Source of the DNA: Clostridia bacterium
GTDB taxonomy: Bacteria > Bacillota > Clostridia > Christensenellales > Aristaeellaceae
NCBI GenBank assembly: GCA_017396845.1
Contig: JAFQKQ010000033.1
Span: 1 to 41,831 of the forward strand
DNA length: 41,831 nt
Direction of reading: 5' to 3'
This document shows positions 1-41,831 of the stretch, piece by piece; the stretch's first letter is position 1, and each line of letters opens with the position of its first letter. Both the position numbers and the translations under genes were made by a program. The notes under the pieces are model-generated. The model was not told the origin of the DNA, did no database searches, and was given only the letters and a program-made list of their open reading frames with translations.

Positions 1-22
1 AATCATCCTCCGTATATTGAAT

Positions 23-358
23 ATGGGGGATGATATTATTATTCGCTATGATGAAAACAGCCGCGTGGTTACGGTTACGCCGGAGGGAGAACTGGATCAT
101 TATCTTGCGGAAAATATGCGAAATACGATCGACGCCTGGATACTGAAAAACAACGCCCGGATGGTAGTGTTTGACATGACGGATGTAGGCTTTATGGATT
201 CTTCCGGCATCGGCATGCTGATCGGGCGGTATAAGCTTATGAAAAGGCGAGGCGGAACCGTGCGCGTTCGCGGAATGAAGGATGAAGTATTCAGGCTTTT
301 TAAAATGTCCGGCCTCGGTCAGATTATTGTAAACGAAGAGAGGAATGAAAAATTATGA
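23..358 (+). CDS. spoIIAA: Anti-sigma-F factor antagonist SpoIIAA
   Basis: This is a STAS-domain protein of the forespore sigma-F switch. Dephosphorylated SpoIIAA binds SpoIIAB and frees sigma-F; SpoIIAB phosphorylates it on a serine to inactivate it. The sequence has the family landmarks: EGELDH near residues 21-26, the FMDSSGIGM phosphorylation motif with the serines at 60-61, and a C-terminal FKMSGL segment. From the ATG at 23 it is 111 residues, the normal size, and the spacing from that Met to the ELD motif matches the Bacillus protein. I see no clear ribosome binding site, and the frame stays open to the window edge (there is also a TTG at 17), so the start is not certain. Its stop overlaps the next start (ATGA). 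Confidence 0.93.
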   Translation: MGDDIIIRYDENSRVVTVTPEGELDHYLAENMRNTIDAWILKNNARMVVFDMTDVGFMDSSGIGMLIGRYKLMKRRGGTVRVRGMKDEVFRLFKMSGLGQIIVNEERNEKL

Positions 359-807
359 GTATAATCAATGAAATGCGGGTGGATTTTTTATCGGTTCCCG
401 AAAACGAAGCGTTTGCAAGGCTTCTGATCAGCGCGTTTCTGCTGCCCATCAATCCTACGCTTTCCGAAATGAGCGATGTAAAGACGGCAGTTTCGGAAGC
501 TGTAACCAATGCCATCATACACGGATACGGGAAACGGCTCGGCTTTGTCAGAATGCGCGCGTCTCTTTCGGAAGAAGGATATCTTTCTATTGATATAACC
601 GATAACGGAAAAGGCATTGAAGATTTGCATCAAGCGATGCAGCCGTTCTGGACGAGCGTAGACGGATTTGAAAGAAGCGGCATGGGCTTTACCGTGATGG
701 AAAGCTTTATGGATTCCATCGATGTAATCAGCAAAACAGGCGAAGGCACTACCGTCAGAATGTATAAGCAGATTACATCAAGCGCCAGGTGCGCAAAGGA
801 GGCATGA
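355..807 (+). CDS. spoIIAB: Anti-sigma-F factor / serine kinase SpoIIAB
   Basis: This 150-residue GHKL-fold ATPase holds sigma-F inactive in the pre-divisional cell and phosphorylates SpoIIAA. The Bergerat ATP site is visible: an N box (VSEAVTNAIIHGY, about residues 46-58), a G1 box (DNGKGI, about 82-87) and a G2 box (GMGFTVME, about 108-115). Length and motif spacing are those of the family. It starts inside the spoIIAA stop (ATGA) and ends in another ATGA shared with sigF, so the three proteins are translationally coupled, as expected for partners made in fixed ratio. The promoter lies outside the window. Confidence 0.97.
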   Translation: MSIINEMRVDFLSVPENEAFARLLISAFLLPINPTLSEMSDVKTAVSEAVTNAIIHGYGKRLGFVRMRASLSEEGYLSIDITDNGKGIEDLHQAMQPFWTSVDGFERSGMGFTVMESFMDSIDVISKTGEGTTVRMYKQITSSARCAKEA

Positions 808-1523
808 CAAACGATGTCTACGAAGGAATGCTAAGCGATATACGGCTTTCAAAAGCGGGCGATCAAGAGGCAACGGAGAGACTGGTAATTGAAAACGACA
901 GACTGATTCACTTTATCATTCGAAAATATGCAGACGGCAGGCGGGATTACGAAGACCTTCATCAGATCGGGAGAATCGGGCTTCTCAGAGCTATTCAGAA
1001 TTTCGATGAATCGTATACCGTTCGTTTTTCCACCTACGCGTTTCCTTTGATCCTTGGCGAAATCAGGCGTTTCCTGAGAGACGACGGACAGATGCGCATA
1101 TCAAGAACCATACGCGAAAATGCTGCGCTCGTACTTAAGCATAAACAGATCATTGAAGAAACAACCGGAAAAACGGCGCATATTTCAGAAATATCCAAAT
1201 CTTCCGGACTCTCTGAAGACGACGTCGTATTGGCGCTTGGTTCGCTTTCTCCCGTTCGCTCGCTCACAGAACCCGTCGATGCAAACGGCGATAAGCTTAT
1301 ACAGGACACCATCGGCGTTCATCCGTTTGAAGAGGTGGAAAAAAACCTTCTCGTACAGAATCTGTTACAGACGCTGGGCGAGAAGGAGCGGATGCTGATT
1401 TATTTACGATACTTTGAAAGGCTTACGCAGTCGAGCGTTGCCGAAAAAATGGGGCTCACGCAGGTGCAGGTATCAAGGCTTGAAAAGAAGCTGTTACTTA
1501 GAATGCGAAAGTACGCCATCTAA
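804..1523 (+). CDS. sigF: RNA polymerase sporulation sigma factor SigF
   Basis: Sigma-F is the first forespore-specific sigma factor of the sigma-70 family. Region 2 is clear (DLHQIGRIGLLRAIQNFD, then VRFSTYAFPLILGEIRRFLRDDG), region 3 follows, and region 4 ends with the helix-turn-helix TQSSVAEKMGLTQVQVSRLEKK. I use the ATG at 804, which shares ATGA with the spoIIAB stop and gives 239 residues. An in-frame GTG at 789 would add five residues. The AGGAGG at 797-802 sits almost on the 804 ATG, so the initiation geometry is unusual. The last 30 bp overlap the convergent lysA-like gene. Confidence 0.96.
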   Translation: MTNDVYEGMLSDIRLSKAGDQEATERLVIENDRLIHFIIRKYADGRRDYEDLHQIGRIGLLRAIQNFDESYTVRFSTYAFPLILGEIRRFLRDDGQMRISRTIRENAALVLKHKQIIEETTGKTAHISEISKSSGLSEDDVVLALGSLSPVRSLTEPVDANGDKLIQDTIGVHPFEEVEKNLLVQNLLQTLGEKERMLIYLRYFERLTQSSVAEKMGLTQVQVSRLEKKLLLRMRKYAI

Positions 1524-2771
1524 TACGCCGGTGAAATCGAGCGTTGCAAAATAGTCCTTCGCTGTTTCCGCGCGGCGTATAAGTTCGATTTCGCCGTTTT
1601 CGCGAACGAGCACCTCGGCGCTTCTGAGTCTGCCGTTGTAATTATAGCCCATGCTTCTGCCGTGCGCGCCGGTATCATGAATCACGATGATATCGCCCAT
1701 ATTTACCTTCGGAAGCATTCTGTCGATGGCGAACTTGTCGTTGTTTTCGCAAAGAGACCCTACTACGTCGTATTTATGGGTGCATGCTTCATTTTCGCGT
1801 CCGGCGATGGTGATATGATGATACGCGCCGTACATCGCGGGGCGCATAAGATCTGCCGAGCATGCGTCTACGCCGATATATTCTTTGTGAATATGCTTTT
1901 CGTGAATGGCGGAGGTAACCAGCCAGCCGACGGGGCCTGTGATATAGCGCCCGAGTTCGCTGGCAATTTTTATGTCCTGCAGGCCGTTTGGCACGCAGAT
2001 CTCTTCATAGGCTTCCCGAACGCCATTTCCGATCTTCTCGATATCCGCTTCTTCCTGTCCGGGCATATAGGGGATACCGATGCCGCCGGAGAGGTTGATC
2101 ATGAAAAATTGGGCGCCGGTTTCGTTTTTGAGGGATACCGCCGTATTCATAAGGAGCCTTGCCATCGTGGGATAGTAAGAGGAATCGGTGGTGTTGGAGG
2201 CGAGGAATGCATGAAGCGCAAATTCCTTTACGCCGAGCTTTGTAAGATCGATAATCGCGCTTCGCAGCTGCTCATACGTCATGCCGTATTTCGCGTCGCC
2301 CGGATTTCCCATGACGAAGGTGCCCAGTTTAAATTCTCCGCCGGGATTAAAGCGCAGGCAGATTCGCTCGGGAACGGAACCTTCGTTCAGAAGCGAGGGA
2401 ATCAGGGAGTAATCATCCAGATTGATAATCGCGCCGAGCTTTGATGCATAAGCAAATTCGCCGGCGGGCGTTTCGTTTGAGGAAAACATGATCTTCTCGC
2501 CCTCAAAGCCCATGGCTTCGGCAAGCATAAGCTCGCATTCGGAAGCGCAGTCTACACCACAGCCCTCCTCCTGAAGAATTTTGATGATTCCGGGCGTAGG
2601 GCAGGCTTTAACCGCGTAATATTCCGTAAAGCGCTTGTTCCACGAAAAGGCCTTCAAAAAGGCGCGGACGCGCTTTCTCAGCTTTTCTTCACTGTACAGG
2701 TGAAAGGGCGTCGGGAATTTTTCGGTAATTCGATTAATCAAGCCGATATCCGGCGTTTCCTTCAAAGGCAT
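1494..2771 (-). CDS. lysA: Diaminopimelate decarboxylase-type PLP enzyme
   Basis: This is a fold-type III PLP decarboxylase of 425 residues. It probably converts meso-diaminopimelate to L-lysine. The PLP lysine is in YAVKACP (K55), the phosphate-binding glycines are in SGGIGIPY, and the second-subunit cysteine motif is SLCENND, followed by a HDTGAHGRSMGYNYNGR segment like the substrate-binding C-terminus of the family. The start ATG is preceded by a GGAAGGGA-type ribosome binding site. It is monocistronic, divergent from the radical SAM gene and convergent with sigF, with overlapping 3' ends. Members of this superfamily also decarboxylate arginine or carboxynorspermidine; the CE motif favours diaminopimelate, but I cannot exclude a paralogue. 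Confidence 0.8.
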   Translation of the reverse strand: MPLKETPDIGLINRITEKFPTPFHLYSEEKLRKRVRAFLKAFSWNKRFTEYYAVKACPTPGIIKILQEEGCGVDCASECELMLAEAMGFEGEKIMFSSNETPAGEFAYASKLGAIINLDDYSLIPSLLNEGSVPERICLRFNPGGEFKLGTFVMGNPGDAKYGMTYEQLRSAIIDLTKLGVKEFALHAFLASNTTDSSYYPTMARLLMNTAVSLKNETGAQFFMINLSGGIGIPYMPGQEEADIEKIGNGVREAYEEICVPNGLQDIKIASELGRYITGPVGWLVTSAIHEKHIHKEYIGVDACSADLMRPAMYGAYHHITIAGRENEACTHKYDVVGSLCENNDKFAIDRMLPKVNMGDIIVIHDTGAHGRSMGYNYNGRLRSAEVLVRENGEIELIRRAETAKDYFATLDFTGVLDGVLSHSK

Positions 2772-2943
2772 AAATATCCCTTCCTAATTCGTTTTCCATG
2801 ATTATATATTCATTTCTGCGAAGAATCAACGGTAAAAATAAATTTATTTCGTTTTGGGTGAATTGTTTAACAAACCATTCTGGAAAGATGCGAAAAAAAG
2901 TGGTAATATGTAATGGGTTAATGTGTTTTTAGGGGGATCTGAA

Positions 2944-4788
2944 ATGAACCTGTCAGACCGGATTGATAAGCTGATGTCGAAGGTATTAAAGCCCTCCCGC
3001 TATCTGGGCGCGGAGTTTAACAGCATAACGAAAAATCCTGAGGAAGTGGACGTGAGATATGCGTTCATGTTCCCCGACGTTTATGAGGTAGCGATGAGCC
3101 ACCTCGGAATGAAGATATTGTATCACACGCTCAATAAAAGAGATGATACCTGGTGTGAACGCGTATGTTCTCCGTGGCCGGATATGCATAAGCTGATGGA
3201 GGAGAATGATATTCCTCTGTTTTCGCTGGAATCGAGAACGCCGGTGAAGGATTTTGATATTCTCGGCATTACGCTTCAATACGAAATGAGCTTTACCAAT
3301 ATTCTGTCCGCTTTGAAGCTTGCGGGAATTGAACTCTATCAAAAGGATAGAAAGAGCGGCCCGTTTGTTATATGCGGCGGTCCCTGCGCGTTTAATCCCG
3401 AACCGCTTGCGCCGTTTGTAGACGTGTTTACGCTGGGCGACGGCGAAGAAGCGATTCACCAGACGGTAGAGCTTTATAAGGACTGGAAGAAAAAGGGACA
3501 GACGAGAGATGAATACCTTTTAAGAGCCGCCAAAGAAGTAGACGGCGCATATGTTCCGAGTCTCTACGATATTTCCTATAACGAAGACGGAACCATTGCG
3601 GCCAATACGCCCAAAGCAGGCACGGGCGCAAAGGAATTGGTATTTAAGGCGCTTGTAAACGATCTTACGAGCGCGGATTATCCCGAAAAGCTGATCGTTC
3701 CCTACGGCGAAGTGGTACACGACAGAATCATGCTGGAAATTTTCAGAGGCTGTACCCGCGGCTGCCGCTTCTGTCAGGCCGGCATGATCTACCGCCCGGT
3801 TCGCGAAAGAAATATGGACACGCTTTTGGAAATCGCCGAAAAGCTCGTAAAAGCGACCGGCTTTGACGAGATCTCGCTGATGAGCCTTTCCAGCGGCGAT
3901 TATTCCTGCCTTCCCGAGCTTGCGCATGAGATGATCACGCGCTTTATGAAAAAACGGGTGAAAATTTCACTGCCTTCTCAGAGAATTGACGCATTCCTGA
4001 AAGACACGCTCAAGGAAACGCAGAAGGTTAGAAAGACTGCGCTCACCCTTGCGCCGGAGGCCGGTACGCAGAGACTCAGGGACGTTATTAATAAAGGCGT
4101 TACCGAAGAGGATTTGATCCGCGCCGTGACCGACGCATTTGAAGAGGGCTGGAGCGCCGTAAAGCTGTATTTCATGATCGGTCTTCCGACCGAAACAGAC
4201 GAGGACGTACTGGGAATTGCCGATCTTGCGGAAAAGGTGAGAAAATGCTATTTCTCAGTTCCCAAGGAAAAGCGCTCTCCGGGTCTCAGAATCACGGTAA
4301 GCGCCTCTGTATTCGTTCCGAAAGCGCATACGCCCTTCCAGTGGTCGGGGCAATTGGACAGAGAAACCGTAAGGCGCAGGCAGAAAATGCTGAAAGCAGA
4401 GCTTAATAAGGTAAAGGGCGTGGATTTCAAATACCACGAATCGGATGTATCCTTTATCGAAGCAGTGTTTGCAAGGGGCGACAGAAGGCTTTCCGAAGTG
4501 CTTGTCAAGGCAAACGAGCTTGGATGCAAGTTTGACGGCTGGACGGAGTTTTTCGACAGCGAAAAATGGGCCGAAGCATTTCAAGAAGCGAACATCAATC
4601 CCGATTTCTATGCGCTTAGAGCGTATGGCTTAGACGAAGTGCTTCCCTGGTCGCACATCGACAGCGGCGTGAGCATGGAATTCTTAAAGCGCGAATGGGA
4701 GAAGGCGCAAAGGGGCGAAATTACGCACGACTGCAGAAAGGGCTGCGTTGGCTGCGGTATGAAAAGATACGGAGGTACCTGCGAATGA
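2944..4788 (+). CDS. B12-binding-domain radical SAM protein (TIGR03960 type)
   Basis: This 614-residue radical SAM enzyme has an N-terminal B12-binding-like region, a central radical SAM core and a C-terminal accessory region. The 4Fe-4S cysteines are C270, C274 and C277 (GCTRGCRFCQAG). The C-terminus carries a further cysteine cluster, CRKGCVGCGMKRYGGTC. It is always seen with a small DUF2344 partner, here the next gene, which starts within its stop codon. The substrate of the pair is not known to me. I chose the ATG at 2944 because AGGGGGA lies seven bases upstream; the in-frame GTG at 2923 has no such site. It begins the long plus-strand housekeeping run. Confidence 0.88.
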   Translation: MNLSDRIDKLMSKVLKPSRYLGAEFNSITKNPEEVDVRYAFMFPDVYEVAMSHLGMKILYHTLNKRDDTWCERVCSPWPDMHKLMEENDIPLFSLESRTPVKDFDILGITLQYEMSFTNILSALKLAGIELYQKDRKSGPFVICGGPCAFNPEPLAPFVDVFTLGDGEEAIHQTVELYKDWKKKGQTRDEYLLRAAKEVDGAYVPSLYDISYNEDGTIAANTPKAGTGAKELVFKALVNDLTSADYPEKLIVPYGEVVHDRIMLEIFRGCTRGCRFCQAGMIYRPVRERNMDTLLEIAEKLVKATGFDEISLMSLSSGDYSCLPELAHEMITRFMKKRVKISLPSQRIDAFLKDTLKETQKVRKTALTLAPEAGTQRLRDVINKGVTEEDLIRAVTDAFEEGWSAVKLYFMIGLPTETDEDVLGIADLAEKVRKCYFSVPKEKRSPGLRITVSASVFVPKAHTPFQWSGQLDRETVRRRQKMLKAELNKVKGVDFKYHESDVSFIEAVFARGDRRLSEVLVKANELGCKFDGWTEFFDSEKWAEAFQEANINPDFYALRAYGLDEVLPWSHIDSGVSMEFLKREWEKAQRGEITHDCRKGCVGCGMKRYGGTCE

Positions 4789-5450
4789 GGGCGATATTCA
4801 GATTCGGAAAAATAGGCAGACTGCGCTTTGTTTCGCATTTGGACCTTCAAAGATATATGCAGAGAGCTTTGAACCGTACAAATCTCCCTGCGGCGTATTC
4901 CCTGGGCTTTAATCCCCATCCCGTAATGAGCTTTGCCTCCGCGCTTGCAATGGGCTGGCAGAGCGAATATGAAGTGCTTGATATAAAGCTTTCCGAAACG
5001 ATGAGCGCCAAAGAAGCGCTTAAGGAATTGAGAAGCGCACTTCCCGAAGAGCTTCCCGTATATGAATGCAGGCTCGTGGACGACAATCACGCGTCCATGA
5101 TGTCGCTGGTTCAGATGTCTGATTACAGAATCACGCCGGATCAGCATTTTGAGGCGCTGAAAGCCGCGGCGAGGGAATTCTTATTTTCCGAAAACGTGAT
5201 GGCGATCAGAAAGACGAAATCATCCGAGCGCGAAATCAATATTCGTCCGCTTTGCGTGAATCTTACCTGCGATGAAACATCGTTTAAGGCAAGGCTTATG
5301 CTTACCGAAAAGGATACATTAAAGCCCGATCTTCTCATGAATACGCTTATGAAGATGGCGGGAATTGAAGACTCCGAGTTCTCAATCGCCCGCGAAAGGC
5401 TTTTGGGTTATTCCAAAGCCGGAAAGCTTCTGCCGCTTATGGAGCTTTGA
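4785..5450 (+). CDS. DUF2344 / TIGR03936 radical SAM-linked protein
   Basis: This 221-residue protein opens with RFGKIGRLRFVSHLDLQRYMQRAL, the signature of the DUF2344 family that is encoded next to, or fused with, TIGR03960 radical SAM enzymes. The start ATG overlaps the stop of the upstream partner (ATGA), with GGAGG about nine bases before it. No catalytic motif is evident. The role is taken to be a partner or substrate-presenting subunit for the radical SAM enzyme, which is inference from constant pairing. RNase G follows within three bases, an order common in Clostridia. Confidence 0.87.
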   Translation: MRAIFRFGKIGRLRFVSHLDLQRYMQRALNRTNLPAAYSLGFNPHPVMSFASALAMGWQSEYEVLDIKLSETMSAKEALKELRSALPEELPVYECRLVDDNHASMMSLVQMSDYRITPDQHFEALKAAAREFLFSENVMAIRKTKSSEREINIRPLCVNLTCDETSFKARLMLTEKDTLKPDLLMNTLMKMAGIEDSEFSIARERLLGYSKAGKLLPLMEL

Positions 5451-5452
5451 TT

Positions 5453-6895
5453 ATGGCAAAAAGACTGCTTGTTGAAACCCGCCCCAAGGAGACAAGGCTT
5501 GCACTCGTGGAAGACGGGAGGCTTTTAGAGCTTTCCATTGAACGAGAGGCAAAGGATACGCTCACGGGCAGCATATTTGTAGGGCGCGTGGATAACGCCA
5601 TACGCGGCATGGAAGCGGCGTTTGTCGATATCGGGCTTGACAAAAATGCATTTCTGCCGCTGGAAATCGGCGAAAACGGAAAAAAGCTCAGTGTTTCTGC
5701 AGGGCAGGACGTACTTGTTCAGGTGGTAAAAATCCCCGGCGGCGAAAAAGGCGCAAGGCTATCTACAGAGATTTCCCTTCCCGGGAGAATGTGCGTTTTA
5801 ATGCCGAATTCATCCTATTCCATCGGCATATCCAAAAGAATTGAATCGGAAGAGGAAAGAAAGCGGCTGTTTGGAATTGCAAGGGAACTGGTTCCTAAAG
5901 ATATGGCGCTGATCGTGAGAACCGCCGCCGAAGGAGCGGAAAGGGAAGCGCTTAAAAAGGATGTAAATACGCTTCTTTGTCAGTGGGAAGATATCAAAAG
6001 GCGCTCTCAAGTATTAAAAGGTCCCGCGCTAATAAAGCGTGACGACGATCAGATTATGAGAGCCGTTCGCGACCACCTGACGGAAGACGTAGAAGAGATG
6101 CTGTTTGAGGATGAAGAAGCGTTTCACAAGGGGCTTAACGCATGCGATATCATTTCAGCCGATATGAAATGTAAGCTGCGTCTTTCCCAAGACGAGATTC
6201 CTCTTTTCAAGCGCTTTTCCGTTCCGTCTCAGATTGAAAAGGCGCTTTCAAGGCGCGTCTGGCTCAAAAGCGGCGGATATCTGATATTTGACAAAACGGA
6301 AGCCATGACGGTGATCGATGTAAACTCCGGCAAATACACCGGAAACAAAACGCTTTCCGATACGATTTTCAGGATCAACATGGAAGCGGCGGAGGAAATC
6401 GCGCTGCAGCTTCGACTTCGGGATATCGGCGGCATCATCATCATCGATTTTATCGATATGGATACGGCTGATAAGAAAGCAAAGCTCCTTGATTTTATGA
6501 GGGAGAAGCTGAAAAACGATCCTACGCATACCAAGCTTGGCGGTATCACATCACTGGGTCTTGTGGAGCTTACCAGAAAAAAGAAAAGGGAACCGATCGC
6601 ATCGTATTTAAAATCCCCCTGTCCCGTATGTGCGGGCGCAGGGGAGGTTACCAGCCTTGAAAGCGCAGCATACGATGCGGCGGGTGAGATATATGCAAAG
6701 AACCGGGCAAACGAAGGAATTTTTCTATTAAAGGCCAGTAAGCGCGTGATCGACGCCTTTATTGAGATCGGATTCGATTTGACCATGGAAGCGTACGCAT
6801 TGGAGGATAAATCGCTTCCCACGCATGAATATACGGTTCAAAAAATCGCAAAAGCGGATATTACCGATAAAATGACGCCGATTGGCAGGAGATAA
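5453..6895 (+). CDS. rng: Ribonuclease E/G family protein
   Basis: This 480-residue endoribonuclease of the RNase G type acts in rRNA maturation and mRNA decay. It starts with an S1 RNA-binding segment (GSIFVGRVDNAIRGMEAAFVDIG, about residues 37-60). The catalytic domain includes IDVNSGK, the metal-binding aspartates D332 and D335 (DFIDMD), and the zinc-link CPVC (C390, C393). The long C-terminal scaffold of RNase E is absent. The ATG at 5453 is preferred, with GGAG at 5441 just upstream inside the previous gene; a TTG two codons earlier is the alternative. It is probably co-transcribed with the flanking genes. Confidence 0.93.
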   Translation: MAKRLLVETRPKETRLALVEDGRLLELSIEREAKDTLTGSIFVGRVDNAIRGMEAAFVDIGLDKNAFLPLEIGENGKKLSVSAGQDVLVQVVKIPGGEKGARLSTEISLPGRMCVLMPNSSYSIGISKRIESEEERKRLFGIARELVPKDMALIVRTAAEGAEREALKKDVNTLLCQWEDIKRRSQVLKGPALIKRDDDQIMRAVRDHLTEDVEEMLFEDEEAFHKGLNACDIISADMKCKLRLSQDEIPLFKRFSVPSQIEKALSRRVWLKSGGYLIFDKTEAMTVIDVNSGKYTGNKTLSDTIFRINMEAAEEIALQLRLRDIGGIIIIDFIDMDTADKKAKLLDFMREKLKNDPTHTKLGGITSLGLVELTRKKKREPIASYLKSPCPVCAGAGEVTSLESAAYDAAGEIYAKNRANEGIFLLKASKRVIDAFIEIGFDLTMEAYALEDKSLPTHEYTVQKIAKADITDKMTPIGRR

Positions 6896-6897
6896 TC

Positions 6898-8289
6898 ATG
6901 AACAGAGAAGCAATACACGTATCGGAAGAAAAGCTTATTGAGCAGAAAGCCTATATGGCTAAGGTAAAGGAAACGCTTACTTCCAATAAGACCTATCACA
7001 TCGTAACCCTCGGCTGCCAGATGAATGTCCGCGACAGCGAAACGCTTTCGGGAATGCTTGAGGAGATGGGATTTACAGCGGCAAATACGCGCGAAGAAGC
7101 GGATCTGATCCTGTACAACACCTGCTGCGTCAGAGAAAATGCCGAAAACAAAGCGCTGGGAAACGTAATCTGGCTGAAGGAGCTTAAAAAGGACAAGCCG
7201 GAGCTCATTATCGCGGTGGGCGGCTGTATGATGCAGGAAGAGGGAATGGCGGATAAGCTGATCAGGCAGTATCCCTTTATCGACCTGATTTTCGGAACGC
7301 ACAATGCCTACCGCTTCCCCGAATACCTTTACCGCGTATTAAGCGACAGACAGCAGTTTGCAGAGGTTTTCAATATCGACGGAGAGATCGCCGAAGGCCT
7401 TCCCGTAAAGCGTCAGAGCCCGTATTTCGGCTTTGTAAATGTGATGTACGGCTGCAACAACTTCTGTTCCTACTGCATTGTGCCTTATGTAAGAGGCCGT
7501 GAAAGATCCAGGAGTGTGGAGGACGTACTGGACGAATGCAAGCGTTTGAGGGATCAGGGCGTACAAGAGATTATGCTGCTCGGGCAAAATGTGAATTCCT
7601 ATATGGGCGGCGGAGCGAATTTTGCAGAGCTTCTTTATCGAGTAAACGCGCTTGAGATTCCGCGCATCCGCTTTATGACAAGCCATCCGAAGGATTTGTC
7701 GGATGAATTGATTTACGCATATAAGGAGCTTGAGCACCTGATGCCCAATCTTCATCTGCCCGTTCAGGCGGGAAACAACGAAATCCTTGAAAAAATGAAC
7801 AGAAGATATTCCAGGGAAAGGTATCTGGAGCTTGTAATGAAGCTCAGGGCAGTATGCCCCGACATCGGTCTTACCAGCGATATCATCGTAGGCTTCCCGG
7901 GCGAAACGCTTGCGCAGTTTGAAGACACGATGAGCCTGGTAAAAGAGGTTCGCTACGATGCGGCCTATACCTTCATTTATTCCCCGAGACAGGGAACCAA
8001 GGCTGCATTGATGCCGGATCCTTTTACCATTCAGGAAAAGACCGAAAGAATTCAAAGGCTGATCGATTTACAGCAGGCGATTTCCTATGAAACCCTTTTA
8101 TCGCTTGTTGGAAATACGGAAGAAGTGTTGGTAGACAGCGTGTCCCTTCGAAACGAAAATGCGGTCGGCGGAAAAACCAGACGCGGACACATGGTCAATT
8201 TTGAAGGAAACATGAACCTGATCGGAAAAACAGTATCTGTAAAAATAACTTCCGCCGGTAAGAATACATTACGAGGCGAACTGATTTAG
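6898..8289 (+). CDS. miaB: tRNA-2-methylthio-N6-dimethylallyladenosine synthase MiaB
   Basis: MiaB adds a methylthio group to i6A37 of tRNAs that read UNN codons. The 463-residue protein has the N-terminal UPF0004 domain with its cluster cysteines (TLGCQMN, NTCCVRE, GGCMMQ), the radical SAM core CNNFCSYC (C186, C190, C193), and a C-terminal TRAM domain. The N-terminus carries about 35 extra residues before the first cysteine motif, common in Firmicute members. It starts two bases after the RNase G stop. MiaA, which makes the i6A substrate, is encoded four genes downstream in the same run. Confidence 0.97.
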   Translation: MNREAIHVSEEKLIEQKAYMAKVKETLTSNKTYHIVTLGCQMNVRDSETLSGMLEEMGFTAANTREEADLILYNTCCVRENAENKALGNVIWLKELKKDKPELIIAVGGCMMQEEGMADKLIRQYPFIDLIFGTHNAYRFPEYLYRVLSDRQQFAEVFNIDGEIAEGLPVKRQSPYFGFVNVMYGCNNFCSYCIVPYVRGRERSRSVEDVLDECKRLRDQGVQEIMLLGQNVNSYMGGGANFAELLYRVNALEIPRIRFMTSHPKDLSDELIYAYKELEHLMPNLHLPVQAGNNEILEKMNRRYSRERYLELVMKLRAVCPDIGLTSDIIVGFPGETLAQFEDTMSLVKEVRYDAAYTFIYSPRQGTKAALMPDPFTIQEKTERIQRLIDLQQAISYETLLSLVGNTEEVLVDSVSLRNENAVGGKTRRGHMVNFEGNMNLIGKTVSVKITSAGKNTLRGELI

Positions 8290-8298
8290 GAGGACAAT

Positions 8299-8703
8299 AT
8301 GAACGAAGTATTTTTAAAGACCAGAGAGCTCGGCGAAGCCATCATGAGAAGCGAAGAATATAAGAAAATGAAGGAAGCCGAAAATATTGCGATGAAAAAC
8401 GAGGAAGCGGCAAACACCATGGGAAAATATCTTGAATATCGTTCTCAGGTGGAACAGATGATGGCTTCCGGCGATAAGGACTGGGCAAAGGTTCAGATGC
8501 TCAACGATAAAATGACCGAATGCCAGGAAAGAATGAACATGCTGGACGATATCGTAAACTTAAATCAGGCCAGAGAAGGCTTTTCCAATCTCATCAATCA
8601 GGTGAATTCCGTTTTGCGCTTTATCGTAACCGGCGAAATGGAAGAGGACGAAGGCTGCACGGGTTCCTGCGAAACCTGCGCAGGCTGCCGCGGCGTAAAT
8701 TAA
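8299..8703 (+). CDS. YlbF/YmcA family protein with Cys-rich tail
   Basis: This 134-residue, mostly helical YlbF-family (DUF964) protein lies between miaB and mutS, where Bacillus has ymcA (ricA). In Bacillus, YmcA, YlbF and YaaT form a complex that carries Fe-S clusters and affects mRNA processing and developmental decisions. The last 17 residues hold four cysteines spaced C-x3-C-x2-C-x2-C, which look like a metal or cluster site. The ribosome binding site AGGAGG is well placed before the ATG at 8299. Membership of the family is clear; which of the two Bacillus paralogues it replaces is not. Confidence 0.87.
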   Translation: MNEVFLKTRELGEAIMRSEEYKKMKEAENIAMKNEEAANTMGKYLEYRSQVEQMMASGDKDWAKVQMLNDKMTECQERMNMLDDIVNLNQAREGFSNLINQVNSVLRFIVTGEMEEDEGCTGSCETCAGCRGVN

Positions 8704-8727
8704 TCAACCGATACGGGGGAGAAACAA

Positions 8728-11313
8728 ATGCCTGTTACGCAGATGATGCAGCAGTATCTGGGCATCAAAGAGCAGAATAAGGATTCGATACTCTTTTTCA
8801 GGCTCGGCGATTTTTATGAAATGTTCTTTGAAGACGCCAAGCTTGTATCAAGAGAGCTGGAGCTTACACTGACGGGAAAGGACTGCGGATTGTCCGAACG
8901 CGCGCCGATGTGCGGCGTTCCGTATCATGCTGCGGATACCTATATTCAGCGCCTGATTGAGAAGGGCTATAAAGTAGCGATATGCGAGCAGATGACAGAT
9001 CCTGCGCTTTCCAAGGGACTTGTGGAAAGAGAGGTTACGCGCATCGTTACGCCCGGCACGGTGATAGAGGCGAACATGCTGGAGGAAAAAAAGCCCAGCT
9101 ATATCATGAGTATCTGCCTTTATAAGGACCGCGCCGGCTGTGCCTTTGCGGACGTTTCCACGGGCGAGTTCTATGTGTACCAGTTTACGGGCGCGCGCAT
9201 ACATCTGGCGGAGGAGATTTCAAGAATTTCCCCAAAGGAGATTCTCGCCGAGGATCGGAATGTGATCTATACCTACACCGGCAAAAAGAGCATTCTGGTG
9301 AGCGAATGGGATGCGGACGGCTATGAATACGCAAGGGCGAAAAAGACGCTGAATGCGCATTTTGCCGAGGGCGCATGCGACTTCGAAGCCTTCGGAAAGC
9401 TTGGCGTTTCGGCAGCCGGCGCTTTGATTGAGTACCTGACTGCAACACAGAAAAATGCGCTTTCTCATATCGTTCAGGCGGTAAGCTACGATCAAAAGCG
9501 GTATATGACGCTTGATCAAAGCGCGAGCGCGAATTTGGAGCTTACGCAAACCGTGCGCGGACAAAGCCGAAAGGGTTCGCTTCTTGGCGTAATCGATCAC
9601 ACGGTCACTGCGATGGGCAGCAGAATGCTCAGAAGCTGGATCGAAAGGCCATTGGTACTGAAAGATGAAATCGAAGGAAGATTAAATGCCGTAGAGGCGC
9701 TGACGAATGATCCCATGCTCCTTGATTCCATTCGCGATTCTCTCTCAAAGGTATATGATATCGAAAGACTTTTAAGCAAAATCGCCTATGAAACGGTAAA
9801 CCCGCACGACTGTCTCGCGCTTGCAAGGTCGCTTAAGGCAGTACCCGAGATTCAAACCCTTTTATCGGATGCAAGCGGGCTTCTTAAGGAAACCGCCGAT
9901 AAAATGGATCCGCTTACGGAGCTTGCAGACGAACTTATAAAAGCTATTGACGAGGATGCGCCTTTGAACGTAAAGGAAGGCGGCATATTCAAGCACGGCT
10001 ACAGCAGTGAGCTGGATGATCTGAGAGAAGCTTCCAACGGCGGCAAAGAATGGATCAACAAGCTTGAACAGGACGAACGGGAAGCAACCGGCATTAAAAA
10101 CCTGAAAATCAGCTACAACCGCGTGTTCGGCTATTATATCGAGGTCACAAAATCATTCTATCATTTGGTGCCGTATCGGTATGTCAGAAAGCAAACGCTG
10201 GCAAACTGCGAAAGATTCATCACCGAAGAGCTTAAGGAAATTGAAAAAAACGTACTCGGCGCGGACGAAAGAGCGCTGCAGCTGGAATATCAGATGTTTA
10301 CCAAACTGCGCAGCGTTTTGAAGGATCATCTGATGCGGCTTCAAAATACCGCAACGCAGCTCAAGGCGCTGGATGCGCTTGAATCGCTTGCGGACTGCGC
10401 CCTGATCAGCGATTACGTTCGGCCTCAGATCAACCTCGACGGCACATACGAAATTACAGAGGGTAGGCATCCGGTGGTGGAGGAATCCATCGGGCGCGAA
10501 AAATTCGTTCCAAATGATACCTATTTAAACAATGACGGCAGAGTCATGATTATTACCGGCCCCAATATGGCGGGTAAATCTACATATATGCGGCAGGTCG
10601 CTTTGATCGTGCTGCTTGCGCATATCGGCTCCTTTGTGCCCGCACAAAGCGCAAATATCGCTCTTACCGACCGCATATTTACCCGCATTGGCGCGAGCGA
10701 CGATCTGTACGGCGGTCAGTCCACATTCATGGTGGAAATGAACGAAATGGCGGTTATACTCAAAAACGCCACAAAGAACAGCCTTGTAATTCTCGACGAA
10801 GTCGGAAGGGGCACGTCCACATTTGACGGACTTTCGATTGCATGGGCAGCGGTTGAACATATCGCCAGCGAAAAATGCGGCGCGAGAACGCTGTTTGCAA
10901 CGCATTACCACGAATTATCGGTGCTTGAAGGGCAGCTGCCTGGCGTGGTTAACTATCGCGTTACGGCGATGGAGCACGGGGAAGACGTGATCTTCTTAAG
11001 AAAAGTAATTCCCGGAGGCGAAGACAGAAGCTACGGCGTAGCGGTTGCAAAGCTTGCGGGACTCCCGGCAAACGTGATATCAAGAGCAAGACAGATTATG
11101 GCGCGCCTGGAAGTGGACGACGAAAAGAAGGGATCCATCGGTCAATCGATCCTCGATAAGCGTAAAAACGCAGGAAACCGTCAGATTTCCATGATGGATT
11201 TTCAGCCGATGGAGCTGATTGAAGAAATACGGGCGATGGACGTAATGAGCATGTCCCCGATTGACGCGCTGAACGCGCTTTACAAGCTTTCAGAAAAGGC
11301 ACGGAGGATTTAA
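8728..11313 (+). CDS. mutS: DNA mismatch repair protein MutS
   Basis: MutS recognises mismatches and small loops. The 861-residue protein has the mismatch-contacting GDFYEMF motif near the N-terminus (about residues 28-34), the long clamp and lever helices, and a C-terminal ABC-type ATPase with Walker A GPNMAGKST (611-619), the signature region STFMVEM, Walker B LVILDEVGRGTS and the H-loop ATHYHE. Length is normal for MutS1. It starts behind GGGGGAG and ends directly against the mutL ATG (TAAATG), so the two partners are made from one message. Confidence 0.98.
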   Translation: MPVTQMMQQYLGIKEQNKDSILFFRLGDFYEMFFEDAKLVSRELELTLTGKDCGLSERAPMCGVPYHAADTYIQRLIEKGYKVAICEQMTDPALSKGLVEREVTRIVTPGTVIEANMLEEKKPSYIMSICLYKDRAGCAFADVSTGEFYVYQFTGARIHLAEEISRISPKEILAEDRNVIYTYTGKKSILVSEWDADGYEYARAKKTLNAHFAEGACDFEAFGKLGVSAAGALIEYLTATQKNALSHIVQAVSYDQKRYMTLDQSASANLELTQTVRGQSRKGSLLGVIDHTVTAMGSRMLRSWIERPLVLKDEIEGRLNAVEALTNDPMLLDSIRDSLSKVYDIERLLSKIAYETVNPHDCLALARSLKAVPEIQTLLSDASGLLKETADKMDPLTELADELIKAIDEDAPLNVKEGGIFKHGYSSELDDLREASNGGKEWINKLEQDEREATGIKNLKISYNRVFGYYIEVTKSFYHLVPYRYVRKQTLANCERFITEELKEIEKNVLGADERALQLEYQMFTKLRSVLKDHLMRLQNTATQLKALDALESLADCALISDYVRPQINLDGTYEITEGRHPVVEESIGREKFVPNDTYLNNDGRVMIITGPNMAGKSTYMRQVALIVLLAHIGSFVPAQSANIALTDRIFTRIGASDDLYGGQSTFMVEMNEMAVILKNATKNSLVILDEVGRGTSTFDGLSIAWAAVEHIASEKCGARTLFATHYHELSVLEGQLPGVVNYRVTAMEHGEDVIFLRKVIPGGEDRSYGVAVAKLAGLPANVISRARQIMARLEVDDEKKGSIGQSILDKRKNAGNRQISMMDFQPMELIEEIRAMDVMSMSPIDALNALYKLSEKARRI

Positions 11314-13281
11314 ATGGCAATTCGTATACTGGATCAAAATACCATAAGCAAGATTTCCGCCGGCGAAGTGGTAGAGCGTCCGAGCAGCGTCGTAAAAGAG
11401 CTTGTGGAAAACTCGATAGACGCGGGCGCGAAATCGATTACGATTGAAGTAAAGGATGGGGGAATATCCTATCTTCGCGTAACCGACAACGGCTGCGGAA
11501 TTCCCTTTTCTCAGGCGCGGCTGGCGTTCGAAAATCATGCGACCAGCAAGCTCATCGACGCGGACGGCCTATGGGATATTAGAACGCTGGGCTTTCGCGG
11601 CGAAGCGCTTCCGTCCATTGCCGCGGTATCAAGGGTTACAATGTCCACGCGCGTAAAAGGCGCAGATTTCGGCGCTAAGGTAGAGATCGAGGGCGGCAGG
11701 TTCGTTTCGATTTCGGAAGCGGGCGTTCCCGAAGGAACGACCATCGTAATGCGGGATCTGTTTTTTAATCTCCCGGTCAGAAAAAAGTTCCTCAAAAAGC
11801 CGCAGTATGAGCAGGGCTTGATTTCCGACGTAGTAGCCAAAATGATTCTCGGAAACCCGAATGTTCAGATACGCTATATATCAAACGGCAGAACAGTATA
11901 TTCAAGCTTCGGCGACGGCGATCTCAGGCATGCGGCGCACAGCGTATTCGGGCGAGAAAGCGCACAGGCGCTTAAGGAAATCCATGCCAGCGAAGGCGCA
12001 TTTTCGCTGAAGGGTTTGATCGGCGTCGGCGATCAGGCACGGCCCACCCGTTCCCAGCAGTATTTCTTTATTAATGGAAGGGTTATTAGATGCCCCATGC
12101 TTTCGTTGGCTTTGGAAGAAGCGTGCAGAGGAAGAGTCACCGTAAATATGCACCCGGTATGCGCGCTGCACGTGACAACGCCGCCGGAAGCCGTTGATAT
12201 CAACGTTCATCCAAGCAAACTGGAGATTCGCTTTAGAGACGAAGCGTCTTTCAGGCTGACGGCGCAGTCGATGCTCTCTCAGGCATTCATTTCGGAGCGA
12301 ATGATGTCCGGCGCCAGCGTGCCTAAGGAAGCGGAAAAAATAGAAACGAAAGTGAATGTGGTTCTGCCTTCTCCGAAAGAAACCGAAATCACCGAGAACA
12401 CTCAAAGAAACGAGCTTTCAAAAAAGAAAGCGGATACCCAAACGATATCGTTTATTCCTAAAAAGAGTGAAGCGGAGCAGATTTTTAAAATTCCGCAAAA
12501 AGGCGAAAAGGGAACGCCGCTTGTTCAGGAAAGCGCAAAGGCAAGCATTTCCAAAATCCCGGAAATCCCACGGATTGTCCCTCCGGTTTCCATAAAGCCC
12601 GAGGAAGAAAAGAAGGAATTCTTAAAGGATATTCCAAAGGCAGCACCCAAAGAACCGCATGCAAAGGCGCAGCAGCTTGAGATTCTAACGGAAACTCTTG
12701 CGCCGCGGCCGGAAGCCTATCGCTTCATCGGCGTTTTGTTTAAAACCTATATCCTCATCGAAACCCAGGATGCGCTTTTGATGATCGATCAGCACGCGGC
12801 GCACGAACGCCTGAATTATGAGGAATATAAAAAGCGTCTTAACGAAGGCAATGGCGCGCAGCAGCTTTTGGTTCCGTATATCGTGCATGTATCAAGAAGG
12901 GAAGCGGCGCTCCTTATGGAAAGCAGCGGCCTTCTGAAGGAAGCGGGTTATGAGATCGAGCCGTTCGGCGACACGGATATTCAGGTGCGCGCAGTACCGT
13001 TTGTATTGGGTCAGGCAGATATGCGGATTATGTTCACCGAAATCATTGATTCGCTTGATAATATCAAAGCGGCAGAAAGAGAAAAGCGCATTAACGATAT
13101 CATACAAGCTTCGTGCAAGCATGCGGTAAAAGCGGGGGATTCGCTCACGGACGGCGAAATCCAGAGCCTTCTTCGTGCGATGCGCGAATCCGGCGCTCCG
13201 CCCACATGTCCGCACGGAAGGCCGGTACTCAGATCTCTCACAAAGCGCGAGATCGAGCGCATGTTTAAAAGGGTGCAGTGA
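11314..13281 (+). CDS. mutL: DNA mismatch repair protein MutL (endonuclease type)
   Basis: MutL links mismatch recognition to strand incision. The N-terminal GHKL ATPase shows ENSIDAGAK, DNGCGI and RGEALPSI. A linker of about 130 residues rich in Lys, Glu and Pro (roughly residues 335-465) separates it from the C-terminal dimerisation domain. That domain has the DQHAAHERLNYE metal site (D492 onward), plus SCKHAVKAGD and CPHGRP, so it should nick DNA itself, as expected for an organism without MutH. The protein is 655 residues. Its stop overlaps the miaA GTG. Confidence 0.97.
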   Translation: MAIRILDQNTISKISAGEVVERPSSVVKELVENSIDAGAKSITIEVKDGGISYLRVTDNGCGIPFSQARLAFENHATSKLIDADGLWDIRTLGFRGEALPSIAAVSRVTMSTRVKGADFGAKVEIEGGRFVSISEAGVPEGTTIVMRDLFFNLPVRKKFLKKPQYEQGLISDVVAKMILGNPNVQIRYISNGRTVYSSFGDGDLRHAAHSVFGRESAQALKEIHASEGAFSLKGLIGVGDQARPTRSQQYFFINGRVIRCPMLSLALEEACRGRVTVNMHPVCALHVTTPPEAVDINVHPSKLEIRFRDEASFRLTAQSMLSQAFISERMMSGASVPKEAEKIETKVNVVLPSPKETEITENTQRNELSKKKADTQTISFIPKKSEAEQIFKIPQKGEKGTPLVQESAKASISKIPEIPRIVPPVSIKPEEEKKEFLKDIPKAAPKEPHAKAQQLEILTETLAPRPEAYRFIGVLFKTYILIETQDALLMIDQHAAHERLNYEEYKKRLNEGNGAQQLLVPYIVHVSRREAALLMESSGLLKEAGYEIEPFGDTDIQVRAVPFVLGQADMRIMFTEIIDSLDNIKAAEREKRINDIIQASCKHAVKAGDSLTDGEIQSLLRAMRESGAPPTCPHGRPVLRSLTKREIERMFKRVQ

Positions 13282-14228
13282 AAACTATGAATAAAAAGAT
13301 ATATGGAATCTGCGGCCCTACGGCTTCCGGAAAAACGGCGCTCGCAGTGGAAATTTCCGCAATCATCGGCGGCGAAGTGATTTCCTGCGATTCCATGCAG
13401 GTGTATAAGGGCATGGATATACTGTCTGCAAAGCCCTCCGAGGAAGAAAAAAAAGGAATTGTTCATCACATGATGAGCGTAATCGACCCGATCGAAAAAT
13501 TCAGCGCCTCCGCATTCAGGGAATACGCCGAGCCCATCATTTCCGATATACGAAATAGAGGCAGGATACCGATACTCTGCGGAGGAACCGGACTTTATAT
13601 CGATTCCCTAACAAGGGGGATGCGGTTTTCAGAAAAAGCGGACGAGGATTTGCGAAATACGCTGAAGGCGATTTCAGAGGAAGCGGGCGGCCCCGAAAGG
13701 CTGCATAAGGAGCTTATGGAAATCGACCCGGAATCCGCCTTGAAATATCCGGCAAACGATGTTCGCCGCGTAATTCGCTCGATTGAAATTTTTCGCCTCA
13801 CCGGGCTCACCCGAAAACAGCAGGAGGAAGCGGATAAGAATACCCCTGACAGATATCAGACAAAGCTCTTCGCGCTTGATTGGAACAGAGAAGTGCTCTA
13901 TCAAAGAATTGACAGGCGCGTTGATGAAATGGTGGCAAACGGGCTGATCTCAGAGGTATCCAATCTCATAAAAACAGGAGAAGAAAACCATCCAACAGCC
14001 CTTCAGGCGATCGGCTATAAGGAAATCGCCCGGGCCTTGCGGGGCGAATGCGCCATGTCGGATGCGATTGTCCGCACAAAAACCGCCTCAAGAAATTATG
14101 CGAAGCGACAGCTTACATGGTTTCGAAGGGACGAAAGAGTCGAGTGGATCAAGCCTGAAAATAAAACAATAGAATCCATCGCAAATGAAATCGCCGATAG
14201 AATTCGGTTAATGGAGGAAGAAAAATGA
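13278..14228 (+). CDS. miaA: tRNA dimethylallyltransferase MiaA
   Basis: MiaA transfers the dimethylallyl group to A37 of tRNA, making the substrate of MiaB. The P-loop GPTASGKT is at the N-terminus, followed by SCDSMQVYKGMDI, GGTGLYIDSL and the C-terminal TASRNYAKRQLTWFRRD. Length is normal (316 residues). The GTG at 13278 shares GTGA with the mutL stop and has AAAAGGG about five bases upstream. An ATG nine bases later would give a protein three residues shorter. The gene overlaps the next gene by four bases (ATGA). Confidence 0.96.
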   Translation: MKTMNKKIYGICGPTASGKTALAVEISAIIGGEVISCDSMQVYKGMDILSAKPSEEEKKGIVHHMMSVIDPIEKFSASAFREYAEPIISDIRNRGRIPILCGGTGLYIDSLTRGMRFSEKADEDLRNTLKAISEEAGGPERLHKELMEIDPESALKYPANDVRRVIRSIEIFRLTGLTRKQQEEADKNTPDRYQTKLFALDWNREVLYQRIDRRVDEMVANGLISEVSNLIKTGEENHPTALQAIGYKEIARALRGECAMSDAIVRTKTASRNYAKRQLTWFRRDERVEWIKPENKTIESIANEIADRIRLMEEEK

Positions 14229-15439
14229 CTCCGGAATTGAGAATACAGCTTGCCGAAAAAGATTGCAAAGAAGCGTTTGAAAGGCTGGAAGCGGTCGAAG
14301 AAATCAATACCAGGCGTGTGCTTGATGCATTCATTAAGCACCGCGTATCCGCCAGACATTTTGCGCCGACGACCGGTTACGGATATGATGACATCGGAAG
14401 GGACACGCTTTCAGAAATTATTGCCGAAGTTCTTGGCGCTGAAACCGCAATCGCAAGGCCGCAGATTGCTTCCGGAACGCATGCGCTGGCGCTGTGCCTC
14501 TACGGCGTATTGCGCCCCGGCGACACAATGCTCTCCGCTGCCGGAAAACCGTATGATACGCTTGAAGAAGTAATCGGAATCGCGGGGGAAAGCGGAAGCG
14601 GCTCCTTAAAGGATTACGGCATCGGCTATAAGCAGGCAGAGCTTACGGATGGAAAGCTCGATATCGATCAGATTCTTGAAAAGCTTACGGACGATGTGAA
14701 GCTCGTTTTGATACAGCGCTCCCGCGGATACGATTGGCGCCCCTCCTTGAGCGTAGAGGAAATCAATGCTGCAATCGATGCGATTCATAATAAGAAGGCG
14801 AATGTATGCGTAATGGTCGACAACTGCTACGGCGAGTTTACGCGTGAAATCGAGCCGCATGCGGATGTTTTGGCCGGTTCGCTCATCAAAAATCCCGGCG
14901 GAGGCATTGCGCCTACGGGCGGATACATCGCCGGCAAGAAGGAATATGTAGAAAAAATCGGCTACCGACTCACTTCTCCCGGCATCGGCGCAGAGGTCGG
15001 CTCCTATGCGGGAAGCTACCAGCCGTTTTATCAGGGGCTTTTCCTGGCGCCGCATATCGTATGCCAGGCGCTCAAGGTGAGCATCCTGGCAGCCCGCGTA
15101 TTTGAAAACATGGGCTATCCCGTACATCCCAGGCATACGGATATAAGAAACGATATCATTCAGGCCATAAAATTTGAAGACGCCGATAAGCTGATCAAAT
15201 TCGTTCAGGCCATACAGGTAAACTCCCCCGTAGACGCAGAGGCCGTTCCCGAGCCGTGGGCCATGCCCGGCTATCAGGACCCCGTCATCATGGCGGCAGG
15301 CACCTTTGTATCCGGCGCTTCCATCGAGCTCTCCGCCGACGCGCCGGTACGCCCGCCGTATATCGCATATCTTCAGGGAGGACTTACCTACGTTCACGGT
15401 AAAATCGCACTCACGGAAGCGATCAGAAGTTTTGAATAA
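14225..15439 (+). CDS. PLP-dependent lyase, aluminium-resistance / methionine gamma-lyase family
   Basis: This 404-residue fold-type I PLP enzyme belongs to the family called 'cystathionine beta-lyase family protein involved in aluminium resistance' (Bacillus YnbB). Visible elements are RPQIASGTHALALCLYG (phosphate-binding region), VMVDNCYGEFTRE (Asp contacting the PLP nitrogen) and the PLP lysine in GSLIKNPGGGIAPTGGYI. The true substrate is not established. Its place right after miaA is conserved in Bacillus. It closes the plus-strand run and is followed by a strong stem-loop. Confidence 0.88.
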   Translation: MTPELRIQLAEKDCKEAFERLEAVEEINTRRVLDAFIKHRVSARHFAPTTGYGYDDIGRDTLSEIIAEVLGAETAIARPQIASGTHALALCLYGVLRPGDTMLSAAGKPYDTLEEVIGIAGESGSGSLKDYGIGYKQAELTDGKLDIDQILEKLTDDVKLVLIQRSRGYDWRPSLSVEEINAAIDAIHNKKANVCVMVDNCYGEFTREIEPHADVLAGSLIKNPGGGIAPTGGYIAGKKEYVEKIGYRLTSPGIGAEVGSYAGSYQPFYQGLFLAPHIVCQALKVSILAARVFENMGYPVHPRHTDIRNDIIQAIKFEDADKLIKFVQAIQVNSPVDAEAVPEPWAMPGYQDPVIMAAGTFVSGASIELSADAPVRPPYIAYLQGGLTYVHGKIALTEAIRSFE

Positions 15440-15449
15440 GGAAATATTC

Positions 15450-15492
15450 AAGCGCCGCCTGAATTTGCTTAAAGCAGTTCAGGCGGCGCTTT
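15450..15492 (+). terminator. Intrinsic terminator, possibly bidirectional
   Basis: A 13-bp GC-rich stem (about AAGCGCCGCCTGAA with its complement at 15478-15491) encloses a short loop, followed by TTTATCATT. It lies between the converging PLP lyase and lexA genes and could serve both. Confidence 0.8.
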
Positions 15493-15543
15493 ATCATTAT
15501 ACGGAGATATATCACTGAAGGCGGATGAAATCCGAACCTTTTC

Positions 15544-16140
15544 TTACATCTGTCTGAAAAGCGCGATTACCTTTCCAAGCACAGATACGTTGTCTGCATA
15601 GATGGGGGACATGGAGGAGTTTTCGGGCTGAAGGCGAACTCTGCCGTCTTCGTAGTAAATGCGCTTGACTGTCGCTTCGTCGTCGATCATTGCTACGACG
15701 ATATCACCGTTTTCCGCGTCGCTTTGCCGCCTTACTACTACATAATCGCCGTTCAAAATGCCGGCTTCGATCATGCTTTCGCCCTGTACGGTCAGTATAA
15801 ATGCATCTTCGCCGCCGATTATGCTTTTGGGGAGCATAAAGTAATCGTCAATATTCTGCTGCGCAAGAATCGGAACGCCCGCCGTTACGCGTCCGACCAA
15901 CGGAACCGAGCGTCCCTTTGCCTGCGTGCCTTCGGTAAGCTCCATGGCTCTGGGCTTGGTGGCGTCTCTTCGGATATAGCCTTCTTCTTCCAGCCGATTC
16001 AGATGCGCATGTACCGTGGACGTGGATTTGAGCCCGACTGCCGCGCAGATTTCGCGAACGGAAGGGGGATAGCCCTTCGTTTCCAGTTCCTTTCGTATGT
16101 ATTCAAGTATCATAAGCTTCTTTTCGGTAGCGTCTCTCAT
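15544..16140 (-). CDS. lexA: SOS repressor LexA
   Basis: LexA represses DNA-damage genes and cleaves itself when stimulated by RecA filaments. The 198-residue protein has a winged helix-turn-helix at residues 1-65, a cleavage site at A87-G88 (RVTAGVP), the nucleophile S122 (QGESM) and the base K159 (ATVKRI). The ATG at 16140 has GGAGG nine bases upstream; an upstream in-frame start would add 14 residues and would run into the promoter. A LexA box overlaps its own -35 element, so it is autoregulated. A second, perfect box is found at 26867-26878. Confidence 0.97.
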
Positions 16141-16172
16141 GATATAATCCTCCGCAAAGTGTCTCTGACTAT

Positions 16173-16211
16173 AGTATACCACACTCTAAACCAAAAAGCA
16201 AACATTTGTTC
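16173..16211 (-). promoter_or_regulatory. lexA promoter with overlapping LexA (SOS) box
   Basis: On the minus strand, TTGCTT (16201-16196) and TATACT (16178-16173) are separated by 17 bp, with an extended TG. The sequence GAACAAATGTTT (16211-16200) matches the Firmicute box GAAC-N4-GTTC at all but the last base and overlaps the -35. This is standard lexA autoregulation. Confidence 0.8.
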
Positions 16212-16252
16212 TATAAAAGTTCAATGCAATATTTGCATATTGTTGCAAAAGG

Positions 16253-16891
16253 CTACACATTTGCCGGAAGACGGCTTTTTAATTCGCCCAAATGCGCGCA
16301 AAGATCCGCGTCCGCGAGGAAAAAAGCATGATTTTCGCAGTCGACAACCGTGACGGATGCGTTTGATACCCATTTTACGTCCTTCATCCGATCTGCGTCT
16401 TTATACAAAGAATAGCACATGAGCGTTCGAATCGGGGTCGCATGGGTAGCGATGACAACGGTTTTTCCGTCATTTTTTTCTGCGATATCAATAAGCGCCT
16501 CTGTAAAGCGCTCCATAAGCATTTTAACGCTTTCGCCTTCCGGACATACTGCGTTTCCGATGTCGCGCCTCCAGACGCTGTAGCTGTCAAAAAAGTCGGA
16601 TTCAAGCGTATTAAAGCTTTGCCCTTCCCATTTTCCGGCAAATATCTCCCGGAGCCGCCGATCGGAAATGATCGGTATTCCGCACGCATCGGATATGCTA
16701 AGTCCCGTATCATAGGCTCTTATAAGATCGCTTGCATAAACTACGTCCGGCGTAAAATGCTCCTTTATAAAAGAAGCGGTTACATCCGCCTGCATGTGCC
16801 CGAATTCCGTAAGCGGACTGTCTCCCTGACCGATAAATACGCCGTCCAAATTTCCCTGGCTCTGTCCATGACGGATCAGTAAAAAACGCAC
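16253..16891 (-). CDS. Histidine phosphatase (phosphoglycerate mutase-like)
   Basis: This is a histidine phosphatase superfamily protein of about 212 residues. The catalytic RHGQSQGN motif lies near the N-terminus, followed by SDLIRAYDT, a GKWEGQ segment and the second catalytic histidine in VIATHATPIRTL. Such proteins are annotated as cofactor-dependent phosphoglycerate mutase, alpha-ribazole phosphatase or broad phosphatases; the sequence alone does not decide. No ATG precedes RHGQ closely. I chose GTG at 16891, with AGAAGG ten bases upstream; TTG at 16894 is equally possible. It overlaps nothing and sits directly upstream of lexA and downstream of apbE. Confidence 0.83.
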   Translation of the reverse strand: MRFLLIRHGQSQGNLDGVFIGQGDSPLTEFGHMQADVTASFIKEHFTPDVVYASDLIRAYDTGLSISDACGIPIISDRRLREIFAGKWEGQSFNTLESDFFDSYSVWRRDIGNAVCPEGESVKMLMERFTEALIDIAEKNDGKTVVIATHATPIRTLMCYSLYKDADRMKDVKWVSNASVTVVDCENHAFFLADADLCAHLGELKSRLPANV

Positions 16892-16931
16892 CAAATCTTT
16901 CGCCTTCTTTTTGTTATTTGCTTTGCTTGCG

Positions 16932-17951
16932 CTATTTGTATTCGGAAAATCCTTCCGTTTCGAATACGGATCCGTTTTCGGATACCCAGATGGCTTCTGC
17001 GCCGAGCGATTCTGCCAATCTTTTGCCATCTTCCAGCGGAAGGGTGAAAAGCGCGGTGGATAAAGCGTCCGCAAGTCCCGAATCCGATGATATCACAGTA
17101 ACCGAGCGCCAATAAGAGGAAGGGTAGAGCATATCGGGATCGATGATATGATGATAGCTGTTTCCTTCAAACTGATACGTTCTTTGATAATCGCCGCTCG
17201 TGACGGCGCTTCCCTTTGTAAGTTTGATTTTCTCAATAAACCCGTCGCCATCAGGATTTTGTATGCCGATCACCCACGGCGAACCCTTCTTATCCTTTGG
17301 GCTGGTAACAGCCACGTTTCCGCCCAAATTTATAAGATACCCTTCGGGCGCATCCTTTAAAACCCTCTCAAGCGCCCAACCCTTTGCAATCGCGCCTACG
17401 TCTATCGTCATATCGGGATCCGAAATGTATACCGTCCCATTTTCTTCGTCAATGTTCACGTTGTCGGGATCCGTATGAAAAGATGCATTCTTAAGTGCAT
17501 TTGCATCCGGGATATAGGCGTTTTCAGGATTCAGAACGCTTTCCTCCCGCGCCTGATGCCATAGAGAAAGAACGCTCCCCATGGCAAAATTCACTCTTCC
17601 GCCCGTTTTTTCGTAATACAATTTTGCGTCCGTAAGAAGCGAAATAATTCTTTTGTCCACCTGAATCTCATTATGCCCGGCATGGGCGTTTACGGTATAG
17701 AGATTGCTTACGGAATCATATGCGTTATAAATATCAAAAAGCCTGTGATAATCAAGAAGAGCTTCATGAATCGATGCTGCGTTCTCTAAAAACGCTTCTT
17801 CGCTTTTTTCACAGCCGCTGACAGTCAACACCGTATCAAAAACGTCCAGATAGGTAACGGAAAACAATTCATATTTCGGACGAAGGCAAGCGGCGGCAAA
17901 CATACATATAACAGCAATCCCTATGAGAATCGGGCAAATCTTTTTTTTCAT
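16932..17951 (-). CDS. apbE: FAD:protein FMN transferase ApbE (lipoprotein)
   Basis: ApbE attaches FMN covalently to threonines of flavoproteins such as Rnf and Nqr subunits, outside the membrane. The protein is 339 residues from the ATG at 17951 (AGAAGG nine bases upstream). It begins with a lipoprotein signal (MKKKICPILIG..., lipobox near AAAC). Family motifs are IDVGAIAKGWA, NLGGNVA, and HHIIDP with a following SVTVIS segment. No flavinylated partner is encoded in the window. An in-frame upstream start would add more than 20 non-signal-like residues. Confidence 0.92.
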   Translation of the reverse strand: MKKKICPILIGIAVICMFAAACLRPKYELFSVTYLDVFDTVLTVSGCEKSEEAFLENAASIHEALLDYHRLFDIYNAYDSVSNLYTVNAHAGHNEIQVDKRIISLLTDAKLYYEKTGGRVNFAMGSVLSLWHQAREESVLNPENAYIPDANALKNASFHTDPDNVNIDEENGTVYISDPDMTIDVGAIAKGWALERVLKDAPEGYLINLGGNVAVTSPKDKKGSPWVIGIQNPDGDGFIEKIKLTKGSAVTSGDYQRTYQFEGNSYHHIIDPDMLYPSSYWRSVTVISSDSGLADALSTALFTLPLEDGKRLAESLGAEAIWVSENGSVFETEGFSEYK

Positions 17952-18201
17952 ACGTTTCAGCCTTCTAAGCATGGAGTTTATGTAAGTATTATACCTGCAA
18001 GGCGGCGGGGTGTCCATTTCTTTTTGATATTTAACCGGAAAACGCTTAGACAGCCGTCTTCCTTAAAATAATCGGACAGCGATTCATAAGGTAGACATAC
18101 CGCTCGCAAAACAATTCAAAAAAAGATCGGATTCATGCGGTCAAAGGTGTATTTGCTTCGTATAAATAAGCGAAAGACAAAAAACAAGGAGGCAATGAAT
18201 T

Positions 18202-18719
18202 ATGATCAAGAATAGAACCGCTCAGTTAATCCTTCAGTCCGTATTTATCGCTTTGGGACTCATTAGCGTACTGGCAAGTTTTGGATTATTCACTATTGAA
18301 GAAGGCTTCCACACGGATTGGTACGTGCACTTTACAAACCTGAGCAATTATCTTTGCATCGGCATCATATTCTGCGAATTGATCCAGACGATAAAGAAAA
18401 AGGAAGACGGTTTTGTTACAGCGGTTCCACGCTTAAGTTTATCGGTCTTCTTATGATCACATTTACTTTCCTCGTATTCAATATTATGCTTGCGCCCGCT
18501 CGGAAAGCGTACTTAAACTACAGAATCAACAGCGTACTTTTCCACATCGTACTTCCGCTGATGTTCATTGCAGATTGGGTGCTCTTCTACGAAAAACCTA
18601 CGATTCGTTGGTTTGGGTATTTTATGGTAAAGAAGATGATGGATTCCGTTACGTACGAAAATGTGAACGGCATAAATTGTCTTACGCTGTCAGTGAATAT
18701 CCAAAACGCCGGAGTATGA
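18202..18719 (+). pseudogene. Broken Pr6Pr-like membrane protein gene
   Basis: Two overlapping frames together spell a multi-pass membrane protein. The first (from ATG 18202, behind AAGGAGG) contains VHFTNLSNYLCIGIIF. The second continues as LKFIGLLMITFTFLVFNIMLAP, then YRINSVLFHIVLPLMFIADWVLFYEKPTIRW. These phrases match the Pr6Pr / FAR-17a family layout. The frame changes near 18420-18435, and after about 18625 the sequence no longer resembles the family, so the last helices are missing. I see a frameshift plus a 3' deletion. A sequencing error could explain the frameshift but not the lost end. Confidence 0.6.
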
Positions 18720-19227
18720 AATAAGTAAAAGCACTTGAATGACAGAATAAGGACGGCCTATGAAAAGCATACAGCATAATAACATCAAGAAGATACAGTT
18801 GATTACTTTTATTGCTCTGTCCGTTTTGACGGTATTGGGCTTTTTTGCCATTATGAATCGCACGAATTCGGACGCCGTTCAGTCTATGCGCGCAAGCGCT
18901 ATTGTGATCGATTTTGAAGGCGAATATAAAATCGGAGACGGTTCGTGGCGGGAATATCATAAGGGTGTTCACATCCCTTCCAACAAGGGGGATGTATCGC
19001 TGCGCGGACATTTCTGTTTTGAGAACAATAATATGGAAAAGCAGCTCGCTACCGGCTCGCCTTTGTGTTTTAAGATGAATCATATCGGCGGCAAAATCTA
19101 CCACAACGGCAATCTTGCCTTCATGTTCGACTGCGAAAATGAATACCTCGGCAACATCTCATGCGCAAATATGTGGAGTGGCAACTACCGGTATACCCTG
19201 ACCGAAGCGGATGAGCTTTTTCTGCAT

Positions 19228-19255
19228 AAAAAAGCGACAGGATCAACCTGCCGCT
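19228..19255 (-). terminator. Terminator of tRNA-Ala copy 1
   Basis: A 9-bp stem (19255-19247 with 19241-19233, one G-U pair) is followed on the minus strand by six T residues. It starts three bases after the tRNA. Confidence 0.8.
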
Positions 19256-19258
19256 CTA

Positions 19259-19331
19259 TGGAGCATAGGAGATTCGAACTCCTGACCCCAACACTGCCAG
19301 TGTTGTGCGCTACCAACTGCGCTAATGCCCC
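19259..19331 (-). tRNA. tRNA-Ala(GGC), copy 1
   Basis: A full cloverleaf of 73 nt can be drawn: acceptor GGGGCAT with ATGCTCC, anticodon stem CAACA/TGTTG, loop CTGGCAG giving anticodon GGC, and T-loop TTCGAAT. The G3-U70 wobble pair, the hallmark of tRNA-Ala, is present. No CCA is encoded. The gene is identical to the copy at 20453-20525. Confidence 0.95.
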
Positions 19332-19349
19332 TTGCCTTTCGACTTAAAT

Positions 19350-19378
19350 AGTATATCATCGAAAGAACGATTTGTAAA
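19350..19378 (-). promoter_or_regulatory. Promoter of tRNA-Ala copy 1
   Basis: TTTACA (19378-19373) and TATACT (19355-19350) are separated by exactly 17 bp on the minus strand, about 19 bp before the tRNA. Copy 2 has the same layout. Confidence 0.75.
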
Positions 19379-19395
19379 GCAATTTCTTTGTTAAT

Positions 19396-20139
19396 TTATA
19401 TTTTTTGCCGATTGATCGGGTATTTCTCTCCCGGAATCTTTCGATAGGGGACGACGGTATGCTCGGGAAGTGAAACCGCGATATCGGTGATCGCATCAAA
19501 GAGATATTTGCTGATTCTTGCCCGCTCTTCTGCCGGATCATTTTCACAAGAATATTCGATCGGCTTTCCGAAATACATGCCCTTCATTTTGGGCGCAATG
19601 TACATGGGAACAAATTTCAGCTTTATTCCGGTCTTTTTATAATACAGCCTTGCAATGTCCACAAATCCGTCCTGAAAGGAATACAGTATGTGATTTGCCT
19701 TTGGATCATGCTCCGGGAATATCACGATGCTCGCGCCTTCGTTCAAATGTTTCATTGTTTCGCGGAATGTGGAAAGCACGCGCTGGTCCCTGTATACGGG
19801 TATGGTGTTTGCATTATTGAATATAACCCATGCAAGCGGCGCAATCATGTACGAAAGAATTCTGTAAAACCAATGCATGCACTTCGGCTTTATAGACCAG
19901 AAATCCTGAAACGCATATGAAGGCGCTTCTTTCAAATGCATTATCTCACTTTCACACCAAGTGTATCTTTGAAAAGGGAGATGCAGCTCGCATGCGACAG
20001 GGCCGTTCATCTGCGTATGGTTCGCGCAAATGATAACCGGTTCATTCGGCATATTCTGAATTTCATACGCCTTAAACTTCGGAAATACCAGCCAAACAAT
20101 GCCCTTCAGCGGCAGATATAGAAAGCGGCTCAGTTTCAT
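19396..20139 (-). CDS. PlsC-type lysophospholipid acyltransferase-like protein
   Basis: This 247-residue protein resembles 1-acyl-glycerol-3-phosphate acyltransferases, which make phosphatidic acid at the membrane. The first motif reads CANHTQMNG: the histidine is kept, but the aspartate expected four residues later (HX4D) is glycine. The block equivalent to FPEGT reads IVIFPEHDP, and VPMYIAP is the last motif. A hydrophobic N-terminal stretch may anchor it. It lies between the two identical tRNA-Ala genes. Either it is a divergent family with its own active-site arrangement, or it is impaired; I favour the former because the rest is intact. Confidence 0.72.
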   Translation of the reverse strand: MKLSRFLYLPLKGIVWLVFPKFKAYEIQNMPNEPVIICANHTQMNGPVACELHLPFQRYTWCESEIMHLKEAPSYAFQDFWSIKPKCMHWFYRILSYMIAPLAWVIFNNANTIPVYRDQRVLSTFRETMKHLNEGASIVIFPEHDPKANHILYSFQDGFVDIARLYYKKTGIKLKFVPMYIAPKMKGMYFGKPIEYSCENDPAEERARISKYLFDAITDIAVSLPEHTVVPYRKIPGEKYPINRQKI

Positions 20140-20235
20140 GATCGCATTCAGTCCTTTGTAACCTAATAAGGTTTTTTATACAATTTTTTTATGAACTGAA
20201 TATGACATTAGAAAACAGTCATGTTAAATTGACGT

Positions 20236-20272
20236 ACAAAAAGAAGCGCCGCCGAATCGGGCTGCGCTTCTT
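20236..20272 (-). terminator. Intrinsic terminator after a gene remnant
   Basis: A 9-bp stem, AAGAAGCGC with GCGCTTCTT (20241-20249 and 20264-20272), is followed on the minus strand by TTTTTG. It directly follows the stop codon of the remnant described at 20278. Confidence 0.75.
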
Positions 20273-20277
20273 CGAAA

Positions 20278-20415
20278 CTATCCGGTTTGTTGCTGTAAAT
20301 ATCCTTTATTCCTGCCGCATGTGATATTGCAGAAGGCATTTTCCGGAATCAGGATCATTCCGTTTTCGCAAATCTTGTCTGTGAACGCATGAATCTCCCG
20401 CCAAAAGCGGATTAA
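20278..20415 (-). pseudogene. Unidentified C-terminal gene remnant
   Basis: A minus-strand frame here encodes about 40 residues (from about WREIHAFTDKI to the end KGYLQQQTG) and stops six bases before a good intrinsic terminator, as a real 3' end would. Upstream, the frame runs into the terminator of tRNA-Ala copy 2, so no start or N-terminal part exists. It has two cysteines and no family I recognise. I read it as the surviving tail of a deleted gene; a spurious open frame is the alternative. Confidence 0.3.
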
Positions 20416-20420
20416 ATTGA

Positions 20421-20449
20421 AAAAAGCACTTCTTATGAAGTGCTTTTTC
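20421..20449 (-). terminator. Terminator of tRNA-Ala copy 2
   Basis: A 12-bp stem, AAAAAGCACTTC with GAAGTGCTTTTT, lies four bases after the tRNA 3' end. The arms supply T-tracts on both strands. Confidence 0.8.
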
Positions 20450-20452
20450 TTA

Positions 20453-20525
20453 TGGAGCATAGGAGATTCGAACTCCTGACCCCAACACTGCCAGTGTTGT
20501 GCGCTACCAACTGCGCTAATGCCCC
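20453..20525 (-). tRNA. tRNA-Ala(GGC), copy 2
   Basis: The sequence is identical to the 73-nt tRNA at 19259-19331, including anticodon GGC and the G3-U70 pair. The immediate 5' flank (CTTGCC..CGACTT read on the plus strand) is also shared with copy 1, while the 3' flanks and terminators differ. Confidence 0.95.
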
Positions 20526-20543
20526 TTGCCTTGCGACTTGATT

Positions 20544-20572
20544 ATTATAGCACTTACGGGTGCAATTGTAAA
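20544..20572 (-). promoter_or_regulatory. Promoter of tRNA-Ala copy 2
   Basis: TTTACA (20572-20567), a 17-bp spacer and a perfect TATAAT (20549-20544) lie on the minus strand 18 bp before the tRNA. Confidence 0.8.
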
Positions 20573-20697
20573 TGTCATTTTGTGTTAATTTCTGATGTTT
20601 CTTAAAGATACCAAAAAGATACGCATTTGCAACACGGCTGTGCGCGTATGAAACACGAAAACATGTTATGATTGAATACGGAAGGTAGGGGATAGAT

Positions 20698-21621
20698 GTG
20701 TTTATTGCTGATTCCCATTGCGATACGCTGTACGCGCTGGAATTTGAAAAGGTTCGTGTAAACGACCTTATGTCCTCAAAGGAAAAGTTATTAAAGGGCG
20801 GAGTGAACCTTCAGACATTTGCCTTGTTCGCAGGTTCCCGTGATTTCAAGGATACGCCGTATGAAAACGCGGTTCGCATGATAGAATGCGCAAAAAAGCT
20901 TGATATCGAATTTTTTACCGGCGATCTTCCGGATGCGCCGCCGAGCGGGCTACACGGCATATTTTCGATTGAAGGCGGTCAGGTGCTTGAAGGCAAAATC
21001 GAAAGGCTTTTAGAGTTCGATGAAACATGCAGAATCCGTATGATTTCGCTCACCTGGAACTATGAAAACGAAATCGGAACGCCCGCACAGATCGATAAGA
21101 CAACCGGCCTTAAGCCCTTCGGAAAAACGCTCCTTCAAGAAATGGACAAGCGAGGCATCTATGCGGATGTATCGCATCTTAATGAGGCGGGCTTCTGGGA
21201 CGCGTATGAAACAGCTTCGCTTCCCTTGATCGCCAGCCACTCCAACGCCTACGACCTTGCGGATTCCTACAGGAATCTAACAAAGGCGCAGATTGAAGCA
21301 ATCATCAAAAAGAACGGATATATCGGCGTGAACTTCTATCCGTATTTCCTCACCAGGCGGGCGGACGCAGATCTTAACGATATTCTCCGCCATATCGACT
21401 ATATCGCGTCCCTTGGCGGAATTCATGTACTCGGCCTCGGCTCCGATTTCGACGGGATCGAAGTGCCGCCTAAGGGGCTTGAAGATGCGTCGAAGATGGG
21501 AAACCTGATCGGTCTATTGCTCTCAAACGGCTATAAAGAGGACGATGTAAAGGGCATTATGGGCATGAATCTCTGGAGAATATTGAAAGACGGCGAACGG
21601 ATCAGAAAACAAAACGCGTAA
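20698..21621 (+). CDS. Membrane-dipeptidase family (renal dipeptidase-like) peptidase
   Basis: This 307-residue zinc amidohydrolase belongs to the M19 dipeptidase family, which hydrolyses dipeptides, including some with D-residues. Metal ligands are visible as DSHCDT near the N-terminus, SIEGGQ, DVSHLNEAGF, the histidine in IASHSNAYDL, and GLGSDFDGI. There is no signal peptide despite the family name, so it should be cytoplasmic. It starts with GTG at 20698 behind GGTAGGGG. A stem-loop follows 5 bp after the stop and overlaps the next gene's ribosome binding site. Confidence 0.9.
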   Translation: MFIADSHCDTLYALEFEKVRVNDLMSSKEKLLKGGVNLQTFALFAGSRDFKDTPYENAVRMIECAKKLDIEFFTGDLPDAPPSGLHGIFSIEGGQVLEGKIERLLEFDETCRIRMISLTWNYENEIGTPAQIDKTTGLKPFGKTLLQEMDKRGIYADVSHLNEAGFWDAYETASLPLIASHSNAYDLADSYRNLTKAQIEAIIKKNGYIGVNFYPYFLTRRADADLNDILRHIDYIASLGGIHVLGLGSDFDGIEVPPKGLEDASKMGNLIGLLLSNGYKEDDVKGIMGMNLWRILKDGERIRKQNA

Positions 21622-21626
21622 CCAAG

Positions 21627-21677
21627 CGCCTCCCTTTGGAATACAGTGATGTAGTATCCAAAAAGGGAGGCGTTTTT
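21627..21677 (+). terminator. Terminator whose 3' arm contains the next gene's ribosome binding site
   Basis: An 11-bp stem (21627-21637 with 21662-21672) encloses a 24-nt loop, followed by TTTTT. The 3' arm carries GGGAGG (21665-21670), spaced nine bases from the ATG at 21680. The element would end transcription after the dipeptidase and, in any read-through RNA, hide the start of the LysM gene. Confidence 0.75.
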
Positions 21678-21679
21678 CT

Positions 21680-22453
21680 ATGGATGAACAAACTTTGGCG
21701 GTAAACCGCTGTCCTGTCGGATCTCTCAGGTACATATGGAGAACCGGCGATACGCTTACGCGTGTCGCAGCTGCTTTCGGAACCACGATCAGCGCTATGA
21801 TCGATACGAACCCCAATATCGATTTTATGACGGTGAAAAGCGGAACGGCGGTTTGCATCCCTTCCAGAATCCTCACTTGCCCGGATTCCGACCTGTACGC
21901 CGTAAAGGCCGGAGACACGCTTTCGCAGATTGCGGCGAGATACGGAATCACCGCAGGCGCGCTTATGGAGCTTAATCCGTATGTTGAGCCTACGCAGCTG
22001 ACCATAGGTCAATATATTTGCGTTCCCAAAGCAGAAAACGATAATGAAGGCGACGGAAACACGGATGAATTCTGCAAAATCGGAAGCGAAGTGCCCGACT
22101 GCGCCGAAATCCGCGCGTCTCAAAACGCATGCACAGGCACGGATACAATCAAATGCGGACAGGGGCTTTATGATATACTGATCAAATACGGCATGAGCTA
22201 TACGGAATTCGCTGCGCTCAATCCAAGGCTGGCGCTGAATGCCTTGCTTCCCGGACAGAGGTATTATTACCCTTTAAAGGCGTGCGCCTGCTCTCAGAGG
22301 GGACGGTATATCGTTCAGCCGGGCGATACCATCGCATCCATCGCTTCCTCCTTTGGCATTACGCCATCGGAGCTGCTGAGAAGAAATCCGAACCGAACGC
22401 CGATGGAATTCACTTCCGGCGAAGAAATATGTATATCGCACACTTCCGACTAA
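21680..22453 (+). CDS. Four-LysM-repeat protein
   Basis: This 257-residue protein is made almost wholly of LysM modules, which bind N-acetylglucosamine polymers such as peptidoglycan: about residues 18-61 (YIWRTGDTLTRVA), 73-117 (YAVKAGDTLSQIA), 150-198 (degenerate, Cys-containing) and 210-252 (YIVQPGDTIASIA). There is no signal peptide or membrane segment. In spore formers, LysM proteins without signals are often mother-cell proteins that bind the cortex or coat from inside, like SafA; that role is inference. Cysteines at module edges could crosslink. Its ribosome binding site lies inside the preceding terminator stem. Confidence 0.85.
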   Translation: MDEQTLAVNRCPVGSLRYIWRTGDTLTRVAAAFGTTISAMIDTNPNIDFMTVKSGTAVCIPSRILTCPDSDLYAVKAGDTLSQIAARYGITAGALMELNPYVEPTQLTIGQYICVPKAENDNEGDGNTDEFCKIGSEVPDCAEIRASQNACTGTDTIKCGQGLYDILIKYGMSYTEFAALNPRLALNALLPGQRYYYPLKACACSQRGRYIVQPGDTIASIASSFGITPSELLRRNPNRTPMEFTSGEEICISHTSD

Positions 22454-22463
22454 CGGAAAATAT

Positions 22464-22493
22464 CGGGCCGGGCACATCGCTCCGCCCGTTTTT
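22464..22493 (+). terminator. Probable terminator of the LysM gene
   Basis: CGGGC (22469-22473) pairs with GCCCG (22484-22488), followed by TTTTTC. The stem is short, so confidence is moderate. Confidence 0.5.
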
Positions 22494-22517
22494 CATATGT
22501 ATTTTTGCATTGAAGTG

Positions 22518-22526
22518 TGCTATAAT
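22518..22526 (+). promoter_or_regulatory. Extended -10 promoter of the lipoprotein gene
   Basis: TG-C-TATAAT lies 28 bp before the ATG at 22554. I see no good -35 element, which the extended TG could compensate. Confidence 0.5.
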
Positions 22527-22553
22527 AATGAAATCAAACTGCTGGAGATCAAA

Positions 22554-23486
22554 ATGATACAATATAAACGCTTGGTTCTTGTGATTCTGATTTGCATATC
22601 CGTGATTTTCTCCGGCTGCAAACAGATTGTTAAGGATGAGGATATTCCGGAAAATTACACCATATACGCTTCCTTCTATCCGGTTTACGCGCTTGCTTCT
22701 TTGATTATCAATGAGGACATTCCCGGCATTTCGCTTATGCAGCTGATTCAGCCGCAGGACGGATGTTTGAGAAGCTATACGCTTTCCGATTGGGATGCAT
22801 ATCTGTTAAGCGGCGCAGACGCAGTGATCCTCTGCGGAAACGGACTGGAATCGTTCGCGGGCGCATATACGGTATATGAAGGCGAAGGCCCCGCGCAGAT
22901 CAACGTAACGAGCGCGCTGGCGCTTGAGGTTACGGAGGATGAAGGCGTATCGGAAGAAAGCCATCTGTACGGCGCAAATCCATGGCTGTTTATGTCCGCA
23001 ACCGGCGCGCTCAGCATGACGGAGTCCATCTGCGCCAATATGATCGCGCTCGATCCCAAGTATGAAAGCGCGTATCTTTTAAACCTTGAAAAAGCAACCG
23101 AAAGGCTTAACAAGCTCTATGACGATATTATCCGCCTTATGGAAAACGCAGACAGGAATACGCCCGTCGCACTCATGCATGAAGGCCTCATCTATACGGC
23201 GAAGGAACTGGGGCTGAACGTATGCGCAAGAATCGATCATGAAAGCGGCGTAACGGAGGAAGAAGAACGAATTATTGAGATTCTTTCGGAATTGAAGGAA
23301 TCGAAAGCAGAGGTTGTGCTGATCGAAAAGAAAGCGCCCGATTCGCTGACCAACCGCCTTACGGAAAATGGATACCGCGTGGTTTTGATAGACACGCTTT
23401 CAACAGGCAATCAGACCTTCGGCGCGGACGGGTATTTTGAAGCCATTTACGATAACGCCGCGAAGATTGCAAATGCTCTTCGATAA
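22554..23486 (+). CDS. Metal ABC transporter substrate-binding lipoprotein-like (ZnuA/TroA type)
   Basis: This 310-residue protein has a lipoprotein signal ending in FSGC (Cys about residue 22). The TroA-type fold is suggested by [14 protein letters not shown], a LCGNGLESF segment, an [12 protein letters not shown] block resembling [22 protein letters not shown] and a final IDTLSTG. Several usual zinc histidines are altered (for example the first site is NG, not HG), so metal specificity is unclear. No permease or ATPase genes are adjacent; it may serve a transporter encoded elsewhere. GGAG lies seven bases before the ATG. Confidence 0.78.
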
Positions 23487-23497
23487 GGAGAATCATC

Positions 23498-23938
23498 ATG
23501 AAAAATGTTACCATATATACCGACGGCGCATGCTCCGGAAATCCCGGCCCGGGCGGCTGGGGCGCAATTCTCATGTACGGCGAACATAAAAAAGAATTGA
23601 GCGGCTATGAAAAGGAAACCACGAACAACAGAATGGAGCTTACCGCCGCGATCGTTGCGCTGATGGCGCTTACCGTTCCGTGCGCCGTGGATCTGTACTC
23701 CGACAGCGCATATCTCGTAAACGCGTTCAATCAGCGATGGATTCCTTCTTGGATCAAAAACGGCTGGAAAAAAGCGGATAAAAAGCCTGTGGAAAACGCA
23801 GATCTGTGGAAAATGCTGGTAGAGCTTACAGGCGTTCATAATGTGACATTTCACAAAGTAAAAGGCCACGCGTCAAATGAATACAACAATCGATGCGACG
23901 AGCTTGCGACGGGCGAAATCAAGAAAAACCGGCGATGA
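23498..23938 (+). CDS. rnhA: Ribonuclease HI
   Basis: RNase HI cuts RNA in RNA-DNA hybrids. The 146-residue protein starts with [17 protein letters not shown], which carries the first catalytic Asp. The Glu is in NNRMELTA, the second Asp in LYSDSAYL, the handle region in [20 protein letters not shown], and the last Asp in the NNRCDELA block, with the catalytic His in VKGHASN. All catalytic residues are present. It begins 11 bases after the lipoprotein gene behind AAGGAG and is probably co-transcribed with it. A stem, ACCGGCG...CGCCGGT (23928-23963), overlaps its stop codon. Confidence 0.97.
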
Positions 23939-23976
23939 ATACTTTGTTCGTTCATACGCCGGTATCATAGTACAAT

Positions 23977-25053
23977 CTAACCTTCTTGTTTTTTATCGTC
24001 GTCCCTGAGCGTGATTTTTTTCGCGGCAAGTCTCCTTCTTTCATCGCTCATGGCGGCGTAATGCCTTCGGGTGGTGTTTACATCGCTGTGGCCGAGTACA
24101 TCGGCAACCAAATAAATATCGCCGGTTTCGTTGTATAGATTGGTTCCGAAGGTTGATCTCAGCTTATGGGGACTGATCCTGCTTTTAAGCGGCGCTGCGA
24201 TCCTGGCGTATTTTTTCACCATTTCTTCCACCATTCTCACGCTCATCCGCCGCTTTTGCAGAGAAAGAAACAGCGCGTTTTCATGCCCCGGAAGCGGCTT
24301 TACCTGTTTGCGCTCTTCTATATATTCCTTAAGCGGCTTTTCCACTTCTTCTGAAAAGTATAAAATCGCCTGATTTCCGCCTTTTCTCGTTACGAGAAAT
24401 GCGCCGAGATCGAAATCTACGTGCTGCACATCGAGTCCTACGCATTCGCTGACGCGGATTCCGGTTCCGAGAAATAAAGACAGCATGGCAAGATCCCGCT
24501 TCTGCGTAAGCGCATGATACTTCTGCTGCCTTTCCGTGAGCGCGTCGCCCGTTTCGGCAGCGTCCAGCATACGCGCCACTTCATCGATTTCAAGCCTTCT
24601 GATGGGCTTTTCATGCCTTTTCGGAGGATCGACAAGGGCGCTTACATCCGACGGAATCAGACTCTGCTTGAACATCCATTTGAAAAAGGAGCGAACGGAA
24701 TAGAATTTGCGCATCTTTCCCAGCTCTTCGTTGGTGATCAGCGCTTCATTTTCATCGATATACAGGCTCAGATAATCAAGGTACATTACGATATCGCGGG
24801 CGGTGATCATTGAAAAATCCTCTTTTGTCCACGATATCGCGTCTTTCTCGGCAAACTTCGGATTTTCACGCGTAAGATACGTGAAAAACATGCGAAGATC
24901 CCGGGCATAGGCGTATCTTGTAAGCGGCTGCGTAGTATTTGCAATCGCCTGAATATAATCAACTGTAATTTGTGGCATATCCTTAAGAATATTCCGCGTA
25001 AGCTCCGTAATTTCGATAGCGCGTTTCTGCGCATAATTCAGTTCTTTGGCCAT
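23977..25053 (-). CDS. Tyrosine recombinase, XerS-like
   Basis: This 358-residue site-specific recombinase has an N-terminal SAM-like DNA-binding domain (TRYAYARDLRMFFTYL) and a catalytic domain with the full R-K-H-R-H-Y set: R in GTGIRVSE, K in TRKGGNQ, HKLR, H in VLGHS, and the Tyr nucleophile in RRHYAAMSDE. Size and the QITVDYIQ opening resemble XerS, the single-recombinase chromosome dimer resolution system of streptococci, more than XerC/D or phage integrases. I chose ATG 25053, which has AGGA five bases upstream. It could also be the integrase of a decayed element, given the repeat-rich DNA upstream. Confidence 0.87.
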   Translation of the reverse strand: MAKELNYAQKRAIEITELTRNILKDMPQITVDYIQAIANTTQPLTRYAYARDLRMFFTYLTRENPKFAEKDAISWTKEDFSMITARDIVMYLDYLSLYIDENEALITNEELGKMRKFYSVRSFFKWMFKQSLIPSDVSALVDPPKRHEKPIRRLEIDEVARMLDAAETGDALTERQQKYHALTQKRDLAMLSLFLGTGIRVSECVGLDVQHVDFDLGAFLVTRKGGNQAILYFSEEVEKPLKEYIEERKQVKPLPGHENALFLSLQKRRMSVRMVEEMVKKYARIAAPLKSRISPHKLRSTFGTNLYNETGDIYLVADVLGHSDVNTTRRHYAAMSDERRRLAAKKITLRDDDKKQEG

Positions 25054-25128
25054 GAGTATCCTCATTTCTTTAACATTATATTAACCATTAGCGAGTTACA
25101 ATGAAATAGGGGAGCAGGCAAGCAATCA

Positions 25129-25140
25129 GAACGAATGTTC
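25129..25140. promoter_or_regulatory. Possible LexA box upstream of the recombinase
   Basis: GAACGAATGTTC fits the GAAC-RNRY-GTTC core of the Bacillus SOS box. It lies 76 bp upstream of the recombinase start. I cannot place it in a clear promoter, and a match of this length can arise by chance in 40 kb. Confidence 0.35.
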
Positions 25141-25608
25141 TTGACGGTGTTTTTTCAAGTTCATCGGAATGATTTCGTTTTTTATTTTCATGCGCAATTT
25201 TCATAAGTGCAATCGTCATTTGATCTGATACGGAATCGGCTTTTGATAAAAGCTTAAATAAGTATCGATCGTTATCGTGCAGCCGAACAGTGGTTTTGCA
25301 AATGAACCATGCGAAGCGGCAAAAGATAAAAGCACACAAATGAATTTATTGCAGATATGTCTGAATCAAATCGATTGATCTCAGCCCGGAAAAGAAATCA
25401 GCGAACCGGCAGGCATATTGGGCACAGCTGTACAACCGGGCATACGGCAGAAAGCCATCCGAATCAGGACGGGTGGACAAACGTACGTCAAAGTAAACAA
25501 AAACGGCTTTCAATCGATTCAACTATTCGTAAAAGCTGTCTTTTCCGCATAGTTTAAGTATATCACGATATGGTGATTTTGTCAATGGTGAAATGACAGG
25601 TAGCCCCC

Positions 25609-25760
25609 TATGGTGAGCGGAGTACCGGCTGTGAAACGCATTGCCCTTCACCGTTGTGATGCGGAGCCTCTCGGCTGTAACAGGGTGTTGACATTTCGCT
25701 GTTGGGTTGCGGAGCAACCCGGCCTTGACAGGCGCTGCCGTTTCGCTGTTGGGATGCCAT
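25609..25760. repeat. Degenerate tandem repeat, three units of about 44-48 bp
   Basis: GCGGAG recurs at 25617, 25661 and 25709, each followed by a related CGGC..G..A..G...TTG.C pattern. The segment TTTCGCTGTTGGG(T/A)TGC is found at 25694-25710 and again at 25741-25757. The third unit contains the hairpin GGGTTGC-GGA-GCAACCC (25704-25720). Confidence 0.6.
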
Positions 25761-25937
25761 CCGAATTTCCGTTTCGATACGGCATTGAGCAAAACTGATA
25801 TTTCTTTTTTACTCAACGAAATTTAAGCAGTAGAACGCATTTCAGAAATATTCGTCAATTCAAAACCTTATGCCCCCCATTTTCAGCGGAAGCTCCATCG
25901 GGAATTCTCTTGTCTCCCTTTCCCGGCTGACTTCGAT

Positions 25938-26000
25938 AATTTACATGCCTCTTGCCCCATTTTTCCAACTGAAGTTCAATTTACAAGCCTCTTGGCTCCC
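25938..26000. repeat. Direct repeat with 40-bp period
   Basis: AATTTACATGCCTCTTG at 25938 recurs as AATTTACAAGCCTCTTG at 25978, exactly 40 bp later, each followed by a C-rich block. Confidence 0.6.
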
Positions 26001-26193
26001 TTTTAAAGGGCGATTGCACATGAGCGTCTGAGGAATTCATTCCTGTTTGGTTCAATCACAGGAAAACAGGAAACCGATTGAAAAATATATTTCGCTTTTT
26101 AAGCATCCTCACAAGCTGCCTGCGTCGCATACATCCATCGCTCGCGCAGTCCCCACATTCCGAGCCGCTACGCTCTACGCTGTGCTAAACTAA

Positions 26194-26214
26194 AAACACG
26201 CCGACGGCGTGTTT
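26194..26214. repeat. Perfect 21-bp palindrome
   Basis: AAACACGCCG and CGGCGTGTTT flank a single A. It would fold as a strong hairpin with short T-tracts on both strands, but no gene ends close by. Confidence 0.6.
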
Positions 26215-26310
26215 GCTTAACGCGTCACACCTTCTTAGTCGCGCTTTCTTATAGGAAGAGCGGCATAAGGCCGGTTAAGCAGATATCCACATTAGATTGT
26301 ATCCGCATCA

Positions 26311-26346
26311 AAAAGCCTGCCGTTATCAATGTAAGCGGCAGGCTTT
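26311..26346 (-). terminator. Bidirectional-type terminator of the Cys-rich protein gene
   Basis: A 12-bp stem, AAAAGCCTGCCG with CGGCAGGCTTTT (26335-26346), begins nine bases after the stop and continues with a T on the minus strand. Confidence 0.8.
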
Positions 26347-26354
26347 TCTTTCCG

Positions 26355-26543
26355 TTATTTACTTTTATCTTTCTCTCGTGTAATTACCCCGTCTATATGA
26401 ATCGCTCTGAATTCTGCGCCGTCCGAATTTATGCATTTCATGCAGTTATCGCATACCTTATTGGGATCGAGGTCGCACATATTGCATTCTCCGCAATCGG
26501 TGCAGAGTTTACTGTCGTCAAGCACACATATTTTTCTGTTCAC
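26355..26543 (-). CDS. Small Cys-rich conserved-looking protein
   Basis: This 62-residue acidic protein has nine cysteines, eight of them in a block of about 30 residues: C-x2-C-x2-C-x2-C, then C-x2-C-x2-C, broken by DLDPNK. The spacing suggests zinc or Fe-S binding. I do not know its function. I chose the GTG at 26543, which has AGGAG eight bases upstream; a GTG three codons earlier would overlap that site. It has its own promoter (26590-26618) and terminator, so it is an independent unit downstream of the SOS membrane protein gene. Confidence 0.72.
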   Translation of the reverse strand: MNRKICVLDDSKLCTDCGECNMCDLDPNKVCDNCMKCINSDGAEFRAIHIDGVITREKDKSK

Positions 26544-26589
26544 TTGTGTCACTCCTAAAGGGCGTTTCGCCGTCTTTCCTGATACGCCT

Positions 26590-26618
26590 ATTATACCGCG
26601 AATCTGTGCCCTTTACAA
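26590..26618 (-). promoter_or_regulatory. Promoter of the small Cys-rich protein
   Basis: TTGTAA (26618-26613), a 17-bp spacer and TATAAT (26595-26590) on the minus strand, about 47 bp before the start. Confidence 0.75.
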
Positions 26619-26624
26619 GCCCCT

Positions 26625-26822
26625 TTACAGCGAAAGCGAGAGCCCGATCGGAATGGTATTTATATCCACCGGGTTTACCAAGTAATTTACGGAGTCCTTA
26701 ATGATCATATAGGCGCAGACGGCAGCCGCCGCAATCATAACAATTGCCAGTACCCGCCATAAAGATTCCATCCGGCGGCTCTTCACTCTGAATCTCCTAT
26801 GCCTGTATCTTCTTGCCATCAT
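26625..26822 (-). CDS. SOS-controlled small single-pass membrane protein
   Basis: This 65-residue protein has a very basic N-terminus (about ten Arg/Lys in the first 17 residues), one hydrophobic helix at about residues 24-41 and a short C-terminal tail of about 24 residues. By the positive-inside rule the N-terminus is cytoplasmic and the tail outside. I recognise no family. Its promoter is occupied by a perfect LexA box, so DNA damage should induce it. Small SOS-induced membrane proteins in other bacteria (SidA, DidA, YneA) block division; that role here is inference. Two adjacent ATGs can start it (26822 or 26819), with AGGGGG 11 bases before the first. Confidence 0.75.
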   Translation of the reverse strand: MMARRYRHRRFRVKSRRMESLWRVLAIVMIAAAAVCAYMIIKDSVNYLVNPVDINTIPIGLSLSL

Positions 26823-26857
26823 CTTCTCTGCCGCCCCCTTCGCTTGTTTGTGTCTGT

Positions 26858-26886
26858 ATTATAACAGAACATATGTTCTGTGTCAA
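26858..26886 (-). promoter_or_regulatory. Consensus promoter with perfect LexA box in the spacer
   Basis: On the minus strand TTGACA (26886-26881) and TATAAT (26863-26858) are perfect and 17 bp apart. The spacer is filled by the perfect palindrome ACAGAACATATGTTCTGT (26864-26881), whose core GAACATATGTTC is an ideal Firmicute SOS box. Bound LexA would cover both promoter elements. Confidence 0.92.
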
Positions 26887-26915
26887 GTATTTTCCTCATT
26901 TTTCCTCATTATTTT

Positions 26916-27353
26916 TCACGAGGCGTTTTTGAGCTTGAAAAGCACAACTCCTGCAATCATAAGGATCAGTCCCAGGTACTTATTCCAGGAAAACGCCGCT
27001 TTTTCGCTCTCCATAACGCCGAAGGCGTCGATCAGCGCCGCTGTTAAAAGCTGCGTGATCAGTATTACGGAAATTGCGATTGTCGGGCTTAATTGCCCGA
27101 TTGACACCATTACCGTAAGCGTGATCACAAGTCCCAATACGCCGCCGAACCAATACAGACTCGGAACCGTGAGTATTTTTTGAAAACTCCCCTTTCCAAA
27201 CAGCACTGCCGCCAACATGGATAAAAGAAACGCCGTTCCCTGAACATAGGCGTTTGACTCCATGAGACCGATTTTTTCGGAAAGACGCGTATTCATTACT
27301 CCCTGTACGCTCATAGCCGCTCCGGCGATCACCGCCATAATCCATCCGATCAT
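26916..27353 (-). CDS. DMT-superfamily transporter, YdcZ (DUF606) type
   Basis: This 145-residue protein has five predicted membrane helices and matches the small YdcZ/DUF606 branch of the drug/metabolite transporters, whose members often work as pairs. Typical phrases are MAVIAGAAMSVQGVMNTRL at the start and a GLILMIAGVVLFK end. I chose the ATG at 27353, with AAGGGTGATG upstream, which gives the family length; the open frame runs 28 residues further without matching it. It is a single gene, so it may form a homodimer. Its substrate is unknown. Confidence 0.82.
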   Translation of the reverse strand: MIGWIMAVIAGAAMSVQGVMNTRLSEKIGLMESNAYVQGTAFLLSMLAAVLFGKGSFQKILTVPSLYWFGGVLGLVITLTVMVSIGQLSPTIAISVILITQLLTAALIDAFGVMESEKAAFSWNKYLGLILMIAGVVLFKLKNAS

Positions 27354-27409
27354 ATCATCACCCTTTTTCATTATGCCCGCAAAATTCAATATCATACTTC
27401 GAAAAACCA

Positions 27410-27438
27410 TTGTTATATTTCTGTTCTTATGATACAAT
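27410..27438 (+). promoter_or_regulatory. Promoter of the glycoside-hydrolase-like gene
   Basis: TTGTTA (27410-27415), a 17-bp spacer and TACAAT (27433-27438) with an upstream TG, 35 bp before the ATG. Confidence 0.65.
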
Positions 27439-27473
27439 AAGCGCGGAAACTAACATATTATGGAGGAAGTTCT

Positions 27474-29447
27474 ATGCGAAAAATGCCGTCAAGACAGGTT
27501 CATCTGGATTTTCACACCTCCCCCATGATTCCCGGCGTCGGCGAGAAATTCGATAAAGCTCAGTTTCAAAAGGCGCTTGCGGAAGGAAATCTGAACTCCA
27601 TCACCGTGTTTGCAAAATGCCATCACGGCTATTGCTATTATCCGACGAATGTAGGTACTCAGCATCCCACCATGGATAAGAGCCAGGATCTCACCGGGCT
27701 TATGGTAGAAGCCGCGCATGAAATCGGCGTCGCCGCGCCCATTTACATTACCGCCGGCTGGAGCGCTCTGGATGCCGAGGCGCACCCCGAATGGCTGATG
27801 TGCGATAAAAACGGCGCGCCCCGCATGACAAACGTCGATCCGAATGCAAAGCCCGATGATCCGCGTCCCAACTGTTCCTGGAAAAACCTTTGTCTCTCCG
27901 GCGACTATGCCGAGCACATCTACGAAACCACCCGCGAAATCTGCGGCCGCTACAAAGTCGTCGACGGTTTATTCTATGATATTGTGTTCCTGGATGAAGT
28001 GTGCTACTGCCCGAACTGCATAAAGGCCATGAAGGAAAAGGGCTTCAATCCCGATTGCGAGAACGATGCAAAGGAATACTACAGGCAGAACCACCTTCAC
28101 TTCATGAGAGAATGCGCCAGGATTCTCCACGAAAAGCACCCTGAGGCCACTATATTCTTTAACGGCGGCGCGGAAATATACAGACCCGAATATCATCCGC
28201 TTCAGTCGCACATCGAAATGGAAGACCTGCCCACCACCTGGGGCGGCTACGATAAAATGCCCGCCCGCGCAAGCTTTATGACCCGCTACGACGGCAAGGA
28301 TTATCTCGGCATGACCGGAAAATTCCACACCTCCTGGGGCGAGTTCGGCGGCTACAAAAACCCCGACGCACTGAAATTCGAAGCGCTGATGATGGCGATG
28401 TACGGCGCAAAGTGCTCCATCGGCGACCAGATGCCTCCCAGCGGCGTTATGGATATCGAAACCTACAAAGTCATCGGCTGCGCATACAGAGCGCTGGAAG
28501 CCATTGAGCCGTGGGCATATCCCGCAAAATCCACAGCGGATCTGGGCGTATACCTTTGCGGAAATGAAGAGTCCGATCAGGGACTTCACTCCATGCTGCT
28601 TGAGAGCCATATCGATTTTGAAATCGCAATGCCGGGCGATGATCTTTCCCGCTTTAAGGCGCTGATTCTCCCCGACTGCGTAAAAATCTCCGAAGAAGAA
28701 GCCGGGCGCATCGAGGAATTTATCAAAAACGGCGGAAGCGTGCTGTTTACGGGTACGAGCGCGCTTGATGAAAACGCCAAGTTTATGATTGACGCAGGAT
28801 GCGAATACGTTTCCCCCGCCGTTTTCAGCCCCGATTATCTGAAGCCGCTTGCCATCAGCCTTCCTTTTGGAAACGCCCCATTCCTTTGCTACAAGGGCGC
28901 GGAGCTGGTAAAGCTTACCGACGGAACGGCGCTGGGCGAAATCTACGAGCCGTGGTTTAACCGCACCTATCAAGCATACTGCTCTCATATGAATACGCCC
29001 TACCGCGATACAGCGTCCGAATTCCCGGGAATCGTTCAGAAGGGCAATGTGATCTATATTGCGCACTCCCTTATGTCGCTGTACAAGTTAGATGGCGCGC
29101 AAATTTTCAGAGAGCTCGTGATCGGCGCACTCAAAAGGATCTATCAGAAGAAATACGAAGTATCCCTGATGAGCGCAGGCCGCACGCGCCTTACCTATCA
29201 GCCCGATGAAAACAGATATGTTTTCCATGCGGCATATGCAAGCCCGATTCAGCGCGGAAGAACCTCCGTCATCGAGGATATGCCGCCGATCTACCAGACG
29301 CCTGTTTCCATAAAGCTCGGCAAGGAAGTAAAACGCGTATCCCTCGTTCCGGGCGGAACTGAAATTCCCTTTACGCAGGATGAAAACGCACTTTCCTTCG
29401 TCATCCCCGTAATCAACGGCTATCAAGCGGTTGAAATCAAGCTGTAA
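27474..29447 (+). CDS. Glycoside-hydrolase-like protein with GH42-type trimerisation domain
   Basis: This 657-residue cytoplasmic protein has an N-terminal TIM-barrel-like region of about 360 residues that resembles the hypothetical glycoside hydrolase family GHL6 (opening HLDFHTSPMIPGVG, then FAKCHHGYCYYPT, and GLFYDIVFLDEVCYC with a conserved Asp). A glutamine-amidotransferase-like domain as in GH42 follows (LILPDCVKISEEEAGRIEEFIKNGGSVLFTG), then a beta-sandwich C-terminus. The substrate is unknown. GGAGGAAG precedes the ATG. It converges on the DUF4432 epimerase gene across a shared terminator, and both are probably involved in sugar use. Confidence 0.8.
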   Translation: MRKMPSRQVHLDFHTSPMIPGVGEKFDKAQFQKALAEGNLNSITVFAKCHHGYCYYPTNVGTQHPTMDKSQDLTGLMVEAAHEIGVAAPIYITAGWSALDAEAHPEWLMCDKNGAPRMTNVDPNAKPDDPRPNCSWKNLCLSGDYAEHIYETTREICGRYKVVDGLFYDIVFLDEVCYCPNCIKAMKEKGFNPDCENDAKEYYRQNHLHFMRECARILHEKHPEATIFFNGGAEIYRPEYHPLQSHIEMEDLPTTWGGYDKMPARASFMTRYDGKDYLGMTGKFHTSWGEFGGYKNPDALKFEALMMAMYGAKCSIGDQMPPSGVMDIETYKVIGCAYRALEAIEPWAYPAKSTADLGVYLCGNEESDQGLHSMLLESHIDFEIAMPGDDLSRFKALILPDCVKISEEEAGRIEEFIKNGGSVLFTGTSALDENAKFMIDAGCEYVSPAVFSPDYLKPLAISLPFGNAPFLCYKGAELVKLTDGTALGEIYEPWFNRTYQAYCSHMNTPYRDTASEFPGIVQKGNVIYIAHSLMSLYKLDGAQIFRELVIGALKRIYQKKYEVSLMSAGRTRLTYQPDENRYVFHAAYASPIQRGRTSVIEDMPPIYQTPVSIKLGKEVKRVSLVPGGTEIPFTQDENALSFVIPVINGYQAVEIKL

Positions 29448-29454
29448 GGTAACC

Positions 29455-29504
29455 AAAAAACAGTGAGCGGGTCCCGATAAAGGGATTTCCGCTCACTGTT
29501 TTTT
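29455..29504. terminator. Bidirectional intrinsic terminator
   Basis: A 16-bp stem, AAAAAACAGTGAGCGG with CCGCTCACTGTTTTTT (29489-29504), lies between the converging glycoside hydrolase-like and epimerase genes. T-tracts follow on both strands. Confidence 0.9.
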
Positions 29505-29515
29505 GGGGATCAGCT

Positions 29516-30487
29516 TTACGCTTCAAAAAGCGAAACCTTGATTTCGAATGTTTTTTCTTCGCCTGCCTTCAGAACCGGAAGGCTGCCTTCCTTTTTCGCT
29601 TCTTCCCGTCCGATGGGATAGCATGTGCCGGGCTCAATTCCCATCACATAATCCCGAACGCCCATCATTTTCCATTCCGTCATACAGGGAAGCACATTGG
29701 GATCAAATTCAATGGATATGCCTGCGTGCATTTCGCGGTTTACGATGCTCGCTTTTGCTTGCTTTCCCGAAAAAGTATGGAAGTAGCACTGCTCCCGAAA
29801 TCCCGCCTGCGGCTTTTCGATGATGTTCCAAACATCTTTCCCCTCCGCAGCTCTTTCGTCGCGGGGATTCGCGCAATCGGAAGAGACCGAAAGCTCCGCC
29901 TTCTCCGAAAGCAGCGGATATCCCATATTAATGTGGTAAAGCAGCATATAGGCTTCATCTTTGTCGCCTTCGTTTACAATCGTGTCGCGGATATAGAACA
30001 CGTTTTCATGAAGCGGAAACACAAGCTGCCTTTCAAGCGCAAGCTTTCTTCCAAATATCACTTCATCGCTGATCCTGCCGCTTATGATGATCTTTTCATT
30101 CTCAATGCGGTATGAAGCGTGATCGGCAGGCGTATTTCCGATGGAGCCGTGCTGTCCGAATTCTTCGCCGTCCATCGCGCAGGGAACGCCGACATTTGCA
30201 AGTCCGCATGTCGTTAAGAAGCCGGCGGTAAACGATTTTAAGAAGCCGAGACCCTTTTCATCGTAATATCCGCTTGACACATACCCCACAGGCGAAAAGA
30301 AACCGATGTTTATGCCCTTAAAATATAACCTTGCAATGTCAAGAGCTCGGTCTACCGACACGGTCATATGAATACCATTTCCGTTATTCACTTCAAAAAG
30401 CCGCATGCCGTCGCCTTTTCCGCCGACCAGGCGATGTTCCTCAACGCCGTATAACTGGGACGGATGTCCGATATATGGTGAAATCAT
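29516..30487 (-). CDS. DUF4432 aldose-1-epimerase-like protein
   Basis: This 323-residue galactose-mutarotase-fold protein belongs to the DUF4432 family. Visible elements are RALDIARLYFKGINIGF, CGLANVGVPC, YHINMGYPLL (His-containing active-site strand) and a late MGIEPGTCYPIGRE with the likely catalytic Glu. The family is presumed to act on sugar anomers; the exact substrate is unknown. GGAGG lies six bases before the ATG. Only 20 bases separate it from the ABC ATPase gene, so it may be the last gene of the attenuated transporter operon, an odd pairing. Confidence 0.85.
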   Translation of the reverse strand: MISPYIGHPSQLYGVEEHRLVGGKGDGMRLFEVNNGNGIHMTVSVDRALDIARLYFKGINIGFFSPVGYVSSGYYDEKGLGFLKSFTAGFLTTCGLANVGVPCAMDGEEFGQHGSIGNTPADHASYRIENEKIIISGRISDEVIFGRKLALERQLVFPLHENVFYIRDTIVNEGDKDEAYMLLYHINMGYPLLSEKAELSVSSDCANPRDERAAEGKDVWNIIEKPQAGFREQCYFHTFSGKQAKASIVNREMHAGISIEFDPNVLPCMTEWKMMGVRDYVMGIEPGTCYPIGREEAKKEGSLPVLKAGEEKTFEIKVSLFEA

Positions 30488-30507
30488 GCTAAGCCTCCGA
30501 ATTTAAT

Positions 30508-31305
30508 TTATTTTGACAGAAGTGCGCGGTCGCTGGCAAATTCGTCGCCGCTGGCCTTGGCAAATTGTTCAAGCAGCATGTCTACCGTCAGATGCTTCTT
30601 TTCTTCGCCCTTGATATCCAGAATCACCCTTCCCTCATGCATCATGATCAGCCGGTTTCCGTATCGGATGGCGTCTCGCATGTTGTGCGTAACCATGAGC
30701 GTCATAAGCTTGTCTTCTTCGATGATCTGATTCGATATTTCTAGCACCTTCGACGCGGTTCTGGGATCCAGCGCCGCCGTATGTTCGTCCAGCAGCAGAA
30801 GCTTCGGCTTTTTAAGCGTAGCCATGAGAAGTGTGAGCGCCTGCCTTTGTCCGCCGGAAAGAAGACCTACCTTGCTGGTCATTCTGTCTTCCAGACCCAA
30901 TCCCAGCATTTTAAGCTTTTCTTTGTAGAACTTCCGCTCCGCGCTTGTAATGCCTTTTCTGAGCGTATGGATTTTTCCTCTTCGGAAAGCCAATGCCAGA
31001 TTCTCCTCAATCTGCATATTGGCGGCTGTTCCGGTCATCGGATCCTGAAATACGCGTCCAAGAAAGCTCGCCCGCTTGTGTTCGGGCAGATGCGTAACAT
31101 CTTTTCCGTTAATCTCAATTTTGCCTCTGGTGACGGGCCATACGCCCGAAATGGCGTTCAGCATCGTAGATTTTCCCGCGCCGTTTCCGCCGATCACGGT
31201 TACGAAATCGCCTTCGTCCAAATGCAGATTCAAGCCATTCAGCGCAACCTTTTCATTGATGGTATGCGGATTAAATACTTTTACAACATTTTTAATGTCA
31301 AGCAT
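30508..31305 (-). CDS. ABC transporter ATP-binding protein (TrpZ-like)
   Basis: This 265-residue ATPase drives the importer encoded with it. Walker A is GGNGAGKST (about residues 38-46), the signature is LSGGQRQAL, Walker B is LLLLDEHTAAL and the switch histidine is in VTHNMRDA. The protein belongs to the ATPase group that works with ABC_sub_bind (PF04392) binding proteins and branched-chain-type permeases. Its start overlaps the permease stop by eight bases. Confidence 0.92.
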   Translation of the reverse strand: MLDIKNVVKVFNPHTINEKVALNGLNLHLDEGDFVTVIGGNGAGKSTMLNAISGVWPVTRGKIEINGKDVTHLPEHKRASFLGRVFQDPMTGTAANMQIEENLALAFRRGKIHTLRKGITSAERKFYKEKLKMLGLGLEDRMTSKVGLLSGGQRQALTLLMATLKKPKLLLLDEHTAALDPRTASKVLEISNQIIEEDKLMTLMVTHNMRDAIRYGNRLIMMHEGRVILDIKGEEKKHLTVDMLLEQFAKASGDEFASDRALLSK

Positions 31306-32257
31306 TCTTCTTCGCCTCCTTTTTCTCCATATGCTTTCTGTATGCGGAGAATCCGCTCAGGAAGGCAGGAAGTCCGTTTTTCCAGTACGGAACGGCAAGG
31401 AAGACGGCAACCACCAGCGCGGTAAGCAGCTTCATCAGCTGAGACGGCAGGCCCATCTGTATAACAAGGTTGATGACCACATAGTAAATAACGGTTCCGA
31501 GTACAGCCGTAGATAGCTTGAATGCAAAATTCTGACACAGCTTTCCAAACAGCGCTTCGCCAATGATGATTGCGGCAAGACCGATAACAATCGCGCCGCT
31601 TCCCATTTTTACGTCAACCGTTCCGGAGAACTGCGCAAGCATTGCGGAGGAAAGCGCCACAAGGCCGTTGGCAACCATAAGGCCGATCACCTTGGCAACC
31701 TTGGTATTGATTCCCTGTGCGCGCGCCATCGCCTGATTGCAGCCGGTCGCTCTGAGCGCACAGCCGGTTTCCGTTCCGAAAAACCAGTACAGAAGCGCAA
31801 TCAGAACGATCAATATTGCAAGCGTAATAAATATCGGATTGTCAATCGCCCATTTTCCGGCGTCTCTCATACTGACGAGCACGTCATAATTACGGGTATT
31901 GATATTTCTGTTGGCTTTGTTTCCGAGGAGAAGCAGGTTTATGGAGTACAGCGAAAGCTGTGTAAGAATACCCGAAAGAATCGGCGGAATTCCCATCTGC
32001 GTATGGAAAATTCCCGTCATCAGTCCCGCTGCCATACCCGCAAGGAATGCCAGCACCATTGCAATCCAAATATTCAGGTTATAATCGCAAAGCGCGATGA
32101 TAAACACAACAGCGCCTGTCGCCATGGTGCCGTCGACAGTCAAATCGGAAAAATCAAGCACGCGATATGTGATGTAAAGGCCGATAGCCATAATACCCCA
32201 TATCAGGCCCTGCCCGATTGCGCCCGGTATAGCATTAAGAAGCGACGCGAAATCCAT
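31298..32257 (-). CDS. ABC transporter permease (TrpY-like)
   Basis: This 319-residue permease has eight or nine hydrophobic segments and belongs to the branched-chain amino acid / BMP-type permease superfamily. Typical phrases are GLIWGIMAIGLYITYRVLDFSDLTVDG and the late AIVIGLAAIIIGEALFG. I chose the ATG at 32257 because GGAGGG lies seven bases upstream; the open frame has a start nine residues earlier without such a site. A weak stem-loop (32285-32305) separates it from the binding-protein gene. Confidence 0.9.
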   Translation of the reverse strand: MDFASLLNAIPGAIGQGLIWGIMAIGLYITYRVLDFSDLTVDGTMATGAVVFIIALCDYNLNIWIAMVLAFLAGMAAGLMTGIFHTQMGIPPILSGILTQLSLYSINLLLLGNKANRNINTRNYDVLVSMRDAGKWAIDNPIFITLAILIVLIALLYWFFGTETGCALRATGCNQAMARAQGINTKVAKVIGLMVANGLVALSSAMLAQFSGTVDVKMGSGAIVIGLAAIIIGEALFGKLCQNFAFKLSTAVLGTVIYYVVINLVIQMGLPSQLMKLLTALVVAVFLAVPYWKNGLPAFLSGFSAYRKHMEKKEAKKNA

Positions 32258-32284
32258 ATTGTTCCCTCCATAACGTACGCGCAA

Positions 32285-32305
32285 AAGGGCGGTTTAAACG
32301 CCCTT
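32285..32305 (-). terminator. Small stem-loop between binding-protein and permease genes
   Basis: A 7-bp stem, AAGGGCG with CGCCCTT, is not followed by a clear T-tract on the minus strand beyond TTTTG. It may be an RNA-stabilising or partial terminator hairpin, common after highly expressed binding-protein genes. Confidence 0.4.
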
Positions 32306-32341
32306 ATACGCAGACCTTTTTCGTTTACCGAGATTGCGCAA

Positions 32342-33298
32342 TTATTCGCCGATGGCTACATATCCTTCGGGAATGGAGATGCCAAAGATTTCGCAAAGCT
32401 CTTTATTGTACTTCTTGGTGAAGTTTGGCGCGAATTCGATGGGCATTTCGGCGATGTTCGCATCGTTTACCAGGATTTCATACGCCATTTTGGCAGTCTG
32501 GCAGCCGAGGTCATAGTAGCTGATGGAGAGCGTCGCAACGCCGCAGCCGGCGCAGAGTCCCTCTTCACCGGCGACTACCGGTACGCCTTCGGGCTCGACA
32601 ACGTTTCTGATGGCTTCAGTGCAGGAAGCGGCGGTGTTGTCGGTGGGGATGTAGATCACGTCGGACTTGACGCAGGCGCTCATCGCAACGGCGTATACAT
32701 CATTCGAATCAGTGAAAGCGAATTCCTCGGTCGCGTAGCCCATATCGGCGAGATATCCCTTTACAACCTCTACCTGATATATGGAGTTAGGTTCGGAGGA
32801 GCAGTACAGAAGGCCGATCGTCTTTGCTTCGGGGAAGAGCTCCTTGATCATCTGAGCCTGTCCGTCCAGCGGCGCAAGGTCGCTGGTGCCGGATACATTG
32901 TAGCCGCTTACGCCGGTCCAGTTCTCAATTTCAAGTGCGGTGCCGTAATCGGTTACGGAGGTACCGAGAATCGGGATATCTTCGGTGGCTGCAAATGCCG
33001 CCTGCACAGCGGGCGTTGCGTTTGCCATGATCAAATCCACATCATCTGCAACCAGTGCATTTACGATGGTGATGCAGTTGGAAATTTCTCCGGAAGCGTT
33101 CTGTTCATTGATTTCTACCTGATCGCCGAGGAGCGCTTTCAGGGTTTCGGTGAAGCCGAGGGTAGCTGCGTCAAGCGCAGGATGCTGAACCAGCTGGCAA
33201 ATTCCGATTTTATACACTTTTTCTTCGGCCATCGCGGGAGCGATCATCATCGACAGGCACAGTACCATTACCGTCAGGATTGCAAGCAGTTTCTTCAT
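32342..33298 (-). CDS. ABC transporter substrate-binding protein (TrpX-like, PF04392)
   Basis: This 318-residue exported binding protein has a signal peptide with cleavage near PAMA-EE (about residue 24) and no lipobox cysteine. The body matches the ABC_sub_bind family (IGICQLVQHPALD, then NATPAVQAA, GTSVTDYG, and YYDLG near the end). Members include TrpX, the tryptophan-binding protein of streptococci. The leader region upstream senses tyrosine, so I infer that this one carries tyrosine or several aromatic amino acids. AGGAGGG precedes the ATG. Confidence 0.9.
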   Translation of the reverse strand: MKKLLAILTVMVLCLSMMIAPAMAEEKVYKIGICQLVQHPALDAATLGFTETLKALLGDQVEINEQNASGEISNCITIVNALVADDVDLIMANATPAVQAAFAATEDIPILGTSVTDYGTALEIENWTGVSGYNVSGTSDLAPLDGQAQMIKELFPEAKTIGLLYCSSEPNSIYQVEVVKGYLADMGYATEEFAFTDSNDVYAVAMSACVKSDVIYIPTDNTAASCTEAIRNVVEPEGVPVVAGEEGLCAGCGVATLSISYYDLGCQTAKMAYEILVNDANIAEMPIEFAPNFTKKYNKELCEIFGISIPEGYVAIGE

Positions 33299-33326
33299 AG
33301 TGTTTTCCCTCCTGTTTTTTTATATC

Positions 33327-33355
33327 AAAAAAACGGCTCTCGTCTAAGAGAACCG
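33327..33355 (-). terminator. Attenuator terminator of the ABC transporter operon
   Basis: On the minus strand CGGTTCTC (33355-33348) pairs with GAGAGCCG (33341-33334), one G-U pair, around the loop TTAGAC. Seven T residues follow (33333-33327). It sits 29 bp before the binding-protein gene. Its loop and the first two bases of its 3' arm are complementary to 33385-33392, just after the leader peptide stop. Confidence 0.9.
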
Positions 33356-33392
33356 CTTTTAAGAATCAATAAAGCAAGTTACAGTTAGACGA
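33340..33392 (-). promoter_or_regulatory. Predicted antiterminator pairing
   Basis: TCGTCTAA (33392-33385), immediately after the leader peptide stop, is fully complementary to TTAGACGA (33347-33340), which forms the loop and top of the terminator. The two structures compete. A ribosome at the stop codon would cover the first segment and allow termination; a ribosome stalled on Tyr codons would leave it free. Confidence 0.7.
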
Positions 33393-33536
33393 CTATTTTT
33401 TATAATAGTAATAATAGTAATAATAAAAAGACAGCACGGAATTCTCGCGTGCTGCTTTGGTATAGGCATAAGACGAAAGACTCTTCGAGGACGCAGAAAG
33501 AGCCTTAATATTTTTATTGACGTTCATATTCGTCAT
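33393..33536 (-). CDS. Tyr-rich leader peptide of the ABC transporter operon
   Basis: This 47-codon frame starts with ATG at 33536, seven bases after an excellent ribosome binding site (GGAAGGAAGGG), and stops with TAG at 33393. It reads MTNMNVNKNIKALSASSK and so on, and has two Tyr codons at 23 and 25. Eight consecutive Tyr codons follow at positions 38-45 (TAT and TAC mixed), then Lys-Lys-stop. The arrangement relative to the antiterminator and terminator is that of an amino-acid leader peptide such as TrpL or PheL. The peptide itself is unlikely to have a separate function. Confidence 0.88.
   Translation of the reverse strand: MTNMNVNKNIKALSASSKSLSSYAYTKAARENSVLSFYYYYYYYYKK
33432..33454 (-). 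promoter_or_regulatory. Pause-type hairpin inside the leader peptide frame
   Basis: CAGCACG (33454-33448) pairs with CGTGCTG (33438-33432) around a 9-nt loop, and TCTTTTT follows just before the Tyr codons. It has the form of a transcription pause or weak terminator, which would hold RNA polymerase until the first ribosome arrives. Confidence 0.65.
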
Positions 33537-33574
33537 CGCTCTTCCCTTCCTTCCTCGTTTCTAAATTACTTTGT

Positions 33575-33603
33575 ATTATATTCATGCATCAGGCAATTGT
33601 CAA
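33575..33603 (-). promoter_or_regulatory. Promoter of the leader-ABC transporter operon
   Basis: A perfect TTGACA (33603-33598) and TATAAT (33580-33575) are separated by 17 bp on the minus strand, 38 bp before the leader peptide ATG. Confidence 0.9.
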
Positions 33604-33702
33604 TTCCCATTTACATGTTTTTATGTTAATATATTGTTTATTTGCAACTACAAAATTCAATCATTGCATAATTTCGAATTACCGAGGCTCAAAACAGCCG
33701 TT

Positions 33703-34236
33703 TTACCGTTTTTCCTCTTCTTCCTGCAAGCGCCTTTCAAATTCATCCCAGGATTTTGAAAATACGTGATCGGCAAAAGCCTCTTTGAGCCCGCTGATCT
33801 GCTTAAGTCTGATCACTTCATCCAGTTCCATACCGAGATAAGTGCATATTTTTTCATCATCCCAGCCCTTTTGAATCAAAGAGCACACGATGTTTGACAT
33901 GTCCAGAATCTGATGCGTGCCCCTCGCGCGGTTATGGCGGATGGTACTTGCAATTCGCTGGTCGATCGGCTTATCGATGACCGTTACCGGAAGATACGGA
34001 CAGGAGAAGTAGAGCTTATTGACCAGATATCTGTGAAAACCGTCCACAACCTCATATACATCCCAGTCTTTATCGTAGTATACAACAATCGGCTGCGTAT
34101 AACCGTCCTCTTCAATGGATATTTTCAGAAGCTTTAATTCCGGAGAAGCCATGCGGTTCGGATTGTAATCATTTGCAACTATCTTTTCGGCAGGCACCAT
34201 TTTCACATTCATCACCGGAAATTCAATCTTTTTCAT
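33703..34236 (-). CDS. ParB/IbrB-like protein
   Basis: This 177-residue protein has the ParB N-terminal (ParB/sulfiredoxin) fold: VPAEKIVANDYNPNRM, then ISIEEDGYTQPIVVY, YEVVDGFHRYLV and RHNRARGTHQI. It has no C-terminal dimerisation or CTP-linked partition context, and no ParA is nearby. Next to an IbrA-like gene it corresponds to IbrB, described in Escherichia coli as a regulator of Eib immunoglobulin-binding proteins together with IbrA. It overlaps the upstream gene by 14 bases and is last in the accessory operon. Confidence 0.82.
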   Translation of the reverse strand: MKKIEFPVMNVKMVPAEKIVANDYNPNRMASPELKLLKISIEEDGYTQPIVVYYDKDWDVYEVVDGFHRYLVNKLYFSCPYLPVTVIDKPIDQRIASTIRHNRARGTHQILDMSNIVCSLIQKGWDDEKICTYLGMELDEVIRLKQISGLKEAFADHVFSKSWDEFERRLQEEEEKR

Positions 34237-34576
34237 ATGTCACCTCTACGAAATTTCTGGAGTATTCCGATACGGAAAACCCGTTTACCCGATATATATC
34301 CTGAAACACCGCCGGCAAAACGCCGCCTTTTATGTTTTCCCGGGAAACGATTTCTTTCAGCACTGCATCTGCGAGTTCATCGTCCTCTGCCCAGAAATTC
34401 TTGATTATGTCCTTCTTGACAGATGCCGCCGCCCTGTCTTCAATCACATACCATATTTTATCTTCGTCATCATAAAAGCGGTCGTGCGTAATTTTTTCAA
34501 TCTCCCTCGACCCGAATATCTTTCCCATGTATAAATAAAAGTCCTCATTCTTCCTTGTTATCCTGACAACCTTCAT
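34223..34576 (-). CDS. Unknown 117-residue protein of the IbrA/IbrB operon
   Basis: I do not recognise this protein. It is mixed alpha/beta, slightly acidic, with no membrane segment, signal or cysteine motif. It opens with MKVVRITRKNEDFYLYMGKIF and includes RFYDDEDKIWYVI and a Trp-containing FWAEDDEL. It overlaps ibrA-like by 32 bases upstream and ibrB-like by 14 bases downstream, so it is tightly coupled to both and probably part of the same complex or process. A later Met at residue 17 could also start it and would remove the large overlap. Confidence 0.72.
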   Translation of the reverse strand: MKVVRITRKNEDFYLYMGKIFGSREIEKITHDRFYDDEDKIWYVIEDRAAASVKKDIIKNFWAEDDELADAVLKEIVSRENIKGGVLPAVFQDIYRVNGFSVSEYSRNFVEVTYEKD

Positions 34577-35849
34577 CCAGTTCCCTTCTTTCGATCAATC
34601 GTTTCAGATCCTTATCCGCAGTTTCCGTATCGCGCGTAAGAAAATTGTTCCATTTACCGATGAACAATTCGAGCTTCTTTTCGTCGCTCTTTGTCTGTGC
34701 AAACGAAAGCCGCTTCATGTAAAAATCGTTCTTCTCAATCGCCCTTGCGATTCTCCGCCAGCTGATCGCCTTTTTAAGGTTTTCAAGCTTTTTATCTGCC
34801 TCGCCCGGTATATCCGAAATCTGAATCCCCTCGGTTTTCTGATACCAGCGTATGAATTTTTTTATTTTTCCGTAATAGTGTATCATCAAATCGCGGTTAT
34901 AAAGGCCGATGCTTTCCAGAAGAAACACCGTGTACTGCTCCCATGACATATTATCGGGCTTAAACGATTTGATATTTCCAAGCGCGGTTGTACGGCAATA
35001 AATGTTTCCGAAATTCACGCCGTTTACGCGCGAAAGCACCTTCTCCCACGTTTCCGGCTCCAGCGCGCGAAACTGATCAAGTCCGTTTCTCTGATCGTCT
35101 CCATAGGGCTGACAGAGCCTTTGCTGGTAGATACTCAAGCCGTTTTTATACATAAGCTCGTATATTTCATTGCTCTTCAAACCCAGCTTGCTGACGGCGC
35201 CCCATATATCCTCCGCCCGCCAGTCGTACAGCGGGAAAAAGTTGAACAGCCCTTCGCCGTATTGCGTCGTCCAATGCTTTTCATTGTACATGATTTTCTT
35301 TTCATAAAAGGCGATGGTCTGAAAACGGTGAAGGCTCTCATCCGCGCGGATTCCTACGCCGCAGGCGCATTTTCCCTCATGTGTACCCTTATACCATTCG
35401 GCAAATTCTATTATGAAATCCTCAAATTCTTCGCCCTTTCGAAACCAGCTCCAAGGGCAATTGTCTTCTGTAATTGCGCTTTTGGGAAGCGGCCGCACCC
35501 ATAGATCCTTTTGATCCTTATCCCAGCAAATCCACTTCGGCTGCAGCATGGATACCGCGTTTCTGAGCGCTATGGGAAGCGCCACATGATAGAATGTACC
35601 GATACACGAAAGCTTTTTAAGTTCCTCAATATGAATTATTGTGCGTGCATACTGCGCTTCAAGGTCGATAAAGAGTACATCGTATCTTCTGTTCATTTTC
35701 TGCGCGGCAATATCTGCAAGCTGTACCATTACGCTGCTGTCCTTGCCGCCGGATACGCAAAAATAAACGTTTTCAAATTCTGAAAATATGTACTCTATCC
35801 TTTCAAACGCTGCGTCAAGCACGTTTTTATCGCTGTAAATCTTTGGCAT
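34545..35849 (-). CDS. IbrA-like PAPS reductase-family (DUF3440) protein
   Basis: This 434-residue PP-loop ATP-pyrophosphatase-fold protein belongs to the phosphoadenosine phosphosulfate reductase family. The PP-loop is SGGKDSS (residues 33-39). A CACGVGIRADES block and WRAEDIWGAV follow, typical of the family, and the C-terminal half matches the DUF3440 extension of IbrA. Relatives with this fold (DndC, SspD) act in DNA phosphorothioation, whereas IbrA is described only as a regulator. Which applies here is open. It starts 18 bases after the helicase-like gene and shares its transcript. Confidence 0.87.
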   Translation of the reverse strand: MPKIYSDKNVLDAAFERIEYIFSEFENVYFCVSGGKDSSVMVQLADIAAQKMNRRYDVLFIDLEAQYARTIIHIEELKKLSCIGTFYHVALPIALRNAVSMLQPKWICWDKDQKDLWVRPLPKSAITEDNCPWSWFRKGEEFEDFIIEFAEWYKGTHEGKCACGVGIRADESLHRFQTIAFYEKKIMYNEKHWTTQYGEGLFNFFPLYDWRAEDIWGAVSKLGLKSNEIYELMYKNGLSIYQQRLCQPYGDDQRNGLDQFRALEPETWEKVLSRVNGVNFGNIYCRTTALGNIKSFKPDNMSWEQYTVFLLESIGLYNRDLMIHYYGKIKKFIRWYQKTEGIQISDIPGEADKKLENLKKAISWRRIARAIEKNDFYMKRLSFAQTKSDEKKLELFIGKWNNFLTRDTETADKDLKRLIERRELDEGCQDNKEE

Positions 35850-35867
35850 ATTCGTCCGTCTCCATTT

Positions 35868-37130
35868 TTACATCCTTGCGGCAATTTCTCTTTTCAGCTG
35901 CATAACGAGGTTTTCTTTTCTCCATACGCTCTTTAAAATATACTGGTCGATGGTGTCTATGGCGATTAAACTGACGACAGTAAGCCAGTTGTCCGTATTT
36001 TTCTGAAGGCAGCTGTTCTCCTTTTCCATACGCTTTCGCCAATCCCAATGGCTGGAGTAGTATACAATCACATCGGCTTCGATTATATCCTTCGCCCGTT
36101 CATCGGAAAATACGTTCATTACGGTAAATCTGCTGCCGTTTCTTATCTCCGGGTAAATATCCGCCTTTTCCGAAAACGCGCTTTCAAGCCCTTCCTTCAC
36201 CTCATAAACCTCATACAAATACCTGCACATGATAAATATCCTCTTCCCCGGATATTTTTTCACAACATCAATCAGCGATTGAAGGCGCATGTTCTTGTTA
36301 GGATCGTCGTATATCGGCTCGGTGGCAAGCGGATAATCGTTTATAATCCGGCGGCCGCATGCCGCCTGCTGGCATGCCTGAAGCAGCCTGTACACGCCGG
36401 TTGAGGAGTTGATTGCGCACATAAGAAATCTCTCGGACACGCGCTTATATTCCGTTTTTGAAACGGACGGAAGCTCAAAACGATATACATATTCATGTCT
36501 GCCGTTTGATTTCTCTGAATTTTTTACTCGTATACTTGCGCAGTAGGGTTCGATTGCGCGGGTAAGGTAATCGGAATTCGAAATTATGCCGTTTTGAACC
36601 GGATGATTTATATTAAATCCCCATTGCGTTTTATAGCCCAGTATTCTCCAGTCAAGCGCAAGCCACTGCGAAAACATGTCGCCGGGCTTGTTCGTAAAAG
36701 GAACAGCGTTTACCAACAGGCGGTAAATGCACTTTTTGCTGATACCGATTACTCTTCGGGTTCTTACGGCGCCAATGTTTTTTACCAATAACCCGTTGTC
36801 GATTACAATCATCTGCCGGGAACATTCCGCAAGTCCGAGAATATCGAGAAACAGGCTGAGACTGTGAGACAAACTCTCCATCCCGAATACGCGCACATTT
36901 TCCGATATTTCCTGTTTGCTGTTTTGAAGCCGCTCCTCAATTTTCCATATCCTTTTCCTTTCGCACAGCCATACCACGCCGTCGATCTTTAAACGCGCAA
37001 ATCGGTTGTGAATCAGCAAAAGTATCGTATCTACCGCAGTTTTTCTGTCATCGCAGTAAAGAGCGCCAAGCTTGAGTCTCGAAAGCTTTTCATACGCCTC
37101 CGCTTGCTGACGCGTAATTTCGTTAATCAT
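35868..37130 (-). CDS. Degenerate SNF2-like helicase protein
   Basis: This 420-residue protein follows the layout of compact phage-type SNF2 helicases, but its ATPase motifs are gone. The Walker A position reads LYCDDRKTAVDT (no GKT), the DEAH position reads VIDNGLLVKN, and the usual TGTP segment reads ISKKCIYRLLVNAVPFTNKPGDMFSQWLALDWRILGY. The last motif lacks the arginines of the QxxGRxxR type (MEKENSCLQKNTDN), although the downstream TIDQYIL phrase typical of the family remains. It likely binds nucleic acid without hydrolysing ATP. It overlaps the upstream gene by eight bases. Confidence 0.65.
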   Translation of the reverse strand: MINEITRQQAEAYEKLSRLKLGALYCDDRKTAVDTILLLIHNRFARLKIDGVVWLCERKRIWKIEERLQNSKQEISENVRVFGMESLSHSLSLFLDILGLAECSRQMIVIDNGLLVKNIGAVRTRRVIGISKKCIYRLLVNAVPFTNKPGDMFSQWLALDWRILGYKTQWGFNINHPVQNGIISNSDYLTRAIEPYCASIRVKNSEKSNGRHEYVYRFELPSVSKTEYKRVSERFLMCAINSSTGVYRLLQACQQAACGRRIINDYPLATEPIYDDPNKNMRLQSLIDVVKKYPGKRIFIMCRYLYEVYEVKEGLESAFSEKADIYPEIRNGSRFTVMNVFSDERAKDIIEADVIVYYSSHWDWRKRMEKENSCLQKNTDNWLTVVSLIAIDTIDQYILKSVWRKENLVMQLKREIAARM

Positions 37131-38121
37131 AGTAATCTCTAAGGTCTGACGGAACTTCGATATCTCTTTGAAGTATTGCCTGAAAAAGCTCCCTTACGGG
37201 GACAGCGTTTTTATTTGCTTTATTCTTACGTTCTCTGTATACGGTTGTGCGGTTCACAGCCTCCTGCCAGGCGTTCATCCGCAGTCTCGCGTTTTCCGTA
37301 ACTTTGAATCCGAAAATATTTTCGATTTCAATCAGCCGCTCTGTATGCTGGATGCCGATCACCATATTTTTTCCGTTCCACCTGGCGCCGCATCTATGGA
37401 TAAAGCCCGTAATACCATCGCTTTTGGGGTATTTAAGCGCAAGCAAATGCGGATCTTTCACAGAATGAATCCACCTGATGCACTCTTCCTGATATTCGCC
37501 CTTTGTAATCTTTGAATAGAGCTGTTTTTCGAAAACCACGACAGCGTAGCCGTTTTGAAGCAGATTCACAGCGCATTCGCACACTCTGTCATTTATCGGC
37601 GATGCCATTTCTCCGATTTTTCTCAGGTAGCCGAAATTCGTCTTTTTGTAGAAAAGCCCTTTCATAATTTCGTCCGTTTCTGTATCGGGCGCATCAAAAG
37701 AAAGCATAATTTCACCGAGCTCAGGATATTTCAGCTTTCTTTTGACTTGAAATACGAATACGCCTCTTTTGCCAAGGTCACTTCCTTTTATGATATAGGA
37801 TTTTTCAATCTCTTTTTTATCTTCAATTTCGCTTATGAAACCGCATTCCGTAAGGAAGCTTAAAATGAACCAAGGCTCGTGTATATACTCTCCGTTTTCC
37901 TCCCACCATGCATCGTCCTCGATTTTAGGAAAAACGCTGTGCATATAGTTTTGATATAACCATTTTGTTTTTTGCCCTGTAAGCTCCTCTATTTCTTTTA
38001 GAGAATCTTTAATCTTATTCACCCTTTTGAGTATGGATCGTACTTTTTCATGTTCCTTTCTTCTCGATTTTTCTAATCGGGATATTATATCTTTCATCAT
38101 CATGATCATTCGAATTTTCAA
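37123..38121 (-). CDS. Unknown 332-residue first gene of the accessory operon
   Basis: I do not recognise this protein. It starts with a basic, probably coiled-coil stretch (about residues 10-50, rich in Lys, Arg, Glu) and has a Trp-rich segment (DDAWWEENGEYIHEPWFI). It lacks membrane segments and ends in DLRDYYD. I chose TTG at 38121, with GGTGAG six bases upstream; ATG codons at residues 5 and 7-9 are alternatives. It is the promoter-proximal gene of the IbrA/IbrB operon. The DNA is clearly AT-rich (about one third G+C in 37981-38040), unlike the housekeeping genes, which suggests transfer. Confidence 0.75.
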   Translation of the reverse strand: MKIRMIMMMKDIISRLEKSRRKEHEKVRSILKRVNKIKDSLKEIEELTGQKTKWLYQNYMHSVFPKIEDDAWWEENGEYIHEPWFILSFLTECGFISEIEDKKEIEKSYIIKGSDLGKRGVFVFQVKRKLKYPELGEIMLSFDAPDTETDEIMKGLFYKKTNFGYLRKIGEMASPINDRVCECAVNLLQNGYAVVVFEKQLYSKITKGEYQEECIRWIHSVKDPHLLALKYPKSDGITGFIHRCGARWNGKNMVIGIQHTERLIEIENIFGFKVTENARLRMNAWQEAVNRTTVYRERKNKANKNAVPVRELFQAILQRDIEVPSDLRDYYD

Positions 38122-38156
38122 TCCGAACTCACCTCAATTATTTATGGATATATCAT

Positions 38157-38200
38157 TTCGCGAATACACTGATTATAATTCTCCTTTGCGCAAATGTCAA
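38157..38200 (-). promoter_or_regulatory. Promoter of the accessory operon with two palindromes
   Basis: A perfect TTGACA (38200-38195), a 17-bp spacer and a perfect TATAAT (38177-38172) lie on the minus strand, 51 bp before the TTG start. The spacer holds the palindrome TTTGCGCAAA (38185-38194), and TTCGCGAA (38157-38164) lies just downstream of the -10. Either could be a repressor operator. Confidence 0.85.
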
Positions 38201-38232
38201 TAAAAACGATACAAAACCGTAATAACAAATAA

Positions 38233-38257
38233 GACTGACGCAATCAATACGTCAGTC
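38233..38257 (-). terminator. Stem-loop after tRNA-Tyr copy 1
   Basis: An 8-bp stem, GACTGACG with CGTCAGTC, lies six bases after the tRNA 3' end, followed by a weak T-tract (TTATTTG) on the minus strand. Confidence 0.65.
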
Positions 38258-38263
38258 TCATCA

Positions 38264-38345
<82 letters not shown>

Positions 38346-38408
38346 ACATACGTTCTTAGCGCCAAACGCCGCGGACGAATGATATTATAGCACAGGTTCT
38401 CTAATAAA

Positions 38409-39626
38409 TCAAGAGTTTTTTGAAATTTTTTCGAAATCGCGTTCATCCGCCTTCACGAATGCGATAATCGCAATCGTCGCTATGATGAACGTAGCAAATC
38501 CGAAAATAAAGGGCAGCTTTACATGGAACTCGTACATAAATCCTGCAAGCGCGGAGCCGAATATGCTTCCAAACGATTTTACTGCGTTAAAGGACCCCAT
38601 CACGAGATTGCTGTCCTTTCCCTGCCCGTGATACGCAGCGCTGCTCTGCGAAAGCGGCAGAGATATATAGTAAAACGCATAGAACAATACATTTGATATG
38701 ATAAACGGAATCGGAGCGGAGAATACTATCGCGCCGATCGTTGTGAATGCACAAAGCGCGATGATCAGAGCGAGATACCTGGACGCGCGGCGCTGTTTCA
38801 TAATCCAAAGGCACAGCGTACCGTTGGCAATCAAAGAAATAAAGCCCAGTATTGCCTTTATTACGCCGTTATAGCCGGAAGTAAGCCCCAGCTGGTCGCG
38901 GAGGTAGTAATTGAAGCACTGTTCAAAGGCGGTAAAGCCGATATTCAGAAATCCGTATGACAAAAACAGAAAAATAATCGCGCGGGTCATAAAATGCCTG
39001 CATTGCCAGATTGCGGAAAACGGATTGCATTCCTTGATCAGCTTCTTCCCGCTCGGCCGCTTGTTGCTTCCTCTTGTATCATCTACGCATACAAAGTAGA
39101 GCACGCAGGAGGAAATGACGAGCGTTGCAATCTGAACCCATACCGAAATATACGCGCCGATCTCTCCGATCATACCGCCGACAAAATATCCGAAGGAGCT
39201 TGAAACAGCAGTGAGAATCGCATTGAGCGCGATATTCTTGTTTCTCGCTTCCACGCTTGACGCATTGACGGTATAAGTGAGAAACGAAACATACGCGCCG
39301 CCGCAAAATGCGCCCGCAAACATTCTTGCCAAAAGAAAATGAATTTCCGTTTTTGCAATGCCGAAGAAAACTTGTCCGACAGCGTAACCGATTCCCGATA
39401 TCAGCATCACTTTTTTACTGGATATATAACCCGCCATCTTGCCCCATAAAGGCGAAAACAGGAAATTAAACGCCATCATCGCGGAAAATGCCAATCCGAA
39501 CATATAGTCGCTCAGATTCAGATCTGAAATGATCGTCGGCGTTACCGGATGAACAAAATTCGCGGCCATGTTGAAAATAAACATGACCGCGAAAAAAGGA
39601 AGCATCTTGTTTTTAAGCGGTTTCAT
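38409..39626 (-). CDS. MFS transporter
   Basis: This 405-residue protein has about 12 hydrophobic segments and the layout of the major facilitator superfamily. The cytoplasmic loop after helix 2 carries the MFS motif variant GKMAGYISSKKVM, and the central loop (about residues 185-205) is hydrophilic. The closest impression is of drug or sugar efflux-type families; the substrate is unknown. It follows the PIG-L gene by 17 bases with AAGGAGAC upstream, so the two are probably co-transcribed. It ends about 63 bp before tRNA-Tyr. Confidence 0.87.
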   Translation of the reverse strand: MKPLKNKMLPFFAVMFIFNMAANFVHPVTPTIISDLNLSDYMFGLAFSAMMAFNFLFSPLWGKMAGYISSKKVMLISGIGYAVGQVFFGIAKTEIHFLLARMFAGAFCGGAYVSFLTYTVNASSVEARNKNIALNAILTAVSSSFGYFVGGMIGEIGAYISVWVQIATLVISSCVLYFVCVDDTRGSNKRPSGKKLIKECNPFSAIWQCRHFMTRAIIFLFLSYGFLNIGFTAFEQCFNYYLRDQLGLTSGYNGVIKAILGFISLIANGTLCLWIMKQRRASRYLALIIALCAFTTIGAIVFSAPIPFIISNVLFYAFYYISLPLSQSSAAYHGQGKDSNLVMGSFNAVKSFGSIFGSALAGFMYEFHVKLPFIFGFATFIIATIAIIAFVKADERDFEKISKNS

Positions 39627-39643
39627 ATTTCGCTTTTGTCTCC

Positions 39644-40825
39644 TTAAAGTGCAGAATCCGTATTTTCGAGGAAATCGTTTTTATTTACGTCTTCGCCGAC
39701 CGTTGTATACACAAGCCCGAACTTTGTGTTGTCGAATATTTTGCCGCTTTCCATAGAGTATCTTAAAAGCTGCGATTTATGCTCCTGATATCCTTCTTCA
39801 GCAACCTGAAGCGGTGTTTTCATTCCCAGCGCTTCATAAGGCGTATCCCAGTCCATATATATGGTACCGGTGTTGCTAAGGTGCAAATACACCTTCTTTA
39901 CTTCCCACACACCGAATTCTTTTACGGTATTCTTGTGCTTATTGGGATTTGCCGCCGCTTTTGCGGCGCTCACCATGCACTGCGCCACAAGTTTGTGCTG
40001 CGGATGTCCGTATTCGCCGTTATAGTCGTGGGTCACAATGACCTCCGGCTGAAAGTCTCTGATTCTCTTTACCAGCGAGCTTTCGATGCTGCTGCTTCCG
40101 CCCCAGAGCTTGAGCGCTTCTTCCCGATCTTCGATATACGCATCTTTGTAGCCGATGAACTCAGGCAGGGTGTCAATGCCCATCCGCCAAAGGCAGTTGA
40201 GCGCCTCTTGCACGCGGTTTCTTCCGCATGAGGTAACGAATACCAGCTGTACATTTTTATCCTCTACAACGCCGTAATACGGAATGAGACCGCCAAACCA
40301 CAATACCTCGTCGTCCTGATGCGTTACGACCAGCATAATATCCGCCTTTTCAGGAGGATTCTTCCATTTCTGAATTTCGGGATTGCTTTCGCCCGTGGAA
40401 TATACATGAATATCGCTGATTACGGTTTTGTCATACACCTTGATTTCCGCGCGAACCGTGTTCTCATCGAAATCAAACCAAGTTACATAGTTTTTGAAAT
40501 ACTCTTTATCGGTTGAAGATACGATTACAATCCCTTCGGCGTTAAATTGCTTGCATTCGAATTGCTTCATCTGCTTATTCCACTCAATCAGCATGCCGCA
40601 CGCTTTTTCGCCTTCGGGAAGATCGATATTTACAGTGCTATGCCCTCTTGCGCCGGTCCAACAGGTATTCAGATCTCCGTCTGTAATCTTGTCAAGATTA
40701 TACCCGCCGCAGGTGACTATGCACCTGTCGGTAATCTCGTGCTCCATTGCATCTTCTTCACAGACTGCGAAAACGCTGAGCGATAGCAGCAGAGCGAAAA
40801 CAATAAAAAGAACGATTTTCTTCAT
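39644..40825 (-). CDS. Exported PIG-L family deacetylase
   Basis: This 393-residue protein has a signal peptide (MKKIVLFIVFALLLSLSVFA, cleavage near AVCEE). An N-terminal beta-rich region of about 120 residues follows (TDGDLNTCWTG resembles discoidin / F5-8C-type carbohydrate-binding modules). A PIG-L (LmbE) zinc deacetylase domain comes next with VVTHQDDEVLWFGG and HDYNGEYGHPQHK supplying metal ligands. PIG-L enzymes remove acetyl groups from GlcNAc-containing molecules. An exported one could act on cell-wall or host glycans. The ATG at 40825 has AAGGTGA five bases upstream. Confidence 0.88.
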   Translation of the reverse strand: MKKIVLFIVFALLLSLSVFAVCEEDAMEHEITDRCIVTCGGYNLDKITDGDLNTCWTGARGHSTVNIDLPEGEKACGMLIEWNKQMKQFECKQFNAEGIVIVSSTDKEYFKNYVTWFDFDENTVRAEIKVYDKTVISDIHVYSTGESNPEIQKWKNPPEKADIMLVVTHQDDEVLWFGGLIPYYGVVEDKNVQLVFVTSCGRNRVQEALNCLWRMGIDTLPEFIGYKDAYIEDREEALKLWGGSSSIESSLVKRIRDFQPEVIVTHDYNGEYGHPQHKLVAQCMVSAAKAAANPNKHKNTVKEFGVWEVKKVYLHLSNTGTIYMDWDTPYEALGMKTPLQVAEEGYQEHKSQLLRYSMESGKIFDNTKFGLVYTTVGEDVNKNDFLENTDSAL

Positions 40826-40853
40826 CGATATCACCTTGATTTATTTATTATAT

Positions 40854-41440
40854 GGTAATTGTACCACGTCTTATGCGTGTTTGTCCATATCAATTCTCTT
40901 TTCAAATTAGTGACAAAGCTGTATCAAAAAAATCATCTCCGCCGCTCTGTCTCTGCGCATAGAATCTTTTTTTCGTAATCGAAAATCTCTTCCAATATTT
41001 TCCAATTGTATTAGTATGATCCGTAAACGGTAGGTATTTTTCTACATTGAACGCGGGCGCGGTATGTATGGCCGCTGCTTCGTTGCACTTACTTATCAGC
41101 GCCCTCCCTTAATAGAGAGCAAGAACGCATAAAAGATTCACTCCGGAGAGAACGAAAAAAATTTTCTCAATTCAAAATACGTCTTTGGTTATCGGCGCTA
41201 AAATAATATAAGAATAGCCGTCTTCGTCCGGTAACCATGAAATAATATTATCAGCATACCTGCAATCGAAAAAGGTATGTATCATTCAAGCAGTACGGTA
41301 ATTCTGATTCTTATTCATTCTTTTTGCGGAGCTTATTTTTCTTTTACGTTCGATCATCTCCTTCTCTCATTTAATCATACAGTTTAATTGTTCAGCCGTC
41401 GCTTCGTCATTGCGTTATTCTTTTTGAATTTCATTTACAG
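40854..41440. other. Gene-free stretch of about 590 bp
   Basis: I see no gene, RNA gene or repeat here. The DNA is AT-rich, and short open frames have no ribosome binding site or recognisable product. A TATAAT at 40853-40848 (minus strand) may be the -10 of the PIG-L gene, without a good -35. Confidence 0.4.
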
Positions 41441-41444
41441 CAAG

Positions 41445-41470
41445 AAAAAACCTCTTGCATATGCAAGAGG
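41445..41470 (-). terminator. Terminator after tRNA-Leu
   Basis: A perfect 20-bp palindrome, CCTCTTGCATATGCAAGAGG, is followed on the minus strand by six T residues. It ends the tRNA cluster transcript seven bases after tRNA-Leu. Confidence 0.88.
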
Positions 41471-41477
41471 CTCTCTA

Positions 41478-41563
41478 TGCGGGAAACAGGACTTGAACCT
41501 GCACGAATCGTAATGATCACTAGAACCTGAATCTAGCGCGTCTGCCAATTCCGCCATTCCCGC
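41478..41563 (-). tRNA. tRNA-Leu(CAG)
   Basis: This 86-nt class II tRNA has acceptor GCGGGAA with TTCCCGC, anticodon stem CTAGA/TCTAG with loop TTCAGGT giving CAG, a long variable arm and T-loop TTCAAGT. No CCA is encoded. Confidence 0.93.
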
Positions 41564-41594
41564 GAAATGCCTTCTCTTTCGAGAAGGGCTATGG

Positions 41595-41676
<82 letters not shown>

Positions 41677-41699
41677 ACAAAAATATACAAACCAGAGAA

Positions 41700-41771
41700 A
41701 GCTGGCGAAGGGATTCGAACCTTCAACCTGCTGATTACAAATCAGCTGCTCTACCGTTGAGCTACGCCAGC
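41700..41771 (-). tRNA. tRNA-Thr(TGT)
   Basis: The cloverleaf has acceptor GCTGGCG with CGCCAGC, D-stem GCTC/GAGC, anticodon stem GCTGA/TCAGC with loop TTTGTAA giving TGT, and T-loop TTCGAAT. The discriminator base is T. No CCA is encoded. Confidence 0.92.
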
Positions 41772-41802
41772 AAGTCGATCTCTCGCCAATAACCGGAAAA
41801 AG

Positions 41803-41831
41803 CGATCCGGAAGGGGCTCGAACCCTCGACC
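41803..41831 (-). tRNA. Partial tRNA, 3' end only
   Basis: The window edge cuts this gene. Visible are the T arm (GAGGG-TTCGAGC-CCCTT), the 3' acceptor strand CCGGATC and a likely discriminator G. The anticodon is outside the window, so the amino acid is undecided. Confidence 0.7.

Follow-up and report, generated by a model that had tools for sequence, protein, structure and literature searches.

What decides whether the ABC importer operon on the minus strand of contig JAFQKQ010000033.1 is transcribed? In the stretch of 41,831 nucleotides analyzed here (the window), from a genome of 2.8 Mb that is 73% complete, the operon is preceded by a short open reading frame with eight Tyr codons in a row and by a terminator. 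The original prediction read this arrangement as a tyrosine leader-peptide attenuator, a reading that is supported by homologous leaders, covariation and the toggling of the simulated fold. From the sequence and the folding models we judge it probable (roughly 0.85) that a ribosome-mediated transcription attenuator senses charged tRNA-Tyr at this locus to govern expression of an ABC importer operon of Tyr/Phe type; the estimate is not higher because folding of the window depends on the position within the Tyr tract at which the ribosome stalls.

Leader, terminator and operon

The features of the locus are collected in Table 1. The perfect promoter that had been predicted ahead of the leader withstood a scan of 4 kb, in which it was the sole 12/12 site and sites matching at 9/12 or better numbered 6 against 5.4 expected from shuffles. 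By eye, a comparable promoter layout precedes the leaders of L108, L110, L113, L029 and other relatives. The predicted 47-codon frame with its ribosome binding site and eight consecutive Tyr codons near the end was likewise evident from direct reading. Its 3' end encodes F-Y8-K-K (SFYYYYYYYYKK), with a single Phe codon (33428-33426) preceding the Tyr tract and the H1 hairpin situated immediately before the aromatic codons. Given the RBS-like stretch, the homologues and the in-frame aromatic codons, this ORF is probably translated. The run of cognate control codons typical of ribosome-mediated attenuators is thus present as eight Tyr codons, the importer being assigned to the Tyr/Phe type by homology only. 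An intrinsic terminator stands between the leader and the first gene, its U-tract ending 28 nt before the ATG (33298) of the substrate-binding protein (SBP) gene; it was not among the calls of a simple terminator scan of the window. The segment after the stop, UCGUCUAA, is the exact complement of UUAGACGA, and both this complementarity to the loop and top of the terminator and the seven-T stem before the SBP gene had been correctly described.

Table 1. Positions of the leader, switch and operon features in the window
Feature	Position	Strand	Basis or remark
Sigma-A type promoter TTGACA-17-TATAAT	33575..33603	-	12/12 match; TTGACA 33603-33598, spacer 17 nt, TATAAT 33580-33575
Purine-rich RBS-like stretch GAGGAAGGAAGGG	33544..33556	-	Direct reading of sequence
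Leader ORF, 47 codons, MTNMNVNKNIKALSASSKSLSSYAYTKAARENSVLSFYYYYYYYYKK	33393..33536	-	ATG 33536, TAG 33395-33393; homologous leaders in relatives
H1 hairpin in ORF (codons AAR..VLS), then U-rich tract	33427..33458	-	MFE -14.7 kcal/mol
Control codons TAT TAT TAC TAT TAT TAC TAT TAT (8 Tyr)	33402..33425	-	Direct reading
Antiterminator strand UCGUCUAA	33385..33392	-	Directly after stop; would be under a ribosome paused at the stop
Second antiterminator strand AACU-U-GCUUU	33371..33380	-	Pairs with 33359-33351 (terminator 5' arm); window folding only
Terminator, 13 pairs, 6-nt loop 33347-33342, U-tract 33333-33327 (seven T)	33329..33360	-	Fold and alignment; stem 33360-33348/33341-33329, -17.5 kcal/mol
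UUAGACGA, loop of the terminator plus top of its 3' arm	33340..33347	-	Partner of 33392-33385
Substrate-binding protein (ABC_sub_bind, TrpX-like), putative regulated gene 1	32342..33298	-	Domain search
Permease (BPD_transp_2), putative regulated gene 2	31298..32257	-	Domain search
ATPase (ABC_tran), putative regulated gene 3	30508..31305	-	Domain search

The Tyr run is unique in its genome, no other run of five TAY codons being present elsewhere in these 2.8 Mb. Of 300 family genomes, 7 contain runs of six TAY codons; on inspection by eye, none of those in the six genomes besides that of the window is a leader, and we therefore rejected a chance Tyr run. A 9-nt unit, TATTATTAC, makes up the tract as a perfect repeat (x 2.7), so slippage could have extended it. 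A modeling study argues for a sharper response where control codons are many and make up a high fraction (PMC1183508), and eight control codons in a row fit that model.

Several other elements were noted around the locus and in the searches for Tyr codons. Two tRNA-Tyr (GUA) genes, at 38263-38346 and 41592-41676, lie no more than 8.5 kb upstream of the leader, and a ParB_N gene and a DUF3440/PAPS-reductase gene, a pair that we take to resemble IbrA/IbrB, occupy 33703-35849 directly upstream of the importer operon. Among the matches to the Tyr-codon pattern, the TAC repeats of L236 and L237, from two other genomes, adjoin TTTTCCACA-type boxes before a dnaN-like gene, an arrangement that is not a leader and resembles the DnaA-trios of a replication origin.

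Leaders and T-boxes upstream of related importers

SBP homologues were detected at E<=1e-40 in 188 of 300 family genomes. For comparison we used 212 upstream regions: three congener matches, the best 80 among 556 relatives from named contigs, and 129 family-genome loci, comprising 29 loci and 100 further matches listed, with 18 of the listed matches and all unlisted ones left out. Collapsing by identity of the 250-nt upstream sequence plus 100 residues reduced these to 187, and addition of the window gave 188 rows, which are not independent because near-identical rows were kept after collapsing. They comprise 44 leaders homologous to that of the window (itself included), 14 other aromatic leaders, 30 regions with a T-box motif and 100 others; of these last, 4 are truncated and 38 apparently lie inside operons, which leaves 58 of the 188 regions with no recognizable regulator. 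The earlier proposal that short Tyr-rich frames followed by a terminator would recur upstream of homologous SBP genes thus held in part: the 44 homologous aromatic leaders, 30 of them found by motif and 14, including that of the window, by eye, keep the complementarity, whereas 144 of the 188 rows lack such leaders and Tyr codons as such are not conserved.

The homologous leaders mostly span about 40-60 codons and are typified by an A[AV]RF..ALRF signature, followed by Phe, Tyr or Trp codons. KAARENSVLSFYYYYYYYY of the window aligns with NAARYFGVLRFYFYAYFF of L108, and in a sequence-only alignment UCGUCUAA of the window shares its column with CCCAUCUG of the relatives. In a quick tree of the SBPs with open branches, from which L227 and L230 were left out as too short, 43 of the 44 leader rows, those of sufficient length, fall inside one group of 53 rows (support 87, open) whose remaining members are three rows with T-boxes, two with other leaders and five of other kinds. 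Over the whole tree at least 6 changes between leader and T-box are needed. Within the leader clade, L136 and L143 retain the promoter and terminator with no leader ORF seen, possibly representing a decay series.

We noted that Phe codons outnumber Tyr codons in 40 of 43 leaders and Tyr outnumbers Phe in only two, those of the window and of L152, whose tract YYYYYLYYY is Tyr-dominated. Aromatic codons are thus conserved among the homologous leaders and Tyr specifically is not, so that the case for Tyr sensing comes mainly from the window. The best ten-codon stretch within the last 20 codons holds 5.9 aromatic codons in frame against 2.5 and 2.9 in the other frames; given that the rows were partly chosen for aromatic runs, this excess is not an independent test. 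A modest excess of synonymous changes (32/89 versus 23% expected, p = 0.0045, 11 pairs) suggests that the leader peptide is weakly constrained, as leaders may be.

Firmicutes ordinarily sense amino acids with T-boxes. Using the T-boxes before pheS, leuS, metG and serS of the window's own genome (genes named by eye) as a ruler, we read by eye UUC (Phe) in 26 of the 29 specifiers printed and UAC (Tyr) in two, with one ambiguous. In 23 of the 26 Phe T-boxes the base after the specifier is C or U rather than the usual purine. The Rfam gathering score was reached by 8 of 20 submitted T-box regions, among them the two with UAC, L006 and L007. Both come from the window's own genus and belong to another SBP subclade, and hence are not strict counterparts of the window importer; the T-box row closest to the window SBP, L109, reads Phe. 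T-box matches in the own genome number 18, of which 9 are above the cut-off, and UUC is the specifier before its Phe-linked genes, namely pheS (by eye) and the gene of a PaaK-like ligase. A further T-box of this genome, L009 (C43), carries the Tyr reading GAA-UAC-A before a transporter-like gene, of the major-facilitator type by eye, so the genome may sense Tyr with two different RNA devices.

These relatives raise the alternative that the window leader is a general aromatic (Phe + Tyr) sensor like theirs, its Tyr run being a mere repeat expansion in a mixed tract. The prevalence of Phe in the homologous leaders, the perfect 9-nt repeat, the Phe codon before the Tyr tract and the Phe specifier of L109 are all consistent with it. 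However, with a single Phe codon left in the tract a shortage of Phe would stall little, L152 is likewise Tyr-dominated and has no perfect repeat, the genus carries Tyr T-boxes on a homologous importer, and the Phe-linked genes of the own genome are under UUC T-boxes. We accordingly regard a general aromatic sensor as unlikely. That the locus itself is a divergent T-box or another known riboswitch might be suspected from the 30 T-box motifs before related genes; its likelihood is negligible, as no T-box or other cis-regulatory Rfam family exceeds its threshold in the window, and a Stem I and T-box were not found there. This identity was rejected on these grounds. The best sub-threshold cis-regulatory matches at the locus were nqrA-II (26.3/55 bits) and Thr_leader (17.4/55 bits), the latter being the sole leader family listed, and no Rfam amino-acid leader family passed the gathering threshold there.

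Apart from the homologous leaders, unrelated-looking aromatic leaders (for example GFYYYF) precede members of this transporter family in other lineages, as in L065, L076, L084, L090, L100, L106, L175, L214 and L220, possibly by convergence. The 14 rows of this kind were chosen by eye, with L055, L157, L161 and L163 doubtful. When 13 of them were folded, L065, L076, L100, L106 and L047 were switch-like, L090, L175 and L214 were not, and the other five were ambiguous.

Covariation and simulated folding of the switch

An unguided scan for helices of at least 4 stacked pairs at 85% or more, run on a sequence-only alignment of 29 leader rows of <86% identity (A1), gave four runs: the terminator, a helix joining the stop region to the loop of the terminator (the anti:loop helix), the same helix in a shifted register, and the H1 core. 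Across the 29 rows 97.2% of cells are paired, compared with 91.5% in shuffles and 35-55% when slid. Changes on both sides are seen in 11 of 21 pairs against 4.5 in shuffles, and 0 of 500 shuffles matched either this or the pairing value; in reading these comparisons it should be noted that the structure was derived from the same rows and that related rows inflate shuffle tests. In the anti:loop helix 5 of 7 pairs changed on both sides, as exemplified by UCGUCUAA:UUAGACGA in the window, CCGUCUGA:UUGGACGG in L108 and CAUCUAAAAGA:UCUUUUAGAUG in L194, and its complementarity scores 19.3 versus 13.57 +/- 0.39 (200 shuffles, 43 rows). Hence a mutually exclusive antiterminator, as expected of an attenuator, has been kept by compensatory change.

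The H1 core is paired in 97.4% over the 29 rows. Over the 43 leaders used in folding (L048 was dropped because the terminator finder missed its terminator) H1 has a median MFE of -16.1, and U fills a median of 6 of the 8 nt that follow, which is terminator-like. It would probably pause the polymerase or end untranslated transcripts, and so keep ribosome and polymerase coupled.

We then folded the window with the ribosome at different positions, using partial transcripts because the polymerase hides the last nucleotides of the RNA. With the ribosome at the first Tyr codon, the probability of the antiterminator, P(anti), is 0.87-0.97 and that of the terminator 0-0.06 for RNA ends from 33344 to 33334; at RNA end 33332 the two stand at 0.53 and 0.43. 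A stall at the last Tyr codon gives P(anti) 0.21 versus 0.70 for the terminator at RNA end 33334, and a ribosome at the stop raises P(terminator) from 0.82 at 33338 to 0.98 at 33332. In the absence of a ribosome P(anti) is 0.91 at 33338 but only 0.12 at 33334, suggesting that an untranslated leader would tend toward termination. Given that the terminator is more stable at full length (P 0.97 at 33328) and that the stalled state reaches only 0.53 versus 0.43 at 33332, the switch would have to be kinetic. The window fold also contains a second antiterminator stem of 9 bp, formed by 33380-33371 with 33359-33351, which captures the 5' arm of the terminator. The earlier caution that the antiterminator meets only the loop and top of the terminator therefore no longer applies.

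The same behavior extends to the homologues. When 5 nt were hidden in the 3' arm, the 43 stalled leaders had a median P(anti) of 0.98 (>0.5 in 39), and with the ribosome at the stop a median P(terminator) of 0.99 (>0.5 in 37); when no nucleotides were hidden, the terminator won even in the stalled state, with a median of 0.93. The exceptions among stalled leaders are L037 (P(anti) 0, terminator 0.98), L117 and L215 (P(anti) 0 for the scored helix) and L130 (0.47). P(anti) was scored here on the helix of best complementarity, a choice from which a fixed-start control is free. In this control, which starts 30 nt before the end of the stop and in which the segment before the terminator is shuffled, P(terminator) averages 0.03 in the 43 real leaders versus 0.72 in shuffled ones, and exceeds 0.5 in 0/43 versus 73%. 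The window, at 0.41 versus 0.94 shuffled, is less clean than the other leaders. Thus the proposed check of folding with and without ribosome masking came out as anticipated, a mask at the stop toggling the simulated fold of the window and of the 43 leaders, and in these simulations it is the position of the ribosome that decides the fold.

These results bear on whether the terminator could be constitutive and the ORF accidental, with no translational regulation. Full-length thermodynamics are on the side of the terminator, and L136 and L143 keep promoter and terminator with no leader ORF seen. Such an arrangement is nonetheless extremely unlikely given the conserved ORF, the aromatic codons in frame, the covarying antiterminator and the shuffle controls, and we rejected it on the covariation and the fixed-start control.

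The tyrosine-sensing attenuator could accordingly be pictured as follows. With enough tyrosine, the ribosome would read the eight Tyr codons through to the stop and cover 33392-33385, precluding the antiterminator; in the simulations the hairpin 33360-33329 then forms, at which RNA polymerase would stop. With low tyrosine, the ribosome would stall early in the Tyr tract, and in the simulated fold 33392-33385 pairs with 33347-33340 and 33380-33371 holds the terminator 5' arm. The polymerase could then clear the U-tract before the terminator wins, and the importer would be made.

Probable substrate of the importer and distribution of the device

The importer had been named TrpXYZ-type. The window SBP scores 224.4/390 bits against the TrpX equivalog NF041285, short of the cut-off, and the protein of solved structure closest to it in sequence is CD0873 from Clostridioides difficile (6HNI; E 4.5e-51), which binds tyrosine (PMC6816091). 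There, Tyr specificity is ascribed to Glu-263 and exclusion of Trp to tyrosine 284, and in the alignment these pocket residues correspond to Glu245 and Tyr261 of the window SBP. However, the Glu and Tyr are common to 183 of the 188 rows, including relatives under Phe T-boxes (the remaining five have Asp in two, Tyr in one and gaps in two), and do not separate Tyr from Phe within these rows. They therefore favor Tyr/Phe over Trp and nothing beyond, so that the likeness to CD0873 speaks against Trp and is not proof of Tyr. On these sequence comparisons Tyr/Phe-type is a better name for the importer than Trp-type. In C. difficile, loss of one ABC transporter is reported to go along with lower uptake of Tyr and Phe (PMC5951980). 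In the tandem SBP genes L194/L107 and L216/L111, the leader stands before the first gene, whose pocket has Asp instead of Glu.

A covariance model built on the device gave 62 matches at E<=1.2e-10, spread over 52 of the 300 family genomes. By coordinates 48 of the 62 adjoin an SBP gene; of the other 14, 11 precede a phenylacetate-CoA-ligase-like gene, one a DAHP synthase gene, one a LeuA-like gene and one a gene at a contig end. The ligase-like genes were recognized by shared sequence; the one profile-tested has TIGR02155 as its best NCBIfam family (546/646 bits, below the cut-off) and an ACT-domain gene behind it. The DAHP synthase behind the device is over the aroFGH cut-off, and there is a second candidate at E 2.6e-8. 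The device thus belongs to a homologous family, mostly with Phe codons, that is also found before phenylacetate-CoA-ligase-like and DAHP-synthase genes. In its own genome the window holds the only strong copy (two weak matches have E 0.04 and 0.07), and the ligase-like gene is under the UUC T-box. Among 395 sampled genomes of the order, 9 had a match at E<=1e-4, four of these within the family; outside it there was one strong match, G398 at 5e-12 (L298, before a ligase-like gene), and four weaker ones from 6e-6 to 3.5e-5. A sample of 291 genomes of the class gave at E<=1e-6 only the window's own and none in the other 290, both searches using stricter filters at which weak matches are lost.

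This context bears on whether the nascent peptide itself, a poly-Tyr/Lys chain, perhaps with a small molecule or antibiotic, and not a lack of charged tRNA, arrests the ribosome. Stalling leaders that do not sense amino-acid tRNA are reported in Firmicutes for BmrC/BmrD (PMC4191407) and MsrD (PMC10314930). The aromatic residues of the homologous leaders differ in order and kind, unlike an arrest motif, and the identifiable genes behind the device are for amino-acid uptake or synthesis, which makes arrest by the peptide very unlikely. We consider it an even bet that the attenuator spread through the aromatic regulon of this family of uncultured Clostridia (importer, ligase, DAHP synthase), at sites that carry T-boxes in relatives, and that its specificity shifted from Phe to Tyr on two or more occasions, in the window and in L152, the codons changing and the switch remaining unchanged. 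If so, a codon-programmable sensor has been caught evolving.

Among characterized systems, pheA and pheST of E. coli, in the Proteobacteria, have Phe-rich leaders and ribosome-mediated attenuation of aromatic genes; in the present device the strand of the antiterminator is located at the stop codon, with the loop of the terminator as its partner. The T-box had been named as the normal control of aromatic amino-acid transport in Firmicutes; leader-peptide attenuators are already described there for His (proposed in PMC2965389 and PMC9413887) and for Leu (PMC5794164). The His leaders resemble the present device in having a short leader with His codons, a terminator and an antiterminator, in Gram-positives, including Eubacteriales, that are rich in T-boxes; they differ in serving histidine genes, and the passages concerned report no aromatic link (PMC2965389, PMC9413887). 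The Leu-rich attenuator peptide of Staphylococcus aureus ilv-leu is similar in placing a leader peptide and terminator where B. subtilis carries a T-box, and differs in that it concerns leucine, biosynthesis and another class and is backed by selected mutants, versus sequence and folding here (PMC5794164). The trpXYZ genes of Streptococcus suis are under a T-box that responds to tryptophan, hence a tRNA-sensing leader RNA on the same transporter family, with no leader peptide and with tryptophan in place of tyrosine (PMC9382623). Our literature search, with most subscription papers outside its scope, found no description of a tyrosine-codon attenuator or aromatic leader family in Clostridia. 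The occurrence of the same importer under an attenuator or under Phe or Tyr T-boxes provides a natural series for RNA-sensor replacement on one gene, and poses the question of whether codon content alone sets specificity. A further suggestion is that Tyr or Phe is the signal for this transporter group, a point of interest for how gut and rumen bacteria use aromatic amino acids.

Beyond the importers, the device stands before ligase-like genes in L276-L284, L286, L287 and L298, several with an ACT-domain gene behind, a combination that may reflect phenylalanine made from phenylacetate under Phe-codon control. In L285 and L290 it stands before a DAHP synthase gene, with both Phe and Trp codons in the leaders, for example FFFGWWSW.
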